Part shown: positions 1 to 64,000 of the stretch, one piece after another
Numbering within the stretch: the first letter of the stretch is position 1
Layout of the letters: the number at the start of each line of letters is the position of its first letter
From: Halorubrum sp. F4
GTDB lineage: Archaea > Halobacteriota > Halobacteria > Halobacteriales > Haloferacaceae
NCBI RefSeq assembly: GCF_027257195.1
Contig: NZ_JAPDFS010000001.1
Location: 321,246-385,245, forward strand
Direction: 5' to 3'
DNA: 64,000 nucleotides
Translations under genes and position numbers: made by a program
The notes under the pieces: generated by a model
The model's input: the letters and a program-made list of their open reading frames with translations, nothing else
The model's database searches: none
What the model was told of the DNA's origin: nothing

Positions 1-2646
1 CTCCGTGAGCTTCGGGTCCGCCCGGAACGCGGTGCGGGCGACCCGGTCGACGTGACCCTGTGGGGCGACTGGACGGAGACGGCCGAGCACGCCGAGCCCG
101 GCATGGAGCTGCTCGTCGTCGACGCCGAGGAGGACGACTACGGCGGGGAGACGGGGTACGCGACCACGGGCGACTCGTGGGTCGTGCTCGAGCCGGACTT
201 CCTCGTCGACGTGACCGGGATCCGGTCGTGGGTCCAGTGTCCGCGGATGTACTACCTCAACAAGCTCTCCGGGATCCCGCTCAACTACCCGGTCGTCAAG
301 GGGACGATCGTCCACGAGGTGTTCGGCGACCTGCTCCGCGGGATGGACCTCGAGGAGTCCGTGCGCGACCGCGTCGAGGAGGCGGGACTCGAACTCGGAT
401 TGTTGGGGTACGAGACCGCGGAGGTCGAGGACGAGGTCCGGCGCAACGCGGCCGCGATCGAGGGCTGGCTCGCGCAGGGTACGCTGACCGACGAGGACAC
501 CTGGCGGTCGGAGTTCACGCTCCTCTCGCCGAGGTTCGGGCTGAAGGGGCGCGCCGATGCGCTCCGACGCGGGACTCCCGTGGAGCTCAAGACGGGAAAG
601 AACACGAACCGCGAGCCGCGGTTCCAGGACAAGATCCAGGCGGCCTGTTACGCCCTCATGCTCGACGAGCGCGGGGTCGACCCCGACATCGGAACCCTGC
701 TGTACACGAAGAACACCGCCCTCGACCGCAACGAGGAGATCGGCGACCTCGCGCCGGCCAAGGAGTTCACCGTCGGCGACGGCCTGTTGAAGTTCGTCGT
801 TCGCGAGCGCAACGCGCTCGCCGCGATGGAGTGGCGCGCGCTGAACGATCCCAGTGAGCGCCCGACGGTCCCCACGGGACACGAGGCCGACGCGAACTGC
901 AACTACTGTTTCGAGCAGGACACCTGTATGGTCGTCTCCGGCCGTCTCGACCAGGAGTCGAAGGCGGGGCAGGTCGGGTCGCCCGTCCCCGAGGAGGAAC
1001 GCGACTACTTCGACCGGTTCTACACGGCCATCGAGGAGGAGCGTCGCGAGACCCACGCCGAGTACCGGAAGCTCTGGGAACAGTCCCCCGAGGAACGCGC
1101 GGCCGACGACCGCGCCCTGATCGACCTCGAGCCCGTCTCGCGGACCGAGATCGACGACAACCGCTGGGAGCTCCGGGCGAGGAAACCGGACGACGCGGTC
1201 TCGAAGCTGCGCGAGGGCGACGTGGCGCTCGCGAGCGACGGCGACCCCGTAACCGGCCACGCGGAGCTCGGCCGGATCCGCGAGTTGGGGGACGAGATCG
1301 TCGTCGAGACCGACGAGCCGGTCGACCTCCGGCGGCTCGACGTCTACCCCTCGGAGATCTCCGTCGACCGCATGCTCACCGCCCTCCACGACGCGGTGTT
1401 GAAGGGCGACGAGCGTCGGAAGGACGTGATCTTCGGTCGTCGGGAGCCGGCGTTCCGGGATCCGTCGAACCGGCCGGCCGGAACTCCAGGATCCGACGGT
1501 CCTGACGCTCCCGACGCCTACATCGACAACAACGCGGCCCAGAACGAGGCGGTCGAACTCGCCGTCGACGCGGAGGACTGCGCGCTGATCCACGGCCCGC
1601 CGGGGACGGGCAAGACGTACACCATCGCGCGGACGATCCGCGCGCTCGTCGCGGAGGGGAACCGGGTGTTGCTCGCGGCATTTACGAACCGCGCCGTCGA
1701 CAACGCCCTCGAGGCGCTTCGCGACCAGGGGTTCGGAGACGTCCTCCGCGTCGGCTCGGAGACCGGCGTTCGCGCCGACATGCAGGACGTGCGGCTGATC
1801 GAGCGCGGCGATCCGAACCGGAAGGCGGCGGAGCTTCGGGACGCGCCCGTCGTCGCTGCGACCACTGCGGCCTGCGGCTCCCGCGTCATGCGCGAGTGCG
1901 AGTTCGACGTGGCGCTCGTCGACGAGGCCTCCCAGCTCACGGAGCCGAGCACGCACGCCGCGATCAACTTGGCCGACCGGTTCGTGCTCGTCGGCGACCA
2001 CGAGCAGCTCCCGCCGGTCGTGCGGGCGGAGAACGACCTGAAGACCTCCCTCTTTCAGCGGCTCATCGAGACGTACCCGGACGCGAGCGTCATGCTCGAC
2101 CGCCAGTACCGGATGAGCCAGCGGATCCAGGCGTTCGCGTCCGCGGAGTTCTACGACGGCGCGTTGCGTCCCGCGACTCCCGAAGTGGCCGGCCAGCGAC
2201 TGAGCGATCTCGGCGTGGACCCCGACGCGCTCGCGCCCGAACTGACCGGCGGCGTGGGGTTCGTCGACCCCGACGGCGAGCGCGACGGCAACCGAAACGT
2301 CCGGGAGGCCGAGCGCGTCGCCGGGATCGTCGACGCCTACCTCGCCGCCGGCGTCGACCCGGACGACATCGGCGTCATCGCCCCGTTCCGAGCGCAGGTC
2401 GCGGAGATCGGCCGGCGGACCGACGTGACCGTCGACACCGTCGACCGGTTCCAGGGCTCCTCGAAGGAGGTGATCGTGGTCTCGTTCGTCGCGACCGGCG
2501 ACCTCGACGGCCCGATCTTCGAGGACCACCGTCGGGTGAACGTCGCGCTCACCCGCGCGAAAAAGCAGCTGACGCTCGTCGGTGACGCCGAGGCGCTCGC
2601 CTCCGATCCCTTCTACGGACGGATGCTCGAGTGGGCGCGTCGGTAG
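1..2646 (+). CDS. Dna2-like Cas4-nuclease/SF1 helicase fusion (5' partial)
   Basis: The frame is open from base 1, so the true start lies upstream; the in-frame GTG at 52 is only the first start codon inside the window. The first residues look like the end of an OB-fold-like domain. A Cas4/RecB-type nuclease domain follows: a Cys in WVQCPRMYYL, the D...ExK core (RADALRRG, then ELKTGK) and a CNYCFEQDTC cluster that would complete an Fe-S site. The C-terminal half is an SF1 helicase with Walker A GPPGTGKT, DEASQL, GDHEQLPPV, RQYRM, DRFQGSSKEV and NVALTRAKK. Such fusions process DNA flaps and broken ends in replication or repair. The family call is firm; the in vivo role is inferred. Confidence 0.9.
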   Translation, partial: LRELRVRPERGAGDPVDVTLWGDWTETAEHAEPGMELLVVDAEEDDYGGETGYATTGDSWVVLEPDFLVDVTGIRSWVQCPRMYYLNKLSGIPLNYPVVKGTIVHEVFGDLLRGMDLEESVRDRVEEAGLELGLLGYETAEVEDEVRRNAAAIEGWLAQGTLTDEDTWRSEFTLLSPRFGLKGRADALRRGTPVELKTGKNTNREPRFQDKIQAACYALMLDERGVDPDIGTLLYTKNTALDRNEEIGDLAPAKEFTVGDGLLKFVVRERNALAAMEWRALNDPSERPTVPTGHEADANCNYCFEQDTCMVVSGRLDQESKAGQVGSPVPEEERDYFDRFYTAIEEERRETHAEYRKLWEQSPEERAADDRALIDLEPVSRTEIDDNRWELRARKPDDAVSKLREGDVALASDGDPVTGHAELGRIRELGDEIVVETDEPVDLRRLDVYPSEISVDRMLTALHDAVLKGDERRKDVIFGRREPAFRDPSNRPAGTPGSDGPDAPDAYIDNNAAQNEAVELAVDAEDCALIHGPPGTGKTYTIARTIRALVAEGNRVLLAAFTNRAVDNALEALRDQGFGDVLRVGSETGVRADMQDVRLIERGDPNRKAAELRDAPVVAATTAACGSRVMRECEFDVALVDEASQLTEPSTHAAINLADRFVLVGDHEQLPPVVRAENDLKTSLFQRLIETYPDASVMLDRQYRMSQRIQAFASAEFYDGALRPATPEVAGQRLSDLGVDPDALAPELTGGVGFVDPDGERDGNRNVREAERVAGIVDAYLAAGVDPDDIGVIAPFRAQVAEIGRRTDVTVDTVDRFQGSSKEVIVVSFVATGDLDGPIFEDHRRVNVALTRAKKQLTLVGDAEALASDPFYGRMLEWARR

Positions 2647-2667
2647 GGTACTCGGGAGGATATTAGG

Positions 2668-3738
2668 TCACAACACCGCTTCGAGCGCGTCCATCGTCTC
2701 CTCCACGCGCTCGACGCGCGCGGCGTGGCCCATGTGCCCGACGCGCAACACGTCGTCGGCGAGATCGCCGAGGCCGGTCGCGACGATCACGTCGTGGTCC
2801 TCGCGGAGCCGGCACTGAAGCGTTCCCGCCCGACCCGGGACCTCGAAGGCCGTCACCGTCGGCGACGCGTGCTCGGGGTCCGAAAACGGCTCGAGCCCGA
2901 GCTCCGAACCGCGCTCTCGACAGCGCGTCGCGGCGGTCTCGTGGCGAGCGTGGACGTCGTCGACACCCTCCTCGAGCAGCAGCGAGAGGGCCTCCGACAG
3001 CGCCACGACGTTCGTCGTGAGGTGGGTGTAGGGAAAGCCATCGTCCGTGTCGCGCCACGGGAGGAAGTTCGTGTACAGCGAGTGCGGGTCGCGCGCCTCC
3101 ATCGCCGCCCACGCGCGGTCGCTGATCGCGGCGGTCGTGAGCCCCGGGGGCGCGCTGAAACACTTCTGGGAGGCCCCCAGACAGACGTCGATCCGCTCCG
3201 TGGGGACGGGCGTGCCGCCGAGCGAGGAGACGGCGTCGACGACCGTGAGGATCTCGCCATCGGCCGCCTCGAGCCGGTCGAGCGCGGGATCGAGGTCGTT
3301 GAGCGTTCCCGTCGGCGTCTCGCAGTGGACCATCGTCGCGAGGTCGAAGTCGGCGTCGTCGTCCGCGAGTGCGGCCTCCAGGTCGTCGAGCGGGAGCGGC
3401 TCGTCGTAGGGGGCGTCGACCACGGTCGCCTCGCCGCCGTACGACTCGACGAAGTCGGCGAAGCCGTCGCCGTAGAGGCCGTTCGACAGACATAGGACCT
3501 CGGTGCCGGGCTCGACGAGGGAGGCGACCGCGGCCTCCAGCCCCAGGATCCCCTCGCCGCCGGGGACGACGACGTCGTGCGAGTCGGCGTCGTCGACCCC
3601 GTACACCGCCGCCAGCCGGTCGACGAGGTCGGCGTAGATTCCCTGAAACGCGGGGTCCACGTCGGGGTTGATCAGCTCGCGGCTCATCGCGTCGCGGACG
3701 GACTCTGGGACCGCGGTCGGTCCCGGCGTCATGAGCAT
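2668..3738 (-). CDS. Class V aminotransferase (alanine/serine-glyoxylate or pyruvate type)
   Basis: PLP enzyme of 356 residues in the small class V aminotransferase family (alanine-glyoxylate, serine-pyruvate). The TPGPTAVP N-terminus is diagnostic, as are the VDAVSS segment (Asp168, contact to the PLP ring nitrogen) and the Schiff-base lysine in GASQKCFSAPPG (Lys192). The length fits a complete enzyme. Two starts are possible, MLMTPGP or MTPGP two codons later. It converges on the helicase gene and its stop lies 21 bp from that gene's stop. The exact amino donor and acceptor cannot be read from sequence. Confidence 0.9.
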   Translation of the reverse strand: MLMTPGPTAVPESVRDAMSRELINPDVDPAFQGIYADLVDRLAAVYGVDDADSHDVVVPGGEGILGLEAAVASLVEPGTEVLCLSNGLYGDGFADFVESYGGEATVVDAPYDEPLPLDDLEAALADDDADFDLATMVHCETPTGTLNDLDPALDRLEAADGEILTVVDAVSSLGGTPVPTERIDVCLGASQKCFSAPPGLTTAAISDRAWAAMEARDPHSLYTNFLPWRDTDDGFPYTHLTTNVVALSEALSLLLEEGVDDVHARHETAATRCRERGSELGLEPFSDPEHASPTVTAFEVPGRAGTLQCRLREDHDVIVATGLGDLADDVLRVGHMGHAARVERVEETMDALEAVL

Positions 3739-3868
3739 ACGTCGTCACTCGTGGCCGTCGGGATAAACGCCCCGGCGGAAACGGGACCGAACGGATGCGG
3801 GGGGAGCGCCGCTCTCACGGCGTGGATCTCGCCGAAAGCCAAAAGCCGGTCGCTCACGGAGAGAACCC

Positions 3869-4750
3869 ATGAACGAGCCCGGTACCGAGGGCGTGCTGTT
3901 GGACCAGGAGACGCTCCACGATCGGCTCGAGGACGCCCCCGGCTGGCTCGCGGAGCACTACCGCACGTTCCGCGAGTCCATGCTCGGCGAGCGCGACGGG
4001 TCGCCGTTCCCGTGTTACTTCGGGATCGAGGTCGAACGCGAGGGGGACTTACTGTACGCGGCGTGTGAGTCAACGAGCGATCCCGCCGCGCTCCTCCGAC
4101 TCCGCGACGTCCTCTACGAGTACCTCGAGACGTACCCCGACCACGCGGAGCGGGCGCCGCTCGCGGTGTTCTTCGCTCCCCACGAGGACGACGCCACCGA
4201 GGCCGACTACCACGAGGCGCTCTGGCACGTCCTCGAGTTCCTCCACGTCCACGACCCGGAACCCTGGCCCGAGGGGATCCCGACCGATCCCGACGACCCG
4301 TACTGGGAGTTCTGTTTCGGCGGCGAGCCGCTGTTTCCGACCTCGAGAGCGCCCTTCTACGACGAACGAATGAGCCGCTACTCGCCGGTCGGGCTGGAGA
4401 TAACCTTCCAGCCGCGGGCGGTCTTCGAGGGGATCACGGCGGACACCGAGGCCGGCGAGCGCGCCCGCGAGACGATCCGGTCCCGGATGGAGGCGTACGA
4501 CGGGGTCTGCCCGCACGCCGACCTCGGCGATTGGGGCGCGGAGGGCGACCGCGAGTGGAGACAGTACCTCTTCCGCGAGGACGACGCGGAGAGCCCCGAC
4601 GAGTGCCCGCTGAGACCCACTCGGGAGCACCCGAAGGCCCACGAGGAACTGCTCGAACGCGGTGCATGGCGTCGGTTTTCGGATGCGAGCGCCGGTTCCG
4701 ACGACGGCGAGGGGTCGACGACGACCGTCCTGGGGATCGGCGATGACTGA
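3869..4750 (+). CDS. YqcI/YcgG family protein
   Basis: Cytoplasmic protein of 293 residues resembling the YqcI/YcgG family, whose biochemical function is unknown. Visible family features are FPCYFGIE near residue 49, the [14 protein letters not shown] block, and [15 protein letters not shown]. The last 30 residues are low-complexity Ser/Asp/Gly. It overlaps the next gene by 8 bp (4743-4750), so the two are probably co-transcribed and translationally coupled. I see no membrane segment or cofactor motif. The family assignment is from recalled motifs. Confidence 0.75.
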
Positions 4751-5321
4751 TCCCGTCGGCTCGGAGGACGCCATCTCACCCCCCGACGATGCCGTCCTAC
4801 TCCTCATCGACTTCCAGACGGGATTCGACGAACCCGGGTGGGGCGAGCGAAACAATCCGGACGCCGAGGCGGTCGCGGCCGGCCTGCTCTCGCGCTGGCG
4901 CGACGCCGACCGTCCGATCGTACACGTCCGACACGCCTCGACCGAGCCCGAGTCCCCGCTCCGGCGCGACGCGCCGGGGTTCGCCTGGAAGGCCGAGACC
5001 GCCCCGGCCGACGGCGAGGCGACCTTCGAGAAGTCGGTCAACGGCGCGTTCCTCGGGACCGACCTCGACGACTGGCTACGTGAACACGGTCACGACGCCC
5101 TCGTCGTCTGCGGGCTCACCACCGACCACTGCGTCTCGACGACCGTCCGGATGGCGGAGAACCGCGGGTACGACGTGTACCTCGTCGCCGACGCGACCGC
5201 GACTCACGAACGCGAGGGACACGACGGGGAACGGATCGACCCGGAGACCTCCCACCGGGTCGCGCTCGCGCACCTCTCCGACGAGTTCGCGACGGTTATC
5301 GACGCAGCCGATCTCGGGTGA
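4743..5321 (+). CDS. Isochorismatase-family cysteine hydrolase
   Basis: Alpha/beta hydrolase of the isochorismatase/nicotinamidase superfamily, 192 residues. The triad is visible: Asp in LLIDFQTGF, Lys in [10 protein letters not shown], and the nucleophilic Cys in [11 protein letters not shown] preceded by the usual cis-peptide region. The ATG at 4743 is preferred because it gives the normal N-terminus and overlaps the stop of the upstream YqcI-like gene. An in-frame ATG at 4662 would add an Arg-rich segment unlike the family. The substrate (nicotinamide, isochorismate, N-carbamoyl compound) cannot be fixed. Confidence 0.87.
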
Positions 5322-5370
5322 AGGCGGCCGCCGTCGCTCGACCGCCACCGGGTCCGGAGGCGTCTCGACT

Positions 5371-6561
5371 TCAGAGGTGTCGTAACCCCTGCTCCAGGTC
5401 GGCGATCAGGTCGTCGGCGCTCTCGGTACCGATCGGTGCCCGGATCAGCGAGTCCCTGATACCGGACGCCAGCCGCTCCTCCTCCGGCACGTACGAGGCC
5501 GACATGCTGGCCGGGTGTTCGATCAGCGACTCGACGCTACCCAGACTGACGGCCAGGGTGAAGAGGTCGAGCGACTCGACGAACGCCCTCGCCTCCGCGG
5601 CCCCGCCGGCGATCTCGAAGGAGACGACGCCGCCGAAGCCGTCCATCTGGCGTGCGGCGAGCTCGTGTTGGGGATGGGCGTCGAGACCCGGGTAGTGGAC
5701 CGCGGTGACGTTCCCGTGTTCCGAGAGGTATCCCGCGACGCGCTTCGCGTTCGCCTCGTGTTGACGCATCCGGAGCGGGAGGGTCTTGCTCCCGCGGAGG
5801 ACGAGGTAACAGTCGAACGGCGGCATCGTCGCGCCGAGGGCGTACTCCTGGACGAACCGAACCCGTTCGGCGAGGGCGTCGTCGTTCGTCACGACCGCGC
5901 CGCCGATCGAGTCGGTGTGGCCGTTGAGATACTTCGTCGTGCTGTGGACCGAGACGTCCGCACCCAGCGAGAGCGGCCGCTGGAAGTACGGCGTGGCGAA
6001 GGTGTTGTCCACGGCCAGGAGGACGTCGTGTCGGTCGGCGATCCCGGCGATGGCCCCGATGTCGCACAGCTTTAGAAGTGGATTCGTCGGCGACTCCATC
6101 CAGAACAGCGTCGTCTCGGGGGTGACCGCGGCGGCGACGGCGTCCGCATCGGTCGCGTCGACGTACTCGACGCTCACGTCGAAGTGCTCGGCGAGGTAGT
6201 CGTCGAAGAACACCTTCGTTCCGCCGTAGACCCCGTCGAACGCCACGACGTGGTCGCCCGAGTCCAGCATGCTCAGACACGTCGTCGAGATGGCGGCCAT
6301 GCCGGAGGCGAACGTCATCGCGTGGTCAGCATCGCTCAGCGTCGCCACGCGACGCTCGAGCGCCGCACGGGTCGGGTTCCCCAGCCGGGAGTACTTGTAC
6401 CCGTGGCTCGGGTCGCCGGCCTCGTCCATCGCGAACGTCGACGACAGGTGGATCGGAGACACGAGGTCCCCGGTCCCGCCGGGGCCGAGGTCGGGTTCCT
6501 CGCCGGCGTGGATCGCTTTCGTCTCGAAGGCGTCGTTCGAACGCTCCGGAGGATCGTTCAT
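5371..6561 (-). CDS. Cys/Met metabolism PLP-dependent enzyme (cystathionine gamma-synthase/lyase type)
   Basis: 396-residue enzyme of the cystathionine gamma-synthase/gamma-lyase family. It shows the N-terminal FETKAIHAG and the substrate/PLP loop YKYSRLGNPT near residue 56. FASGMAA, WMESPTNPLLK and the PLP lysine in SVHSTTKYLNGH (Lys210) follow. The frame extends upstream with Arg/Pro-rich non-family sequence, so the ATG at 6561 is chosen. A TATA-like element 24-32 nt upstream supports it and implies a leaderless mRNA. Whether it works in trans-sulfuration or as a methionine/homocysteine lyase cannot be told; no partner is adjacent. Confidence 0.9.
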   Translation of the reverse strand: MNDPPERSNDAFETKAIHAGEEPDLGPGGTGDLVSPIHLSSTFAMDEAGDPSHGYKYSRLGNPTRAALERRVATLSDADHAMTFASGMAAISTTCLSMLDSGDHVVAFDGVYGGTKVFFDDYLAEHFDVSVEYVDATDADAVAAAVTPETTLFWMESPTNPLLKLCDIGAIAGIADRHDVLLAVDNTFATPYFQRPLSLGADVSVHSTTKYLNGHTDSIGGAVVTNDDALAERVRFVQEYALGATMPPFDCYLVLRGSKTLPLRMRQHEANAKRVAGYLSEHGNVTAVHYPGLDAHPQHELAARQMDGFGGVVSFEIAGGAAEARAFVESLDLFTLAVSLGSVESLIEHPASMSASYVPEEERLASGIRDSLIRAPIGTESADDLIADLEQGLRHL

Positions 6562-6584
6562 ACGTCCCAACCGTGGAGAGGTCG

Positions 6585-6593
6585 CATATAGGT
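6585..6593 (-). promoter_or_regulatory. TATA-like box of the Cys/Met PLP gene
   Basis: On the minus strand the sequence reads CCTATATGC, 24-32 nt before the ATG at 6561. This is the spacing expected for a leaderless haloarchaeal transcript. The rest of 6562-6798 is GC-rich and shows no gene. Confidence 0.55.
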
Positions 6594-6798
6594 TCTCCCG
6601 CTGTCGCCGGAGGGGCGTTCGGACGGACGGTCCCCGTCCGAGACGAACTCGTTTTCGGGGACGGGATCGTCGTCGGCTTTTCCGGGACGGGATCGCCGGC
6701 GGCGACGGACGCGCCGCGCGCGTCACGGTGTGGCGGTTCGATAGCTCCGACCCCGGTCGACCCGCACGTTTTTCTCCCTACCCTCCCGAGGGATCGGT

Positions 6799-7761
6799 AT
6801 GCAACGCGGCCGGCGGAAACCGGACTGGCTGAAGTCGCGTCCCCCCTCCGGCAGCCGGTTCACGGAGATCAAGGAGACGCTCCGCGACCGTGACCTCCAC
6901 ACCGTCTGTGAGGAGGCCAACTGCCCGAACATGGGCGAGTGTTGGTCCGGGGGCGCGAACGCAGCCGAGGGTGGCGCGAACGGACCGGGCACGGCGACGT
7001 TCATGCTCATGGGCGACCGCTGCTCACGCGGGTGTAACTTCTGTGACGTCGAGACCGGCGGGATGGAGCCGCTGGACCCCGACGAACCCGAGAACGTCGC
7101 CGACGCGGTCGCGGAGATCGGACTGGAGTACGTCGTCCTCACGTCCGTCGACCGCGACGACCTCGCCGACGGCGGCTCCGCGCACTTCGCCGAGACCATC
7201 CGCGCGATCAAGCGTCGCGATCCGGGGATCCTCGTCGAGACGCTGATCCCCGATTTCGGTGGCGACCCGGACGCGATCGACCGGATCATCGAGGCCGGTC
7301 CCGACGTGATCGCCCACAACGTGGAGACGGTCGAGCGCCTCCAGTGGCCGGTTCGCGACCGACGAGCGAACTACGAGCAGTCGCTCGCCGTGCTCGACCG
7401 GGTCGACCACGAGTCCGAGATCCACACGAAGACGAGCCTCATGCTCGGCGTCGGCGAGTACGACCACGAGGTGTACCGGACGCTCGGCGACCTCCGCGAG
7501 GTCGGCGTCGACGTCGTCACCTTCGGACAGTACCTCCAGCCGTCACGGTCGCACCTCGACGTCTTCGAGTACGTCCATCCGGACGTCTTCGAGACGTGGC
7601 GCGAGGTGGCCGAGACGGAGTTCGACTTCCTCTACTGTGCCTCCGGGCCGATGGTCCGCTCGTCGTACAAGGCCGGCGAGCTGTTCGTCGACGCGCTCGT
7701 GCGCGAGGGACGTTCCGCCGAGGACGCCAGGCGACGAGCACGGGCGGCCGGCGGCGATTGA
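6799..7761 (+). CDS. lipA: Lipoyl synthase
   Basis: Radical SAM enzyme of 320 residues that inserts two sulfurs into protein-bound octanoyl groups to make lipoate for 2-oxoacid dehydrogenases and the glycine cleavage system. The auxiliary-cluster cysteines are C37, C42 and C48 (CEEANCPNMGEC). The radical SAM motif is C75-x3-C79-x2-C82 (CSRGCNFC). The C-terminal RSSY that supplies the serine ligand is present. A Gly/Ala-rich stretch of about 12 residues between the two motifs is slightly longer than usual. No lipB or other lipoate gene lies nearby. Confidence 0.95.
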   Translation: MQRGRRKPDWLKSRPPSGSRFTEIKETLRDRDLHTVCEEANCPNMGECWSGGANAAEGGANGPGTATFMLMGDRCSRGCNFCDVETGGMEPLDPDEPENVADAVAEIGLEYVVLTSVDRDDLADGGSAHFAETIRAIKRRDPGILVETLIPDFGGDPDAIDRIIEAGPDVIAHNVETVERLQWPVRDRRANYEQSLAVLDRVDHESEIHTKTSLMLGVGEYDHEVYRTLGDLREVGVDVVTFGQYLQPSRSHLDVFEYVHPDVFETWREVAETEFDFLYCASGPMVRSSYKAGELFVDALVREGRSAEDARRRARAAGGD

Positions 7762-7786
7762 AGCGGGTCCGTCCCCGGTCCGTTCC

Positions 7787-9445
7787 TCAGTACCCCTGGG
7801 CGTTCCCGTCCTTTCGCGGCTCGGTGGCGGCCGAGAGGACCCCGTCCTCGTTCCGCGCGATCTGTGCGCCGCCGAACATGACCGGCGAGAGCGTCCGTAC
7901 GTCGTGATCCTTTCGGACCAGCTTGGCGGCGGCGTCGTCGTCGAAGTGGGGTTCGAGCGCCAGTTCACCGCTCTCGCGATACCGCCACCGCGGCTCGTCG
8001 AGCGCGCGCTGGAGCGGCATCCCGTAGTCGACCAGGTTCGAGACGACCTGGACGTGCCCCTGCGGCTGCATGTACCCCCCCATCACGCCGAAGGCCGCCC
8101 AGTCGTCCTCGTCGAGGCGAACGATCCCGGGAATGAGGGTGTGGAAGGGGCGCTTGCCGGGCTCTAGGCTGTTCGGGTGGTCGGGATCGAGCGAGAACGA
8201 CGATCCGCGATTCTGGAGGGCGATCCCGGTGTCGCCGGCGACGAGTCCGGACCCGAACCCGGCGAATCGCGAGTTGATGTACGAGACCACGTTCCCCTCC
8301 TCGTCGGCCACGGTGAGGAGCACGGTGTCGGCGTCCTCGGCGTTCGCGTCGGGCACGCCGAAGCTCACGTCGTGGTTCGCGGTCTCGCCGACCGCCGCGG
8401 CGCGCTTCGCCCCCCAGTCTTTGGATCCCAGCGGAGGGTGGTCCTCGTACTCGGGGTCGGTGATGTACCGGTGGCCGTCGTGGAAGGCGACCTTCAGCGC
8501 CTCCGAGAAGTAGTGGACGCGTTCCGCGGTGTCGTAGTCGTACTCGCCCGCGCCCAGCTCCTCGGCGACGTTGAGCGCCTCGAGCGCGATGAGCCCCTGG
8601 TTGTTCGGCGGCAGCTCGTACACCTCCGCGCCGTTGTAGGTGGTCGAGACCGGCTCAGGCCACTCGACCTCGAAGTCCGCGAGATCGTCGACGGTCATGA
8701 ACCCGCCGTGTGACTGGACCTCCGACGCGATCGCCTCCGCGATCTCACCCTCGTAGACGACGTCGGCGCCCTCCTCCGCGATCAGCTCCATCGATTCGCC
8801 GAGCTTGGGGAGGGTCACCCGCTGGCCGACCGACGGCGACTCCCCGTCGAAGAGGAACGCGTCGCGGGCGTTTCCGTCGGTGAAAAGCTCCTCGGCGCTC
8901 TCCCAGTAAGAGGCGATGACCTCGCTGACCGGATACCCCTCCGTCGCGTACCGGATCGCCGGGGCAAGCGCGTCGGCGAGAGTAAGCCGTCCAAGCTCCT
9001 CAACCGTCGCCTCCCAGCCTCGCGCCGTGCCGGGGACCGTGACCGCGTGTGGGCCGTAGAAGGGCATTCCGGCCTCATCGGTGTCGTCGACGGCGTACCC
9101 CCCGTCGTCGGGGTAGTACGCGGAGACGTCGTCGGTCTCCCGAAGAGAGGCTCGAACGTTCTCGATCGTCGCGTCAGCGGGCGCGCCGCCGCAGGCGCGC
9201 ATCGCGCCCACGTCGCCGTCGGCGGTCCGATACAGCGCGAACACGTCGCCACCCAGGCCGGTCGAGGTCGGCTCCACGACGTTGAGTGCGGCCGCCGTCG
9301 CCACCGCAGCGTCGAAGGCGTTGCCGCCGTTTCGCAGCGTCTCTATCCCTGCCTCGCTCGCGAGCGGCTGGCTAGTGGCGACGACGCCCCGTTGGCCGTG
9401 GACGGTCGATCGACGCGAGGTGAATCGGTCAAGGTCTGGCTCCAT
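7787..9445 (-). CDS. ggt: Gamma-glutamyltransferase (gamma-glutamyltranspeptidase)
   Basis: Ntn-hydrolase of 552 residues that cleaves or transfers gamma-glutamyl groups and matures by self-cleavage. The catalytic Thr is Thr374 in DADTVLLTVADEEGN. The large subunit has the family N-terminus (ATSQPLASEAGIETLRNGGN) and the small subunit has FAGFGSG. I see no signal peptide, so it is probably cytoplasmic, unlike most bacterial periplasmic enzymes. It is transcribed away from the DUF1028 and peptidase genes. It may recycle gamma-glutamylcysteine (gshA is at 42.2-43.3 kb) or degrade imported gamma-glutamyl peptides. Confidence 0.92.
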   Translation of the reverse strand: MEPDLDRFTSRRSTVHGQRGVVATSQPLASEAGIETLRNGGNAFDAAVATAAALNVVEPTSTGLGGDVFALYRTADGDVGAMRACGGAPADATIENVRASLRETDDVSAYYPDDGGYAVDDTDEAGMPFYGPHAVTVPGTARGWEATVEELGRLTLADALAPAIRYATEGYPVSEVIASYWESAEELFTDGNARDAFLFDGESPSVGQRVTLPKLGESMELIAEEGADVVYEGEIAEAIASEVQSHGGFMTVDDLADFEVEWPEPVSTTYNGAEVYELPPNNQGLIALEALNVAEELGAGEYDYDTAERVHYFSEALKVAFHDGHRYITDPEYEDHPPLGSKDWGAKRAAAVGETANHDVSFGVPDANAEDADTVLLTVADEEGNVVSYINSRFAGFGSGLVAGDTGIALQNRGSSFSLDPDHPNSLEPGKRPFHTLIPGIVRLDEDDWAAFGVMGGYMQPQGHVQVVSNLVDYGMPLQRALDEPRWRYRESGELALEPHFDDDAAAKLVRKDHDVRTLSPVMFGGAQIARNEDGVLSAATEPRKDGNAQGY

Positions 9446-9469
9446 ACCAGCCGTTGGCGGAGGACTGGG

Positions 9470-9477
9470 TTAAATAA
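9470..9477 (-). promoter_or_regulatory. TATA-like box of ggt
   Basis: TTATTTAA on the minus strand, 25-32 nt before the ggt ATG at 9445. It is one half of a divergent promoter pair with the DUF1028 gene inside a 111-bp intergenic region. Confidence 0.6.
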
Positions 9478-9527
9478 CTCCCCGAATTGTTCCCGGCGGC
9501 TCCGACCGGATAGTTTCGGAGTGACGG

Positions 9528-9533
9528 TTATAT
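9528..9533 (+). promoter_or_regulatory. TATA-like box of the DUF1028 gene
   Basis: TTATAT 24-29 nt before the ATG at 9557, leaderless spacing. It supports choosing 9557 over the earlier in-frame starts that run inside the ggt antisense region. Confidence 0.6.
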
Positions 9534-9556
9534 CCGCGGCCGTCACAGGGGTTCGT

Positions 9557-10222
9557 ATGACGTTTTCCATTTGCGTTCAAGAGGAGACCGACGCTGGGAC
9601 GGTGTACGGAGTCGCCGTAACGACCGACGCGCCCGCCGTGGGTGCTCTCGCACCGTACGTTAGTCGTCGCGGTGCCGTCAGTACGCAGGCGTTCGTCAAC
9701 GTGCGGCTGGGTCGTCGCGGCATCGCGCTCCTCGAGGACGTGCCGCTCGAGCAGGCACTTTCGGGCGTCCTCGCCCGTGACGAGCACGACGGACTCCGCC
9801 AACTCCACGGCGTCGCCGACGACGATGTCTTCGCGTACACCGGCGACGAGACCGACCCGTGGTCGGGCGATGAGACGTATCCCGACGAGGGTGTCTCCGT
9901 CGCCGGCAACATGCTCGCCGGTCCCGAGGCGCTACCCGCCGCCGCCGACGCGTTTCTCGCGACGGATCCCGCCAACACGGTCGACGCCGGGCTCGTCCCC
10001 CGGCTGATCGATGCGCTCGCGGCCGGCGTCGAGGTCGGCGGCGACAAGCGCGGGCACAGCTCCGCTGCGGTGTGTGTGTCCGCACCGAAGACGACCGCCT
10101 ACCACGATCTCCGCGTCGACCACGCCGACGACCCGATAGCCGAGATCCGTCGGGTGTACGAGGCCGCATACGACGCCAGCGACGGATTCAGTGAGGACTC
10201 GAAGGAGCGGATCTTCGATTAA
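9557..10222 (+). CDS. DUF1028 family protein (predicted Ntn-hydrolase-like)
   Basis: 221-residue protein of the DUF1028 family, whose fold is related to N-terminal-nucleophile hydrolases; no reaction is established that I know of. Family marks are the MTFSI start, VYGVAVTTDAPAVGAL, the GAVSTQAFVNVRLG block and VAGNMLAGPE. If the initiator Met is removed, Thr2 would be the N-terminal nucleophile. This is an inference from the Ntn rule. A TATA-like box fixes the start. It lies between ggt and two peptidase genes and near a peptide importer, which points to amide or peptide hydrolysis. Confidence 0.85.
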   Translation: MTFSICVQEETDAGTVYGVAVTTDAPAVGALAPYVSRRGAVSTQAFVNVRLGRRGIALLEDVPLEQALSGVLARDEHDGLRQLHGVADDDVFAYTGDETDPWSGDETYPDEGVSVAGNMLAGPEALPAAADAFLATDPANTVDAGLVPRLIDALAAGVEVGGDKRGHSSAAVCVSAPKTTAYHDLRVDHADDPIAEIRRVYEAAYDASDGFSEDSKERIFD

Positions 10223-10283
10223 CCGAGATCGGGAGTTGTCGGGAGCCTCGGACGTAGCGCCCCGCCCTATTCCGCGAGGGGCA

Positions 10284-10290
10284 ACTATAT
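10284..10290 (+). promoter_or_regulatory. TATA-like box of the proline-iminopeptidase-like gene
   Basis: AACTATAT-type element about 36-42 nt before the ATG at 10326. It would give a short leader of around 10 nt. It suggests this gene can be transcribed apart from the DUF1028 gene. Confidence 0.45.
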
Positions 10291-10325
10291 GCTTCGTCGC
10301 CCCTGTCGGTTCACTCGAGCGATCC

Positions 10326-11231
10326 ATGTCGACACATGACTATCTACGGGACCCGCACGCGGAGGGCTACCTCTCCGTCGACCACAAGGAACTGTACTTT
10401 CGCCGGTTCGGCGACGGCGACGATGTCATGCTCGGACTCCACGGTGGACCGGGCATGCCGCACGATTACCTCCTCCCGCTCTCGCGACACGGGTCGGACG
10501 ACCTGAGCGTCGTACTGTACGATCAGTTCGGTGTCGGACGGTCGAGCCGTCCCGCCCCCGGCGACTTCGACGGATACACGATCGAAGCGTACCGTGAGGA
10601 GGTGGAGGCGGTCCGTCGCGAACTCGATCCGGACCGGTTCCTCGTGTACGGCCAGTCGTGGGGCGGGATGCTCGCGCTCGAGTACGCGCTCGAGTACGGC
10701 GAGAAACTGTCGGGACTGGTTCTCGCCAACACGCTCGCGGACACCGCGTCCGCGTACCGATCGATGCGGAGCCGCGCGGAAGACCTCCCGTCCGAACGGC
10801 TCGAAGAAGTGGAGAGACACGAGGCGAGACGAGCCTACGACGCGCCGGCGTACCTCGACGCGCTCGACGACGTCTACCACGACCACGTCTGCCGGCTCGA
10901 GGAGTACCCCCCCGCGGTCGAACACACCCTGGAAAACGTCAACACGGACGTGTACGGGCTGATGTGGGGGCCCAACGAGTACGTCCTGACGGAGACGGCC
11001 CGCCTCCGCGGTTGGGACGTGCGTGACGATCTCGGGACGATCGACGTGCCGACGCTCGTGCTCACCGGGACGCACGACGAGATCGACCCGGATATCGCGG
11101 CGGGGATCGACGAACGGCTCCCCGACTCCCGCTTGATCGAGTTCGACTCGAGCAGCCACATGCCGTTCTGGGAACAACCGGAGGAACACTACGAAACGGT
11201 CGAGACGTACCTCGCCGAACGGCTCGAGTGA
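10326..11231 (+). CDS. Proline iminopeptidase-like alpha/beta hydrolase (S33)
   Basis: 301-residue alpha/beta hydrolase closest to the prolyl aminopeptidase/tricorn-interacting-factor F1 group. It has the oxyanion HGGPGMPHDYL near residue 39, DQFGVGRSS, the nucleophile elbow GQSWGGM (Ser111), Asp in LTGTHDEIDPD and His in SSSHMPFW. The WGPNEY segment of the cap is typical of the group. It would remove N-terminal Pro or other residues from short peptides in the cytoplasm. The M24 peptidase starts 9 bp after its stop, so the two form an operon. Confidence 0.88.
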   Translation: MSTHDYLRDPHAEGYLSVDHKELYFRRFGDGDDVMLGLHGGPGMPHDYLLPLSRHGSDDLSVVLYDQFGVGRSSRPAPGDFDGYTIEAYREEVEAVRRELDPDRFLVYGQSWGGMLALEYALEYGEKLSGLVLANTLADTASAYRSMRSRAEDLPSERLEEVERHEARRAYDAPAYLDALDDVYHDHVCRLEEYPPAVEHTLENVNTDVYGLMWGPNEYVLTETARLRGWDVRDDLGTIDVPTLVLTGTHDEIDPDIAAGIDERLPDSRLIEFDSSSHMPFWEQPEEHYETVETYLAERLE

Positions 11232-11240
11232 GGTGCGTTT

Positions 11241-12437
11241 ATGTCCGAGGTCACGTTCCGTGTTCGTATGGACCACCCGGACGACCCGGAGACGGAGTAC
11301 GGCTTCCTGGCCGAGGCACTGGCGGACACGGACGCGGACGCGTTCGTGCACGTTGCGGACCGGTTCGACGACGGCCTCAGATACCTCACGCGGTTCTCGG
11401 GTCCCGACCGGCCGTACGCGTTCGCGTACCACGACGGCGACGCCCTACTCTTCCCGCCGTCGCTCTTCGATGAACAGGCCGAGCGGGAGTTCCCGGGGAC
11501 GACCGTGGTCGGATACGGCGATCGGTCGGAACCTGACCCGGTGGACGCCGTGCTCGCGATCCTCGCGGACCGCGACGTCGACGGCCCTGTCGCGGTTCCT
11601 TCCGCGATCCGCCACGACGCGTACGCCCGACTCTCGAAGGCGGGATACGAGATCGAGACGACGAGCGCGGTCGAGAACGCTCGCGAACGCAAGACAGATC
11701 GGGAACGACGATGTCTGGAATCGGTTGAGCGAGCGGCACAGCACGGGCTGGAGCGTGCCGAGGCCGTCCTCTCCGAGGCAACCGTCGACGGTGACGTGAC
11801 ACGCTGGAACGGGGACGTGTTGACGACGGAGCGCCTTCGTCGAGAGATCAACGCCGAACTCTCCCGGCAGGGCGTAGATCCGTCGGGCTATTCCGTCATC
11901 GGCGCTGGACCGACATGCGCCGACCTCCACTTCACGGGAACCGACGAGATACGACCGGGCGAGTCAGTCCTGATAGACCTCTCACCGCGGGGACCACACG
12001 GGTACTACGGGGACATCACGCGAACGTTCACGGTGGGATCGCCCGACCCGTGGGTCGAGACCGTCTACGACGCGGTTCTTGAGGCCAGAAACGCGGCGAT
12101 GTCGGTCCTCGAAGAGGGTGCCGGCGTCCGCGCTGTTTCGGTTCATGAGGCCGCCTCGGACGTGCTCTCCGACGCCGGGTACGGCGTCGGCGACGTCTCG
12201 AGCGGGTTTTATCACGGCGTCGGCCACGGGATCGGAGTCAGTCTCCACGAGGGGCCGGGACTAACCGACGATCGCGAGTTACGACCCGGCCACGTGGTGA
12301 CGGTCGAACCGGGCGTGTACGACCCCGACCGGGGCGGCGTTCGCCTCGAGGACCTCGTCGTCGTCACCCGTGACGGGTTCGAGAACCTGGTCGACTACCC
12401 GCTCTCGCTGACGCCGCGGGCGGCCGACTCGTCCTGA
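11241..12437 (+). CDS. M24 family Xaa-Pro dipeptidase/aminopeptidase
   Basis: 398-residue pita-bread metallopeptidase. All five metal ligands can be placed: Asp246 and Asp258 (LIDLSPRGPHGYYGDITRTF), His329 (HGVGHGIGV), Glu356 (VEPGVY) and Glu370 (RLEDLVVV). The N-terminal creatinase-like domain covers about residues 10-150. Another in-frame ATG nine codons later is possible, but the one at 11241 fits operon spacing after the iminopeptidase gene. Cleavage of X-Pro peptides complements that enzyme, so the pair looks adapted to Pro-containing peptides. Confidence 0.9.
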   Translation: MSEVTFRVRMDHPDDPETEYGFLAEALADTDADAFVHVADRFDDGLRYLTRFSGPDRPYAFAYHDGDALLFPPSLFDEQAEREFPGTTVVGYGDRSEPDPVDAVLAILADRDVDGPVAVPSAIRHDAYARLSKAGYEIETTSAVENARERKTDRERRCLESVERAAQHGLERAEAVLSEATVDGDVTRWNGDVLTTERLRREINAELSRQGVDPSGYSVIGAGPTCADLHFTGTDEIRPGESVLIDLSPRGPHGYYGDITRTFTVGSPDPWVETVYDAVLEARNAAMSVLEEGAGVRAVSVHEAASDVLSDAGYGVGDVSSGFYHGVGHGIGVSLHEGPGLTDDRELRPGHVVTVEPGVYDPDRGGVRLEDLVVVTRDGFENLVDYPLSLTPRAADSS

Positions 12438-12454
12438 GCGTCGTCGGACCCTTC

Positions 12455-13822
12455 CTAAGCGTCGTCCGCCCCGATCCGCCGTGGCTCTCCGGGTGCCGAC
12501 GGGTCGAGCCGGTGACAGCGGACGGCGTGATCGCTCGCGTGCCGGTGTTCGGTCGGCATCCGCCGCTCACACGGCGATGGAAACGCCTCGGTGACGATCG
12601 ACGCCGCCTCCTCGTCGTTCCCCTTCGCGAGCGCGAGCGCAGCGGATTCGATCGCGTCCCGTTTCTCTCCCGGCAGATTCTCCGGCGATCCGGGGTAGGC
12701 GTCCGCGATCACCTCGTCCGCGACCGATTCCGTCGTGACGCGGCCGGTCGTCGCCTCGAGATGCGTCTCGATGTTTTCGACATCGATCTCTCCCGAGAGC
12801 AGTTGGTTCCGGAACCGGAAGGCGAACCGGAACGCCTCCTCGGTGCCGGGCCACTCGTCGGGTGGAATGACGACCGGACAGCGTGTGTGGAACCGACAGC
12901 CGCTTGGCGGATCCATCGGCGACGGGACCACGCCTCGAAGCGTGATCCGGTCGGAACGCTCCTTCGGATCGATCCGCGGTACCGACGAGAGGAGCGACTG
13001 CGTGTAGGGATGCTTCGGGTTCTCGAACAGCTCGTCAACCGGCGCAGCTTCGACTATCTCGCCCAGGTACATCACCAGAACCCGGTCCGCGATGTACCGG
13101 ACCACGCTAAGGTCGTGGGTGATGAACAGGATGGACAGCCCGAACTCCTCCTGGAACGTATTGAGGAGGTTGAGTATCTGCGCCTGTACCGAGACGTCCA
13201 GGGCACTCACCGGTTCGTCGGCGATGAGGACTCGTGGTTCTAACGCGAGCGCCCGGGCGATCCCGATCCGCTGTTGCTGGCCTCCGCTGAACTGGTGTGG
13301 GTACCGCTCCAAGTAGTCGGGAGACAGTCCCACGCGGTCGAGCAACGACCGCACGCGTTCCGTCCGCTCCGCGTCGTCCTCGCCGATACCGTGTACCTCC
13401 AACGGGGCCTTGATGATGTCGCCGACGGTCTGTCGCGGGTTCAACGACGCGAGCGGGTCCTGGAAGATCATCTGGATCTCCTTGCGATACGGAAGCATCT
13501 CCTTGTCGGAGAGGCCGCCGATCTCGGTCCCGTCCAGTCGGACTTCCCCGCCCGTCGGGTCATGGAGGTTGAGAAGGGTTTTTCCGAGCGTACTCTTTCC
13601 ACAGCCGGACTCGCCGACGACCGCGACCGTCTCCTGCCGACCGAGTTCGAAATCGACGCCGTCGACGGCCTTGACTTTCGAGGCGGGGCCGAGGAGCCGG
13701 TCAAGCATCCCGTCGGACTGATCGAAGTACTTCTTCAGTCCGTCCGCTTGGAGCAGCGGATCCTCGTTCGAGTTCCGGTCGGTTCCCTCCACTCCGACGT
13801 CCGTCATATCGGTTTCACTCAT
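12455..13822 (-). CDS. Di/oligopeptide ABC transporter ATPase (DppF/OppF type)
   Basis: 455-residue ABC ATPase, last gene of a five-gene importer operon. It shows Walker [10 protein letters not shown], signature FSGGQQQR, Walker [13 protein letters not shown] and H-loop ITHDLSVV. Family members are usually about 320-350 residues. The extra length is an insertion of about 100 residues inside the C-terminal Cys-containing oligopeptide-transporter domain, between [11 protein letters not shown] and SPCERR...HAVRCH. It overlaps the upstream dppD-like gene by 8 bp. Substrate is likely short peptides. Confidence 0.92.
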
Positions 13823-14861
13823 TCTCGATCACCTCGCCGTCCACCGGATCACGGCGGATACACGCCGCCTCGTGATCCTCGCTGCCGACACGTCTGAACG
13901 CCGGATCGACCTCGAAACACTCCTCTTTCGCCTCCGGGCAGCGCGGCGCGAAGTGACACGCATACGGGATGTCTATCGGTTCGGGAACGGTCCCCGGGAT
14001 GGGTTCCAACTCCTCTACCGCCGTCTCGACCTGCGGAGTGCTCGCGAGAAGCGCCTGCGTGTAGGGGTGTTGGGGGTTCGAGAACAGTTCCCGGGTGGTC
14101 GCCCGTTCGACCATCTCCCCGGCATACATGACGTTCACCCGGTCGCACGTCTCAGCGACCACCGCCAAGTCGTGCGTGATGAGTAGGATGGACGTATCGA
14201 ACACCTCGAGAATGCTGTGTAACTCCTCGAGGATCTGCGCCTGAATGGTCACGTCGAGCGCCGTCGTCGGCTCGTCCGCGATCAGGAGGTCAGGCTCACA
14301 CGAGAGCGCGATCGCGATCATCGCGCGCTGGCGCATTCCACCGCTGAACTCGTGGGGATAATCCGTCGCACGGCTCTCCGGGTGCGGGATCTGAACCGAC
14401 TCCAGCATCTCTATCGCCCGGCGCCACGACTCGCTAGCTTTCGAGGCGCCGATTATCTTCCGTTTCATCTCCGCCGGAAGCGAGATCGATTCGCCGATGT
14501 CCTGATGAAGTCGGACGGTCTCCGCGATCTGTTCTCCCACGGTTATCGTGGGATTCAGGCTGTTCATCGGGTCTTGAAACACCATCGAGATCTCGTTGCC
14601 GCGGATCGTCGTCATCTCCGCTTCCGACTTCTCGAGCAGCGGTTCGCCCTTGAACAGCAGCTCATCTGCGGTGATCTCACCGGGGTCCTCTACGAGCCGC
14701 ATGACGCTCTGTGCGAGGACGCTCTTTCCGCTCCCGCTCTCGCCGACGAGCCCGACTATCTCGCCGTTGTCGATGTGTAAGTCGACACCGTTGACCGCGG
14801 TGACCGTCCCTCGAGGCGTCTCGAACTCCGTCCGAAGGTTCTCTATCTGCAGCATCGTCAT
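13815..14861 (-). CDS. Di/oligopeptide ABC transporter ATPase (DppD/OppD type)
   Basis: 348-residue ABC ATPase pairing with the DppF-like subunit. Walker A is GESGSGKS, signature FSGGMRQR, Walker [14 protein letters not shown]-loop ITHDLAVV. The C-terminal domain has the normal spacing of cysteines ([18 protein letters not shown]...AACIRRD), unlike its partner. It overlaps dppC by 4 bp (14858-14861) and the DppF gene by 8 bp, so translation is coupled. It energises peptide uptake at the cytoplasmic membrane. Confidence 0.93.
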
Positions 14862-15868
14862 TTCTCCGACACCTCCGATTGCTTGACATCGAACGCGTCC
14901 CGGAGGCTGTCACCGAACATGTTAAACGCCAACACGACAACCATGATCGCCAGGCCGGGGAAGACGCTGATCCACCACGCCTGGTTGATGTACTGTCGCC
15001 CCTCCGCGAGCAACAGCCCCCAGGTCGGCGTCGTAGGTTTGACCCCGAGACCGAGGAAGGAGAGGGCCGCCTCCGCGATGATCGCAAGCGGGATCATAAG
15101 CGTCATCTGGACGATGATCGGCGCGACGGCGTTGGGGAGTATCTCCTTGGTCATGATCCGGCGGTCGCTCGTCCCGATCGCTCGGGCGGCGAGGACGTAC
15201 TCCTCCTCCCGTATCGACAACACTTCTCCCCGAACCAATCGGGCGAAGTCGTCGATGAAGGCGACTCCGATCGCGATCACCACGTTCGTCACGCCGAGTC
15301 CGCCGAGAAACGCGATCAACCCTGCGGCGAGGATGATCGAGGGGAACGCCCACTGGAAGTCGACGTATCGCATCAACAACTCGTCGATCAGGCCGCCGTA
15401 GTAGCCGGCTATCAACCCGATCGCGGTCCCCACGGTAAACGCGAACGCCACGGTCGTCAGCGCGACCAGAAGCGAGATCCGCGCCCCGAAGACGATACGA
15501 GTGAACAGGTCGTGACCGAACGAGTCGGTCCCGAGCACGTGCCACACACGGTCGATCTCGCCGTTTCCGGTGTAGTCGCCCTCGGAGTAGCTGTTCGGCT
15601 CCTGGTTGATTCCGAACGTCTCGTCCTGTTCGTATGGAGCGATCATCGGCGCGAACATCGCCGTGAACACGAACAGTAGCACCATCGTCGCGCCGAAGAT
15701 CGCCTTCTTATCGGAGAGGATCTGATCGCGTATTCGGCGATACACTCCCCTGTTCTCGGTCGATTCGACCGGCGATTCGTCGCGATACCGTCGAGCGATC
15801 CGTTCCCGTTCGTCGGGGTCGAGTGCGTCCGAGTCCGACCGGCCGGCCGTGGTGTGATCGTTGCTCAT
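14858..15868 (-). CDS. Di/oligopeptide ABC transporter permease (DppC/OppC type)
   Basis: 336-residue permease. The cytoplasmic N-terminus of about 55 residues precedes a first membrane segment (AIFGATMVLLFVFTAMF), followed by five more. The EAA-like coupling loop (RAIGTSDRRIMTKEILPNA) contacts the ATPases. The family signature ALSFLGLGVKPTTPTWG is present. The start overlaps the dppB stop by 4 bp (15865-15868). It forms the channel with DppB. Confidence 0.92.
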   Translation of the reverse strand: MSNDHTTAGRSDSDALDPDERERIARRYRDESPVESTENRGVYRRIRDQILSDKKAIFGATMVLLFVFTAMFAPMIAPYEQDETFGINQEPNSYSEGDYTGNGEIDRVWHVLGTDSFGHDLFTRIVFGARISLLVALTTVAFAFTVGTAIGLIAGYYGGLIDELLMRYVDFQWAFPSIILAAGLIAFLGGLGVTNVVIAIGVAFIDDFARLVRGEVLSIREEEYVLAARAIGTSDRRIMTKEILPNAVAPIIVQMTLMIPLAIIAEAALSFLGLGVKPTTPTWGLLLAEGRQYINQAWWISVFPGLAIMVVVLAFNMFGDSLRDAFDVKQSEVSEK

Positions 15869-16824
15869 GACGCCTCATCCCCGTAACGGATCCGCGGATC
15901 GAGGAACGTGTAAATGATGTCGACTGAGAGGTTCATGAATACCATGATCGACGCGACGAGGAGGATCACCGCCTGAGTGACGGGATAGTTGCGATCGAGG
16001 ATCGCGTCGACGAGGAGCCGACCGATCCCCTGAATACCGAATACGAGTTCCACGGTGACGCTTCCAACGAGTACGAGCGCGATCTGGATCCCGGCGACGG
16101 TAACCACCGGAATGAGCGCGTTCTGCATCGCGTGTTTGTACAGCCTCGTGGTTCGACCGACGCCCTTCGCCTTCGCCGTCCGCATGTACTCCGCGTCGAG
16201 TACCTCGAGCAGCGAGGATCGCGTCATTCGCATCACCACGGCCGCGTACGGAACGCCGACGGAGATCCCGGGGAGAAGGATCCGACGGAACCACTCGACG
16301 ATCCCGTCCTCCTGTAGCGGAGCATATCCGACGATCGGGAGGACGCCCCACCAGACGCCAAAGACGAGCGCCAACAGGATGCCGATGAAGAACGCCGGCA
16401 TCGAGAGTCCGAGGAAGGCCGCGACGGTCGCGACGTAGTCCGAGCGCTGCCCCTTCCGGGTCGCGCTGATGATCCCGGTCGGAAGCGCGATCCCGAGGCC
16501 GACGACGACCCCGATCAGCGCGATCGAGAGCGTTCGTGGGACGGCGCTCGCCATCATCACGCTGATCTGTTCGCCTGAGGTGAGGCTCTGTCCGAGATCG
16601 AACGTCATCAGGTCGATCATCCATTCGACATACTGGACGTAGAGTGGCTGATCGAGACCGAGTTCAGCACGCATCCGGTTTACCGCCTCCTCGGTGGCCT
16701 CGGCACCCAACATCGTCCGAACGGGCCCGCCGGGGATGGCCCGTAGTCCGAAGAACACTACCGTCGCTACCAGCCAAACGACGAACAGTGCGTTGAGGAC
16801 GCGTTTAGCGATGTACTTTTTCAT
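15865..16824 (-). CDS. Di/oligopeptide ABC transporter permease (DppB/OppB type)
   Basis: 319-residue permease with six predicted membrane segments. The first is KRVLNALFVVWLVATVVFFG. The DppB-type RAIPGGPVRTMLG motif and the loop RTAKAKGVGRTTRLYKHAM follow. The C-terminus VDIIYTFLDPRIRYG is typical. It lies 19 bp after the binding-protein gene stop and overlaps dppC by 4 bp. It is the second subunit of the peptide channel. Confidence 0.93.
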   Translation of the reverse strand: MKKYIAKRVLNALFVVWLVATVVFFGLRAIPGGPVRTMLGAEATEEAVNRMRAELGLDQPLYVQYVEWMIDLMTFDLGQSLTSGEQISVMMASAVPRTLSIALIGVVVGLGIALPTGIISATRKGQRSDYVATVAAFLGLSMPAFFIGILLALVFGVWWGVLPIVGYAPLQEDGIVEWFRRILLPGISVGVPYAAVVMRMTRSSLLEVLDAEYMRTAKAKGVGRTTRLYKHAMQNALIPVVTVAGIQIALVLVGSVTVELVFGIQGIGRLLVDAILDRNYPVTQAVILLVASIMVFMNLSVDIIYTFLDPRIRYGDEAS

Positions 16825-16843
16825 TTAGCGGTCACGGCACGTC

Positions 16844-18559
16844 CTATTCATCCAACCAGACAGGCTCGAACTTCCGGACGAACGCGGGGATGTGGACGAA
16901 GCCGTTCACCTCGTTGCGGATCCCACAGACGTCCTCCTGGTGTCCGATGAATCCGGAGGCTGCCTCCTGGATGAGGATGTCCTCGACCTCCCAGAGCGTT
17001 TCACGACGCTCCTCCTGATCGATCTGACGGCGTTGTTCGCCGAGGAGATCATGGACTTCCTGGTTGCGGTACTGCGCCCAATTCCAGACGCCGTCCTCCT
17101 CTGGCAGCCGGAAGAAGTTCCAGATCGACTCCTCGGGGTCAGGCTTGTCGACGCTCCCACTGAGCAGGATGTCGAAGTCGCCGTCGTAGTCGAACCGGTC
17201 CCAGAACGTCGCGGAGGTCACCTGCTCGACTTCGGAGTCGAGGCCGACCGCGTTCAACTGTTGGTTCAGGACCCGCGAGGCACGCAGGTTCTCCGGATTC
17301 GCGAGGATGCTGATGGTGGTGTCCATCGCGCCGCCCTCCTCCAACAGCTCCCGCGCTTCCTCGGGTGCGTAGGCCTGATCGTCCGGCTTCTCGTCGGGTT
17401 CCCGCCAGATCCACTCGGGGCTCGGCGAGAAGACGCCGGGGTTCGCGACGCCGTAGTTGAAGTACGCGGACTCGACGAACGCCTCGTTATCGATGGCCTT
17501 GGCGATGCCGAGGCGCGTCTCGAGGGCGTCGAACGGCTCGCGGGCGTGGTTGAATATCACGCCGGCCCACGTGTTCCCGATCGTACTGCTGACACCGGCG
17601 TCCGGGCTGTCCTCGACCTCATTGATGTTCCCCAACGGGAGGAGGTTCGTGAACTGGATGTCGCCGGATTGGAGCGTATTCACGACGGTTCCGGGCTCGG
17701 GAATCAGACTGACGTCAACGCCGTCGAGGTACGGAAGCGAGTTGCCGTCCTCGTCCTCCCTGAAGTAGTCGTCGAACCTATCGAGGACGATCTCTGAGCC
17801 CGTGTCGTGGTTACTGACCTGGAACGGACCGGTACCCACCGGTTCGAGATTGTACGCGTCGGCACCCATCTCCTCGAACGCGGTCTCGTTCACGATCGTC
17901 GCCGCGCGACCCGGACCGGTGGTGAGGAGGGCGAGCGCGGACGCGAGCGGTGCCTCCCAGTTCAACGCGACCGTGTAGTCGTCGATGACCTCGACCGCCC
18001 CGTCCTCGACTGCGATGAGTTCGTTCTCCAGGTTGTGGGGTGCCTCCCGTTCGATGTTCCGTTCGATCGTGTACTTGACGTCTTCGGCCGTGAAGTGGTC
18101 TCCGTTGTGGAACGACACGTCGTCGCGGAGGTCGAAGACCATCCTCGTCCCGTCGTTCTCGACGGTCCAATCCGTCGCTAGGTCGGGAACGATCTCCAGG
18201 TTCTCGTTGGCCATGACGAGTCCGTTGAAGATGTTAACCGAGAGCTGGAAGTAGATCCCCGTACTGATGTACGCCGGATCGAGGTTGCTGATGTCGCCGG
18301 TCCACCACGCCGCCTGAAGACGACCGCCGTACCGGTCCGATCCGCCGGACCCGTCGTCCCCGCTACCATCACCGCCACTGCCCTCGTCGTCACCACCCTC
18401 GCCGCCACCTCCCTCGCCGGCACAGCCCGCGAGTGCGCCCATCCCGGCCGCACCGAACACCTTCACCGCGGTCCGTCGGTCGACTTTAGGACCTTCGAGA
18501 TCTGCGGCGTCTATCCCGGCCTCCGAGATCGACGGACTGTTTGTGTTTTCTTCTGACAT
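16844..18559 (-). CDS. Peptide ABC transporter substrate-binding lipoprotein (SBP family 5)
   Basis: 571-residue extracellular binding protein. The N-terminus carries a Tat signal (VDRRTAVKVFGAAGMG, Arg28-Arg29) and lipobox LAGC with Cys46, so it is probably exported folded and lipid-anchored, as usual in haloarchaea. A Gly/Asp/Ser linker of about 30 residues follows. The family-5 fold is clear from SFHNGDHFTAEDVKYTIER and EPVGTGPFQVS. It is first in the importer operon and sets specificity, probably peptides given the flanking peptidases. Confidence 0.93.
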   Translation of the reverse strand: MSEENTNSPSISEAGIDAADLEGPKVDRRTAVKVFGAAGMGALAGCAGEGGGGEGGDDEGSGGDGSGDDGSGGSDRYGGRLQAAWWTGDISNLDPAYISTGIYFQLSVNIFNGLVMANENLEIVPDLATDWTVENDGTRMVFDLRDDVSFHNGDHFTAEDVKYTIERNIEREAPHNLENELIAVEDGAVEVIDDYTVALNWEAPLASALALLTTGPGRAATIVNETAFEEMGADAYNLEPVGTGPFQVSNHDTGSEIVLDRFDDYFREDEDGNSLPYLDGVDVSLIPEPGTVVNTLQSGDIQFTNLLPLGNINEVEDSPDAGVSSTIGNTWAGVIFNHAREPFDALETRLGIAKAIDNEAFVESAYFNYGVANPGVFSPSPEWIWREPDEKPDDQAYAPEEARELLEEGGAMDTTISILANPENLRASRVLNQQLNAVGLDSEVEQVTSATFWDRFDYDGDFDILLSGSVDKPDPEESIWNFFRLPEEDGVWNWAQYRNQEVHDLLGEQRRQIDQEERRETLWEVEDILIQEAASGFIGHQEDVCGIRNEVNGFVHIPAFVRKFEPVWLDE

Positions 18560-18596
18560 GAGTTTATGTGGTAAACGCCACCATACCCACCATTTA

Positions 18597-18607
18597 GGTA
18601 TTATAAA
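18597..18607 (-). promoter_or_regulatory. Probable promoter of the peptide importer operon
   Basis: On the minus strand an AT-rich TTTATAATACC lies 38-48 nt before the ATG at 18559. It sits in a markedly AT-rich region (18560-18818) shared with the divergent HTH regulator, where an operator would be expected. Confidence 0.5.
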
Positions 18608-18818
18608 TTTAAACTTTTCGCTGAGGTCCGATCAACGAGTATACTACCAGTTCTAAATCCGCTGCTGTCTTGCGGTTTTCATCTTAGTTCTCTCAATGAA
18701 TCTACAATCTTCGATACTGTTTATATACTGTTGCCCGAATTGATTTGGGCTCTGCTCGCCTTCCACCGTCGAGCGCGACGGGAAACACGTTATGTTCCTC
18801 CACCGACTCACCTCGACC

Positions 18819-19505
18819 ATGCGCGAAGTGACGCTCCGGATCCGCCACCACGACACGCCCGAGTGCGAGGCTAGCGCTCGCTACCCGGAGGTGACGCTCC
18901 GCTCGGTCTCCTCGATGACCGGACGGGGGACGGAGCGAAAGCGGATCATCGAACTCCGCGGGCCGGGCGACGACATCGATGGATTCCTCGAGGCGTTCCG
19001 AGAGGCGGAGTCCGTCGTCGAGGCAGAGCCGCTCTCGCCGCTCGAAGGGTTCCACGTCTACGTGGCGCTCGTCGTCGACGCCGAACGCTGGGACAGCATC
19101 GCCGAACGTCTCTCGGACCTCGGGATCCACTACCGGATGGGGACGACGATCACCGCCGGGATCGAGCGGTGGACGCTGTATTTGGAGCCTGACGACGACC
19201 TTTCGGCCGTGATCCGTGCGCTGGAAGCGGGTGGCAACGATGTCGAACTTGCCCGAAACGTACCGCTGTCGGAGATAGAGCGGCCGCCACAGCTGGAACT
19301 GTCCCGTTTTCTCGAGGATCTCACGCCACGACAGCGTGAGGTGCTGGCGGTCGCGATCGCGATGGGGTACTACGAACACGGCGGAGATGTCGGCATCGAG
19401 ACGGTCGCCGACGAACTCGAACTCGGAACCACCACGGTCTGGGAGCACCTTTCCCGTGCCGAAGCGAAGGTGATGGCTGGGGTCCTCGACCGCCTCGAGA
19501 CATGA
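18819..19505 (+). CDS. Bacterio-opsin activator-type HTH regulator
   Basis: About 228-residue regulator. The C-terminus is the HTH-10 domain of bacterio-opsin activators (LTPRQREVLAVAIAMGYYEH, then ETVADELELGTTTVWEHLS). The N-terminal about 150 residues resemble the sensor half seen in other haloarchaeal HTH-10 proteins; the ligand is unknown. An in-frame ATG exists at 18792. The ATG at 18819 is preferred because a TATA-like CGTTATGT lies 24-31 nt before it. It is divergent from the importer operon, so it is a good candidate for its regulator. Confidence 0.85.
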   Translation: MREVTLRIRHHDTPECEASARYPEVTLRSVSSMTGRGTERKRIIELRGPGDDIDGFLEAFREAESVVEAEPLSPLEGFHVYVALVVDAERWDSIAERLSDLGIHYRMGTTITAGIERWTLYLEPDDDLSAVIRALEAGGNDVELARNVPLSEIERPPQLELSRFLEDLTPRQREVLAVAIAMGYYEHGGDVGIETVADELELGTTTVWEHLSRAEAKVMAGVLDRLET

Positions 19506-19557
19506 ACTCGCCCGCCGGACAATGCAGCACGTCCTCCGCTTGCCACTTTTATTCTCT

Positions 19558-19592
19558 CTATATATATTATAGTCTGCTAGACTTTTATTGAA
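19558..19592 (+). promoter_or_regulatory. AT-rich promoter region of the Hsp20 gene
   Basis: Contains an imperfect AT palindrome (19558-19572, CTATA...TATAG), a short inverted repeat AGTCT-GCT-AGACT (19571-19583), and TTTTATTG ending at 19590. The last is the best TATA candidate. The repeats are compatible with a heat-shock operator, but no regulator can be named. Confidence 0.4.
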
Positions 19593-19621
19593 CCGCCCAT
19601 AGACTATCGAATGGATTCGAG

Positions 19622-19993
19622 GTGGTAGACATGGCTCTTCCACGACCAGCCAGCACGTGGACCGGAGGCATGAAGCTGCCAAGCGGACTGTTCGAACGAG
19701 GAAGCGACGACTACGAACTGTACGAACAGGAGGACGAGTTCGTCCTCGCGATCGAACTCCCCGGCTTCGATCCGGCGGAACTCACCGTCTCGTGGAACGA
19801 CGGCACGCTGAACGTCGCCGGCGAGCACGAGGACGAGTTCCGCGGCACGCGCCGGACGTACCACCGCCGGTTCCGGTTTCCGAAGACGATCGACGAGGAC
19901 GCCATCGAGGCCGAGTATCGGAACGGTATCCTCCCAGTCCGGCTCCCGATGGCGGTCGACGCCGCGATGACCGGTACCGAGATCGAGAGCTGA
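19622..19993 (+). CDS. Hsp20/alpha-crystallin family small heat-shock protein
   Basis: 123-residue small heat-shock protein. The alpha-crystallin domain spans about residues 35-115: YEQEDEFVLAIELPGF, TVSWNDGTLNVAGEH, and YRNGILPVRLPM, equivalent to the GxL region. It holds unfolding proteins as an ATP-independent chaperone. The start is GTG at 19622 or ATG at 19631. The N-terminal arm and C-terminal tail are short. No chaperone partner is adjacent. Confidence 0.88.
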   Translation: MVDMALPRPASTWTGGMKLPSGLFERGSDDYELYEQEDEFVLAIELPGFDPAELTVSWNDGTLNVAGEHEDEFRGTRRTYHRRFRFPKTIDEDAIEAEYRNGILPVRLPMAVDAAMTGTEIES

Positions 19994-20082
19994 CGGGCAC
20001 GTCCGTCGGTCGCGCCGCTCCCTGAGCTCGATCGCGGAACGTTCTCTCCCGAAAACCCCGATCGCTGACCGGAACGGACACC

Positions 20083-20089
20083 GATATAC
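20083..20089 (+). promoter_or_regulatory. TATA-like box of the EamA gene
   Basis: GATATAC, 24-30 nt before the GTG at 20113. It supports GTG as the real start of a leaderless message. Confidence 0.55.
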
Positions 20090-20112
20090 GGGCGGACGTC
20101 GTCGTCGCGAAC

Positions 20113-21039
20113 GTGTCCAGATACCGCGATGTCCTCCTGTTCGCGCTCCTCTCGGCGCTGTGGGGCGGTTCGTTCGTTGCCATCGAGGTCGGGCTGGCGT
20201 ACTACCCTCCCGTGTTGTACGCGGCCTACCGGTTCGACATCGCGGCGTTGGTCCTCGTCACGTACGTCCTCCTCACCGAACGAAATCCGTTTCCACGGAC
20301 TCGTGGCGACCTCGCCGCGATCGGACTCAGCGGCGGGTTCAACGTGGCAGTCAACAACTCGCTGTTGTTCACGGGTCAGCAGTACACGACGAGCGGGATC
20401 GCCTCGATCACCTACAGCCTCGTTCCCATCGTCACTGCGGCCGTCGCGGCGGCGTGGATCGGCGAATCGAGCCTCGACCTGCGGGGAAGCGTCGGCGTCC
20501 TGCTCGCGTTCGTCGGCGTCGGGCTCGTTGCCCAACCGGATCCCGCAAACCTCACCGGCGGCGTGACGATCGGGGTCGCGCTCATCTTCGTCGGCGTGGT
20601 CTCGGTCTCGTTCAGCAGCGTCGGACTCCGCGTCGTGAAGACGACGTTCTCGAGCGTCGCGCTCACGGGCTGGGCGATGCTGTTCGGCGGTCTCCTGATG
20701 CACGGGTTCAGCCTCGGACTCGGCGAGGGACAGCGACTCCCCGCCACCGAACTGCCGGCACTCGTCGCGTTGGGCTTCCTCGGCGTGCTCTCCTCGGCCG
20801 TGGCGTACACGATCTACTTCACGCTTCTCGACCGACTCGGCGCGTTCGAGATCAACCTGGTCTCCTACGTCGTCCCCGTGGTCGCGACGGTCGCCGGCGC
20901 GGTGCTTCTCGCGGAGCCGGTGACGCCGACGACCGTCGCCGGGTTCGTCGTGATCCTCGCCGGCTTCGCGCTGGTCAAACGTCACGCGATCGCCGAGGAA
21001 GTTCCGAGACTCGTCTCGCGAGTCGGCGGGTTCTTCTGA
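20113..21039 (+). CDS. EamA/DMT-superfamily transporter
   Basis: 308-residue integral membrane protein with ten predicted helices in two EamA repeats. The first begins FALLSALWGGSFVAIEVGLAYYPP. The second runs from about residue 150 and ends EPVTPTTVAGFVVILAGFALV. Members export amino acids or other metabolites, sometimes purines. The substrate cannot be predicted. It appears monocistronic and converges on the peroxiredoxin gene. Confidence 0.88.
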   Translation: MSRYRDVLLFALLSALWGGSFVAIEVGLAYYPPVLYAAYRFDIAALVLVTYVLLTERNPFPRTRGDLAAIGLSGGFNVAVNNSLLFTGQQYTTSGIASITYSLVPIVTAAVAAAWIGESSLDLRGSVGVLLAFVGVGLVAQPDPANLTGGVTIGVALIFVGVVSVSFSSVGLRVVKTTFSSVALTGWAMLFGGLLMHGFSLGLGEGQRLPATELPALVALGFLGVLSSAVAYTIYFTLLDRLGAFEINLVSYVVPVVATVAGAVLLAEPVTPTTVAGFVVILAGFALVKRHAIAEEVPRLVSRVGGFF

Positions 21040-21085
21040 CTGGACGCGTCCGAGCGAGGCGATCGGACCGCCCGCCCCGTCCGCG

Positions 21086-21553
21086 TCAGTCGTCGAGCGC
21101 TGCGACGTCCTCTAAGATCTCCGCGCCGTGGTCCTCCGGCGAGACGCCCTCGTAGGCGAGCACGACCGTCCCCTCGCCATCGACCACGTACGTGTTCCGG
21201 AAGACGCCGTCGAAGACGTTCCCGAACATCTCCTTTTCGCCGTAGGAGTCGTACGCGCTCGCGACCTCGCCGTCGGGGTCCGAGAGGAGATCGAAGGGGA
21301 GGTCGTAGTCGGCCGCGAAGTCCGCGAGGTCGGAGACGGGATCGTCGCTGATCCCGAGCACTCGTACGCCGGCGTCCTCGAAGGCGTCCCACTCGTCGCG
21401 GAAGCTACACGCCTCGGTCGTACAGCCGGGCGTGTCCGCCCGCGGGTAGAAGTAGACGATCGTGTAGGCGGCGTCGGTTCCGCCGAGCGAGACCGGCTCG
21501 CCGTGCTGGTTCTCGAGCGTGAACGCCGGAGCATCCGCGCCGGGGTCGAGCAT
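21086..21553 (-). CDS. Peroxiredoxin (Bcp/PrxQ type)
   Basis: 155-residue thiol peroxidase. The peroxidatic Cys lies in YPRADTPGCTTEACSFRD, with the PxxxTxxC motif and a second Cys five residues later, the PrxQ/Bcp arrangement. It begins LDPGADAPAFTLENQHG as in the family. It reduces hydrogen peroxide and organic hydroperoxides in the cytoplasm; the electron donor is unknown. It diverges from the methionine aminopeptidase gene. Confidence 0.93.
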   Translation of the reverse strand: MLDPGADAPAFTLENQHGEPVSLGGTDAAYTIVYFYPRADTPGCTTEACSFRDEWDAFEDAGVRVLGISDDPVSDLADFAADYDLPFDLLSDPDGEVASAYDSYGEKEMFGNVFDGVFRNTYVVDGEGTVVLAYEGVSPEDHGAEILEDVAALDD

Positions 21554-21719
21554 ACCGTTCCTCGAGCCGGAATCGGCTTATCGGCACCGATCCGGTCGGC
21601 ACCCCCGGCTTCGACGTGGTTCCCGGCCGCGGAGGACGCGTGAGTCGAGAGTCGGTCCGCGTCTCAGCGAGCGGTCCGTTCCCGCAACCTCTTTGCGGCC
21701 CCTCGACGAACCGGGTGAC

Positions 21720-22628
21720 ATGAGTCACGGACCCCTCGACGACGACGCGGTCGAGAGCTACCGGGAGGCCGGCGCGGTGCTGGTCGAGGCGATGAACGAG
21801 GCCAGGGAGATGGTCGAACCGGGTCGGAGCCAGCTCGAGGTCGCCGAGTGGGTGGAGGACTTCGTCCGCGAGGAGGGCGCGGGGCTCGCGTTCCCCGTCA
21901 ACCTGAGCGTCGACCCCGAGGCGTCCCACGCGACGCCGTCCCGCGACGACGACACCGAGTTCGGCGAGGAGATGGTGTGTCTCGACGTCGGCGTCCACGT
22001 CGACGGCTACATCGCCGACGCCGCGGTCACCGTGGATCACACCGGAAACGTCGAGCTCGTCGAGGCGGCCGAGATGGCGCTCGAGGCCGCCGTCGACGAG
22101 GCGGGCCCGGGCGTCGAGGTCGGCGTCGTCGGGCAGGCCATCGAGGACGTGATCCGCGGGTACGGCTACACGCCGGTGCTCAACCTCTCCGGCCACGGCG
22201 TCGAGCAGTACGACGCCCACACCGAACCGAACGTCCCGAACCGCGGGGTCGACCGCTCCGTCGAACTCGAGCCCGGACAGGCGGTCGCCATCGAGCCGTT
22301 CGCGACCGACGGCCGCGGGAAGGTCGGCGAGGGAACCGACGAGGAGATCTACGAGCTCCAACGCGAGAAGAGCGTCCGCGACCGGCGGGCCAGACAGGTG
22401 TTGGAGGAGATCGCCGAGTTCGACGGGCTCCCCTTCGCCGCCCGGTGGCTCTCGAACGACCGGGCCGGGATGGCGCTACGGCGACTCAAACAGGCGGACG
22501 TGGTCAAGGGATACCCCGTGCTCAAGGAGGCCGACGACGCGCTCGTGAGCCAGGCGGAACACACGCTCCTGGTCACCGACGAGGGCGTCGAGGTCATCAC
22601 CGCGGGCATCCACGACTTCGACGGGTAA
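21720..22628 (+). CDS. map: Methionine aminopeptidase, type II
   Basis: 302-residue archaeal MetAP2. The metal ligands are Asp in CLDVGVHVDGYIADAAVT (two Asp), His in NLSGHGVEQYDAH, Glu in AIEPFATDG and a C-terminal Glu after SQAEHTLLV. The approximately 60-residue insertion that separates type II from type I is present. The ATG at 21720 gives the normal start; the frame is open upstream but reads Arg-rich. It removes initiator Met from nascent proteins. Confidence 0.94.
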   Translation: MSHGPLDDDAVESYREAGAVLVEAMNEAREMVEPGRSQLEVAEWVEDFVREEGAGLAFPVNLSVDPEASHATPSRDDDTEFGEEMVCLDVGVHVDGYIADAAVTVDHTGNVELVEAAEMALEAAVDEAGPGVEVGVVGQAIEDVIRGYGYTPVLNLSGHGVEQYDAHTEPNVPNRGVDRSVELEPGQAVAIEPFATDGRGKVGEGTDEEIYELQREKSVRDRRARQVLEEIAEFDGLPFAARWLSNDRAGMALRRLKQADVVKGYPVLKEADDALVSQAEHTLLVTDEGVEVITAGIHDFDG

Positions 22629-22672
22629 CGGCGTCCCGTTTCCCGGCATCGTCAGTCGGATGCGGTGTGGCC

Positions 22673-23779
22673 CTACGCTATCTTCATCATCCGCGTCTCG
22701 AACTTCCCGACGCGGACGCGGACCCACCCGGCCAGCTCCGCGTCGAGGTCCGGGTCGTCGGTGTCGACCCGGAGCACGCGCACGTCGTCGAGTTTCGTCC
22801 GGGAGGCGACGATCGTCACGTCGCACTCGCGGATCACGGCCGGCGAGAGCTGGGGGTTCCCCCGGCCGAAGACGAACCCCTGCCCGCCGATCGGCGAGAC
22901 GACGATCACGTTCTCCTCGCCCAGCGCGTCCAGGATCTCCGATTCCGTCGCGTCGCGGACGACCACCTCGCCGTCGCGCCAGACGTCGACGCCGATCGGC
23001 GACGGCTCGAACCCGAGTTCGGCCTTGATCGCACCGACGGTCGATCCGGGGCCGAGCACGTAGGTGACGCCCTCCCCCTCGCGCACCCGGACGTCGTCGG
23101 CGACGCCCTCGGCGAGCGACTCGACGGTGCCGCTCGCGGTCTGTTTCGACGACTGGAGGTCCTCGGCGACGGGGACGTGTGCGACCCCGCGGAGCTCGGG
23201 GTGGACCTCGCCCTCCCGGTAGGCGTCCTCGTCGATGTCCATAACCTCGCGGCGCTCCGTCCGCGCGAACGTCGCCGCCACCTCCGCGGCGTCCTCCGGC
23301 GAGACCGCGAACACCGACGAGTACACCTTCACGCCCGCGGGCACGCCGAGCATCGGCGTGTCCGTGCCCTCGAGCGCCGTCGCCACGTCGGCCGCGGTGC
23401 CGTCGCCGCCGACGAACAACACGAGGTCGACGCCCGCATCGAGGAGGGCCGCCACCGCGCGGCGGGTGTGTTCGGCGGTCGTCTCGGGAGAATTCTCGCC
23501 GTCGGTCCCGGGATCTCTCTCGTCGTCGAACGGATCGACGACGCGGGCCGGCTCGAACCCCGCCCCGCGGACGACCGTCTCGCCCATGGGGTCCACGACC
23601 GTCGAGACGGTCGTCCCGGGCGCGACCGCGGCGAGCCGCTCCATCGCCCGTGCCGCGCGGTCGGGCGCACGCGGCTCCGCGCCGCGCTCGCGTGCCTCCG
23701 CGATCTTCCCATCGGTTCCCTTCAGTCCGACGCGACCGCCCATTCCGGCGATCGGGTTCATCACGACGCCGACGTGCAT
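22673..23779 (-). CDS. ATP-NAD kinase family protein
   Basis: 368 residues from the chosen start. The nucleotide-binding GGDGT motif (LFVGGDGTAADV) and the N-terminal VGVVMNPIAGMGGRVGLKG place it in the ATP-NAD kinase/AcoX-like group of archaea. This group is longer than classical NAD kinase, and its substrate is not certain. The Met at 23779 is chosen because it begins the conserved block; a TATA-like GTTAAGT lies about 30 nt before it. The middle has an acidic segment (PFDDERDPGTDGE). Confidence 0.85.
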   Translation of the reverse strand: MHVGVVMNPIAGMGGRVGLKGTDGKIAEARERGAEPRAPDRAARAMERLAAVAPGTTVSTVVDPMGETVVRGAGFEPARVVDPFDDERDPGTDGENSPETTAEHTRRAVAALLDAGVDLVLFVGGDGTAADVATALEGTDTPMLGVPAGVKVYSSVFAVSPEDAAEVAATFARTERREVMDIDEDAYREGEVHPELRGVAHVPVAEDLQSSKQTASGTVESLAEGVADDVRVREGEGVTYVLGPGSTVGAIKAELGFEPSPIGVDVWRDGEVVVRDATESEILDALGEENVIVVSPIGGQGFVFGRGNPQLSPAVIRECDVTIVASRTKLDDVRVLRVDTDDPDLDAELAGWVRVRVGKFETRMMKIA

Positions 23780-23867
23780 ACCCGACGTTGTGGCGTCGAC
23801 CACTTAACGGGTCGTCGACGGCGGGCGGGTCGGGCCGTGCGCGCCACGGCCGACCGCCGAAGATCAA

Positions 23868-23875
23868 GTTTTAAG
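23868..23875 (+). promoter_or_regulatory. TATA-like box of a short membrane-peptide gene
   Basis: GTTTTAAG, 25-32 nt before the ATG at 23900. It is the best evidence that the 37-codon ORF is expressed. Confidence 0.55.
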
Positions 23876-23899
23876 CCGGGACCCGGACAACCCCCGTAC

Positions 23900-24013
23900 A
23901 TGATCCTGTCCGCCGTTCAGCCCGAGCCGCTCCCGATCGAGGCGACCGCGCTCGCCGTGCTCGCCGTCAGCCTGATCGTCACCGCCGTCTGGGTCGCCTA
24001 CCTCGCCCGCTGA
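23900..24013 (+). CDS. Small single-span membrane protein (37 aa)
   Basis: Short ORF with a good leaderless promoter. The product starts MILSAVQPEPLPIEATALAV and continues with a hydrophobic span up to VAYLAR: one transmembrane helix (about residues 15-35) and a tiny basic end, with no signal-cleavage site. It sits in the gap between two convergent-to-divergent genes (ATP-NAD kinase and the molybdopterin-binding protein). No function is known to me. It would be missed by length cut-offs. Confidence 0.65.
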   Translation: MILSAVQPEPLPIEATALAVLAVSLIVTAVWVAYLAR

Positions 24014-24028
24014 GACGGGTCGCGTCGA

Positions 24029-24730
24029 TCAGTCGTCGGTGCCTTCGTCCACGAGTTCCGCGCGCTCCCGCAACCACGCGGCCGCCCGTTCGGCCTCGGC
24101 CGCCTCGCCCGCGGTTATCTTCACCCTGACGTTCCCGCCCGGGTAGGACCCGACGCTCACGTCGAAGCGCTCTCTGAGCTCCGAGAACCGGCCGATGAGG
24201 GTACTCTCGGGTTCGTCGACGGCGACGACGACCGCGTGGGTCGGATCGCCGTCGAACTCGGACTCGACCCGCTCGAACATCGCCTTCATCTCCGTCGGAA
24301 CGCCCGGCAGCACGTAGACGGACTCGACGACGGCTCCCGGCGCGACGCCCGCCTCGTTGGCGAGCGGCCGACAGTCCGCGGGCAGATGCGTCGTCTCCGC
24401 GGCGAGGTCGTCCGCGCTGTACCCCCGCTCCTCGAGCCACGCGGCCGCCTCCTCGTTCTCGACGACCTCCCGGCCGAAGGCGGCGGCGACCGCCTCCATC
24501 GTCACGTCGTCGTGGGTCGGACCGAGCCCGCCGGTGACGATCACGGCGTCGTACTCCGCGCGGTACTCGTTGACGACCCGGGCGATCTCCGCGACCTCGT
24601 CAGGGACGACCGTCACCCGCCGGACCGGGACTCCCCGGTCCGCGAGCCGGCCGCAGAGCCAGGTCGCGTTCGTGTTCTCCGTGTCGCCGACGAGGAGTTC
24701 GTCCCCGACGGTGACGATCGCGGCGTTCAT
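24029..24730 (-). CDS. MoaB/CinA-type molybdopterin-binding domain protein
   Basis: 233-residue protein with a single MoCF-binding domain like CinA's N-terminal half: VGDELLVGDTENTNATWL, VTGGLGPTHDDVT, and VYVLPGVPTEMKAMF. It lacks the C-terminal amidase of bacterial CinA. It could act on nucleotide or pterin substrates; the reaction is unproven. The ATG at 24730 starts the conserved block. It is the last gene downstream of the tfe cluster, separated by 109 bp from the lipoprotein gene. Confidence 0.87.
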   Translation of the reverse strand: MNAAIVTVGDELLVGDTENTNATWLCGRLADRGVPVRRVTVVPDEVAEIARVVNEYRAEYDAVIVTGGLGPTHDDVTMEAVAAAFGREVVENEEAAAWLEERGYSADDLAAETTHLPADCRPLANEAGVAPGAVVESVYVLPGVPTEMKAMFERVESEFDGDPTHAVVVAVDEPESTLIGRFSELRERFDVSVGSYPGGNVRVKITAGEAAEAERAAAWLRERAELVDEGTDD

Positions 24731-24839
24731 GCTCGGACCCACGCGGCGGCGAGTCAAAAGGTCGCCGGGGAGGTCCGGCAGGGGCGGACGGGACGGATGG
24801 AACGGGTGGAACGGACGGGACGTTCACTCCGCCTCCCGG

Positions 24840-25616
24840 TCACAGGAACCCGTCGTCGTCCTCGTCGTCGTACACGCCGAGACCCATCTCGCGGCGGCGC
24901 TCGCGGAGCTCCTCGAGCTGGCGTTTGAACCGGAGCGTCCCCACGACCGCGACGAGGATCGCGACGGCGAGGATCCCGCCGAAGACGACGAGGTCGGTCT
25001 CGCGGTACGCCTGGACGACGATCGAGCCCGTGACCTCCTCCCAGACGATCCGGTCGCGATCGCCGACCGTCTCGACCTCGTGGCTCCGCGGCGAGACGTG
25101 CCCGACGAGCGGGAAGTCCGTGCTGAATCCGGGCGGCAGCGTCACGGCGTATGAGCCCTCGACGTACGCCAACGACGTGAACCGTCGGGGCGAGCCGTCG
25201 CTCGTGAACGCGACCTTTCCGCCCTCCATGTCGTCGCCGAGGCGGACCCACGTCTCGTCCGGCGTCCGCTCGACTTCCCCGCCGCGGGCGCGGAACTCGC
25301 TTCCGGTCACCACCTCGCCGTCGGGATACTGATACCGGAACGCCTCGAACTCCAGGGGCTGGTCGCCGGCGTACGGAGTCTGGCGGTACAGACGGAGCTC
25401 GTCGCGCCCGGAGAGGTCGTAGACGACCGTGTACCGCGCGTCAGTCGAGAGGTCGAAGGCGGCGTCGCGGTCGACGTCGAAGTCGTAGTCGCGGGGCGGT
25501 TCGGCGTCGAGCGTCTCGTTCGTGACCTCCCCGCCGCCGGTGGCGTAGCCGAGACAGCCGGCGCTCGCGGCGAGGAGCGCGACGAGCGTCACGGCGAGGA
25601 CGAGGCGTCGGTTCAC
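24840..25616 (-). CDS. Haloarchaeal lipoprotein with C-terminal membrane anchor (DUF5803-like)
   Basis: 258 residues: signal peptide with lipobox LAASAGC (Cys21), a mostly beta-rich extracellular domain, a transmembrane helix near residues 208-230 (VVFGGILAVAILVAVVG) and an acidic cytoplasmic tail. It is conserved in haloarchaea and I recall it as DUF5803, but I cannot verify that. It starts 15 bp after the DUF2110 stop, so it belongs to the tfe operon. Function unknown. Confidence 0.75.
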   Translation of the reverse strand: MNRRLVLAVTLVALLAASAGCLGYATGGGEVTNETLDAEPPRDYDFDVDRDAAFDLSTDARYTVVYDLSGRDELRLYRQTPYAGDQPLEFEAFRYQYPDGEVVTGSEFRARGGEVERTPDETWVRLGDDMEGGKVAFTSDGSPRRFTSLAYVEGSYAVTLPPGFSTDFPLVGHVSPRSHEVETVGDRDRIVWEEVTGSIVVQAYRETDLVVFGGILAVAILVAVVGTLRFKRQLEELRERRREMGLGVYDDEDDDGFL

Positions 25617-25631
25617 GCGCTCGAACTCACC

Positions 25632-26327
25632 TCAGACGACACAGCGCATCTCCGCCGGGAGATACGAGCCGATCGCGGCCAGCAGCCCCGGCGGGTCGGT
25701 TCCCTCGGCACAGACGACGCTCTGTTCCAGCAGCCCCAGCCGCTCGACGGTGACGATGTCCTGTGCGTGACCCGCGCGATTCACCGTCGCGCGTACCTCT
25801 CCACGCGTCGCGGAGTTGACGTTCAGCCGACCCGGTCCCCGCTGCCAGTCGTAGAGGCGGTCCCGCTCGGCGTCGGCGAGCCGGTGTGGGTCGGCGTCCG
25901 GCTCGCCGAGATCGCCGCCGTAGACGAACGTCATCGGGAGATGCTGGACGAGACCGAACCGCTCGACGACCTGTTCGGGCGCGCCGACGCCGAGACCCAG
26001 CTCGTCGGCGGGAACGTGGACCTCCTCGCCCGCGTCGAGGACGAAGCCCTCGGCGTCCCACGACTCGAGGGTGCCGACGTACGTCTCGCCGGAGACGAAC
26101 CCCTCGTCATGGGCGACGATCGCTCCCCACGTCTCCGCGAGGACGTTGCGGGCGACGGTGGCGTCGTCGCCGGTCACGTCGACCTGGACGAAGTCGTCGT
26201 CGCGGACGCCGACGGTCCACTCGACCGCGAGCTCGCCCACGTCGTTGCCGACGAGCGAGTTCATCCCGTCGAGCGCGCGGTCGCGGGCGTCGCCCTCGAC
26301 GTAGCACTTGGTCGCGAGGACGACCAT
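25632..26327 (-). CDS. DUF2110 family protein
   Basis: 231-residue protein, recalled as archaeal DUF2110. It begins MVVLATKCYVEGDARDRALD and contains regular alpha/beta segments, with an RGEVRATVNRAGHAQDIV stretch near the C-terminus. No membrane segments. The start is fixed by a 1-bp stop/start overlap with tfe at 26327 (TGATG); the longer upstream frame is Arg-rich antisense. Tight coupling to TFE suggests a transcription- or RNA-related role, which is an inference. Confidence 0.8.
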   Translation of the reverse strand: MVVLATKCYVEGDARDRALDGMNSLVGNDVGELAVEWTVGVRDDDFVQVDVTGDDATVARNVLAETWGAIVAHDEGFVSGETYVGTLESWDAEGFVLDAGEEVHVPADELGLGVGAPEQVVERFGLVQHLPMTFVYGGDLGEPDADPHRLADAERDRLYDWQRGPGRLNVNSATRGEVRATVNRAGHAQDIVTVERLGLLEQSVVCAEGTDPPGLLAAIGSYLPAEMRCVV

Positions 26328-26851
26328 CAGCCGGTCACGTCCGCGTTGAGCTCGTCTCGAAGCTCCTCGAGGCGCATCGACAGCGCCTCCTGGAGCCGGT
26401 CGTTCTCCATCGCGTCGAGCGGCGAGCCGCACTCGGGACACTCGAAGCCGAAGTCCATCGCCTCGCCGAACTCGAAGCGGAGCGAACACACCTCACAGAG
26501 GTAGAACTCGTGGGTGCGCTCGTACTCCTCCCGGTCGTCCAACGCGTCGAGGAGCCGGTACATCTCCTCCTGGAGGTTCTCCGGAATGTTGTCGTAGTGG
26601 AACGTCCAGAGGTACGTGAGCCAGCCCGAGTCCTCGTCGCGGACCCGCCGATAGGTGGCGAGGTCGTTCTCGTAGAGGATGAACAGCGCGCGACGGACGT
26701 CGTTGAGCTCCAGTCCGAGCTCCTCGGCCAACTCCTCGTCGGTCACCTCGCCGTCCGGGGGCGCGGCCGCGACCGGCATCCCCGTCGGCCCCACGAGCTC
26801 GTGGAGGTACTTCTGGATGACGGGGTCGTTCAACAGGTCCTCAAAAGCCAT
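26327..26851 (-). CDS. tfe: Transcription initiation factor E subunit alpha
   Basis: 174-residue TFE-alpha. It carries an N-terminal winged helix (MAFEDLLNDPVIQKYLHELV, DEELAEELGLELNDVRRALF) and a C-terminal zinc ribbon with CEVC and CPEC. It helps open promoters with TBP, TFB and RNA polymerase. A TATA-like GCTTTTAACC at 26876-26885 lies 25-34 nt before the ATG, so the message is leaderless and the longer upstream frame is rejected. First gene of an operon with DUF2110 and a lipoprotein. Confidence 0.95.
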   Translation of the reverse strand: MAFEDLLNDPVIQKYLHELVGPTGMPVAAAPPDGEVTDEELAEELGLELNDVRRALFILYENDLATYRRVRDEDSGWLTYLWTFHYDNIPENLQEEMYRLLDALDDREEYERTHEFYLCEVCSLRFEFGEAMDFGFECPECGSPLDAMENDRLQEALSMRLEELRDELNADVTG

Positions 26852-26875
26852 TACCGTGATATGGCGGTGGATCGG

Positions 26876-26885
26876 GGTTAAAAGC
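26876..26885 (-). promoter_or_regulatory. TATA-like box of tfe
   Basis: Minus-strand GCTTTTAACC, 25-34 nt before the tfe ATG. A divergent box for the M48-like gene is about 50 bp away. Confidence 0.6.
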
Positions 26886-26935
26886 TCCGAAAGGGACCAC
26901 GCCCCCGTTCCCGGACGTACTCCGGCTCCGGCAGA

Positions 26936-26942
26936 GCTATAC
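26936..26942 (+). promoter_or_regulatory. TATA-like box of the M48-like gene
   Basis: GCTATAC, 26-32 nt before the ATG at 26968. It favours 26968 over the in-frame ATG at 27001. Confidence 0.5.
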
Positions 26943-26967
26943 GCCCCCCGGCTCACGGGTTCCGCGT

Positions 26968-27975
26968 ATGAGTTCCGGTCCGATCGAGCGGGGATCAGCG
27001 ATGAGCGAGCGGGCGTACGCGGTCGTCGGCGCGCTCGCGCTCGCGGCGGTCCCGATCGTCACCGCGGCGGTCCCGATCGTGCCCCTCGCGTGGCTTCTCG
27101 ACGCCGTCGTCGGACTCGCCGTCGGACCCGACATCGCCGGAGTGGGGAACGGAACCGTCATCGGCGTCGTCGCGTCCGTCGTCTTCGGGCTCGCGACCTC
27201 GATCGCGCTCGGACCGATCCTCGTCGATCGGCGGATCGAGCGGCTCCCCGCGGCCGACCTCGACGACCGCCCCGCGGCGTTCATCGAGTCACGCGTCGAC
27301 GCGATCGCGGAGGCGGTCGGCGTCGAGCCCCCGCCGGTCACGGCCGTCCGAGCGGAGGCGGCCAACGTCGCCGTCGCCGACGGCTACCGGGGGCCGCGGC
27401 TCGTCGTCTCCACGCGGCTCCTCTCGTTGCCGGCGGCGGACCGCGACGCCGCGTTGCGTCACGCGATGGTCCGGCTGCGCACGCGGGAGGCCGCGTTCAC
27501 GACCGCGACCTTGCCCGGCCTCGTCGTCGTCGAGTGGGTGACGCTGCTCGCGACGCTGCTCGTCGGTCGTCGGTCCGACCGCGGCCCGGCCGACCGTCGA
27601 GTCAACCGGATCCACGGATACGAGCCGGACCGCGAGCGGATCCCGGCACCCGCGTACGCCGCCGCCGGCCTGCTCGTCTGGCTGGTCGCGCTCCCGGCGT
27701 GGATCCCGGCGGTCGTCGGCGACCGCCTGTTCGTCGCCGGTCGACGCCGAGCCGCCGACGCCGCGGTGGCTCGGGTCGGCGAGGCGGAACGCGACGGACT
27801 CGCGAACGCGGTCGGCTTCGCCGGGGACGCCGCCGGCGCGGCCGACTGGCCGCCGCTCTTGGACCGGCTCTCGCTCGTCTCGATGGCGGACGACGAGACG
27901 AGTCGAGTGCGGGGGACGAGCCGGCAGGAGGCGCGGATCCGGCTCGCCAGGCTACGATCGAAACGGGCGCTGTAG
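26968..27975 (+). CDS. M48/HtpX-like membrane protein lacking the zinc-binding residues (pseudopeptidase)
   Basis: 335-residue protein with the HtpX-like plan: two N-terminal membrane helices (about 18-50 and 62-84), a cytoplasmic core, and more helices at about 180-200 and 229-250. The core reads LVVSTRLLSLPAADRDAALR, then HAMVRL where active M48 enzymes have HExxH. Thus His165 is kept but Glu becomes Ala and the second His becomes Arg169. The downstream E-x3-D region is RRRAADAA, so the third ligand Glu is also lost. It is probably inactive as a protease and may act as a regulator or scaffold. The reading frame is intact, so it is not decaying. Confidence 0.72.
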   Translation: MSSGPIERGSAMSERAYAVVGALALAAVPIVTAAVPIVPLAWLLDAVVGLAVGPDIAGVGNGTVIGVVASVVFGLATSIALGPILVDRRIERLPAADLDDRPAAFIESRVDAIAEAVGVEPPPVTAVRAEAANVAVADGYRGPRLVVSTRLLSLPAADRDAALRHAMVRLRTREAAFTTATLPGLVVVEWVTLLATLLVGRRSDRGPADRRVNRIHGYEPDRERIPAPAYAAAGLLVWLVALPAWIPAVVGDRLFVAGRRRAADAAVARVGEAERDGLANAVGFAGDAAGAADWPPLLDRLSLVSMADDETSRVRGTSRQEARIRLARLRSKRAL

Positions 27976-28008
27976 CCGAGTCCCGAGGCCGGCGGCGACG
28001 CACCGCTC

Positions 28009-29487
28009 TCACCGCTCCGCCGGAACGGACAACCGAAGGGTCGTTCCGCGCCCCTCGCCGGTGGACACGGAGAAGTCGCCGCCCGCCCTGCTCACGACCC
28101 AGTACATCAGCCAGATCCCCAGCCGGTCGGCGTGTCTCAGCGAGGTCTCACCGCCCTTGAGCACGTGCGTCTCGTGGTCCGGGATCCCGGGGCCGTCGTC
28201 CTCGATCTCGATCGCGATCCACTGTGGATCCGGGCGGTCGACCCGGATCGTGACCGAGGGGTTCGGATCGTCGTTGTGTTTGATCGCGTTCTCGATACCC
28301 TCCTCGACCGCGGTCAACAGCCCCGCGATGCTCACCTCGAGCGGGTCGTCCGCGGGAACGGACAGATCGATCCTCGCGTTCGGATACTGTCCCTCGAGCG
28401 CGTTCACGAGTTCCGAGAGCCGATCACGTAACGCGATCGGGGGTCCCGAGGGGTCGGTCGACGACAGCGTGTGATCGATCTTCCGTACCGCCTCCGCGAT
28501 CCCCATGAGGTCGTCGGTCGTCTCCGCTATCACCTCGAGCGGCTTCCGATGCTCCTCGCCGAGGTCCTCGCGTAGGAGCTCCGTGTACCCGCCGATGAGG
28601 TTCATCTTGTTTCGGAGGTTGTGGTTGAGGACGCGGTTCATCACCTCCAGCCTCCGCTCGCGGATCTTCCGGTCGGTGATGTCCGTCTGGAACCCGACGT
28701 AGTTCGTGACGGTCCCGGCCTCGTCGCGGATCGGCGCGACGGTGAGTCGGTTCCAGAACTTCCGGCCGTTCGCTCGGTAGTTCAGCACGTCCACGGAGAC
28801 CGGCTCCTCGGCGTCTATCGCCTCCCGGATCGTCGCTCTCGTCTCCTCGTCCGTTTCCTCGCCTTGGAGGAACCGACAGTCCTCGCCGAGCATCTCCGAT
28901 CCGTATCCGGTCAGCCGCTCGAACTCGGCGTTCACGTAGACCAACGGGTTGTTCCCCGATCCCGGCTCGGCGAGCGTGATTCCGACCGGCGACTCGTCCA
29001 TCGCTCGCTCCTTCAGCTCGAGATCCTCGACGGCCTCCTCGAGCCGTCGCTCGCGCTCCGCGAGCCGCAGGGAGGTCTCCCGCCGTTCGACCAGGTTCGC
29101 GATCCGGGTAGCCAGTTCGGCGCGTCTCACCGGGAGGTCGATGACGTCGTCGACGCGTGGCCACGCGTTCTTCACGGACCGCTCGTTCGTCCCCTCGGGG
29201 ATCAACAGGACGAACGGGAGGAAGACCGGGTCCGACCGCTTCCGTCTCGGTTCGATCGCGTCCGCCGCTCGCTCGAACCCGTCCACGTCGAGGACACAGC
29301 AGTCGTAGACCGAATCGAGAGCCTCGACGTCCGTCGCCGTCTCGATCCGGTATCGGTCGGACAGCGCTTCGGCCAGCAGCTCGCGGTCCCGACCCGGCCG
29401 CATGAACAACAGCAGGCTGGACGCGTCCTCGGGTCCCGAGGGGTCGCGGCTCGCCCCCGCCTCGGCGTCCTCGAAACCCGGGACCAT
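28009..29487 (-). CDS. LOV-domain sensor histidine kinase with N-terminal REC-like domain
   Basis: 492-residue kinase. Residues 24-130 are a degenerate receiver-like domain (CVLDVDGF). Residues 161-271 are a PAS domain of LOV type: GEDCRFLQG with the photoactive Cys204, NYR (Asn236), FWN (Asn246) and GFQ (Gln267), the flavin-contact positions of LOV domains. The Asn before the Cys in the usual motif is Asp here. The kinase core has H-box VLNHNLRNKMN (His289), N-box EGIENAIKHND and DDGPGIP. No membrane segment. It is divergent from a KaiC-like gene with 73 bp between starts. Likely a soluble blue-light sensor; flavin binding is inferred. Confidence 0.82.
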   Translation of the reverse strand: MVPGFEDAEAGASRDPSGPEDASSLLLFMRPGRDRELLAEALSDRYRIETATDVEALDSVYDCCVLDVDGFERAADAIEPRRKRSDPVFLPFVLLIPEGTNERSVKNAWPRVDDVIDLPVRRAELATRIANLVERRETSLRLAERERRLEEAVEDLELKERAMDESPVGITLAEPGSGNNPLVYVNAEFERLTGYGSEMLGEDCRFLQGEETDEETRATIREAIDAEEPVSVDVLNYRANGRKFWNRLTVAPIRDEAGTVTNYVGFQTDITDRKIRERRLEVMNRVLNHNLRNKMNLIGGYTELLREDLGEEHRKPLEVIAETTDDLMGIAEAVRKIDHTLSSTDPSGPPIALRDRLSELVNALEGQYPNARIDLSVPADDPLEVSIAGLLTAVEEGIENAIKHNDDPNPSVTIRVDRPDPQWIAIEIEDDGPGIPDHETHVLKGGETSLRHADRLGIWLMYWVVSRAGGDFSVSTGEGRGTTLRLSVPAER

Positions 29488-29518
29488 TTCCCATAAGAGG
29501 AGCGTCCACGTGCACTAA

Positions 29519-29535
29519 GCATTATCCCTTTATGG
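29519..29535. promoter_or_regulatory. Back-to-back TATA-like boxes of the LOV kinase and KaiC genes
   Basis: GCATTATC (29519-29526; GATAATGC on the minus strand) lies 32-39 nt before the kinase ATG. CTTTATGG (29528-29535) lies 26-33 nt before the KaiC ATG. The two boxes nearly touch, so expression of the two genes may be mutually exclusive or co-controlled. Confidence 0.5.
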
Positions 29536-29560
29536 TACCACCCGTCCAAGGATCCAGAGA

Positions 29561-31042
29561 ATGCCATCACCACTGCCCGAGCGACTCTCGACCGGAGTCG
29601 ATGGCCTCGACGAGATCCTCGCCGGCGGGCTCGTTCCGGAGCGGAGTTACATGATCAGCGGGCGGGCGGGAAGCGGAAAGACGATCCTCGGCTTTCACTT
29701 CCTCGCCGAGGGCGTCGAACGGGGAGAGACGGCCCTCTTCGTCAACCTCGAGGAGGACCTCGACGACCTGAAGACGAACGCCGCGGCCCTCGGGTTCGAC
29801 ACCGACGCGATCGACTTCCTCGATCTGAGCCCGAGCGCGGACGTCTTCACCGAGGACCAGTCCTACGAAGTGTTCGCTCCGTCGGAGGTCGAACGGGAGA
29901 CGCTCACGGAGCGGATCGTCGAGGGCGTCACGACGGTCGACCCGGACCGCGTCGTCGTCGACCCCCTGACGCAGCTGCGGTTCCTGACCGACGACGACTA
30001 CCAGTTCCGCAAACAGGTCGTCGGATTCATGCGATTTCTCAAGGAGCGGAACGCCACGGTGTTGTTCACCGTCCAGGACACGTCTTCGATGCCGACCGAC
30101 GACCTGGAGTTCATCACGGACGGGACGATCGTGTTGGGAACCGACGCGCACGGGAAGTCGATCCGCGTGCCGAAGTTTCGCGGGTCCTCGACGCAGAGCG
30201 GCGATCACGCCTACCGGATCACCGACGGCGGGATCGAGGTCTATCCCGCCCTCCAGCCGGGCGAGCACGTCGCCGAGTACGGCCTCGAGACGATATCTTC
30301 CGGGATCCCCGAGGTCGACGAGCTGCTCGCAGGCGGGCTCGAACGCGGGACCGTGAGCATCGTCAGCGGCCCCACCGGCGTCGGCAAGACGACGCTGTCC
30401 ACGCAGTTCATGAAGGAGGCCGCCGCCCGCGGGGAGCGGTCGGTCATCTACCTCTTCGAGGAGACGAAGGAGACGTTTCTCACCCGGTCGCGGGCGGTGG
30501 ACATTCCGGTCGACCGAATGATCGAGCGGGGAACGCTCCAGGTGAACGAGGTGGAGGCCTTGGAACGGTCGCCCCAGGAGTTCGCCCGGATGGTTCGTGA
30601 GGAGGTCGAAGAGCGAGACGCCGACATCGTGATGGTCGACGGGATCGCGGGATATCGTCTCACCCTCCGCGGGGAGGAGAACGCGATGCTTCAGCAGATG
30701 CACGCGCTGGGGCGCTATCTCAAGAACATGGGAGTCACGGCGATCTTCGTCGACGAGACCCGGAACGTCATCGGCGAGTTCCGCGCGACGATGGAGAACA
30801 TCAGCTACCTCGCGGACAACATCGTCTTTCTGCGGCATCTGGAGATACACGGGGAGATGCGGAAGGCGATCGGCGTGTTGAAGAAGCGAACCAGCGACTT
30901 CGAGCGGACGATCCGCGAGTTCCGGATCACGGAACACGGGATCGAGGTCGGCGAGCCGATGTCGAACATGCGCGGACTGTTGAGCGGAACCCCGGAGATG
31001 GTGAGGAACCACGAGCGGCGGGAGGACGGGACGGGAGGGTAA
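29561..31042 (+). CDS. KaiC-like two-domain RecA-superfamily ATPase
   Basis: 493 residues with two tandem KaiC domains. CI has Walker A GRAGSGKT (34-41) and catalytic EE at 64-65. CII has GPTGVGKT (270-277) and EE at 300-301. The C-terminal KaiC signature EIHGEMRKAIGVLKKR is present. In the CII phosphosite region, FRATMENISYLADN, Thr410 and Ser415 align with cyanobacterial Thr426 and Ser431, but Tyr416 replaces Thr432 (recalled alignment). No kaiA or kaiB is nearby. Haloarchaeal KaiC homologues are known and some are light-regulated; a timing or signalling role is inferred. Confidence 0.9.
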   Translation: MPSPLPERLSTGVDGLDEILAGGLVPERSYMISGRAGSGKTILGFHFLAEGVERGETALFVNLEEDLDDLKTNAAALGFDTDAIDFLDLSPSADVFTEDQSYEVFAPSEVERETLTERIVEGVTTVDPDRVVVDPLTQLRFLTDDDYQFRKQVVGFMRFLKERNATVLFTVQDTSSMPTDDLEFITDGTIVLGTDAHGKSIRVPKFRGSSTQSGDHAYRITDGGIEVYPALQPGEHVAEYGLETISSGIPEVDELLAGGLERGTVSIVSGPTGVGKTTLSTQFMKEAAARGERSVIYLFEETKETFLTRSRAVDIPVDRMIERGTLQVNEVEALERSPQEFARMVREEVEERDADIVMVDGIAGYRLTLRGEENAMLQQMHALGRYLKNMGVTAIFVDETRNVIGEFRATMENISYLADNIVFLRHLEIHGEMRKAIGVLKKRTSDFERTIREFRITEHGIEVGEPMSNMRGLLSGTPEMVRNHERREDGTGG

Positions 31043-31059
31043 TCGGGGAGCCTTCGCGG

Positions 31060-31734
31060 CTACGTCGACTCCGCACCGCCGGCGGCGGGGTCGGTGCCGC
31101 CACGTCCGCGACCGTCCGCGTCGACGACCGTCTTTCCGGTCGCCTCCGGCACCACGCGGCGGTCGGCGTCGACCCACTCGCGTTCGAGTTCCGCGCCCTC
31201 GAAGAGCCGGTCCAGGAAGACGGCGAGGCCGGCGACCTCCGAGTGCGGCTGGTTCGTCACGCCCACGTTGAAATCGGCCCGCTCGTAGAGCGCCCACGGG
31301 ACCTTCTCGCCGCCGACGACGATGAGGAGATCCTGCGCATCGTCGCCGTCACCGACGGCCCTCCCGTCGTCGGCGCGGACCGCCGCACGGATCTCCCCTT
31401 CGACGTTCTGGATCCGCTCGCCGTACATGGTGAGGTGGACGACGACGCCCTCCCAGTTCCTCACGATCGCCTTCTGGTCCTCCCGGAGCTCGACGCCGAA
31501 CGGGCCGCCGAACCGGTCCGTAACCCCCCGAACCGTCTCGGCGGACTGACCGGCGTTGTCCGGCAGGATCACTCGGTCCGCACCGAGCGCCCGCGCGGTC
31601 AGTCCCACGTGCGTCGTCATGCGATCGTCCCGTCCGGGTCGGTGGCCGTACCGAAGGACGACGACCTCGCCCGTTCCGCGCGTCCCCTCGTCCCCTTCGC
31701 GCGTCTCCCCGTCCCCTTCACGCGTCTCGTTCAT
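31060..31734 (-). CDS. tRNA (cytidine(56)-2'-O)-methyltransferase, aTrm56 family
   Basis: 224-residue SPOUT-class methyltransferase that 2'-O-methylates C56 in the archaeal tRNA T-loop. Markers are VVVLRYGHRPGRDDRMTTHV, ALGADRVILPDNAG, LTMYGERIQ, LLIVVGGEKVPWALYE and FNVGVTNQPHSEVAGLAVFL. The ATG at 31734 adds about 24 acidic, repetitive residues (REGDGETREGDEG) before the usual start; translation might begin later at a GTG. The C-terminus is also acidic. The much longer frame upstream is rejected because it runs antisense to purC. Confidence 0.9.
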   Translation of the reverse strand: MNETREGDGETREGDEGTRGTGEVVVLRYGHRPGRDDRMTTHVGLTARALGADRVILPDNAGQSAETVRGVTDRFGGPFGVELREDQKAIVRNWEGVVVHLTMYGERIQNVEGEIRAAVRADDGRAVGDGDDAQDLLIVVGGEKVPWALYERADFNVGVTNQPHSEVAGLAVFLDRLFEGAELEREWVDADRRVVPEATGKTVVDADGRGRGGTDPAAGGAEST

Positions 31735-31902
31735 ACTCCCTCCTGCGACTGGGAAGCGTGAGGGCCTTTCGATGCCGACGGTCGGTCCTCCTCCGAGACG
31801 GCTCCCGAGTACGATCCACATATCTGGATCGATACGGTCGACGAGCCACCGAGGTGACCACGTAACTGAAAGATTCATTTGGGAGGCGGTCGCGGATCCG
31901 GT

Positions 31903-32964
31903 ATGATGAGCGTCAAGGAGTTCCGCGTCGTCGAGCCCGCGACCGCCGCCGAACTCGGCCGCGGCCGGTTCGCGTTCACCGACGCCTATTCCGTGTTCGA
32001 CTGGGGGCGGATGCCCGACGCGATCCCGCGGAAGGGCGCAAGCCTCTGTGTGATGGGCGCGTTCAACTTCGAGCGGCTGGCCGACGCCGGGATCGCCACG
32101 CACTACCGCGGCGTCGTCGATCCCGTCGCGATCGAGTCGGGTGCCGACCCCGAGGACGCGGTCGTTCCCCTCGCGGAGGCCGACGCGCCGCCGACGGAGA
32201 TGGCGATCGAGTTGACCCAGGTCCCCGACCTCCCGTATCGGGGCCCCGAGTCGGGATACGACTACGACGCGTTCCACGAGGAGGGCGGGGGGAACTACCT
32301 CGTTCCCCTGGAGGTGGTCTTCCGGAACACGGTCCCCGTGGGATCCAGCCTTCGTCGCCGACGCGACCCGTCGGACTTCGATCTCCCCTTCGAGGAGTGG
32401 CCGGCCGAGTCGGTCGACCTCCCCGAGCCGGTCGTGGAGTTCTCGACGAAGTACGAGGAGCAGGACCGGTATCTCTCCCGCGAGGAGGCCGACCGGATCG
32501 CCGGCCGCGCCGACGTCGACGCGCTCGCCGACCTCGCCCGCGACGTGAACCGGGTCGTCACCGACCGCGCCGAGGCGGCCGGGTTCGTCCACGAGGACGG
32601 CAAGATCGAGTGTCTCTACGTCGACGGCGAGCTCCGCGTCGCCGACGTGGTCGGTACCTTCGACGAGAACCGGTTCTCCTACGACGGCCAGCAGGTCTCG
32701 AAGGAGGTCGTCCGCCAGTGGTACAAACGCGCCGATCCCGGCTGGGTCGAGGCGGTCGGCGAGGCGAAGTCAGTGGTCGCCGACCGCGACACCGCCGACT
32801 GGCGAGAGCTCTGCGACGAGGAGCCGATCGACCTGCCCGAGGACGTCCTCGAAACGATCTCGGCGATGTACGCCGCCGGCGCGAACGCCTACACCGGGAG
32901 CGAGTGGTTCGACGCGCCCCCCGTCGACGAGGCGATCGCGGCCGTTCGGTCGCTCGACGGGTAG
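31903..32964 (+). CDS. purC: Phosphoribosylaminoimidazole-succinocarboxamide synthase
   Basis: 353-residue SAICAR synthetase of the purine pathway, ligating aspartate to CAIR with ATP. Family features are [55 protein letters not shown] and [13 protein letters not shown] near the DE motif. The length is larger than bacterial PurC, as in haloarchaea. ATGs at 31903 and 31906 are both possible; an ATTCATTT element about 23-31 nt upstream fits the former. No other pur gene is adjacent. Confidence 0.9.
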
Positions 32965-33441
32965 GGATCCATCCGCTATTCGATCCCACCTTTTCGCTTC
33001 CACCTTTTTCATAGTCCTCAGAAATCGGAGATTTCTGATGGGCTGCACGAGAGCTCCGCTCTCGTGAACGTCGGGTTCCCTCGCTCACTGTGTTCGCGTC
33101 GGGAACCACTCCTCGAAAACCCTGGAGGGAAAAAGCCGACTCCGCCGTCTCCGACGGCTCCGTCGGTGAAACGCCTCGCCGTGCTCGGCGTATGCTCACG
33201 ACAGGTGAACCACTTAGCGCAGGTGGTCTTGAGTTATCCGCAAACTGGTAGGTTATCCGTGCTAAATATAGAGAGAATACAGCACTGAGACCGGTTCATT
33301 CTATTCGTGAGCGACTGAAATTCCCTTCCCATACGGAACACGTCTGAACCACAGGCAGTGTGCTACGTTTGGCAGACTCCACAGCATACTCGTTCATTTA
33401 CCAACCACAAAACATACATAACGTATCACCTACCCGAGAGT
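32965..33441. other. Intergenic region between purC and the orphan membrane protein
   Basis: 477 bp with no gene. The first part is the hairpin array given below (33018-33190). The rest (33191-33441) is AT-richer and holds only a probable promoter, CATACATAAC, about 24-33 nt before the ATG at 33442. I see no tRNA or known RNA. Confidence 0.6.
33018..33190. repeat. Array of short perfect hairpins
   Basis: Consecutive inverted repeats. 33018-33026/33030-33038 is a 9-bp stem with loop GGA. 33046-33054/33058-33066 is a 9-bp stem with loop TCC. 33074-33080/33101-33107 is 7 bp around a 20-nt spacer. 33144-33149/33153-33158 is 6 bp with loop TCC, nested inside CCGAC/GTCGG at 33136-33140/33162-33166. 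33077-33081-type CGCCG/CGGCG pairing also occurs at 33177-33181/33186-33190. It directly follows purC and could terminate it, but the length and regularity suggest a dispersed structured repeat. Confidence 0.65.
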
Positions 33442-34206
33442 ATGTCCAACCGATGGAGCAACACCGGGCTAATGGTTGCTGCAGTCGTTGTTGCTCTCCT
33501 GCTTGGGGCTCTTGTATTTTATTCTGGGGTGCTTGCTCCCGGATACATCCTCAGTGACTCGGTGAACTACGAACATGAGATTGAGGCAGGGCCGGGGGAT
33601 AACGTTGCCAGCGAGATCGAATTCGAACATCCCGACGATCTTGAGCATATTACATACCGATACGAGGAATTGTCCCCGATAGCGCAGGAACTGTTTGACC
33701 GGACGCGAACCGCTGAATCGGCGACATATACGCCGAAACTGTGTACGGACCACGTCCTTGTTTGTGACACGTACTACCACAAGAACCTCCCTTCTGAGTT
33801 CACATACGGCAAGTCTCTCGATAATGCGTCGTTATATACTGTCATTGTGTATGACGGCGACGAGTACCTGCTTCGAACTGGTGTTGATTGGACAGCTACC
33901 GAGTGGAATCCTCTCTACGGGATTGTTTGGATGCTCTTCCGTGGTCTACTGCTTTTCCATGCCGGGGCTCTCGTCACTACCACTCTCATGCGGTTGGATC
34001 CGGCAGATAGTACGAACACTCAGCTGTACGCGATTCTTATCGGCGGTGGGACACTCGCAGCTGGGGTGGGCTTCCTGACACCGTACATCGAAATAGCAGG
34101 GCTGCTCAGTGGCCGAGTAGATGCGTTCGAACTTGCGACGATAGTTACACTTGGATATGCTGCCGCGGCATTGATTTGGCTGATAGCAGCAGTAACTCAA
34201 CGGTAA
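33442..34206 (+). CDS. Orphan membrane protein of unknown function
   Basis: 254 residues, no family recognised. One N-terminal helix (about 8-31, GLMVAAVVVALLLGALVFYS) leads to an extracytoplasmic domain of about 120 residues with two cysteines (KLCTDHVLVCDTYYH). Three or four helices follow from residue 157 to the end. The ATG at 33442 is chosen because the earlier frame is not signal-like and a TATA-like element fits. Codon use is much richer in A/T at third positions than in neighbours, and repeats flank the gene on both sides. Both suggest recent acquisition. Confidence 0.65.
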   Translation: MSNRWSNTGLMVAAVVVALLLGALVFYSGVLAPGYILSDSVNYEHEIEAGPGDNVASEIEFEHPDDLEHITYRYEELSPIAQELFDRTRTAESATYTPKLCTDHVLVCDTYYHKNLPSEFTYGKSLDNASLYTVIVYDGDEYLLRTGVDWTATEWNPLYGIVWMLFRGLLLFHAGALVTTTLMRLDPADSTNTQLYAILIGGGTLAAGVGFLTPYIEIAGLLSGRVDAFELATIVTLGYAAAALIWLIAAVTQR

Positions 34207-34316
34207 GCTCTTGGCGTCTGTGTGGGGAAGTTTTGGACCAAGCTGTACTGGCCGGTTCACTGTCCTGTGACTTGGAGATCGGTCAGTACAGCCTAAGCAA
34301 CGATCACTGTTAGTGC

Positions 34317-34567
34317 GGTGGCGCGCCTCCAAGCGCCCGGGAGGGCGCGAGGAGTCCGCGAGGGATGCGGCGAGTGAAACGAGCCGCGAGGCTGGGGAGG
34401 CGTGAGGTGCGGCGCTGTGCGGTCCGGGGTGGGACTCAAAGGGGCAGTCGCGAGGACGACGCCCGACTCGCTGTGGTCCTCGTCGCTCACTGCGTTCGCT
34501 CCTGCGGTCCTTGCGTCGCCGGGCGTCGTCCTCGCGACTGGGGCTTTGGAAGCATCACCGCGCCACC
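34317..34567. repeat. 251-bp structured intergenic element with terminal inverted repeats
   Basis: Ends are 9-bp perfect inverted repeats, GGTGGCGCG (34317-34325) and CGCGCCACC (34559-34567). Inside is a 21-bp perfect inverted repeat at 34445-34465 and 34520-34540, extended by CAAAG/CTTTG after a 3-nt mismatch. There is also a 6-bp hairpin at 34333-34348. A 16-nt motif at 34484-34499 (CGCTCACTGCGTTCGC) matches 33082-33097 in the other repeat at 15 of 16 positions. No coding capacity. It looks like a MITE-like or dispersed haloarchaeal intergenic repeat; target duplications are not evident. Confidence 0.65.
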
Positions 34568-34731
34568 AACGATCCACTCTCCCTCAAATCATCCGTCCTA
34601 CAAGCACTCCTCATCGATCGGCTGTTTTGTCAGATACACTTGAAATAAGAGATAAACGAATCAGAGCATCTGATTCGTTTCAGTTGCCCTCTATAGCGAT
34701 CTCGGACGAGTGCAGCGTTCGATCCGCCCCC
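34568..34731. other. AT-rich spacer downstream of asparaginase
   Basis: 164 bp without a gene, AT-richer than surroundings. It contains the 11-bp hairpin at 34654-34680. Together with 34207-34316, where I see nothing, it completes the gap between the orphan membrane protein and asparaginase. Confidence 0.5.
34654..34680 (-). terminator. Terminator-like hairpin after the asparaginase gene
   Basis: Perfect 11-bp inverted repeat AAACGAATCAG/CTGATTCGTTT with loop AGCAT, 52-78 nt downstream of the asparaginase stop. On the minus strand it is followed by T-rich sequence (TTATCTCTTATTTC). Archaeal termination mostly uses T-tracts, so this is tentative. Confidence 0.4.
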
Positions 34732-35697
34732 TCACGCTTCGGGACGTTCGAAGACGTCGTCGAGACGCCCTGCCGCGAGACCGACGATCGTCCGGACGCG
34801 CGTCTTCTGAAGGTTCAGGTCGCTGTAGTAGCATCCGATCTCCTGGAGGCTCTTCTCGCTTCCACGAAAGCCGTAGGTGTCCCGGGCCAGACGGCCCTCG
34901 GGGCATCGCGTGGTCGCGACGATCGGGACGCCGCTCTCGGCGACGGACCGCAACTCGGGGACGAGCTTCGGAGGGACGTGGCCGGCACCCGTCGTCGCGA
35001 GACAGAGCGCGTCGCTTTCGCGAGCGGGAGCGAGCTGCTCGGGCGGCATGTCCGCGGTCACGAAGGCCGCGTACACGTCGTTCGTGAGGTCGTCGTACTC
35101 CACCGTGAGCGCCGGGTCGGGCGACTCGGGCGTCCGACGCCACGTGACGCGCGATTCGTCGATGACTCCGAGCGGGCCGAACTCCGGAGACCTGAACGTA
35201 TCGAGGTTCATCGAGTTCGTCTTCGTCACCTCTCGAGCCGCGTGAATGCGGTCGTTGAAGGCGACGAGAACGCGTCCGGTCGCGTGTTCGCTCGTCGTCG
35301 TTTTCACGCTCGCGAGGAGGTTGGCGGGCCCGTCCGGGCTCGGAAGCGAGGGGTTCCGCATCGCTCCCGTAAAGACGACCGGCGTCTCGCCGCGATAACA
35401 GAGGTCGACGAAGTACGACGACTCCTCGAGCACGTCCGTCCCTTGCGTGACGACGATCCCGTCGACGTCCCCATCGTCGTCGAGTTCGGTCAGAGATCGC
35501 GCGAGTTCTCCCATCTGCTCGACGGTGAAGTGCGCGCTCGGTACGTTGGAGAACTCTCGCGTGTCGACGTCCGCGACGTCCGCCAGTTCGGGAACGGCGG
35601 AGACGAGGTCCTCGCCGGTGAGTTGCGGGCTCGCGTCCCCGCCGGAGTCCGGCGTCGAGGCGATCGTTCCACCCGTAGAAACGACAGTCACTGTCAT
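34732..35697 (-). CDS. L-asparaginase (type I/II family)
   Basis: 321-residue asparaginase that hydrolyses Asn to Asp and ammonia. The first catalytic Thr is in VVSTGGTIAS, the second in GIVVTQGTDVLEE, with the Lys of the triad in the VKTTTSE region. No signal peptide, so cytoplasmic. It is divergent from the ectoine-hydrolase-like gene over 141 bp; its TATA-like box is about 27-35 nt before the ATG. The promoter sharing may link it to degradation of nitrogenous solutes. Confidence 0.9.
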   Translation of the reverse strand: MTVTVVSTGGTIASTPDSGGDASPQLTGEDLVSAVPELADVADVDTREFSNVPSAHFTVEQMGELARSLTELDDDGDVDGIVVTQGTDVLEESSYFVDLCYRGETPVVFTGAMRNPSLPSPDGPANLLASVKTTTSEHATGRVLVAFNDRIHAAREVTKTNSMNLDTFRSPEFGPLGVIDESRVTWRRTPESPDPALTVEYDDLTNDVYAAFVTADMPPEQLAPARESDALCLATTGAGHVPPKLVPELRSVAESGVPIVATTRCPEGRLARDTYGFRGSEKSLQEIGCYYSDLNLQKTRVRTIVGLAAGRLDDVFERPEA

Positions 35698-35838
35698 GGC
35701 ATCTCCTGACTAGCGGATTCGCATAAGTATTCCTCCCCCGAGGGGTACGCCCATCGGGACGGTCATAAACGGTTTCCGTAGTTCTGATACACGAAATATT
35801 TTACATCCACGCGAGAGACCTCGGATAGAGCCCGATCC

Positions 35839-37017
35839 ATGCCAGGCAATGTCTTCCCACGGTCGGAGTACGAATCGCGAGTCGAACGCACCAAGGAGCG
35901 GCTCGCCGAGCGCGATCTCGACGCGATCGTCGTCGCGGATCCGGCGAACATGAACTACCTCGCGGGCTACGACGGCTGGTCCTTCTACGTCCACCAGGCC
36001 GTCGTCGTCACCCGCGAGTATCCCGAACCGGTGTGGATCGGTCGCGACATGGACCGCAACGGCGCGCGCGCCACGACGTGGCTCGCGGAGGAGAACATGC
36101 GGGCGTACAGCGACGACCACGTCCACTCGCCGTACGACCTCCACCCGATGGACTTCCTCGCGGACGCCCTCGAGGACCTCGAGGTCGCGGACGGCCGGAT
36201 CGGCCTCGAGATGGACGCCGCCTACTTCACGGCGAAGTCGTACACTCGCCTCCAGTCGCAGCTCCCGGACGCGGAGTTCGTCGACGCCGACCTGCTCGTC
36301 AACTGGCTCCGGATACACAAGTCGGACCGCGAGATCGAGTACATGGAGGAGGCCGCACGGATCTCCGAGGAGGCGATGCTCGCGGGGCTCGACGCCATCG
36401 AGGCGGGCGTCCCCGAGTACGAGGCCGCCGCCGCTATCTACGACCGACTGATCCGTGGCACCGACGAGTACGGCGGCGATTACCCCGCGATCGTCCCGCT
36501 GATGCCCTCCGGCGACCACACGGGGACGCCACACCTCACCTGGACGGACCGCGAGTTCGAGGAGGGCGATCCCGTCCTGATCGAGCTGTCGGGATGTCGC
36601 CACCGGTACCACTCGCCGCTCGCGCGGACGACGTTCGTCGGCGACCCGCCGGAGCCGATCGAGGAGACGGCAGAGGTCGTCGTCGAGGGGATCGAGGCCG
36701 CGCTCGACGTCGTCGAGCCGGGCGTCACCTGTGAGCGCGTCGAACGGGAGTGGCGTGAGACGATCGCGCAGTACGGCGTCGAAAAGGAGGACCGGATCGG
36801 CTACTCCATGGGGCTCGGATACCCGCCGGACTGGGGCGAACACACCGCCAGCATCCGCCCCGGCGACGAGACCGTCATGGAGGAGGGAATGACCTTCCAC
36901 ATGATCCCTGGACTGTGGGAGGACGAGTTCGGCGTCGAACTCAGCGAGACGTTCCGGGTCACCTCGACGGGCGCGGAGACGCTCGCGGACTTCCCGCGAC
37001 GGCTGTTCACGGCTTGA
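35839..37017 (+). CDS. M24-family hydrolase closely resembling ectoine hydrolase (DoeA/EutD)
   Basis: 392 residues with the creatinase/prolidase fold. Several long blocks match what I recall of DoeA: NYLAGYDGWSFYVHQAVVV, HPMDFLADAL, EYGGDYPAIVPLMPSG, TPHLTWTDREF, GYPPDWGEHTASIRPGD and EEGMTFHMIPGLW. The usual M24 metal-binding Asp pair is absent; that segment reads LIELSGCRHRYHSPLARTTF (Glu249, His258). The enzyme therefore probably works without the dinuclear metal site, as creatinase-like members do. DoeA opens ectoine to N-acetyl-diaminobutyrate. A different amide substrate cannot be excluded. Confidence 0.75.
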   Translation: MPGNVFPRSEYESRVERTKERLAERDLDAIVVADPANMNYLAGYDGWSFYVHQAVVVTREYPEPVWIGRDMDRNGARATTWLAEENMRAYSDDHVHSPYDLHPMDFLADALEDLEVADGRIGLEMDAAYFTAKSYTRLQSQLPDAEFVDADLLVNWLRIHKSDREIEYMEEAARISEEAMLAGLDAIEAGVPEYEAAAAIYDRLIRGTDEYGGDYPAIVPLMPSGDHTGTPHLTWTDREFEEGDPVLIELSGCRHRYHSPLARTTFVGDPPEPIEETAEVVVEGIEAALDVVEPGVTCERVEREWRETIAQYGVEKEDRIGYSMGLGYPPDWGEHTASIRPGDETVMEEGMTFHMIPGLWEDEFGVELSETFRVTSTGAETLADFPRRLFTA

Positions 37018-37074
37018 AGGACGACGCGACCGGTCAGTGGCTCGCTCGGCGGCGGTCGCGGCGGCGGTCGAGGT

Positions 37075-37584
37075 TCACTCGTCGACGACCGCGTACGTCC
37101 GGGCGTATGAGCCCACGAGCGGCACCGCGTACTCCTCCCCGCTGTACGCCTTGTACAGGAGGAACGCCCACGCGAGGAACCCGACGGGCGTGAGGAGCAG
37201 ACTCCCGATCCCGAGCACTGCGGCCGCGATCCAGCCGACGCCGGGAACGAACGAGAGCACGGTGAGGACGATCGAGAGCACGATCGAGGCGACGAACAGC
37301 CCGCCGAATATCAGCGTGCTCTGGACGGCATGGAACCGGACGAACGCGTCCTCGGGCTCCAAGACGTAGAACAGCACGCCCGTGATCGGCCCGAGCAGGT
37401 AACTCAGCGCGCCCGCGACGTTGGGCTCGAGCCCGGTGCCCGTGTCGGCGATCGTCGCCGGACCCTCGTCCGTCGTCGCTTCGTCGATCTCCTCGTCCGT
37501 CGCCTGCTCCTCCTCTATATCCATCGTCGAGTCCTCGACGACGGCGTCGACGGCGTCTCCGGTGGTTGACCGATCCGTTACCAT
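37075..37584 (-). CDS. DUF4870/Tic20-like small membrane protein
   Basis: 169 residues: an acidic, Asp/Glu/Thr-rich N-terminal 50 residues, then LSYLLGPITGVLFYVLE, the FVRFHAVQSTLIFGG signature and two further helices (SIVLTVLSFVPGVGWIAAAV, LLTPVGFLAWAFLLYKAYSG). This is the DUF4870-type arrangement. Function is unknown. The Met at 37584 is chosen over 37611 because the longer frame would start inside a TATA-like CTTATAC. It converges on the DoeA-like gene, stop to stop 57 bp apart. Confidence 0.8.
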   Translation of the reverse strand: MVTDRSTTGDAVDAVVEDSTMDIEEEQATDEEIDEATTDEGPATIADTGTGLEPNVAGALSYLLGPITGVLFYVLEPEDAFVRFHAVQSTLIFGGLFVASIVLSIVLTVLSFVPGVGWIAAAVLGIGSLLLTPVGFLAWAFLLYKAYSGEEYAVPLVGSYARTYAVVDE

Positions 37585-37886
37585 GTGTGAGTCACTGACA
37601 CTTATACGCATGCTGAGATATTAAAGACAGATGGCTCCTCAGAGTCGGCTCTTCAAGACATGAAACACGGAATGTCGGTGACGATCGGTGGCCACGTCCG
37701 AAGCCCCAGCCACGTTCCCCGTGCGGCCCGCTCGCGTCTTGGTGGGCGCTCGCGGGCGCGTGCCGACCGCAGAACGACGAGCGTAGCGAGACGGTCAGAG
37801 TGGAGATCGGATCACGCCGTTTCAGCCGCTTCGAGCTACACCGGGCCGTACCGAATCGGAAGGGATAGAGATCGGGGGCGTTCCCG

Positions 37887-38867
37887 CTACTCGTCGCCCG
37901 GTGCGGCCACGAGGTTCCGGAGGTCGGCGGCGTCACCCTCGGCGTCGAGGGCGATCACGTTGTCGGCGACGATGTCGGCGAGCCGATCCCAGTGTTTCGG
38001 TGTATGGCCGCCGGTGTGGGGCGTGATCAGGCAGTTCTCGAGGTCCCAGAGCGGGTGGTCAGCCGGGAGCGGCTCGGGCTCGGTCACGTCGAGGGCGGCC
38101 CCGCGGATCTTGCTGGAGCGGAGCGCGGAGACGAGCGCGTCGGTGTCGACGATCCCGCCGCGGGCGGCGTTGACGACGACGGCGTGGGGCGGCAGCGTCG
38201 CGAGCTCCGCCTCGCCGATCAGCCCGCGCGTGAGGTCGTTGAGCGGACAGGCGACCACGACGTAGTCGCTGCGGGCGAGCGCGTCGTGGATCGCGTCCTC
38301 CTCGAAGCCGACCACCTCGTCGGTCGGCCCGCCCTTCGAGGGGGTGTACCGGACGCCGATCGTCTCCACGTCGAACCCCTCGAGGCGCTCGACGACGTGC
38401 TGGCCGATGGAGCCGAGGCCGATCACGGTGACGGTGCTGTCCGCGAACTCGTACGACTGGAAGTGCCGCCACTCCGCGTTCGACTTGCGCCGCCAGCCCT
38501 CGTGGAGCCGACGGGCGAACACGAGCATGTTGGCGATCGACTGCTCCGCGATCCCCGGCGCGTGGATCCCGCCGGCGTTGGTGACGGCCACGCCGCGGTC
38601 CGTGAGCGCCTCCACGGGCACGTGGTCGGTGCCGGCGAAGGTACACGCGAACAGCTCCAGCCGGTCTGCGTCCGCGATCTGCGCCTCCTCGACCGTGATC
38701 CCGGTGACGACCCGCGCCCGCGGCACGAGCTCGCGCTCCTCGGCGGGCGTCCGTGCCAGCGCGACCTCGTGGTCCGGCAGGCGCTCGCGAAGCGTCTCGG
38801 CGTACGATCCCATCGACAGTCCCTCGGTCCCCTCGCGGAGGACGACGATATCTGGCTGGTCGCTCAT
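37887..38867 (-). CDS. D-isomer-specific 2-hydroxyacid dehydrogenase
   Basis: 326-residue NAD(P)-dependent oxidoreductase. Rossmann motif VIGLGSIGQHV near residue 149; catalytic Arg in NAARGGIVD, Glu in LDVTEPEPLP, His in CLITPHTGGH. The N-terminal substrate domain shows TFAGTDHVPVEALTDRGV. It could reduce a 2-oxoacid or glyoxylate; specificity unknown. It is divergent from the M20 amidohydrolase across a region holding a strong palindrome. The 275 bp after it (37612-37886) are GC-rich with no gene seen. Confidence 0.9.
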   Translation of the reverse strand: MSDQPDIVVLREGTEGLSMGSYAETLRERLPDHEVALARTPAEERELVPRARVVTGITVEEAQIADADRLELFACTFAGTDHVPVEALTDRGVAVTNAGGIHAPGIAEQSIANMLVFARRLHEGWRRKSNAEWRHFQSYEFADSTVTVIGLGSIGQHVVERLEGFDVETIGVRYTPSKGGPTDEVVGFEEDAIHDALARSDYVVVACPLNDLTRGLIGEAELATLPPHAVVVNAARGGIVDTDALVSALRSSKIRGAALDVTEPEPLPADHPLWDLENCLITPHTGGHTPKHWDRLADIVADNVIALDAEGDAADLRNLVAAPGDE

Positions 38868-38949
38868 GGTGGATCCGCCGCCGGGCGGCGGTGACGTCCC
38901 CGAGTTCGACGGTACGCTACTTACCTTTTTTGTAGTTCTTGTAGTCTTT

Positions 38950-38968
38950 GTACACGATCATCGTGTAC
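38950..38968. promoter_or_regulatory. 19-bp palindrome, probable operator
   Basis: GTACACGAT-C-ATCGTGTAC is a perfect 9-bp inverted repeat with a one-base centre. It ends two bases before the TATA-like CTTAAG (38970-38975) of the M20 gene, covering the BRE position where TFB binds. A bound regulator would be expected to block initiation. The protein that binds it is not identifiable. Confidence 0.65.
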
Positions 38969-38969
38969 G

Positions 38970-38975
38970 CTTAAG
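38970..38975 (+). promoter_or_regulatory. TATA-like box of the M20 amidohydrolase gene
   Basis: CTTAAG 25-30 nt before the ATG at 39000, leaderless spacing. Confidence 0.5.
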
Positions 38976-38999
38976 TGGATCCGGGAGTCACGAGCCCAC

Positions 39000-40328
39000 A
39001 TGACACGCCCGGTCGCGGAGCGGCTCGTCGAGTTGCGTCGGGGCTTCCACGAACATCCCGAGCCCGGCTGGCGCGAGTACTACACGACGAGCCGGCTGGT
39101 CGAGGAGATAGAGCGGATCGGCGTCGACGAGCTCGCCGTCGGGCGGGAGGCGTACGACCCCGACGACCGGATGGCCGTCCTCGACGATGGCGCTCACGAC
39201 GAGTGGGTCGAGCGGGCTCGCGAACGCGGCGCGCGCGAGGACGTGCTCGAGGCGACGGCGGGCGGCGTCACCGGCTGCGTGGCGGTTCTCGACCGCGGCG
39301 AGGGCCCGACCGTCGGCCTCCGGGTCGACATCGACGGCCTGTTCGTCGAGGAATCGACCGACGACGACCACGAGCCCGCTCGCGAGGGGTTCCGGTCGGA
39401 TACGGACGGGACCATGCACGCGTGCGGGCACGACGCCCATATGACGTGGGGACTCGCGACGCTCGAGGCGGTGAAGGAGAGCGACTTCTCGGGACGGTTC
39501 GTCGTCTTCTTCCAGCCCGCCGAGGAGATAAGCGGGGGCGGCCACCCGATGGCCGAGAGCCGGTTCATCGAGGGGATCGACCACCTCTTCGCGGTCCACG
39601 TCGGCCTCGACCACCCGACCGGCCGAGTCGTCGCCGGGATCGAACGGCCGCTCGCGATGGCACACGTCGACGCGTCCTTCGAGGGGACCTCGGCGCACGC
39701 GGGGAAATCCCCGGAGGAGGGCGACAACGCGATGCAGGCGCTCGGGACCGCCATCTCGAACGCCTACGGGATCCCCAGACACGGCGACGGGATGACCCGC
39801 GTAAACGTCGGATACGCGGAGGCCGGCAGCGCGAGCAACGTGATCGCCGACCGCGCACGCGTCGAGGCCGAAGCCCGCGGCGAGACGACGGCCCTGAAGG
39901 AGTACGCGAAGTCCCGACTCGAGCGGGCGTTCCGCGGGGCGGCCGAGTCGCACGGCTGTGAACTCGAGTTCGACGTGGTCAGCGAGTCGCCGCGGGCGGA
40001 CAGCGATCCCGCGCTCGTCGAACACGTCGCGTCCGTCGCGGCGGGCGTCGACGGCGTCACGGAGGTGGTGCCGACCGCCGACTTCGGCGCGAGCGAGGAC
40101 GCGGCGTATCTGATGGAGCGCGTCCAAGAGGACGGCGGGCTCGCGACGTACCTGATCGTCGGCACCGACCACCCGACCGCCCACCACACGCCGACGTTCG
40201 ACGTCGACGAGGACAGCCTACCGATCGGCGTCGACGTCCTGACGCGGGCGGTGCTCGGCGTAGATGGAGTCGCCGACGTCGACCGAACCGACGTCGACCG
40301 CGTCGACGGCAGCACCGGCGACGAATGA
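39000..40328 (+). CDS. M20-family amidohydrolase (AbgA/aminoacylase-like)
   Basis: 442-residue zinc hydrolase resembling p-aminobenzoyl-glutamate hydrolase and N-acyl-amino-acid amidohydrolases. It opens RRGFHEHPEPGWREY and carries the metal motif TMHACGHDAHM near residue 140, the general-base EE in FFQPAEEISGGG, and a C-terminal His in TDHPTAHHTPTF. The lid domain begins near residue 220 (GTSAHAGKSPEEGDNA). It removes an acyl or aryl-amide group in the cytoplasm; substrate open. Control by the adjacent palindrome is likely. Confidence 0.88.
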   Translation: MTRPVAERLVELRRGFHEHPEPGWREYYTTSRLVEEIERIGVDELAVGREAYDPDDRMAVLDDGAHDEWVERARERGAREDVLEATAGGVTGCVAVLDRGEGPTVGLRVDIDGLFVEESTDDDHEPAREGFRSDTDGTMHACGHDAHMTWGLATLEAVKESDFSGRFVVFFQPAEEISGGGHPMAESRFIEGIDHLFAVHVGLDHPTGRVVAGIERPLAMAHVDASFEGTSAHAGKSPEEGDNAMQALGTAISNAYGIPRHGDGMTRVNVGYAEAGSASNVIADRARVEAEARGETTALKEYAKSRLERAFRGAAESHGCELEFDVVSESPRADSDPALVEHVASVAAGVDGVTEVVPTADFGASEDAAYLMERVQEDGGLATYLIVGTDHPTAHHTPTFDVDEDSLPIGVDVLTRAVLGVDGVADVDRTDVDRVDGSTGDE

Positions 40329-40537
40329 GGGGATCGGTCATCGACACGGGCGCCGGGGCGGCCCGGCAGCGGATCGACGAAGCCGTCCACCCAACGCCGA
40401 TATCGACGCGTTGCGGTGGAGTCACACGCGCTATCGGCATTGCCGTGAGTCTGAGAGACGGCGTGAGCGATCGATGCGGATCGAACACGGACGGATCGTC
40501 AGTCGTCCGCGGGTTCGGAACCCGCGTCCGTCTCGAC

Positions 40538-40987
40538 CTACCGACCACCCACGACGACTAGTCCGCGACCGACGGCGTAGCCGACGCCGCCGACCGCGAC
40601 CGCACCGGCGACGGCGAGCGCGAGCGGTTCCGCGACTGCGATGGCGGTCGCGGCGGCTCTCGCGGTCCCGGAGCCGATCGCGATCCCGCCGCCGGCGACG
40701 AGACGGATCTCGGGACCGAGGACGCCGAGGAGGACTCCGGCGGTCGGCCCATATGAAAGAAGAACGCCCGGAAGGAGCCCGCCGCCGACTCGGGCGAGGC
40801 TCGCGACGCCGATCACGGAGACGGCCATGCAGGCGGCCGCGACCGGCGTCGGGTCGAGCGATACGGCGGAAGCGAGGACGTGGACCGCGAGTAGGGAGAG
40901 CGCGAACCCGGTCGCACTCCAGGCGGCGGCGCGCTCGAACCCCGTCTCGCCGACGAACGTCCGCGTGAGTCGCGTCATTCGGGTCAT
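40538..40987 (-). CDS. Small Ala/Gly/Val-rich membrane protein
   Basis: 149 residues with about four to five hydrophobic segments after a basic N-terminus (MTRMTRLTRTF). No family recognised. It overlaps the stop of the PPAT gene by 4 bp (ATGA at 40984-40987), which argues that it is real and translationally coupled. The 209 bp downstream to the M20 stop hold nothing I can support. Confidence 0.6.
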   Translation of the reverse strand: MTRMTRLTRTFVGETGFERAAAWSATGFALSLLAVHVLASAVSLDPTPVAAACMAVSVIGVASLARVGGGLLPGVLLSYGPTAGVLLGVLGPEIRLVAGGGIAIGSGTARAAATAIAVAEPLALAVAGAVAVGGVGYAVGRGLVVVGGR

Positions 40988-41478
40988 TCGGGTCGCGTCG
41001 CTCCCCGACCCTCGCGGTCGGGAGTGAGGTTCCCGTGCTCGTCGATCTCGCCGGCGACGATGCGCGTCGAGGAGATCCGCTCGCCGTCGTCGGCGGGAAC
41101 GTGGTCGACGACGACGATCTCGAGGGGATCGTGGCCGCGGGACTCGCGGATCTCGTTGATCCGTTTTCCACCCTCTTTCGTCTCCGGCGAGACGATCAGC
41201 GCGTCGAACTGCGGCTCGACGGCGATCCCCGTCGGCTCCTCGAGTTCCCTGACGGTGAAGTCGCGCCCGTGCTCCGCCGCGAGAGGTTCGAGTTCGGCCT
41301 CCAGGTCGCGCTTTCGACCCTCGTAGGGACGGACGTACCGCTCGACGTGTCGGGTCTTCGGGGCGAGTTCGTCGGACGTCAAGCCGACGGTCACGTCACC
41401 TAGCTCGAACGCCCGTTCGAACAGCTTCCGATGGCCGTCGTGGACGGGGTCGAACGTGCCGCCGAGCGCGACGTTCAT
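40984..41478 (-). CDS. coaD: Archaeal phosphopantetheine adenylyltransferase
   Basis: 164-residue nucleotidyltransferase that makes dephospho-CoA from 4'-phosphopantetheine and ATP. It has the GTFDPVHDGHRKLF motif (HxGH) at residue 7 and ISSTRIVAGEID corresponding to ISSTxI. KTRHVERYVRPYEGRK and ALIVSPETKEGGKRIN match the archaeal PPAT type. First gene of a two-gene operon with a membrane protein. Confidence 0.92.
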   Translation of the reverse strand: MNVALGGTFDPVHDGHRKLFERAFELGDVTVGLTSDELAPKTRHVERYVRPYEGRKRDLEAELEPLAAEHGRDFTVRELEEPTGIAVEPQFDALIVSPETKEGGKRINEIRESRGHDPLEIVVVDHVPADDGERISSTRIVAGEIDEHGNLTPDREGRGATRPE

Positions 41479-41558
41479 GTCCGTGAGTTGCGCGGGCGGG
41501 ACTTAAATCATCCCGAACCGACCGCGGCGGTTCGGTCGCCGTCGTTCGGTCACCCTGG

Positions 41559-42158
41559 TCAGCGGTCGGTGTCGCCGTCGTCGGCAGCGTTCTCGCCGTC
41601 AGCGTCGTCATCGCCGGACGAGTCGGTCTCCTCGTCCGCGCCGGCGACGGAGATCTGAACCGGCTCGTCGTCGCCCTCCCCCGACTCTCCGCCCAGTCGC
41701 CGGTCGAGGTTGAAGACGGCGTTGAGCTCGGCCTGGACGTCGCCGACGACGCCGCGGACCAGCTCGCTCGGCGCGATCGCCTCGTACTCGTACGGGTTGT
41801 TGCCCGCGCCGTCGGCCTCGCGTTTCCCGCGCGAGACGGTCCCCTCGTCGTGGAGCTCCGCGAGCGCCTCCCGGACGGTGCTCGGGTAGAGGCCGGTCCC
41901 GTCGGCCACCTCGTCGCTGGTGCTCCGGGGGTTCTCGCGGAGGTAGACGTATATCCGCGCCCGCGTCTCGGTGTCGAGCAGCCACGCCAACAGGTCCACG
42001 ACGTTGTCGTCGAATCCCTTGACGGCCTTGTCCGCGCCCTCGCCGAGTCGTTCGCGCGTCTTCCGGAGCTCCTCTTTGGTCCGATCCGCGGGCGATCCGT
42101 CGTCGCCGTCGCCGTCGTCGACGAGGTCGTCTCCGCGGTCGGCGTCGTCCGTGGTCAT
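41559..42158 (-). CDS. Winged-helix transcriptional regulator
   Basis: 199 residues. An acidic N-terminal about 25 residues precedes a winged HTH core near residues 60-125: LDTETRARIYVYLRENPRST, DEVADGTGLYPSTVREAL, LHDEGTVSRGKRE. The wing contains NNPYEYEAIAPSELV. A C-terminal stretch from residue 160 is almost entirely Asp/Glu/Gly/Ser. The Met at 42158 is preferred over the one nine codons earlier. Target genes are not evident; gshA lies upstream and coaD downstream on the same strand. Confidence 0.82.
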   Translation of the reverse strand: MTTDDADRGDDLVDDGDGDDGSPADRTKEELRKTRERLGEGADKAVKGFDDNVVDLLAWLLDTETRARIYVYLRENPRSTSDEVADGTGLYPSTVREALAELHDEGTVSRGKREADGAGNNPYEYEAIAPSELVRGVVGDVQAELNAVFNLDRRLGGESGEGDDEPVQISVAGADEETDSSGDDDADGENAADDGDTDR

Positions 42159-42222
42159 GCTCGAAGGTTCGCTCCGTGCGCCCAAAAGGGTTTCTCGTCG
42201 CTTTCGTTCCGACGGAACGGGG

Positions 42223-43314
42223 TCAGGACTCCGCCAACACGAGGTCCGAACACAGCGCGTCGAGCCCGCCCGTCTCGCGGATCCGCCGCTGACGGTCGGT
42301 TCCGCTCTCGGCGTCGTAGACGTCCCGGATCCCGGTCACTCCCAAGCGGTCGCACTCCTCGTCGACGACCTCGCCGAGCGAGACCGTATCCTCGCCGTCG
42401 CGCGTGACGAACGACACGTCGTGGCCGTGTCGGATCGCGCGCCACTTGTTCTCGTCCAACAGTTCGCGTCGGAGCGGCGGATCGACCTCCTTGGACCCGC
42501 CGTCGTCGTATCGCTCCGCGAGGTCGACGACGAGCGCGTGGACGAACTCGACGAACGCGAGCGTTCGCTCGGGGTCGCGCTGAGCGTCCGGCGCGCGGAC
42601 CTCGACGGTGCCGTGGCCGGTGTGCGGGCGCACGTCGAACCAGAGCTCGCCGCGGTCATCGATCGACCCCTGCTCGACCATCCGACGCTCGAAGCGGTCG
42701 AACGCCTCGAAATCGGCAAACGCCGAGGGGATCCCCGTGTTCGGGAGGTTCTCGAATATCTTCGCACGCGCCGACGCCAGCCCGGTGTCGTAGCCGTTCC
42801 AGAACGGGGAGTTCGCCGACAGCGCGAGCATCATCGGACAGTACCAGCGGAGGCGGTTCGCGATCCACACCGCCTTGTCCGCGTCGTCGACGCCGACGTG
42901 GACGTGGAGACCCGCCGTCGTGTTCCGGTGTTGAGGGTACTGGATCCGATCGAGCTGTGAGCGGTACCGCGGTTTCTCCGCGTGGTCCAGCTCGCGCCAC
43001 TTCGCCGCCGGATGTAATCCCGCAGCCGCGATCCGGTAGCCGTCCGCCGCGGCGTGCTCGACGAGCGCCTCCCGAACCGACCGGAGCGCGTCGCCCGCCC
43101 GGCCCGGGTCCTCGATGAGCGGCGTCTGCGCCTCGATCGTACACTTGAACAGCTCGTGGTCGAACCCCTCGGGGACGGCCGCGGGCGGATCGCGGCCGTA
43201 CACCAGGTCGTCGGTCCCGGAGGTCAGGCGACCGTCAGCGTCCACGATGAAGAACTCCTCCTCGATGCCGAGCGTTCCCGTCCGGGTGAACGCGTCCCGC
43301 GAACCGAGCTCCAT
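42223..43314 (-). CDS. gshA: Gamma-glutamylcysteine ligase (haloarchaeal GshA)
   Basis: 363-residue carboxylate-amine ligase that joins Glu and Cys. It starts with [17 protein letters not shown], then [27 protein letters not shown], the [11 protein letters not shown] motif and [18 protein letters not shown], all typical of GCS2-type ligases. Haloarchaea use gamma-glutamylcysteine instead of glutathione, so this is a redox-thiol gene. A TATA-like box at 43339-43347 gives a leaderless start. A ggt gene at 7.8-9.4 kb could turn the product over. Confidence 0.92.
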
Positions 43315-43338
43315 TACGAGGCAATTAGCCCGGTCGTT

Positions 43339-43347
43339 CTTATATGG
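43339..43347 (-). promoter_or_regulatory. TATA-like box of gshA
   Basis: Minus-strand CCATATAAG, 25-33 nt before the gshA ATG at 43314. Just beyond it two near-identical copies of GGATGG...AAATCGCCTCGT occur at about 43350-43393. Confidence 0.6.
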
Positions 43348-43476
43348 AGTGGATGGGGGAAATCGCCTCGTAGTGGATGGAAAATCGCCTCGTGACGGAA
43401 CCGCAGTGTGTCGAAAACGTGTTCCGAACGGTGAAAACGAGTCGGGCCGAGGGTTCGGTTCGGCCGCCTCTCCGGC

Positions 43477-44031
43477 TCAGCCGAGGAGGTAGCGGGCCGC
43501 GGGGAAGCGCTCGACGAGGGGCATCCCGCCGACCTCGATCCGCTCGATGTAGGCGTCGAGGCCGAGGATCCGGCCCGCGCCGAAGGCGGCGACCGTGAGG
43601 AACACGGCCGCGTAGATCAGCGTCGAGTCGAACAGCGCGAGGAACTCCCCCGCCCAGCCGCCGAGGTAGAACATCGTCATCTGGATGGCCCCGCCGAGCG
43701 CGGCCAGCCGGACGAACGCCCCGGCGATGAGCGCGACGCCGATGAGCACCTGCGTGACCGGGACGACGACGTTGACGACCTCCATGAGCGCCGGCATCGA
43801 CGCCATCGCGGCGTAGAGGCCGCTGACCGGGCTCGCGGGATCGACGTTCGCGAGGTATCCGGCCGCGTCGAACGGCCACTCCGTCGCCTTCCCGAGACCC
43901 GCGAACAGGATCATCCCGCCGATGAGCGCCCGGAGCAGGACGATGAACAGCGCCGACAGCGAGTGCGCCTTCCCCAACAGCGTGATGCCGCCGAACTCTC
44001 CGCCGAACTCGTTGGTAGTTTTCGTGGACAT
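43477..44031 (-). CDS. DoxX-family membrane protein
   Basis: 184 residues with four to five membrane helices. The first region LLRALIGGMILFAGLGKATEWP is the DoxX/DoxD signature. ALIAGAFVRLAALGGAIQM and MFYLGGWAGEFLALFDSTLIY follow. Members take part in thiosulfate or quinone-linked redox processes, but most are uncharacterised. The start at 44031 has a GGAG 8-11 nt upstream, a rare possible Shine-Dalgarno in this window. It follows nth on the same strand. Confidence 0.85.
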   Translation of the reverse strand: MSTKTTNEFGGEFGGITLLGKAHSLSALFIVLLRALIGGMILFAGLGKATEWPFDAAGYLANVDPASPVSGLYAAMASMPALMEVVNVVVPVTQVLIGVALIAGAFVRLAALGGAIQMTMFYLGGWAGEFLALFDSTLIYAAVFLTVAAFGAGRILGLDAYIERIEVGGMPLVERFPAARYLLG

Positions 44032-44166
44032 TGTGTCTCTCCTCACTTACGAGTACGCCGGGTGAACACATAAGAGGGGAAGCGGGTTCCACGATCCGGG
44101 GAAGGAAATCGTCGACTCCCCCGGTGAGCGGGGTCTTTATAACCGAACGCCGATACCTCTCGCCGC

Positions 44167-44850
44167 CTACCACTCCTCGCCGCTCGCCAGGTCGACGTCG
44201 GCGTCGGGTTTCGCGGAGGGACACAGGTCGACCAGCACGCACTCGTCACAGTCCGGGTTTATCGCGGTACACGTCGCCCGCCCGTGATCGATCATGAGGT
44301 GAGTGAACTGTTGCCAGTCCTCCTCCGGGACGATCCCGAGGAGGTCCTCCTCTATCGCCTCCGGTCGTTCCTCCTCCGTGATCCCCAGTCGGCGGGTGAG
44401 CCGCTGGACGTGCGTGTCGACGACGATCCCCTCGACGACGTCGTGGCCGTGCTGGAGGACGACGTTGGCGGTCTTGCGGCCCACGCCCGCGAGGTCGGTG
44501 AGTTCCGACATGGTGTCGGGGACCTCGCCGTCGTGTTTCTCCGCGATGTCCGCACACGCCGAGCGGATGTACTTCGCCTTGTTGTTGTAGTAGGTGATCG
44601 AGTTTATCGCCTCGGCCAGTTCCTCCTGGGGCGCGCTCGCGTAGTCCTCGGGGGTCTCATAGGTCTCGAAGAGGTCGGCACAGACCGCGTTGACGCGCTC
44701 GTCGGTACACTGTGCCGAGAGGATCACGGCGATCAGAAGCTCCAGCCGGTTCGAGTAGTTCAACGAGATGGTGGAGTCGGGATACTCCTCGTAGAGCCTC
44801 TCGAGGACCTCCTCGACCTGCGCCTCGCGCGTTTCGAGCGGCGTTCCCAT
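44167..44850 (-). CDS. nth: Endonuclease III
   Basis: 227-residue base-excision glycosylase/AP lyase for oxidised pyrimidines. The HhH motif is LAGVGRKTANVV with the catalytic Lys. The catalytic Asp is in VDTHVQRLTRRLG. The [4Fe-4S] site is C-x6-C-x2-C-x5-C (CTAINPDCDECVLVDLC). Length and all motifs are complete. It is divergent from a small membrane protein gene. Confidence 0.95.
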   Translation of the reverse strand: MGTPLETREAQVEEVLERLYEEYPDSTISLNYSNRLELLIAVILSAQCTDERVNAVCADLFETYETPEDYASAPQEELAEAINSITYYNNKAKYIRSACADIAEKHDGEVPDTMSELTDLAGVGRKTANVVLQHGHDVVEGIVVDTHVQRLTRRLGITEEERPEAIEEDLLGIVPEEDWQQFTHLMIDHGRATCTAINPDCDECVLVDLCPSAKPDADVDLASGEEW

Positions 44851-44981
44851 ACGCGTCGCACTCGCCGCCCGGCATAAAGCGATCCGGAACCGCCTTCGAG
44901 ACGACCCGAAACGGGTCTCGGGACGGTCGGGGATCGGCCGCAGAGCGACACTTTGAGGGCCCCTCCCGTGGAGGAACCGAC

Positions 44982-45359
44982 GTGTCCCGTTCCCGCGACC
45001 GGACCCGGCGCCATCCGGCGTACCTCCGGCGTCCGGAGGAGTTCTACACCCTCTGGATCGCCGCGACGTCGACGTACGGCGTCGGCGACATCGTCTCGAC
45101 GATCGCCTTCCTCGCGTACGTGCCCGCGGTCGAGGAGGCCAACCCGGTCGTCGCCCTGGCGCTGGACTCCTTCGGGCTCGCGGGGCTCGTCGCGCTCAAG
45201 ATCGCGGTGTACCTCGTCATGCTGTGGATCAGCGTCGTCGGAGCCCGGGAGGGTGACGGCCTCCTCTACTACTTCCCGCCCGTACTCCTGACCCTCGTCG
45301 GGCTCTATCTCACCGGATCCAACATCCGGCTGATGTGGATCGCGACCGGGACGGGGTGA
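44982..45359 (+). CDS. Small membrane protein (three helices)
   Basis: 125 residues from a GTG start: a basic N-terminus (SRSRDRTRRHPAYLRRPEEF), then TSTYGVGDIVSTIAFLAYV, LALDSFGLAGLVALKIAVYL and a final pair of hydrophobic stretches. No family is certain. The GTG at 44982 is supported by ACACTTTGAG about 27-34 nt upstream. The longer frame runs antisense to nth. Function unknown. Confidence 0.65.
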   Translation: MSRSRDRTRRHPAYLRRPEEFYTLWIAATSTYGVGDIVSTIAFLAYVPAVEEANPVVALALDSFGLAGLVALKIAVYLVMLWISVVGAREGDGLLYYFPPVLLTLVGLYLTGSNIRLMWIATGTG

Positions 45360-45378
45360 GACGGAACGGTCGCGCGGT

Positions 45379-46425
45379 CTACGCCGAGAGGTCCTCGACG
45401 ACCGCCTCCACTCGATCGACCGCGTCGTCGACGTCGTCGCCGTCGATCCCGAGGTGGGTGGTGAAGCGGGTCGTGTACGTGTCGAACTCACCGCAGCCGA
45501 CGCCGGCGTCGGTACAGGCCTCGACGAACTCGCCCGCCTCGATCCCGGCGTCCTCGGTGTCAGCGACGACGATGTTCGTGTCGGGCTCGGGCACCGAGAC
45601 GCCCGGGAGGCCGTCGAGCCCGGCAGCGAGGGCGGCGGCGTTCGCGTGGTCCTCGGCGAGCCGGTCGACGTTCTCCAGCGCGAGCAGTCCGGGTGCCGCG
45701 ATCATCCCGGCCTGTCGCATCCCGCCGCCGAAGAGCTTGCGGACCCGTCGTGCCTCCTCGATGAAGGCCTCCTCGCCCGCGAGGATCGACCCGACCGGCG
45801 CGCCGAGCCCCTTCGAGAGACAGAAGGTGACGCTGTCGATCCCCTCGACGAGGTCGGGCGCGGGCGTATCGAGCGCGACGCTCGCGTTGAACACGCGTGC
45901 GCCGTCGAGGTGAACCGGAACGCCGGCGTCGCGCGCGGCGGTCGCGGCGGCGTCGAGGCGCTCCTTCGGCACGGCGATCCCGCCGCGGTAGTTGTGGGTG
46001 TTCTCGAGCGTCAGGAGGCCGGTTCCGGGTCGGTGGAGGTCCTCCTCGACGATCCCCCGCTCGACCGCCTCGGGAGTCGGGACGCAGCGCTCGCCGGCGT
46101 CGATCGTCCGCGTCTGGAGCCCCGAGAGCGCGGACGCGCCCGCGAGTTCCCACCGGTAGACGTGTGACTCCCGCTCCAGGAGCACCTCCTGGCCGGGGTC
46201 GGTGTGGACGTTGATCGCGATCTGGTTGGCCATCGTTCCGCTCGGCGTGTAGAGGGCGGCCTCCATGCCGACGGCGTCGGCCGCGCGGCGTTCCAGTTCG
46301 TTGACCGTCGGGTCGTCGCGATACACGTCGTCGCCGACGTCGGCGTCGCGGGCGGCGTCCCGCATCGCCTCCGAGGGGCGGGTGACGGTGTCCGAACGCA
46401 TGTCGATGAAGTCGTCCGTGGACAT
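45379..46425 (-). CDS. ltaE: L-threonine aldolase (low-specificity)
   Basis: 348-residue PLP enzyme that cleaves threonine/allo-threonine to glycine and acetaldehyde. It opens IDMRSDTVTRPSEAMRDA and shows YTPSGTMANQIA and ENTHNYRGG. Asp in HLDGARVFNA and the PLP lysine in FCLSKGLGAPVGS follow. Length is normal. Convergent with the small membrane protein gene; a 26-bp tandem duplication lies upstream. Confidence 0.92.
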   Translation of the reverse strand: MSTDDFIDMRSDTVTRPSEAMRDAARDADVGDDVYRDDPTVNELERRAADAVGMEAALYTPSGTMANQIAINVHTDPGQEVLLERESHVYRWELAGASALSGLQTRTIDAGERCVPTPEAVERGIVEEDLHRPGTGLLTLENTHNYRGGIAVPKERLDAAATAARDAGVPVHLDGARVFNASVALDTPAPDLVEGIDSVTFCLSKGLGAPVGSILAGEEAFIEEARRVRKLFGGGMRQAGMIAAPGLLALENVDRLAEDHANAAALAAGLDGLPGVSVPEPDTNIVVADTEDAGIEAGEFVEACTDAGVGCGEFDTYTTRFTTHLGIDGDDVDDAVDRVEAVVEDLSA

Positions 46426-46495
46426 CTCTATCCCGGCGTTTCGCGGCCGGCATCAAATAGCTCGCGCTCTCGGAACCGTCCCGTCGGATCGCAAC

Positions 46496-46547
46496 CTGCC
46501 GGGTCACGAAGGTCCCCGCCGCTGCCGGGTCACGAAGGTCCCCGCCG
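46496..46547. repeat. 26-bp perfect tandem duplication
   Basis: Two exact copies of a 26-nt unit beginning CTGCCGGGTCACGAAGG, at 46496-46521 and 46522-46547. It lies in the divergent region between threonine aldolase and the M32 carboxypeptidase, 52 bp before the latter's start. Confidence 0.8.
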
Positions 46548-46599
46548 ATCGGATTCCGGGAGCGCGTCCTTCTTAACGCACCCGACCGTTCCACGCGGT

Positions 46600-48126
46600 A
46601 TGGCAACGGAAGCCGCATCCGACGACGGGTCCGACGCGCCGGACGCGTACGACGCCCTCCTCGAGCGCGCGAAACGCTGGAACGCGGTCGGCAGCGCGGC
46701 CGGCGTGCTCGGCTGGGACCAGCAGGTGATGATGCCCGAGGGCGGGACGCCCGCCCGCTCGAAACAGCTCTCGACGCTCTCGTCGGTCCGCCACGACATG
46801 CTGACCGACGACGAGACCGGCGAGCTCCTCGACGAACTCGAGGGGGCCGGGTTGACCGACGAGCGGGCGGCGGTCGTCCGCGAGATCCGCCGCGAGTACG
46901 ACCGCGCCGACGCCGTCCCCGTCGAACTGGTCGAGGAGATAAGCGAGACGAGTTCGGAGGCGCTCGCGGCCTGGGAGGAGGCGAGAGCCGAGGACGACTT
47001 CGAGGCGTTCGCGCCGCACCTGGAGAAGCACGTCGAGCTCAAACGCGAGTACGCGGAGCACATCGACCCCGACCGCGACCCCTACGCGGTGCTCTTCGAG
47101 GACTACGAGCCGTGTCTGTCGATCGAGCGTGCCGAAACGATCCTCGAGGAACTGCGCGAGACGCTCGTCCCCATGATCGACGAGATCCGGGAGTCCGACC
47201 GCGACCTCGCCGTCGACACCTTCGAGGGGACGTTCCCCGAGGAGACGCAGGAGGCGCTCGCGCGCGACGCCTTGGAGCTCGTGGGGTACGACTTCGACCG
47301 CGGTCGTCTCGACGTCTCCTCGCACCCGTTCACCTCCGGCAACCAGTTCGACTGCCGAGTGACGACGCGCTTCGACGAGTCCGACCCGCTCGGCGCGATC
47401 GGCTCGACGATCCACGAGTTCGGCCACGCTCAGTACAACCTCGGGCTCCCGCAGGAACACTGGGGAACCCCGCTCGGGGAGTCCCGCGACCTCTCCGTCC
47501 ACGAGTCGCAGTCGCGGCTCTTCGAGAACCACGTCGGGCGGAGCCGGGCGTTCTGGGAGCTGTTCCTCCCGACGTTCAAGGAACGCTTCCCCGAGACGGC
47601 GGACGCGACCGTCGAGGACGCCTACGAGGCCGCGAACCAGGTGTACGAGGACAACTTCATCCGCGTCGAGGCCGACGAGCTCACCTACCACCTCCACATC
47701 GTTGTCCGGTTCGAGATCGAGCGCGACCTGATCCGCGGCGACCTCGCCGTCGAGGACGTGCCCGAGGTCTGGAACGACAAGTACGAGGAGTACCTCGGGA
47801 TCCGGCCCGAGACGGACGCCGAGGGGTGTCTCCAGGACATCCACTGGAGCCACGGCAACTTCGGCTACTTCCCGACCTACTCGCTCGGGTCCGTCATGGC
47901 GGCCCAGCTGTACGCGGCCGCGGAGGACGACATCGACGACCTCGAGGGCTCGATCGCCGACGGAGACTTCGACCCGCTTCGCGAGTGGCTCGGAGAGAAC
48001 GTTCACCGCCACGGCTCCCGCTACGAGACGAACGACCTGGTGAGGCGCGCGACCGGCGAGGACTTCTCTGCGGACGCGTTCCTCGAGTACGTCGAGGGGA
48101 AGTACGGCGAGCTGTACGACCTCTAG
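46600..48126 (+). CDS. Carboxypeptidase Taq (M32 metallopeptidase)
   Basis: 508-residue zinc carboxypeptidase. HEFGH in GSTIHEFGHAQYNLGLPQ is the zinc motif, followed by the ESQSRLFENHVGRS segment with the third ligand Glu. The N-terminal half is helical (VLGWDQQVMMPEGG). It removes C-terminal residues from peptides in the cytoplasm. A TTCTTAAC element about 24-32 nt before the ATG at 46600 fixes the start. Confidence 0.94.
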   Translation: MATEAASDDGSDAPDAYDALLERAKRWNAVGSAAGVLGWDQQVMMPEGGTPARSKQLSTLSSVRHDMLTDDETGELLDELEGAGLTDERAAVVREIRREYDRADAVPVELVEEISETSSEALAAWEEARAEDDFEAFAPHLEKHVELKREYAEHIDPDRDPYAVLFEDYEPCLSIERAETILEELRETLVPMIDEIRESDRDLAVDTFEGTFPEETQEALARDALELVGYDFDRGRLDVSSHPFTSGNQFDCRVTTRFDESDPLGAIGSTIHEFGHAQYNLGLPQEHWGTPLGESRDLSVHESQSRLFENHVGRSRAFWELFLPTFKERFPETADATVEDAYEAANQVYEDNFIRVEADELTYHLHIVVRFEIERDLIRGDLAVEDVPEVWNDKYEEYLGIRPETDAEGCLQDIHWSHGNFGYFPTYSLGSVMAAQLYAAAEDDIDDLEGSIADGDFDPLREWLGENVHRHGSRYETNDLVRRATGEDFSADAFLEYVEGKYGELYDL

Positions 48127-48146
48127 GAGGGACCGACTCCTTCCGT

Positions 48147-49259
48147 TCAGACCCCGCGAGCGACCCGCTCGCCCACGTCGAGCCCGTTCGCGAGCGCGGC
48201 GTGGAGTCGCCCCTCGCCGGCGACCCAGTCGCCGAGGACGTACAGCCCCTCACGCGCCGCCGCGTCGACCGGATCCTCCCCGGGAGTTGGCTCGCGATCG
48301 AGTTCGCCCTCGGGGATCGCGTAACGCCAGCCCTGGTGGTCGGTCCAGTCGGGATCGAGGAGACGGTCGTCTCCCACGATCTCGGCGGCGTGACCGGCGA
48401 GTTCGGCCACGTTGTCGGCGGGGTCGGCGTCGTACCGCTCGGCCGACCACTCGCCGCCCGCCTGGACGACGAGCAGCGACTCGCCGTCGGGAACGTGGCC
48501 GGCCTTACACTCCTCGCGGGAGATCCAGCCGACCGGGTGTTCCTTGTCCGCGTTCACGAGCCCGTAGTACGGTCGATCGAGCGCGAAGGGGTAGTGGAGG
48601 ACCGCGGTCCAGACGGTGCGGTAGGGCACGTCGGCGGCGGCCGCGCGGAGTCGCTCGCGGACGGGTGACTCCCACTCGGCGTCCGCGAGCAGTTCGGCGG
48701 TCTGGGGCGCCGGCGGGTTCACGAGCAGGACGTCGAACGGTCCCCACGAGTCGCCGTCGGTGTCGACGAGGGTCCACGAGCGATCGCCGCGTTCGTCTCC
48801 GTTCCCGCCGTTCACGCCGTCCTCGTGGTTCCCGTCCTCCCGTCGGATCGTCTCGACGCGGGTCCGCCGGTGGACCGTCGCGTCGGTCCCGCCGAACAGT
48901 CGTTTGGCGATCTGGGTGAGTCCCCGCCGGTAGCTCCACTTGTGGTCGTCGGCGTCGCGACCGGGCGACACCTCGCCCGACTCGTCGAAGGTGTAGACGG
49001 GTTCGACCGCGTCGACCATCCCCTCGTCGTCGAGGGTCTCGGTGACGAGTTCGACGACTCGATCGTCGTCCGCCTTGAGATAGTTCGCACCGTAGTCGTA
49101 CACGAGGTCCCGGTCGTCGTTCCGTCGAGTCGCGGCCCGCCCACAGAGCCCGCCCGATTTCTCGAGGACGGTCACGTCGGCGTCCGGAACGGCCGAGTCG
49201 AGGACGTGTGTCGCCGCGGCCGCGGCCGCGCCCGCGCCGACGATGCCGATGGTGGTCAT
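48147..49259 (-). CDS. Renalase-like FAD-dependent oxidoreductase
   Basis: 370-residue flavoprotein. The N-terminal dinucleotide motif GIVGAGAAAAAATHVL binds FAD, and LEKSGGLCGRAATRR follows as in renalase/amine-oxidase relatives. The C-terminal FAD block is YVLGDWVAGEGRLHAALANG. A 20-residue Gly/Asp/Asn-rich insert lies near residue 150. Renalases oxidise alternative NAD(P)H isomers; whether this one does is unknown. It converges on the M32 gene. Confidence 0.85.
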   Translation of the reverse strand: MTTIGIVGAGAAAAAATHVLDSAVPDADVTVLEKSGGLCGRAATRRNDDRDLVYDYGANYLKADDDRVVELVTETLDDEGMVDAVEPVYTFDESGEVSPGRDADDHKWSYRRGLTQIAKRLFGGTDATVHRRTRVETIRREDGNHEDGVNGGNGDERGDRSWTLVDTDGDSWGPFDVLLVNPPAPQTAELLADAEWESPVRERLRAAAADVPYRTVWTAVLHYPFALDRPYYGLVNADKEHPVGWISREECKAGHVPDGESLLVVQAGGEWSAERYDADPADNVAELAGHAAEIVGDDRLLDPDWTDHQGWRYAIPEGELDREPTPGEDPVDAAAREGLYVLGDWVAGEGRLHAALANGLDVGERVARGV

Positions 49260-49314
49260 CGTTGTCTCGACTATGGACGCGACGGGCTAACACTTGTCGG
49301 GGAACGTGCGCGCT

Positions 49315-50334
49315 TCAAGGAACGATCTCGAACCGTGCGCCGCCCTCGATCCCCTCTGTCACGGAGACGTCCCAGCCGTGGGCGTCCGCGATCCGGGCCA
49401 CGATCGAGAGACCGTAGCCGGTCCCGTCCTCCGTCGTCGAGTAGCCGTACTCGAACACCTCTCGACGGACGCTCTCGGGGATCCCGGGGCCGTCGTCGGC
49501 GACGTACAAGGTTCCGTCCGGCGTCCGACCGACGTGGACCGTCACGTCCGATCCGGCGTGCTCGACGCAGTTCCCGAAGAGGTTCTCGAGGAGTTCGCGA
49601 AAACGGCTCTCGTCGGCCTCGATCGTTCCCAACGCGGAGTCGATCCGCAGGGTCGCCCCCCGCGTGTCCACGTTCCGCCACGACTCGCGGACGCTCTCCT
49701 CGACCGCTACGGGCTCGGTCTCGCCGATCGACCGTCCCTCCTTCGAGAGCGCCAACACGTCCTCGACGAGGTCGTCGATCCTGGAGAGCGACTCGGCGAT
49801 GCTTTCGAGTTCGGGGTCGTCGCGGCTCTCTCGAGCGATTTCGGTGTACCCGATGGCGACTGAAAGCGGGTTGCGGATGTCGTGTGCGAGGATGTCCGCG
49901 AACTCGTCGAGGCGTTCCTTCTGGTCGCGGAGGTCCTCCTCGCGGCGCTTCCGTTCGGTGACGTCTCGGACGATCCCCGTGAAGTACTGTTCGCCGTCGT
50001 ACTCGTGTTCCCGAAGGCTGACGAGCGTCGGCACCTCGTGGCCGTCCTTGTGTTGGGCGGGGAGTTCGATCCCGTCCCAGTCGATGTTCCGTTCTCCGGT
50101 CCGGACGTACGCCGCGAGCGCTGAGGCGTGGACCGGCTGGAGCCGCTCCGGGATGATCTTCATCTTCGAGCTCCCGATCAGCTCGTCGGGGGCGTATCCC
50201 AGAATGTCCTCGATCGCGGGATTGGCGTAGACGATCTCGCTTTCGGCGTCGATCGTCAACATCCCCTCCGAGGCGTTCTCGACGAGGGTCCGATAGAAAT
50301 CGTCGGAGGCGACGGGTGGATCCGGCGATCTCAT
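49315..50334 (-). CDS. PAS-domain sensor histidine kinase
   Basis: 339 residues without membrane helices. One PAS domain (about 12-125, VENASEGMLTIDAESEIVYANP) is followed by HisKA with LAHDIRNPLS (His151) and HATPase with LLENLFGNCVEHAG, DDGPGIP and GTGYGLSIV. The Met at 50334 is chosen because a GTTAACTAT element is 31-40 nt upstream; the longer frame is encoded by a tandem repeat. It lies downstream of another kinase on the same strand. No response regulator with an output domain is adjacent. Confidence 0.88.
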   Translation of the reverse strand: MRSPDPPVASDDFYRTLVENASEGMLTIDAESEIVYANPAIEDILGYAPDELIGSSKMKIIPERLQPVHASALAAYVRTGERNIDWDGIELPAQHKDGHEVPTLVSLREHEYDGEQYFTGIVRDVTERKRREEDLRDQKERLDEFADILAHDIRNPLSVAIGYTEIARESRDDPELESIAESLSRIDDLVEDVLALSKEGRSIGETEPVAVEESVRESWRNVDTRGATLRIDSALGTIEADESRFRELLENLFGNCVEHAGSDVTVHVGRTPDGTLYVADDGPGIPESVRREVFEYGYSTTEDGTGYGLSIVARIADAHGWDVSVTEGIEGGARFEIVP

Positions 50335-50419
50335 CGCTTCACGAACACGTCCGGGGTCCCGATAGTTAACTGTTGATACCCGCCCACGCGGGAGTGTCGT
50401 CCGCGTCCGATCGTCACTC

Positions 50420-50461
50420 ATCCACCTCCGACCGTCACTCATCCACCTCCGACCGTCACTC
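50420..50461. repeat. 21-bp tandem duplication at the end of a kinase gene
   Basis: Two exact copies of ATCCACCTCCGACCGTCACTC at 50420-50440 and 50441-50461, plus a degenerate third copy just before. The second copy covers the stop codon of the 729-residue kinase (50456-50458). Confidence 0.7.
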
Positions 50462-52645
50462 GGTCACGATCTCGAATCGAACGCCGTCGAGCGCGTTCGC
50501 GTCGGCGATGTCGATCTCCCAGCCGTGGGCCAACACGATCTGTCTGACGCTCGCCATCCCCATCCCGATCCCCTCGTCCCCCGTCTTCGTCGAGAACCCC
50601 GGGATGAAGACGTGCTCGCGATGTTCCGGGTCGATCCCCGAACCGTTGTCCTCGTAGAACACCCCGCCGTCGAAGCGACCGACGCGGACGTCGACGTCAG
50701 CGGGCCCGTGTTCGATCGAGTTCCCGACCAGGTTCTCCAACAGCCGCTGGAGCGCGTCGGGGTCCGCGTCGATCCGCACGTCGTCCGGTGCCGTGTACGA
50801 CGCGGCCGCGGGCGGATCGACGGCGGTCCAGACGTCGTCCAACACGGGGGCGAGTTCGACGGACCGTACGTCCGAGACGATCTCGCCGGACTGGAGGGTG
50901 TTCACGAGGTCGGTCCGGAGGTCGTCGACCCGCTCCATCGCCCGGATCGCGTGTTCGACGTGTTCCATATCGCCGGTCTCGTGTGCCAGCTCCAACCGCC
51001 CGGTAACCGTCGATATCGGGCTCTGAAGGTCGTGTGAGACGAAGCTTGCGAGCTCGTCGAGCCGCTCTTTCCGCCGCCGAAGCTCGCGAGTTCGCTCCGC
51101 CAGCTCCCGAGTCCGCCGAACCCGTTCCGTCACGTCCGTCGCGGAGACGACGATCCGCGTCACGTCCCCCTCGTCGTCGAAAACGGGACGGAGCGTCCCC
51201 TCGACCGTCGCCGGTTCGTCGATCCCCCCATCGCTGTGATGTGTGGCGTCGTATTCGACGTAGTCCCCGGCTGCGGCCTCCTCGATCCACCGCTCGACGG
51301 CCTCGCGCTGGTCGTCGGTCCACCAGGGTGTCTCCGAGAACGGCTCCCCGACGACGTCGTCGCGTGCGGCGTCGAGGTACCCGATCGCCGTGTCGTTCAC
51401 GTCGAGCGTGGTGCCGTCGGTGTCGAGGAGGCCGACGAGGAGGTTCGGGTCGTTGAATATCGCCTCGAAGTCGCGTTCCGTCCGTCTGAGCGCCAGTTCA
51501 CGCCGCTTGAGCTCCGTGATGTCTCTCCCCTCCGGGACGAGAAGCGTCACCTCGTCGTCCCCGTTCGTGACCGGACGGACGGAGAAGTCGACGAACGCCC
51601 TCCCGTCCTCCCCGCGGATCGTGACCTCATCGCGATAGAGCTCACCGTCGCGTGCGGTCTCGACCGCCTCGCGGGCGGTCTCCCGGGCGTCCGGTCCCGA
51701 CTGGAACCACGGTCCCTCCCACAGCGGCTCCCCGACGACCGCCTCCCGATCGACGCCGGCGAACGAGAGCGCGGCGTCGTTCGCCTCCAGGATCGTGCCG
51801 TCCGGTTCGGTCAGGCCGGTGAGCTGATAGGTGTTGTCGAAGATCGCCTCGAATCGGCGTTCCCGACGTTTCGACTCCGTGACGTCGGTGATGAACCCCT
51901 CGACCGATTCCCCGTCCGTCGTGGCGAGGTCGACGGCCCGGCCGCGCTCCCACACCCACTTCGTCTCGCCACCCTCCGTCCGGATCCGGTAGGTACACTC
52001 GAAGGGATCGTCCCGTTCGATCGCGCCCTGGATCGCGTCCCAGACTCGGTCCCGGTCGTCCGGATGGATGGCGTCCTCTCCCCAGACGAGGTCGCCCGTC
52101 ACGAACCGGTCCGTCTCGTATCCGGTGAGCTTTTCGAGGTCACCCTCGACGTCCTCCATCGGCCACCCGGGCTCGTTCCGGCAGCGGTAGACGACTCCCG
52201 GGAGGTTGCTGACGAGGGTCTCGAGGTACCGCTTCTGCCGCGAGACCGCGCGTCGAGACCGATCGCGCTCGACGACGTTCTCGATCCGATTCGCCAAGAG
52301 CGTGTACTGGTCAGTTCCGCTCTCCTTTTGGAGGTACTCCGTCACTCCCGCGGAGACCGCGTCGCTCGCGACCGTCTCCGAGCCCTTCCCCGTGAACAGC
52401 ACGAACGGGAGGTCGGGACGTTCCTCACGGATCGACTCGAGGAGTTCGATCCCGTCCATTCCGGGCATGTCGTGATCGGAGACGATACAATCGATCCCGC
52501 CGCTTCTCGCCGCCTCCAGCGCTGCCGTCGGATCCGTCTCGGTTCGGACGTCGATCCGCTCGCTCTCCCGTTCCAGGAACTCGGCCGCGAGGTCCGTGAA
52601 CGCGGCGTCGTCGTCGACGTGAAGCACCCGGATCGGATCGGTCAC
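50456..52645 (-). CDS. Hybrid sensor: receiver, three PAS domains, histidine kinase
   Basis: 729 residues. The receiver (1-120) has DDD at 11-13, phosphoacceptor Asp57 in VSDHDMPGMDG and Lys in QKESG. PAS domains lie at about 140-255, 260-375 and 385-500. HisKA contains FVSHDLQSPIS and the HATPase contains LLENLVGNSIEHG and DNGSGIDPEH. It starts at a GTG. An AGGAGG lies 6-11 nt upstream, but a TATA-like CCTATTAATG 23-32 nt upstream implies a leaderless mRNA. An N-terminal receiver suggests it accepts signal from another kinase. Confidence 0.87.
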   Translation of the reverse strand: MTDPIRVLHVDDDAAFTDLAAEFLERESERIDVRTETDPTAALEAARSGGIDCIVSDHDMPGMDGIELLESIREERPDLPFVLFTGKGSETVASDAVSAGVTEYLQKESGTDQYTLLANRIENVVERDRSRRAVSRQKRYLETLVSNLPGVVYRCRNEPGWPMEDVEGDLEKLTGYETDRFVTGDLVWGEDAIHPDDRDRVWDAIQGAIERDDPFECTYRIRTEGGETKWVWERGRAVDLATTDGESVEGFITDVTESKRRERRFEAIFDNTYQLTGLTEPDGTILEANDAALSFAGVDREAVVGEPLWEGPWFQSGPDARETAREAVETARDGELYRDEVTIRGEDGRAFVDFSVRPVTNGDDEVTLLVPEGRDITELKRRELALRRTERDFEAIFNDPNLLVGLLDTDGTTLDVNDTAIGYLDAARDDVVGEPFSETPWWTDDQREAVERWIEEAAAGDYVEYDATHHSDGGIDEPATVEGTLRPVFDDEGDVTRIVVSATDVTERVRRTRELAERTRELRRRKERLDELASFVSHDLQSPISTVTGRLELAHETGDMEHVEHAIRAMERVDDLRTDLVNTLQSGEIVSDVRSVELAPVLDDVWTAVDPPAAASYTAPDDVRIDADPDALQRLLENLVGNSIEHGPADVDVRVGRFDGGVFYEDNGSGIDPEHREHVFIPGFSTKTGDEGIGMGMASVRQIVLAHGWEIDIADANALDGVRFEIVTE

Positions 52646-52824
52646 GGGGTCCTCCTATTCGGCGAACATTAATAGGCGTTGTCCACCGGATCGCGGGGTC
52701 TGAGACACACGCGGGCGGTCCGTCCGCCTCCGACATCGACGACGTGGTCCAGAACGGAGCCCCACGCGAGAGCCCTCCCGCGACGAACGAGGTCGTCGGA
52801 TCGAGCGAAGCGGGGGAACGTGGT

Positions 52825-53997
52825 TCACTTCTCGATGATGCTCTCCTCGACCGCCTCGCCGAAGTGGCGCGCGACGTCCTCGTAGTAGACGAGCGCCTCG
52901 TCCCCCTCCTCGAGATCGGTGACGGCGGTCCGCCCCTCTCTCGTGGCGACCTTCACGGTCTCGGCGTTCTGGATCAGCGTCTCGATCCGGTCGACCCCGT
53001 CGTCCGTCTCGAGTTCGGCCTGGACGCGGAACATCGGACGCTTCTCGATCTTCACGCGGCCGACGATCGCCTCGCGGGTGTCCCCGTCGGTGTCGACGAT
53101 CTGGACCTCGTCGCCGCTCGACAGCTCCGCGAGGTAGTTGGTGCCGCCCTCGGGGTTGCGCACGTACGCGTGGACCGCGCCCGCGTTCACGCGGAACGGG
53201 CGCGACTCGACGTACGGCGACTCCGCGGTCTCCGCGTGGACGAAGAAGAGCCCGCGGGACATCGACCCGATAAGCATCCCCTCGTCGCCGTCCATCAGCG
53301 AGCCGGTGTCGATACAGACGCGGTCCGCCATGCCGGTGGCTTCGACGGCGGTCACCTCGGCGTACCGGAGGTCGAGCGTCTCGCGGTCGGCCGCGTCGCG
53401 CGCCTCGACCGCGCCGCGGATCTCGTCGGGCGAGTCGGAATCGAGGAGCACCCCGTCCGCGCCGATCTCGAGCGTCTCGAAGGCGGTTCGCGCCTCCGCC
53501 GCGGTCGTCGCGCCCGCGATCAGGTGGGTCTCCTCGCCGACGCGCGCGATCAGGTTCTCGAGGGGGATGATGGACCAGTCCTCGCCGACGATCACCGTGA
53601 AGTCGGCCGCCTCCGCCGCCGCCTCGGCGAACGCCTCGTACTCCGTACCGAGCACGCGGACGTACGCGCCCTGTGCACGGTCGTCACGTCGCCGGAGGGT
53701 CGTGAGGTCCGCCGACCCGGAGAAGTCCTCGGGAAGGTCGATGGTGCCGTCCCCCTCGCCGCCCTTCCCGACGAAGTAGGCGTCCGCCTCCGCGTTCTCG
53801 TCGTCGCCGTCGACGACGTCGGCGTCCGCGAGAAAGGCCGCCACGTTCACGTCGCCGAGCTCCCTGACGCGACCGACGTCGGTCTCGTCGACGAGCACCC
53901 AGTCCGCTCCCGCCTCGATGGCCGTCGTGATCCGTCGCTTTCGCGTCTCCCAGTCGCCGACCGCGCCGTCGGCTTTGATCCAGACCGTGCGTGTCAT
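52825..53997 (-). CDS. 3-dehydroquinate synthase, archaeal type II
   Basis: 390-residue enzyme of the alternative archaeal shikimate entry, converting the aminodeoxy-sugar-derived intermediate to 3-dehydroquinate with NAD. Family segments are TVWIKADGAVGDWETRK, DWVLVDETDVGRVREL, IPLENLIARV, DRVCIDTGSLMDGDEGMLIG and PFRVNAGAVHAYV. The ATG at 53997 is supported by GTTTTCAAG 25-33 nt upstream. The partner aldolase (AroA') is not in the window. The 179 bp upstream of its stop to the kinase hold nothing. Confidence 0.93.
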   Translation of the reverse strand: MTRTVWIKADGAVGDWETRKRRITTAIEAGADWVLVDETDVGRVRELGDVNVAAFLADADVVDGDDENAEADAYFVGKGGEGDGTIDLPEDFSGSADLTTLRRRDDRAQGAYVRVLGTEYEAFAEAAAEAADFTVIVGEDWSIIPLENLIARVGEETHLIAGATTAAEARTAFETLEIGADGVLLDSDSPDEIRGAVEARDAADRETLDLRYAEVTAVEATGMADRVCIDTGSLMDGDEGMLIGSMSRGLFFVHAETAESPYVESRPFRVNAGAVHAYVRNPEGGTNYLAELSSGDEVQIVDTDGDTREAIVGRVKIEKRPMFRVQAELETDDGVDRIETLIQNAETVKVATREGRTAVTDLEEGDEALVYYEDVARHFGEAVEESIIEK

Positions 53998-54104
53998 TAC
54001 CCGTATCTCACGGGCGCGTGGCTTGAAAACTGCGAAAGGGACATGCGAACGGGGCCGCGTGGACGCCGCCGGGAGAGGGGCGTTCAGCGAATGGAGGGGA
54101 CCGC

Positions 54105-56792
54105 TCAGCGAAGGCGACCGAGCAGTTCGTAGTCGTGATCGGGCGTGTACCGACGGAACAGCAGGCTGTTCGACAGCACCGACACGCTCGAGAACGCCAT
54201 CGCGACGGCGGCGAGTACGGGCTGGAGCAGCCCGAGCGAGGCCAGGGGGATCATCGCCGTGTTGTATCCCAGCGCCCACACGAGGTTCTGTCTGATCTTC
54301 GCGAGCGTCGCGTCCGAGATGCGGATCGCCTTCACGACGTCGACCGGGTCGTCGCGCATCAGCGTCACGTCGGCGGCCTCGATGGCGACGTCCGTGCCCG
54401 AGCCGATCGCCGTGCCGACGTAGGCGACCGCGAGGGCGGGCGCGTCGTTGACGCCGTCGCCCACCATCATGGCCTTTCGACCGCCCTCCTGAACCGATTC
54501 CACGGCGTCGGACTTGTCCTCGGGAAGGACCTCCGCGCGGACGTTCCGGGGTTCGATCCCGACCCGTTCGGCGACGGCACGTGCGGTCCGCTCGTTGTCG
54601 CCGGTGATCATCATCACGTCGATGCCGCGCTCTCGAAGCTGGCTCACGGCGTCCCTCGCGGTCTCCTTGACCGTGTCCGCGGCGGCGACCACGCCCACGA
54701 TCTCACCCTCCGCTCGCGACTGATCGCCGCTCGACTCGCGGTTCTCGCTTCGCTCCGAGCCGCGCAGCGCGACCAGCATCGCCGTCTTCCCCTCCTTTTC
54801 GAGACGCTCCATCGTCTCCAGGGCGGGCGAAGGGTCGATCCCGTCGTCACGGAGGAGCTTCCGATTGCCGACCAGCACCTCCCTGCCGTTCACGGTGGCT
54901 TTGATGCCGTGGCCGGGGACGTTCTCGAAGTCGTCGGGGTCGACCACGTCGATGCCGCGATCGAAGGCCCCGTCGACGATCGCGCGGGCGAGCGGGTGTT
55001 CGCTCCCGCTCTCGGCGATGGCCGCGAGCCGAAGCACGTCGTCCTCGCTGAGCGGCTCACGGGCGGCCAGATGGCCTCCGTCGGCGGAGAGCGTCCCGTC
55101 GTCGCGGTCCCCGACTGGCCGCTCCCCGTCGTCGAGGAGGACCACGTCGGTCAGCTCCATCTCGCCTCTCGTGAGCGTCCCGGTCTTGTCGAAGACGACG
55201 GTGTCGACGTCCTTCGCGCGTTCGAGGACGTCGCCCCCCTTGAACAGGACGCCGTTCCGCGCACCGAGGGTCGTGCCGACCATCGTCGCGGCGGGGGTCG
55301 CCAGGCCCAGCGCACAGGGACAGGCGATCAGTACGGCGGACGCGAACACGATGACCGAGAACTCGAAGACCGAGACGCCGCCGGCGGCGACGGGACCGCC
55401 CGCGACGAGCCCCCACAGCGGGAGGGTATCGACGAAGCCCGCGAGGGCCTCGGGAAACAGGTACCAGACGACCCCCCAGAGGACGGCGTTGACGATGACC
55501 GCGGGGACGAAGTACGCGGAGATCCGGTCGGCGAGGTTCTGGATGTCGGGCTGGCGCGACTGCGCCTCCTTCACGGTCCGAACGATCTGCTGGAGCGCCG
55601 TGTCTCTCCCGACCTTCGTCGCCTCCACGACGAGCACGCCGTTCTCGTTGATCGTCGAGCCGACCACCTCGTCGCCCTCGGACTTCTCGACGGGGACGGA
55701 CTCGCCGGTCACCATCGACTCGTCGACGGCCGACTGGCCGTCGACGACGACCCCGTCGGTGGGGATCTGCTCGCCGGGCCGGATCTTCATCCGGTCGCCG
55801 ACTTCGACGTCCTCGAGCGGGACCTCCACCTCGTTCCCGTCCTCGTCAACGACGGTGGCGGTGTCGGCCTCCATCTCCAGGAGCGTCCGGAGCGCCTCGC
55901 CGGCCTGTCCCTTCGAGCGGGCCTCGAGGTAGTTGCCGAGCGTGATGAACACGAGGATGAACGCCGCCGTGTCGAAGTACAGGCCGCCGGCGATCGTCCC
56001 GAGCAGGACCGCCACGGAGTAGACGTACGCGGTGGTCGAGCCCAGCGCGATCAGCACGTCCATGTTGGCGCGGCCGTTCGTGACGAGCGCCTTGTAGGAG
56101 TTCTCGTAGAACGGCTTGCCGAGCACCAGCTGGACGGGCGTCGCCAGCGCGAACGCGACCCATCCGGACGGAACGCCGACGAGTTCGTCCCCGACGAGGC
56201 CGAGCGCCAGCAGGTGATCGACCATGAACACCAGCAGGGGCAACGACAGGACGGCGCCGAACAGCGTCAGCCGGAGCTGCCGACGGATCTCCTCCCGCCG
56301 GGCCGTCTCCCGGGGGTCGCCGTCGGAGCCGTCGTCGGTCTCGCCGTCCTCCCGAACGGGCGAGTAGCCGGCCTCCTCGATCGCGTCGTAGAAGTCCTCC
56401 GGGCTCGCTTCGGCCGGGTTGTACGTGACCCGTGCCTCGTCGGTCGCGAAGTTGGCATCGGCGTCGACGACGCCCGGCGTCCGTTCGAGCGCGTCCCGTA
56501 TCGTCTCCGAGCAGTTCGCACACGACATGTCGGTGACCGCGACCGTGATCGTGTCGCTCACCGGCGAGTAGCCGGCCCCCTCGATCGCGTCGTATATCTC
56601 GCCGAGCGAGACCTCGTCGGGGTCGTACGCCACCGAACCCTCGTCGGTGGCGAAGTTGACGTTCGCCTCGGAGACCCCCTCGAGCGAGCGAACGGCGTCG
56701 GAGACGGACTGGGAGCAGTTCGCACAGCTCATCCCCTGAACGTCGATCCGGCTTCTTCGCGTACTCATCGTTCGTTCATACGGGCTCCCCAT
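54105..56792 (-). CDS. copA: Copper-transporting P1B-type ATPase
   Basis: About 895 residues. Two N-terminal heavy-metal-binding domains each carry a CxxC ([16 protein letters not shown]). Eight membrane helices, the CPC metal site [14 protein letters not shown], phosphorylation motif DKTGTLT, TGE in [12 protein letters not shown] in SEHPLARAI and [10 protein letters not shown] are all present. It exports Cu(I). The start at 56792 is preferred because a GATATCC element is 28-34 nt upstream; the ATG at 56768 is an alternative. A TTTCGAAA palindrome between TATA and start may be an operator. Confidence 0.93.
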
Positions 56793-56806
56793 TCAGTGGT
56801 GTTTCC

Positions 56807-56816
56807 CTTTCGAAAG
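56807..56816. promoter_or_regulatory. 10-bp palindrome at the copA start region
   Basis: CTTTCGAAAG, perfectly self-complementary, lying between the copA TATA-like element (56820-56826) and the ATG at 56792. A repressor site is plausible but unproven. Confidence 0.4.
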
Positions 56817-56944
56817 TTCGGATATCGCGGGTCAAGAGTTTCGAATACGAAGCGACCGCGTCGAGTATATAAACTACTCGCCCGCCATCGCCGCTGCCGA
56901 GCACGGACGCCTTTTCAGTCGGCGGGCCGAACGAGAGGGCACCC

Positions 56945-57622
56945 ATGACAAGCGCGCTGTTCGTCGTGAGCGAGGAGGGGTACTGGGCCGAGGAGTGTCT
57001 CGAGCCGCTGACGACCCTCGAATCGGAGGGCGTCGACGTGACGGTCGCGACGCCGTCCGGGTCGCCGCCGGTCGTCGACGAGCGGTCGTTGGAGCCGGAC
57101 GCCGCCGGCGGCGAGGAGACCGCCGCGGAGTTCCGCGAGATCGACGCGGAACACCCGGAACTGAACGATCCGGAGCCGCTGGCGGCGGTCGACGCCGCCG
57201 ACCACGACGCGGTCGTCCTCCCCGGCGGCCACGGGACGGTGTGGGACGTGAACCAGGACCGACACGCGCGCCAGCTGTTGCTCGACGCGGTCGCGGGCGA
57301 CGAGGGCGTGGCGCTCGTCGTCTGTCACGCGGTCGGCGTCCTCGCGTTCACGCGCGAGGCCGACGGGACGCCGCTCGTCGAGGGACGCTCCGTCACCGGC
57401 TTCCCCAACGAGTGGGAGGAGGGTATCGTCGACGACGATGACGTGCTGCCCGACGGACGGAAGCTCCCCTACTGGGTCGAGGACGAGGTCCGGCTGGCCG
57501 GCGCGGACTGGGACGCCGAGCTCGACGCCGACGAGAGCGTCACGGTCGACGGCGACCTGATCACCGCCCGCGGACCGGGGTCGTCGTCGGCCGCGGCGGC
57601 GACGCTGCTCGAGGAGTCGTAA
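56945..57622 (+). CDS. DJ-1/PfpI family protein (Hsp31/glyoxalase-like)
   Basis: 225 residues of the type 1 glutamine-amidotransferase-like fold. The N-terminal LFVVSEEGYWAEECLEPL and the nucleophile elbow VVCHAVGVLAF (Cys) are characteristic, with VVLPGGHGTVWD and GFPNEWEEG. It resembles the Hsp31/ThiJ branch that repairs glycated proteins or detoxifies methylglyoxal. CCTTTTCAG lies 27-35 nt before the ATG. Divergent from copA. Confidence 0.88.
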   Translation: MTSALFVVSEEGYWAEECLEPLTTLESEGVDVTVATPSGSPPVVDERSLEPDAAGGEETAAEFREIDAEHPELNDPEPLAAVDAADHDAVVLPGGHGTVWDVNQDRHARQLLLDAVAGDEGVALVVCHAVGVLAFTREADGTPLVEGRSVTGFPNEWEEGIVDDDDVLPDGRKLPYWVEDEVRLAGADWDAELDADESVTVDGDLITARGPGSSSAAAATLLEES

Positions 57623-57671
57623 TCCGTTACACGCACGTCAGCTATTTTTATTGTGAGCGTGAGCCTGATAC

Positions 57672-58505
57672 GTGAGGCTTTCAGATCTCGATTTGGAAGT
57701 CGGTGAGAGATACACATCCGACAGGCTACAGTCGGTTTTCGACCGTGGGATGACAGGGAGAGGAATCGAGATCTGTTATGACTCGGACGACAGACGATAT
57801 CTCCGGCTGTTTGCGCGGGGTGATGGTCCTTACGCTGATAAGCTCAGTGGAGACGAATTCACGTATGTCGGGGAGGGTCAGAGCGGAGATCAAGAGCTGA
57901 CGGCCGGAAATCGATATCTTGCAGAAGCAAAAACGGCACCGCTCCCGATATTTTTCTTCTATAAACCGTCCGGAGGTGACGCCTGGGAATATCGTGGACG
58001 GGTTGAGGTGTTAGCGTTCGATCGAGTTCGGCGAAACGGGCGGCGCGTGTTCGAGTTCACGCTGACATACGACACAAAGGAACGGGTCGATCGATCCTCA
58101 CATGCTTCGGATATCTCTCCACCAAAGCGGGTCGAGACGCGTCGTTCTCGAGTAATCCGCGACACGCAGATCTCGTCTCAACTCAAGGAGGAATACAGAT
58201 TCGAATGTCAAATCTGTGGAGACGTTCGTCGACAGTCGCCCAGTGAGGGATATGCCGAGGCACACCACGTTCGGCCACTCGGATCCCCGCATGACGGCCC
58301 GGATGTTCGTTCGAATCTCATCGTTGTGTGCCCTAACCATCACGCCGATTTCGATTACGGGATGCTCTCGATCGATCCAGAGAGCGGTCGAATCGCCCAT
58401 GCGTACGATCAGAACGTGGACGGGACGACACTCGAAACCCGGCCGGATCACGAGATCGATCCGAAGTTCCTACGCTATCACAACCACGAGATCGCTGATT
58501 TCTAG
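57672..58505 (+). CDS. SRA-like domain + HNH endonuclease (modification-dependent, type IV restriction candidate)
   Basis: 277 residues. Residues about 50-115 resemble an SRA/YDG base-flipping domain: DEFTYVGEGQSGDQELTAGN and RYLAEA match the FTYxGxG...DQxLTxxNRxLA pattern. The C-terminus is an HNH nuclease with CQIC (179-182), EAHHVRPLG (His198-His199) and VVCPNHHADFDYG. The GTG at 57672 is 21-30 nt after CTATTTTTAT. Base composition is AT-richer than neighbours, which suggests transfer. Cleavage of DNA carrying modified cytosine is inferred from McrA-like relatives. Its stop overlaps that of the next, opposing gene. Confidence 0.75.
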   Translation: MRLSDLDLEVGERYTSDRLQSVFDRGMTGRGIEICYDSDDRRYLRLFARGDGPYADKLSGDEFTYVGEGQSGDQELTAGNRYLAEAKTAPLPIFFFYKPSGGDAWEYRGRVEVLAFDRVRRNGRRVFEFTLTYDTKERVDRSSHASDISPPKRVETRRSRVIRDTQISSQLKEEYRFECQICGDVRRQSPSEGYAEAHHVRPLGSPHDGPDVRSNLIVVCPNHHADFDYGMLSIDPESGRIAHAYDQNVDGTTLETRPDHEIDPKFLRYHNHEIADF

Positions 58506-58786
58506 TCCGATCTCCGGATCACGAACGCCGGCTCCTCGATCCGCTCGCACTTACACTCCGGACACCGTGAGGGGGCGTTCAGCGGGTCGTCGAACCCGTC
58601 GAACCCGCAGTCGCGACACGTCGGCGGCGAGACGAGGAACGACTCCTCCCCGTCGACCGACCGGGAGACGTGTTCGAGGTGCTCGTAGACGGTCGACGTC
58701 GGCAGCGAGAGGTCGGCCGCGATCTCGCTCGCCGTCGCGGGCTCCTCGCGGAGGCGCTCGGCGATCCGCTGGCGGGTCGTCTCCAT
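58502..58786 (-). CDS. HTH regulator with C-terminal zinc ribbon
   Basis: 94 residues. A winged HTH (RQRIAERLREEPATASEIAA, TSTVYEHLEHVS) is fused to a zinc ribbon with CRDC and CPEC. This is a small archaeal regulator type of unknown target. The Met at 58786 is chosen; a long frame upstream is antisense to the next gene. CGTTTTCTCC is about 26-34 nt upstream. The stop codons of this gene and the HNH gene overlap (58502-58505, CTAG). Confidence 0.83.
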   Translation of the reverse strand: METTRQRIAERLREEPATASEIAADLSLPTSTVYEHLEHVSRSVDGEESFLVSPPTCRDCGFDGFDDPLNAPSRCPECKCERIEEPAFVIRRSD

Positions 58787-58883
58787 ACGTCTCGTCTCGT
58801 CGCCGCGGGAGAAAACGACGGCGAAGCTTCCTACGGTTGACACAGACAAAAGAAGTATGCCGACGGGGGTAGAGGATGTGCGT

Positions 58884-59858
58884 ATGAAAGCAGTGGTACT
58901 TGCCGGCGGATACGCGACGAGGCTCTGGCCGATCACCAAGGACCGACCCAAGATGTTCCTCCCCGTCGGCGAACGAACCGTCATCGACGAGATCTTCGCC
59001 GACCTCGAGGCGGACGAGCGGGTCGACGAGGTGTTCGTTTCCACCAACGAGCGCTTCGCCGACACGTTCGACGAGTACCTGGCCGAAAGCGACTTCGAGA
59101 AGCCGACCCTCTCCATCGAGGAGACCGTCGAGGAGGACGAGAAGTTCGGCGTCGTCGGCGCGCTGGCCCAGCTGGTCGACCGGGAGGGCGTCGAAGACGA
59201 CCTGATGGTCGTCGCCGGCGACAACCTGATAAGCTTCGATCTGGCCGAGTTCGGCGACTTCTTCGAGGAGAAGGGAACGCCGGTGCTCGCCGCCTACGAC
59301 GTGGGATCGATGGAGCGCGCGAAGTCGTACGGGCTCGTCGACCTCGACGGCGACCAGGTGATCGACTTCCAGGAGAAGCCCGAGGACCCAAAGAGCACGC
59401 TCGTCTCCATCGCGTGTTACGCGTTCCCCGCCGAGACGCTGCCGGACCTCGCGACGTACCTCGAGGACGGGAAGAACCCCGACGAGCCCGGCTGGTTCCT
59501 CCAGTGGCTCCAGTCGCGCGAGCCGGTCCACGCGTTCACCTTCGACGGCGCGTGGTTCGACATCGGTACCGCCGAGAGCTACCTCGACACCGTCGAGTAC
59601 GCGCTCGACGGCGGAAGCCTCGTCGACGACGGGGCGACCGTCGGGGACGCCGAGATCGGCGACGTCGTTCACGTGATGGACGGCGCGGAAGTCACCGACA
59701 GCTCGCTCGAGCGCGCCGTCGTCTTCCCCGAGGCGACGATCACGGACAGCGACGTAAAGAACACCGTCGTCGACGAGCACGCGACCCTCGAGGAGGTCGA
59801 ACTCACCGGATCGCTGATCGGCGCGTACACCTCGATCACGAGCGGCGAGGACTTCTAG
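58884..59858 (+). CDS. NDP-sugar pyrophosphorylase (glucose-1-phosphate thymidylyltransferase type)
   Basis: 324 residues. Nucleotide-binding signature VVLAGGYATRLWPITKDRPK, then VVAGDNLISFDL, FQEKPEDPKS and WFDIGTAESYL. The C-terminal about 75 residues form a left-handed beta-helix of hexapeptide-like repeats (GDAEIGDVVHVMDGAEVT). It activates a sugar-1-phosphate for glycan or S-layer glycosylation; sugar and nucleotide not fixed. AGTATGC at 58854-58860 supports the ATG at 58884. Confidence 0.9.
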   Translation: MKAVVLAGGYATRLWPITKDRPKMFLPVGERTVIDEIFADLEADERVDEVFVSTNERFADTFDEYLAESDFEKPTLSIEETVEEDEKFGVVGALAQLVDREGVEDDLMVVAGDNLISFDLAEFGDFFEEKGTPVLAAYDVGSMERAKSYGLVDLDGDQVIDFQEKPEDPKSTLVSIACYAFPAETLPDLATYLEDGKNPDEPGWFLQWLQSREPVHAFTFDGAWFDIGTAESYLDTVEYALDGGSLVDDGATVGDAEIGDVVHVMDGAEVTDSSLERAVVFPEATITDSDVKNTVVDEHATLEEVELTGSLIGAYTSITSGEDF

Positions 59859-59929
59859 GCGGGTCGGCGTCGTCGGGCGATCGGCATCGGCGGGCGATCG
59901 GCGTCGTCGACGTAACCGTCGCGTCCGCG

Positions 59930-60448
59930 TCAGCCCCCACCTTCACCGCGAACCGCGTCGGCAACGCGCCGAATCGTTTCGTATTCGTCGCTCGAGTACG
60001 CGATGAAGCGTACGTCTCGCAGGCTTTCCGGGTCGTACTCGTGGATCGTCTCCGCGATGATCCGCGCGCCCTCAGCGAGGTCGAACCCGGCCACGCCGCA
60101 GCCCAGCGCGGGGACGACGAGCGATCCACAGCCACGCTCGTCGGCCGCAGCGAGGGCGTTCCGGGTGGCGTCCCGGATGCTCTCGGCGGTCGCGCGGCCG
60201 TCCCCGTAGTGGGGCATCGCCGCCGCGTGGACCACGACCTCGGCGTCCAACTGGAACGCATCGGTGACGGCGACGCCGCCGAGATCGACGGGGCCTCGCT
60301 CCATCGCCGCCTCGTTTATCGGGCCGTTCGCCGCGCGTCTGAGCGCGCCGGCGACGCCCGAACCCATCCGGAGGCTCGTCCCCGCGGCGTTCACCAGCGC
60401 GTCGGCCGACTGCTCCGCGATGTCGCCCTGGACGACCGTGAACTCCAT
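59930..60448 (-). CDS. Macrodomain protein (ADP-ribose/O-acetyl-ADP-ribose binding)
   Basis: 172 residues made of one macrodomain: VVQGDIAEQSADALVNAAG, MGSGVAGALRRAANG, and SLVVPALGCGVAGFDL. Family members hydrolyse O-acetyl-ADP-ribose or remove ADP-ribose from proteins or nucleic acids. The start at 60448 begins the fold; the upstream frame is Arg-rich. It lies 23 bp after a zinc-finger gene, so the two are probably co-transcribed. Confidence 0.9.
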   Translation of the reverse strand: MEFTVVQGDIAEQSADALVNAAGTSLRMGSGVAGALRRAANGPINEAAMERGPVDLGGVAVTDAFQLDAEVVVHAAAMPHYGDGRATAESIRDATRNALAAADERGCGSLVVPALGCGVAGFDLAEGARIIAETIHEYDPESLRDVRFIAYSSDEYETIRRVADAVRGEGGG

Positions 60449-60471
60449 GCGCGGGCGATCGGTCGCCGCGG

Positions 60472-60714
60472 TCAAGAGCGTTCCGCGGGAACGGTGGGAC
60501 CGTCGCTCCCCTCTCCGGTCGTCTCCGCGTGCGTGTGGTGGTAACAGTCGAGGGCGGGGTCCCCGGTCGCGGTCGTCGCCGGCTGGAAACACACCCGCCG
60601 GTAGCGCTCGTTCTCGAGCAGGTTGACCGTGAACCCGTCGGCGTGTCGCGAGACCGACTCGTAGCGGTCACCGCAGGCGGGACAGACCTCGGGCGGATCG
60701 TCGGGCACGTACAC
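60472..60714 (-). CDS. Small zinc-finger protein
   Basis: 80 residues. A CPACG knuckle at 11-15 and later Cys/His residues (RVCFQPA; CYHHTH) could bind zinc. No family is certain. The reading frame has haloarchaeal composition and sits 23 bp upstream of the macrodomain gene on the same strand, so it is probably real and in the same operon. Confidence 0.65.
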   Translation of the reverse strand: MYVPDDPPEVCPACGDRYESVSRHADGFTVNLLENERYRRVCFQPATTATGDPALDCYHHTHAETTGEGSDGPTVPAERS

Positions 60715-60801
60715 GGGTCGTCTCGGAACGCGGTTACGGTCCGGGACGACAAAACGGGTTCGCCGACGGATGGACGCGCCGGAGCGCCGGCGCGCCGACC
60801 G

Positions 60802-62895
60802 TCACTCCGCGTTCGTATCTCCGTCCTCGTGTCCACCGGTCCCGTCCGGGTCGACGTCCGAGTCCTCGCTGCCCCCGGAGTTCTCTCCGTCTCCGGACTC
60901 CGCCGATCGAGCGGGACCCGTCCGGTCGTCGCGGCTCTCCTCGAGCACTTCCGCGGTGAGGTCGGTCCGCGCTCGCCTGGGGTCGACGCCGTCGGCCGCC
61001 GAACCGTTCGAGTGCTCTGGTCGGTCGTGATCGGAGCCGCCTTCGCCGTCCTCGGCGTCGGCGCCTTGGACGTCAGCGCTCTCGCCGTCGCCGTCCTCGG
61101 GATCTCCGTCGGCCGGCTCGGGATCGGCGGGTTCGAATCCGGCACTCCCGAACCCGCCGCGCGGGTCGTGGCCCGTCTCGTGGAGCCGCTCCCGGACGGC
61201 GTCCCGGTCGATCGTTCCCGAGACGGTCCGCGGGAGCTCGTCGGTGTAGGCGATCGTCTTGGGGATCTTGAAGCCGGCGAGCCGGTCGCGGGCGAACTCG
61301 AGGAGCGCGTCGTCGAGTTCGTTCTCTCCCGCCGTACCGTTCCCGGACTCCCCGTCGTCGGCCGTCGAATCGATCCCGAGGTCGTCGTCGCGCTCGTTGC
61401 CGGCCTCCGGTCCGTTACCCGGCTCGTCGCCGGCCTCCCGCCCGTCGTCGTCGGCTTGCCGGCCGACGGCGTCGCCCTCGGCGTCGGTCTCCGCCTCGTC
61501 AGTTTCGAGGCCGTCGTGGCCGCCGATCGGATCCGCGTCGTCTTCGGTCGGACTCCGCATCGCGTCCGTCCGGTCGCCGACCGCGACGAGCGCCGCGACG
61601 CGTTCGCCCCACTCGTCGTCCGCGAGACCGACGACGGCGACGTCGTCGACCGCGGGATGACCGGACAACACGTCCGACACCTCGCCGGGCTCGACGTTCT
61701 CGCCGCCGGTGACGATCCGGTCGTCGAGCCGGTTGAACACGTACAGGTAGCCGTCCTCGTCGAGGCTCCCGACGTCGCCGGTGTGGAGGCCGTACGGTCC
61801 GAACTCGGAGCCGGTCGCGTCCGCCCCGAGGTATCCCGGCGTTATCGTCGGACCGTCGACGACGATCTCGCCGGTCTCGCCGGGGTCGACCGGGTCGCCG
61901 TCCTCGTCGACGACGACCACGTCGGTGCCGAAGATGGGGCGACCGACCGTGTCGGGGCGATCGCGGGTCGCCTTCGGCGTGGCGGTCGCGACCTGCGAGG
62001 CGGCCTCCGTCATCCCGTAGGTCGGGTACACCGGGATCGAGTAGTCCCGACAGCGCTCGATCAGCTCCTCGGGGGCCGGCGCGCCGCCGAGGAGCACGAC
62101 CCGCAGCGTGTCCGCGAGCGTCCCCCGCCGGTCGAGCATCCGCTCGAGCATCGTCGGCACGAGCGAGACGCCGGTGACGTCGTACCGGTCGATGTCGTCG
62201 GCGGTTCCGCCGGGGTCGAACCCCTCCCGGAGCACGAGCGTCGTTCCGTAGAGCACCGACCGGTACACCGGGGCGAGCCCGCCCATGTGGTGGAGCGCGA
62301 GCGAGACGAGCCAGCGGTCGTCCGGGTCGACCCCGAGCCGGAACGCGGAGGCGACGGCGGAGGAGTAGACGTTGCCCGCGGTGAGCGGGACCGGCTTCGG
62401 TACGCCGGTCGTCCCCGACGTGAAGAGGATACAGAGCGGGTCGTCGAATGACCACTCGCCCGGATCGACCGGATCGGGGTCGGCGTCGTGGACGGCCGTG
62501 ACCGCCGCGTCGGTCGGCTCGTCGACGGAGAGCACGGGAACGTCCTCGACCGCCGCGAGCGCGTCGGACTCCGTCGACTCCGAACAGACGACCGCGTCGA
62601 GGTCGGCCCGCTCGACTCGCTCGCTCAACTCGCGCGGGGTGAGGTCCTCACCCAGCGGGACGAAGGTCGCGCCGACGCGCATCGTCGCGTGGACGAGTCC
62701 GACGGTCCCGACGTACGGCGGGGTGAGCACGCCGAGCCGGTCGCCCTCGCGGATCCCGTGTGCGGCGAGCCGGCCCGCGGTCTCCGAGACGAGTCGGTCG
62801 AGGTCGGCGTACGTCCAGGCCTCCCCGTCCTCCGCGCGGATCAGTCCGATCCCGTCCGGCGAGGAGACGACGCGGTGGGTGAGCCAGTCGCGCAT
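60802..62895 (-). CDS. menE: o-Succinylbenzoate-CoA ligase-like acyl-CoA synthetase with acidic insertions
   Basis: 697 residues, against roughly 450-500 for the family. The AMP-forming core is clear: LFTSGTTGVPKPV (157-169), YPTYGMTEAAS, GLHTGDVG, NRLDDRIVTGGENVEPGE. An acidic segment (about 445-525) interrupts the C-terminal domain, and residues from about 575 form an acidic Asp/Glu/Gly tail. The A10 motif reads LPRTVSGTIDRD, with Thr where adenylating enzymes have the catalytic Lys. The menaquinone role is inferred from similarity; other men genes are not present. Confidence 0.8.
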   Translation of the reverse strand: MRDWLTHRVVSSPDGIGLIRAEDGEAWTYADLDRLVSETAGRLAAHGIREGDRLGVLTPPYVGTVGLVHATMRVGATFVPLGEDLTPRELSERVERADLDAVVCSESTESDALAAVEDVPVLSVDEPTDAAVTAVHDADPDPVDPGEWSFDDPLCILFTSGTTGVPKPVPLTAGNVYSSAVASAFRLGVDPDDRWLVSLALHHMGGLAPVYRSVLYGTTLVLREGFDPGGTADDIDRYDVTGVSLVPTMLERMLDRRGTLADTLRVVLLGGAPAPEELIERCRDYSIPVYPTYGMTEAASQVATATPKATRDRPDTVGRPIFGTDVVVVDEDGDPVDPGETGEIVVDGPTITPGYLGADATGSEFGPYGLHTGDVGSLDEDGYLYVFNRLDDRIVTGGENVEPGEVSDVLSGHPAVDDVAVVGLADDEWGERVAALVAVGDRTDAMRSPTEDDADPIGGHDGLETDEAETDAEGDAVGRQADDDGREAGDEPGNGPEAGNERDDDLGIDSTADDGESGNGTAGENELDDALLEFARDRLAGFKIPKTIAYTDELPRTVSGTIDRDAVRERLHETGHDPRGGFGSAGFEPADPEPADGDPEDGDGESADVQGADAEDGEGGSDHDRPEHSNGSAADGVDPRRARTDLTAEVLEESRDDRTGPARSAESGDGENSGGSEDSDVDPDGTGGHEDGDTNAE

Positions 62896-62925
62896 GGTCA
62901 GGTGTGTGAGACCCGGGGAGACGGC

Positions 62926-63360
62926 TCACTCATCGCTCGGCTGTCGGACGGTCAACACCGGTACGTCCGCGGTCCGGACCACCCGCTCGGTCACGCTGCC
63001 GAGCAGGTACCGATCCAGTCCCTTCCGCCCGTGCGTGCCCATCACGATCATGTCGATCCCGTGTTCGTCGACGTACTCGCGGATCGATCGGTAGGCGGTC
63101 CCCGACGCCACCGTCGTCGTCGCCTCGACGCCCGCGTCGGCCGCGGCGTCGGCGACGCGCTTCGTCGCCTCCTCGCCCTCCGATTGGAGCGCGTCGACGA
63201 CGATCTCGGATCCGGCCTCCAGCGTCGAGTACGCGGAGCCGTCGACGACGTAGAGCGCGTGGAGGCGGGCCCCGTACCGGTCCGCGAGGTCGATCGCGTG
63301 TTCGATCGCGGCGTCGGAGGCGGGACTCCCGTCGGTCGGCACCAGAATCTCGTCGTACAT
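62926..63360 (-). CDS. Universal stress protein (UspA family)
   Basis: 144-residue single-domain UspA. It starts YDEILVPTDGSPAS and ends in the ATP-binding GTHGRKGLDRYLLGSVTERV. Such proteins bind ATP and help cells survive stress; partners are unknown. It lies 30 bp upstream of menE on the same strand and may be co-transcribed. Confidence 0.93.
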   Translation of the reverse strand: MYDEILVPTDGSPASDAAIEHAIDLADRYGARLHALYVVDGSAYSTLEAGSEIVVDALQSEGEEATKRVADAAADAGVEATTTVASGTAYRSIREYVDEHGIDMIVMGTHGRKGLDRYLLGSVTERVVRTADVPVLTVRQPSDE

Positions 63361-63434
63361 CTCGTCGGTCGATACGCCGGGTGGCGATTAAAAACCCGAT
63401 CCTCCGGTCGGCGACGGTTGCGCCCGATGACGAA

Positions 63435-64000
63435 TCAACGGAAGCCCATGGCCTCGATCTGCTCCTGATACCGGTTGCGGATGGTGACTTCCGTGACCTG
63501 GGCGACGTCGGCGACCTCGCGTTGGGTCTTCTTCTCGTTACACAGCAGCGACGCGGCGTAGATGGCGGCGGCGGCGAACCCCGTCGGGGACTTCCCCGAC
63601 AACAACCCCTGCTCGGCGGAGACGTCGATGATCTCGGTCGCCTTCGACTGGACCTCCTCGCTGAGTTCGAGCGAGGAGGCGAATCGCGGGACGAACTGCT
63701 TGGGATCGACGGGCTTGAGCTCCAATCCGAGCTCCTGGGAGATGTACCGATACGTTCGGCCGATCTCCTTTTGCGGGACCCGGGACACCTCCGCGACCTC
63801 GTCGAGCGATCGGGGGATCCCCTCCTGTCGGCAGGCGGCGTAGAGGGCGGCGGTGGAGACACCCTCGATGGAGCGGCCGCGGATGAGGTCCTCCGAGAGC
63901 GCGCGTCGATAGATGACCGAGGCGACCTCCCGAACCGACCGGGGGACGCCCAGCGCGCTCGCCATGCGATCGATCTCCGAGAGCGCGAACTGGAGGTTGC
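63435..64000 (-). CDS. tfb: Transcription initiation factor IIB (TFB), 5' end outside the window
   Basis: C-terminal about 188 residues; the frame stays open to base 64000 and the zinc ribbon lies outside. Two cyclin-like repeats are visible: [20 protein letters not shown] with [20 protein letters not shown], and [20 protein letters not shown] with [20 protein letters not shown]. The C-terminal HTH reads [22 protein letters not shown] recruits RNA polymerase to TBP-bound promoters. Haloarchaea carry several TFBs; which one cannot be said. Confidence 0.94.

Follow-up and report, generated by a model that had tools for sequence, protein, structure and literature searches.

A LOV histidine kinase with a degenerate receiver, divergent to a two-domain KaiC homologue in Halorubrum: a candidate blue-light version of an archaeal KaiC module

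The divergent gene pair

The window, i.e., the whole stretch of 64,000 nucleotides of Halorubrum sp. F4 that was analysed (genome G000, 3.28 Mb in 75 contigs), carries two genes which point away from each other across a 73-bp intergenic region (29488..29560). On the minus strand, positions 28009..29487 encode a histidine kinase of 492 aa made up of a degenerate receiver, a LOV domain, a dimerisation and phosphoacceptor (DHp) region and an HATPase domain, and on the plus strand positions 29561..31042 encode a two-domain KaiC homologue of 493 aa. The original prediction had placed a LOV-type kinase and a divergent two-domain KaiC homologue here, with starts 73 bp apart, and had named Cys204, Asn236, Asn246 and Gln267 as the LOV residues; both open reading frames and all four residues are as it described them.

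The LOV domain (residues 159-275; 28663..29013, minus strand) is supported by Pfam, NCBIfam and PDB matches as well as by motif alignment, with a PAS_9 match in Pfam (E 7e-19), many LOV proteins among the best PDB sequence matches and, as best NCBIfam match of the kinase, the YtvA blue-light family (E 4.7e-39; 134 bits, the full-length cut-off of this model being 250). It holds C204, R205, Q208, N236, N246 and Q267, that is, the complete LOV signature CRxxQ, N, N, Q. When the window kinase was aligned with its best 29 matches, C204 (in GEDCRFLQG; codon 28876..28878, minus strand), R205, Q208, N236 and Q267 were present in all 30 kinases and N246 in 29. The DHp region (28453..28662, minus strand), for which the HisKA match is weak (20.6 bits, under the Pfam cut-off), contains the H-box histidine His289 (HNLRNK), invariant in the 30 rows, as are N400 and the DDGPGIP box residues (D430, G432-P436) of the HATPase_c domain (residues 389-491; 28015..28323, minus strand; 54.6 bits in Pfam). 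With its H-box histidine and HATPase boxes, the protein is a sensor histidine kinase, and judging by its motifs it probably senses blue light. A FixL-type oxygen sensor was set aside, the PAS domain appearing closest to LOV families and keeping the LOV cysteine, and a SasA-type kinase was rejected, since the N-terminal KaiB-like domain (Pfam profile PF07689) has no match in the window kinase. In a comparison with plasmids, all matches of the kinase were below 60% identity.

The original prediction did not mention the N-terminus of the kinase, of which about the first 125 residues, although without significant match in Pfam, form a degenerate receiver (pseudo-receiver, PsR; residues 22-145; 29053..29424, minus strand). 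The (beta-alpha)5 receiver fold is present; the acidic pair after strand 1 and the Lys before the conserved Pro are missing in the window protein, which is therefore called a pseudo-receiver and not a full receiver, even though Asp67 is kept in the window kinase and most of its relatives.

Regarding the plus-strand gene, its product matches two-domain KaiC end to end (Pfam and NCBIfam matches and sequence alignment), with tandem RecA-type domains that each possess a Walker A motif and a Glu pair: a CI-like ATPase domain (29579..30250, plus strand; GRAGSGKT) and a CII-like one (30290..31003, plus strand; GPTGVGKT). In clock KaiC, a Ser-Thr pair in CII is the dual phosphosite. The aligned residues of the window protein are Ser415-Tyr416 (30803..30808, plus strand), and Ser-Tyr replaces the Ser-Thr of clock proteins in 110 of 125 aligned KaiC homologues. 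KaiB (PF07689) had no match in the window genome, the same search giving a match in S. elongatus, and none above the family cut-off in 243 Halobacteria, where three weak matches lie below it; KaiA is described as confined to cyanobacteria (PMC5520375). The claim that the module lacks kaiA and kaiB thus holds, as regards KaiB, for the genomes searched.

Between the two genes, TATA-like elements are located 26-34 bp before both start codons, namely CACTAAG (CTTAGTG on the minus strand; 29513..29519) on the kinase side and CCTTTATGG (29527..29535, plus strand) on the kaiC side, where many relatives have the form CATTTATAT. CACTAAG and the nearby TATA-like stretch are common to 19 aligned upstream regions (14 with a gap of 72-74 bp and 5 in which the kinase start was re-placed by a conserved CAT), within a stretch in which most columns reach at least 80% identity. 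In the 27 pairs with both 5' ends placed, 47 to 286 bp separate kinase and KaiC, and 14 of these gaps measure 72-74 bp. Of the nearly touching TATA boxes originally predicted, the adjoining conserved elements are thus confirmed; that they are promoters is a putative assignment, and their spacing would be that expected for leaderless transcripts.

Neighbourhoods of the kinase and of KaiC in Halobacteria

The pairing first proposed for one strain extends well beyond it. Among the 30 best kinase loci, window included, 28 have KaiC divergent beside the kinase, the exceptions being L067, where the kinase is near a contig end, and L079 (genome G202). At two of the 28 syntenic loci, L062 (G171) and L074 (G038), KaiC is in pieces through frame changes and the kinase is intact; in G065, it is the kinase that is split. 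Kinases without KaiC in an 11-kb stretch were found in G202 and G173, and in the draft G187 a kinase without the PsR part has no KaiC in 8 kb.

For a wider sample, KaiC was searched over 243 Halobacteria, and 124 two-domain KaiC genes outside the window genome had their neighbours scored. These genes are among the matches listed: at the low-similarity end, 25 rows fall outside the sample and 14 others were hand-picked, and loci L147-L151 and L166, chosen by their kinase or duplicates, were left out. With a profile built on the window type, an adjacent kinase was found for 97 of the 124 KaiC genes and none for 27. The latter figure partly reflects the limit of this HATPase profile, since three of eight profile-negative partners re-run on Pfam (L038, L046, L094) do contain HATPase_c; among the other five, three (L054, L091, L095) are GAF-BAT-HTH_10 proteins, L099 has PAS only and L040 is an ordinary receiver. 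The 97 adjacent kinases comprise 47 with an intact LOV motif, 39 without LOV and 11 with LOV-like contacts in which the cysteine is replaced by Pro (9), Met (1) or Phe (1), the other flavin contacts being largely kept. Beyond the 29 window-type genes (n = 95), the corresponding numbers are 19 with LOV and Cys, 10 without the Cys, 39 other kinases and 27 without a kinase. Overall, an adjacent kinase with an intact LOV domain is lacking at 77 of the 124 KaiC genes, so that light looks like one input among several to the KaiC module, and the nine partners with Pro in place of the LOV cysteine likewise suggest that light is not essential to it.

The LOV kinases moreover occupy several positions with respect to KaiC: divergent in the window type and its relatives in g2, g13, g17, f7 and f3, downstream in the same direction in Haloferax and others, upstream in the same direction at L088, and as second kinase after KaiC at L129, L131 and L139. 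On a KaiC tree (FastTree), the LOV state changes at least eight times. As a DNA pattern, the LOV motif is present in 197 of the 243 genomes, mostly one to four times each, and the window genome has 3 LOV motifs for 41 HATPase_c matches. The background was set at 20 LOV motifs per 301 HATPase matches in seven genomes, a rate biased upwards because, besides that of the window, six of these genomes were picked for having LOV beside KaiC. Compared with this background, the 19 LOV kinases among the 68 adjacent ones that are not of the window type yield p 4e-6, and with 88 PsR partners or all 95 KaiC genes as denominator p is 1.6e-4 and 5e-4, respectively; as species are not independent, these values are guides only.

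The degenerate receiver beside KaiC

The constant feature of these neighbourhoods is the PsR. In the sampled Halobacteria other than the window's own, an open reading frame with a PsR lies at most 400 bp from the two-domain KaiC gene in 117 of 124 cases, which represent 43 of the 45 genera. The sensor or output attached to it varies, with LOV, cysteine-less LOV or other PAS domains, and with a kinase or a GAF-BAT-HTH_10 protein. REC-PAS-HisKA-HATPase and REC-PAS-GAF-BAT-HTH_10 architectures have been listed by Galperin et al. (PMC5847659).

The reverse test was made on a phylum sample of 246 genomes, 43 of them Halobacteria, in which the best 17 candidates per genome were scored for PsR, so that some absences may be misses. 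PsR was found in 32 of the 43 Halobacteria, with 48 matches at E<=1e-10. Two-domain KaiC, among the matches listed, is within about 2 kb of 34 of these (G038 has one in pieces), and the other 14, in 13 regions, divide into 6 with KaiC, 1 with a KaiC remnant and 7 without, which brings the KaiC-linked matches to 41 of 48, one of them by a remnant. In ten hand-picked genomes, all 15 strong PsR matches (E<1e-20) had been linked, 14 by KaiC and 1 by a remnant; the idea that PsR is exclusive to KaiC neighbourhoods was dropped with the wider sample and its 7 exceptions in 48. Outside Halobacteria, seven PsR-like matches were obtained, two adjoining single-domain KaiC (L258, L260), one two-domain KaiC (L262) and four none.

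Co-inheritance points the same way. Among the 43 Halobacteria, 29 have both two-domain KaiC and PsR, one KaiC only (G002), three PsR only (G005, G025, G042) and ten neither (Fisher p 1.5e-6, a value that ignores the kinship of genomes), KaiC presence being read by eye as a best E<1e-100 among the matches listed. The distances of KaiC and PsR correlate (rho 0.50, n = 88; none of 500 permutations as high, the highest being 0.13), a correlation that descent of the operon from a common ancestor would be enough to explain. In ten genomes with two pairs, 18 of 20 tests show PsR tracking the KaiC paralogue of its own pair.

A functional pairing of kinase and KaiC is hence well supported. The two genes could instead be unrelated neighbours whose common divergent promoter reflects history alone, the kinase being a stand-alone light-sensing two-component kinase and KaiC acting elsewhere, as might fit the kinases without nearby KaiC in G202 and G173 and the frame-split KaiC genes beside intact kinases in G171 and G038. 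However, kinase and KaiC are partners also where the gene order differs (downstream, divergent and upstream), the same PsR domain accompanies nearly all the KaiC genes, and KaiC and PsR are inherited together; we therefore hold this explanation to be unlikely.

Light, time and known systems

The pair bears on two possible roles of KaiC homologues in archaea, light sensing and timekeeping. On balance, the best explanation of the locus appears to be a KaiC ATPase coupled through a pseudo-receiver to a blue-light histidine kinase, as one conserved signalling module. Blue light would be absorbed by a flavin bound to the LOV domain and lead to a cysteinyl adduct at Cys204; the resulting change would alter the activity of the HisKA/HATPase core towards a putative response regulator. 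The N-terminal PsR may dock on the KaiC ATPase ring, in such a way that KaiC, through its ATP or phosphorylation state, and the kinase, through its light state, could act on one another. In other species, the contact between KaiC and pseudo-receiver would be kept and would serve different sensors or a DNA-binding output. The physical link is placed at the PsR and the light input at the LOV domain because KaiC and PsR are steady from one neighbourhood to the next and sensor and output are exchangeable.

The PAS domain might also bind flavin and report redox state or oxygen, as the cysteine-less relatives may do: adjacent partners with Pro, Met or Phe for the cysteine largely keep the flavin contacts. 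In the window type, however, Cys204 is invariant among the close homologues, and canonical LOV photochemistry has been published for haloarchaea, with a LOV domain whose photocycle runs in salt of up to 3 M (PMC12202551), which leaves this alternative rather improbable for the window kinase.

Light dependence of a KaiC gene is on record in Haloferax. In H. volcanii, orc2 is directly upstream of cirC with 'fixL', in print a supposed oxygen sensor, adjacent, cir transcripts are higher in the dark and cirC is light-regulated (PMC3941300). The gene order in H. sulfurifontis is an Orc1/Cdc6-type gene (on a sequence-based reading), a two-domain KaiC and a PsR-LOV-PAS kinase of 858 aa with an intact LOV motif, which overlaps KaiC by 4 bp. 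Of the two cirC primers, the reverse one has exact matches in the genes of H. sulfurifontis and H. denitrificans and the forward one has a single mismatch there, although primer matches alone are weak, since the forward primer is also exact at two loci of another genus (g4; L096, L103). From H. sulfurifontis and its relatives, we infer that the 'fixL' of H. volcanii is a LOV kinase. That cirC depends on light, as published, agrees with a light link of the KaiC module and, with it, the light-input half of the module originally proposed; the timing half fares less well, given the Ser-Tyr phosphosite, a kinase without the KaiB-like domain of SasA and the many KaiC genes without LOV. Another KaiC homologue of H. 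volcanii, CirA, was linked in 2026 to motility and cell shape (PMC13286277).

A clock function of the pair is possible but unsupported, since no KaiB was found in the genomes searched and Ser-Tyr replaces Ser-Thr. A speculative extension, to which we give little weight, is that KaiC in Halobacteria forms the core of a light-responsive state keeper, perhaps a timer, where the PsR family with its exchangeable sensors binds KaiC in place of KaiA, KaiB and CikA; the window pair would be its dedicated blue-light version. A light-entrained timer free of KaiA and KaiB, with cycling KaiC phosphorylation and a phase set by the LOV kinase, we regard as doubtful: the KaiC homologue has both ATPase domains, cirC is rhythmic in light/dark cycles, deletion of cirB, cirC or cirD makes cir expression arrhythmic (PMC3941300) and Halobacterium transcription oscillates in constant darkness after entrainment (PMC2675056), but KaiB has no match above cut-off in the 243 genomes, the phosphosite pair is altered in 110 of 125 homologues, 77 of 124 KaiC genes are without an intact LOV in an adjacent kinase and, when H. 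volcanii is kept in constant light or constant dark, cir expression does not change over 12 h (PMC3941300). With the PsR beside nearly all sampled two-domain genes, the pair suggests concretely what archaeal KaiC might bind; it also provides a defined candidate photoreceptor with a single cysteine, and a possible explanation of cirC light-dependence in a genetically tractable species.

Among known systems, the archaeal LOV histidine kinases of Lake Diamante have in common with the window kinase a LOV domain in receiver/PAS/kinase architectures of Halobacteria; LOV kinases whose receiver is N-terminal are described there, the LOV cysteine is in some cases replaced by Pro or Phe, and KaiC occurs nowhere in the main text of that paper (PMC12202551). 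The H. volcanii cirC-fixL pair is likewise a two-domain KaiC beside an annotated sensor kinase, with light-dependent cirC expression (PMC3941300). In close Haloferax relatives, the two genes are in tandem and not divergent as in the window, and their kinase has an intact LOV motif. In cyanobacteria, CikA and SasA are the input and output histidine kinases that work with KaiC, CikA having a pseudo-receiver. Compared with them, the window kinase has no KaiB-like domain, carries its PsR at the opposite end and uses a LOV sensor, in a genome where no KaiB was found. Archaeal KaiC-like ATPases were reportedly proposed by Makarova, Galperin and Koonin in mBio in 2017 as signal transduction hubs with input and output domains. 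In the literature surveyed, neither a pairing of LOV with KaiC nor the PsR as KaiC partner is described; Makarova et al. may already note part of this. The pair may thus be a previously undescribed variant of these hubs. Like them, it joins a KaiC-family ATPase to signalling domains; what distinguishes it is that a specific PsR marks nearly all sampled partners, with LOV as one of the sensors plugged in.

Split genes and kinases with no intact KaiC nearby

Frame changes split the KaiC gene at two of the compared loci, L119 (genome G171) and L142 (G038), the adjoining kinase being intact at both, while at L151 (G065) it is the kinase gene that is split; these disruptions may reflect decay or sequencing error. 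Short KaiC remnants adjoin kinases with a pseudo-receiver (PsR) domain at L220 (G109) and L244 (G037). Within the 8-11 kb fetched around each, no KaiC was found near the window-type kinases (relatives of the PsR-LOV histidine kinase of the window) at L147 (G202), L148 (G173) and L150 (G187), the last in a draft genome, with its match to the window type starting only at the LOV domain.

Other partners and further ATPase domains

At L091, L095 and L054, a PsR-GAF-BAT-HTH_10 transcription regulator follows the two-domain KaiC in place of a kinase. Outside Halobacteria, a single-domain KaiC-like gene is directly followed by a PsR-like protein (L258, L260). In the window itself, two further HATPase_c matches (49318-49614 and 50468-50764, window positions converted from contig coordinates) are near neighbours on the minus strand.

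Variants of the LOV pocket

In window-type kinases of genus g13 (L033, L034, L035 and L036), the pocket is altered, the flavin contact N246 being replaced by Gln or Glu, and L035 has in addition Phe in place of the LOV Cys. Among kinases adjoining KaiC, Pro replaces the photoactive Cys in the LOV-like PAS domains of L100, L102, L104, L106, L108, L111, L112, L116 and L120, with nearly all the remaining flavin contacts retained. The domains of these nine kinases form a natural collection of Cys-less LOVs, and others of like kind have been found in a metagenome (PMC12202551).
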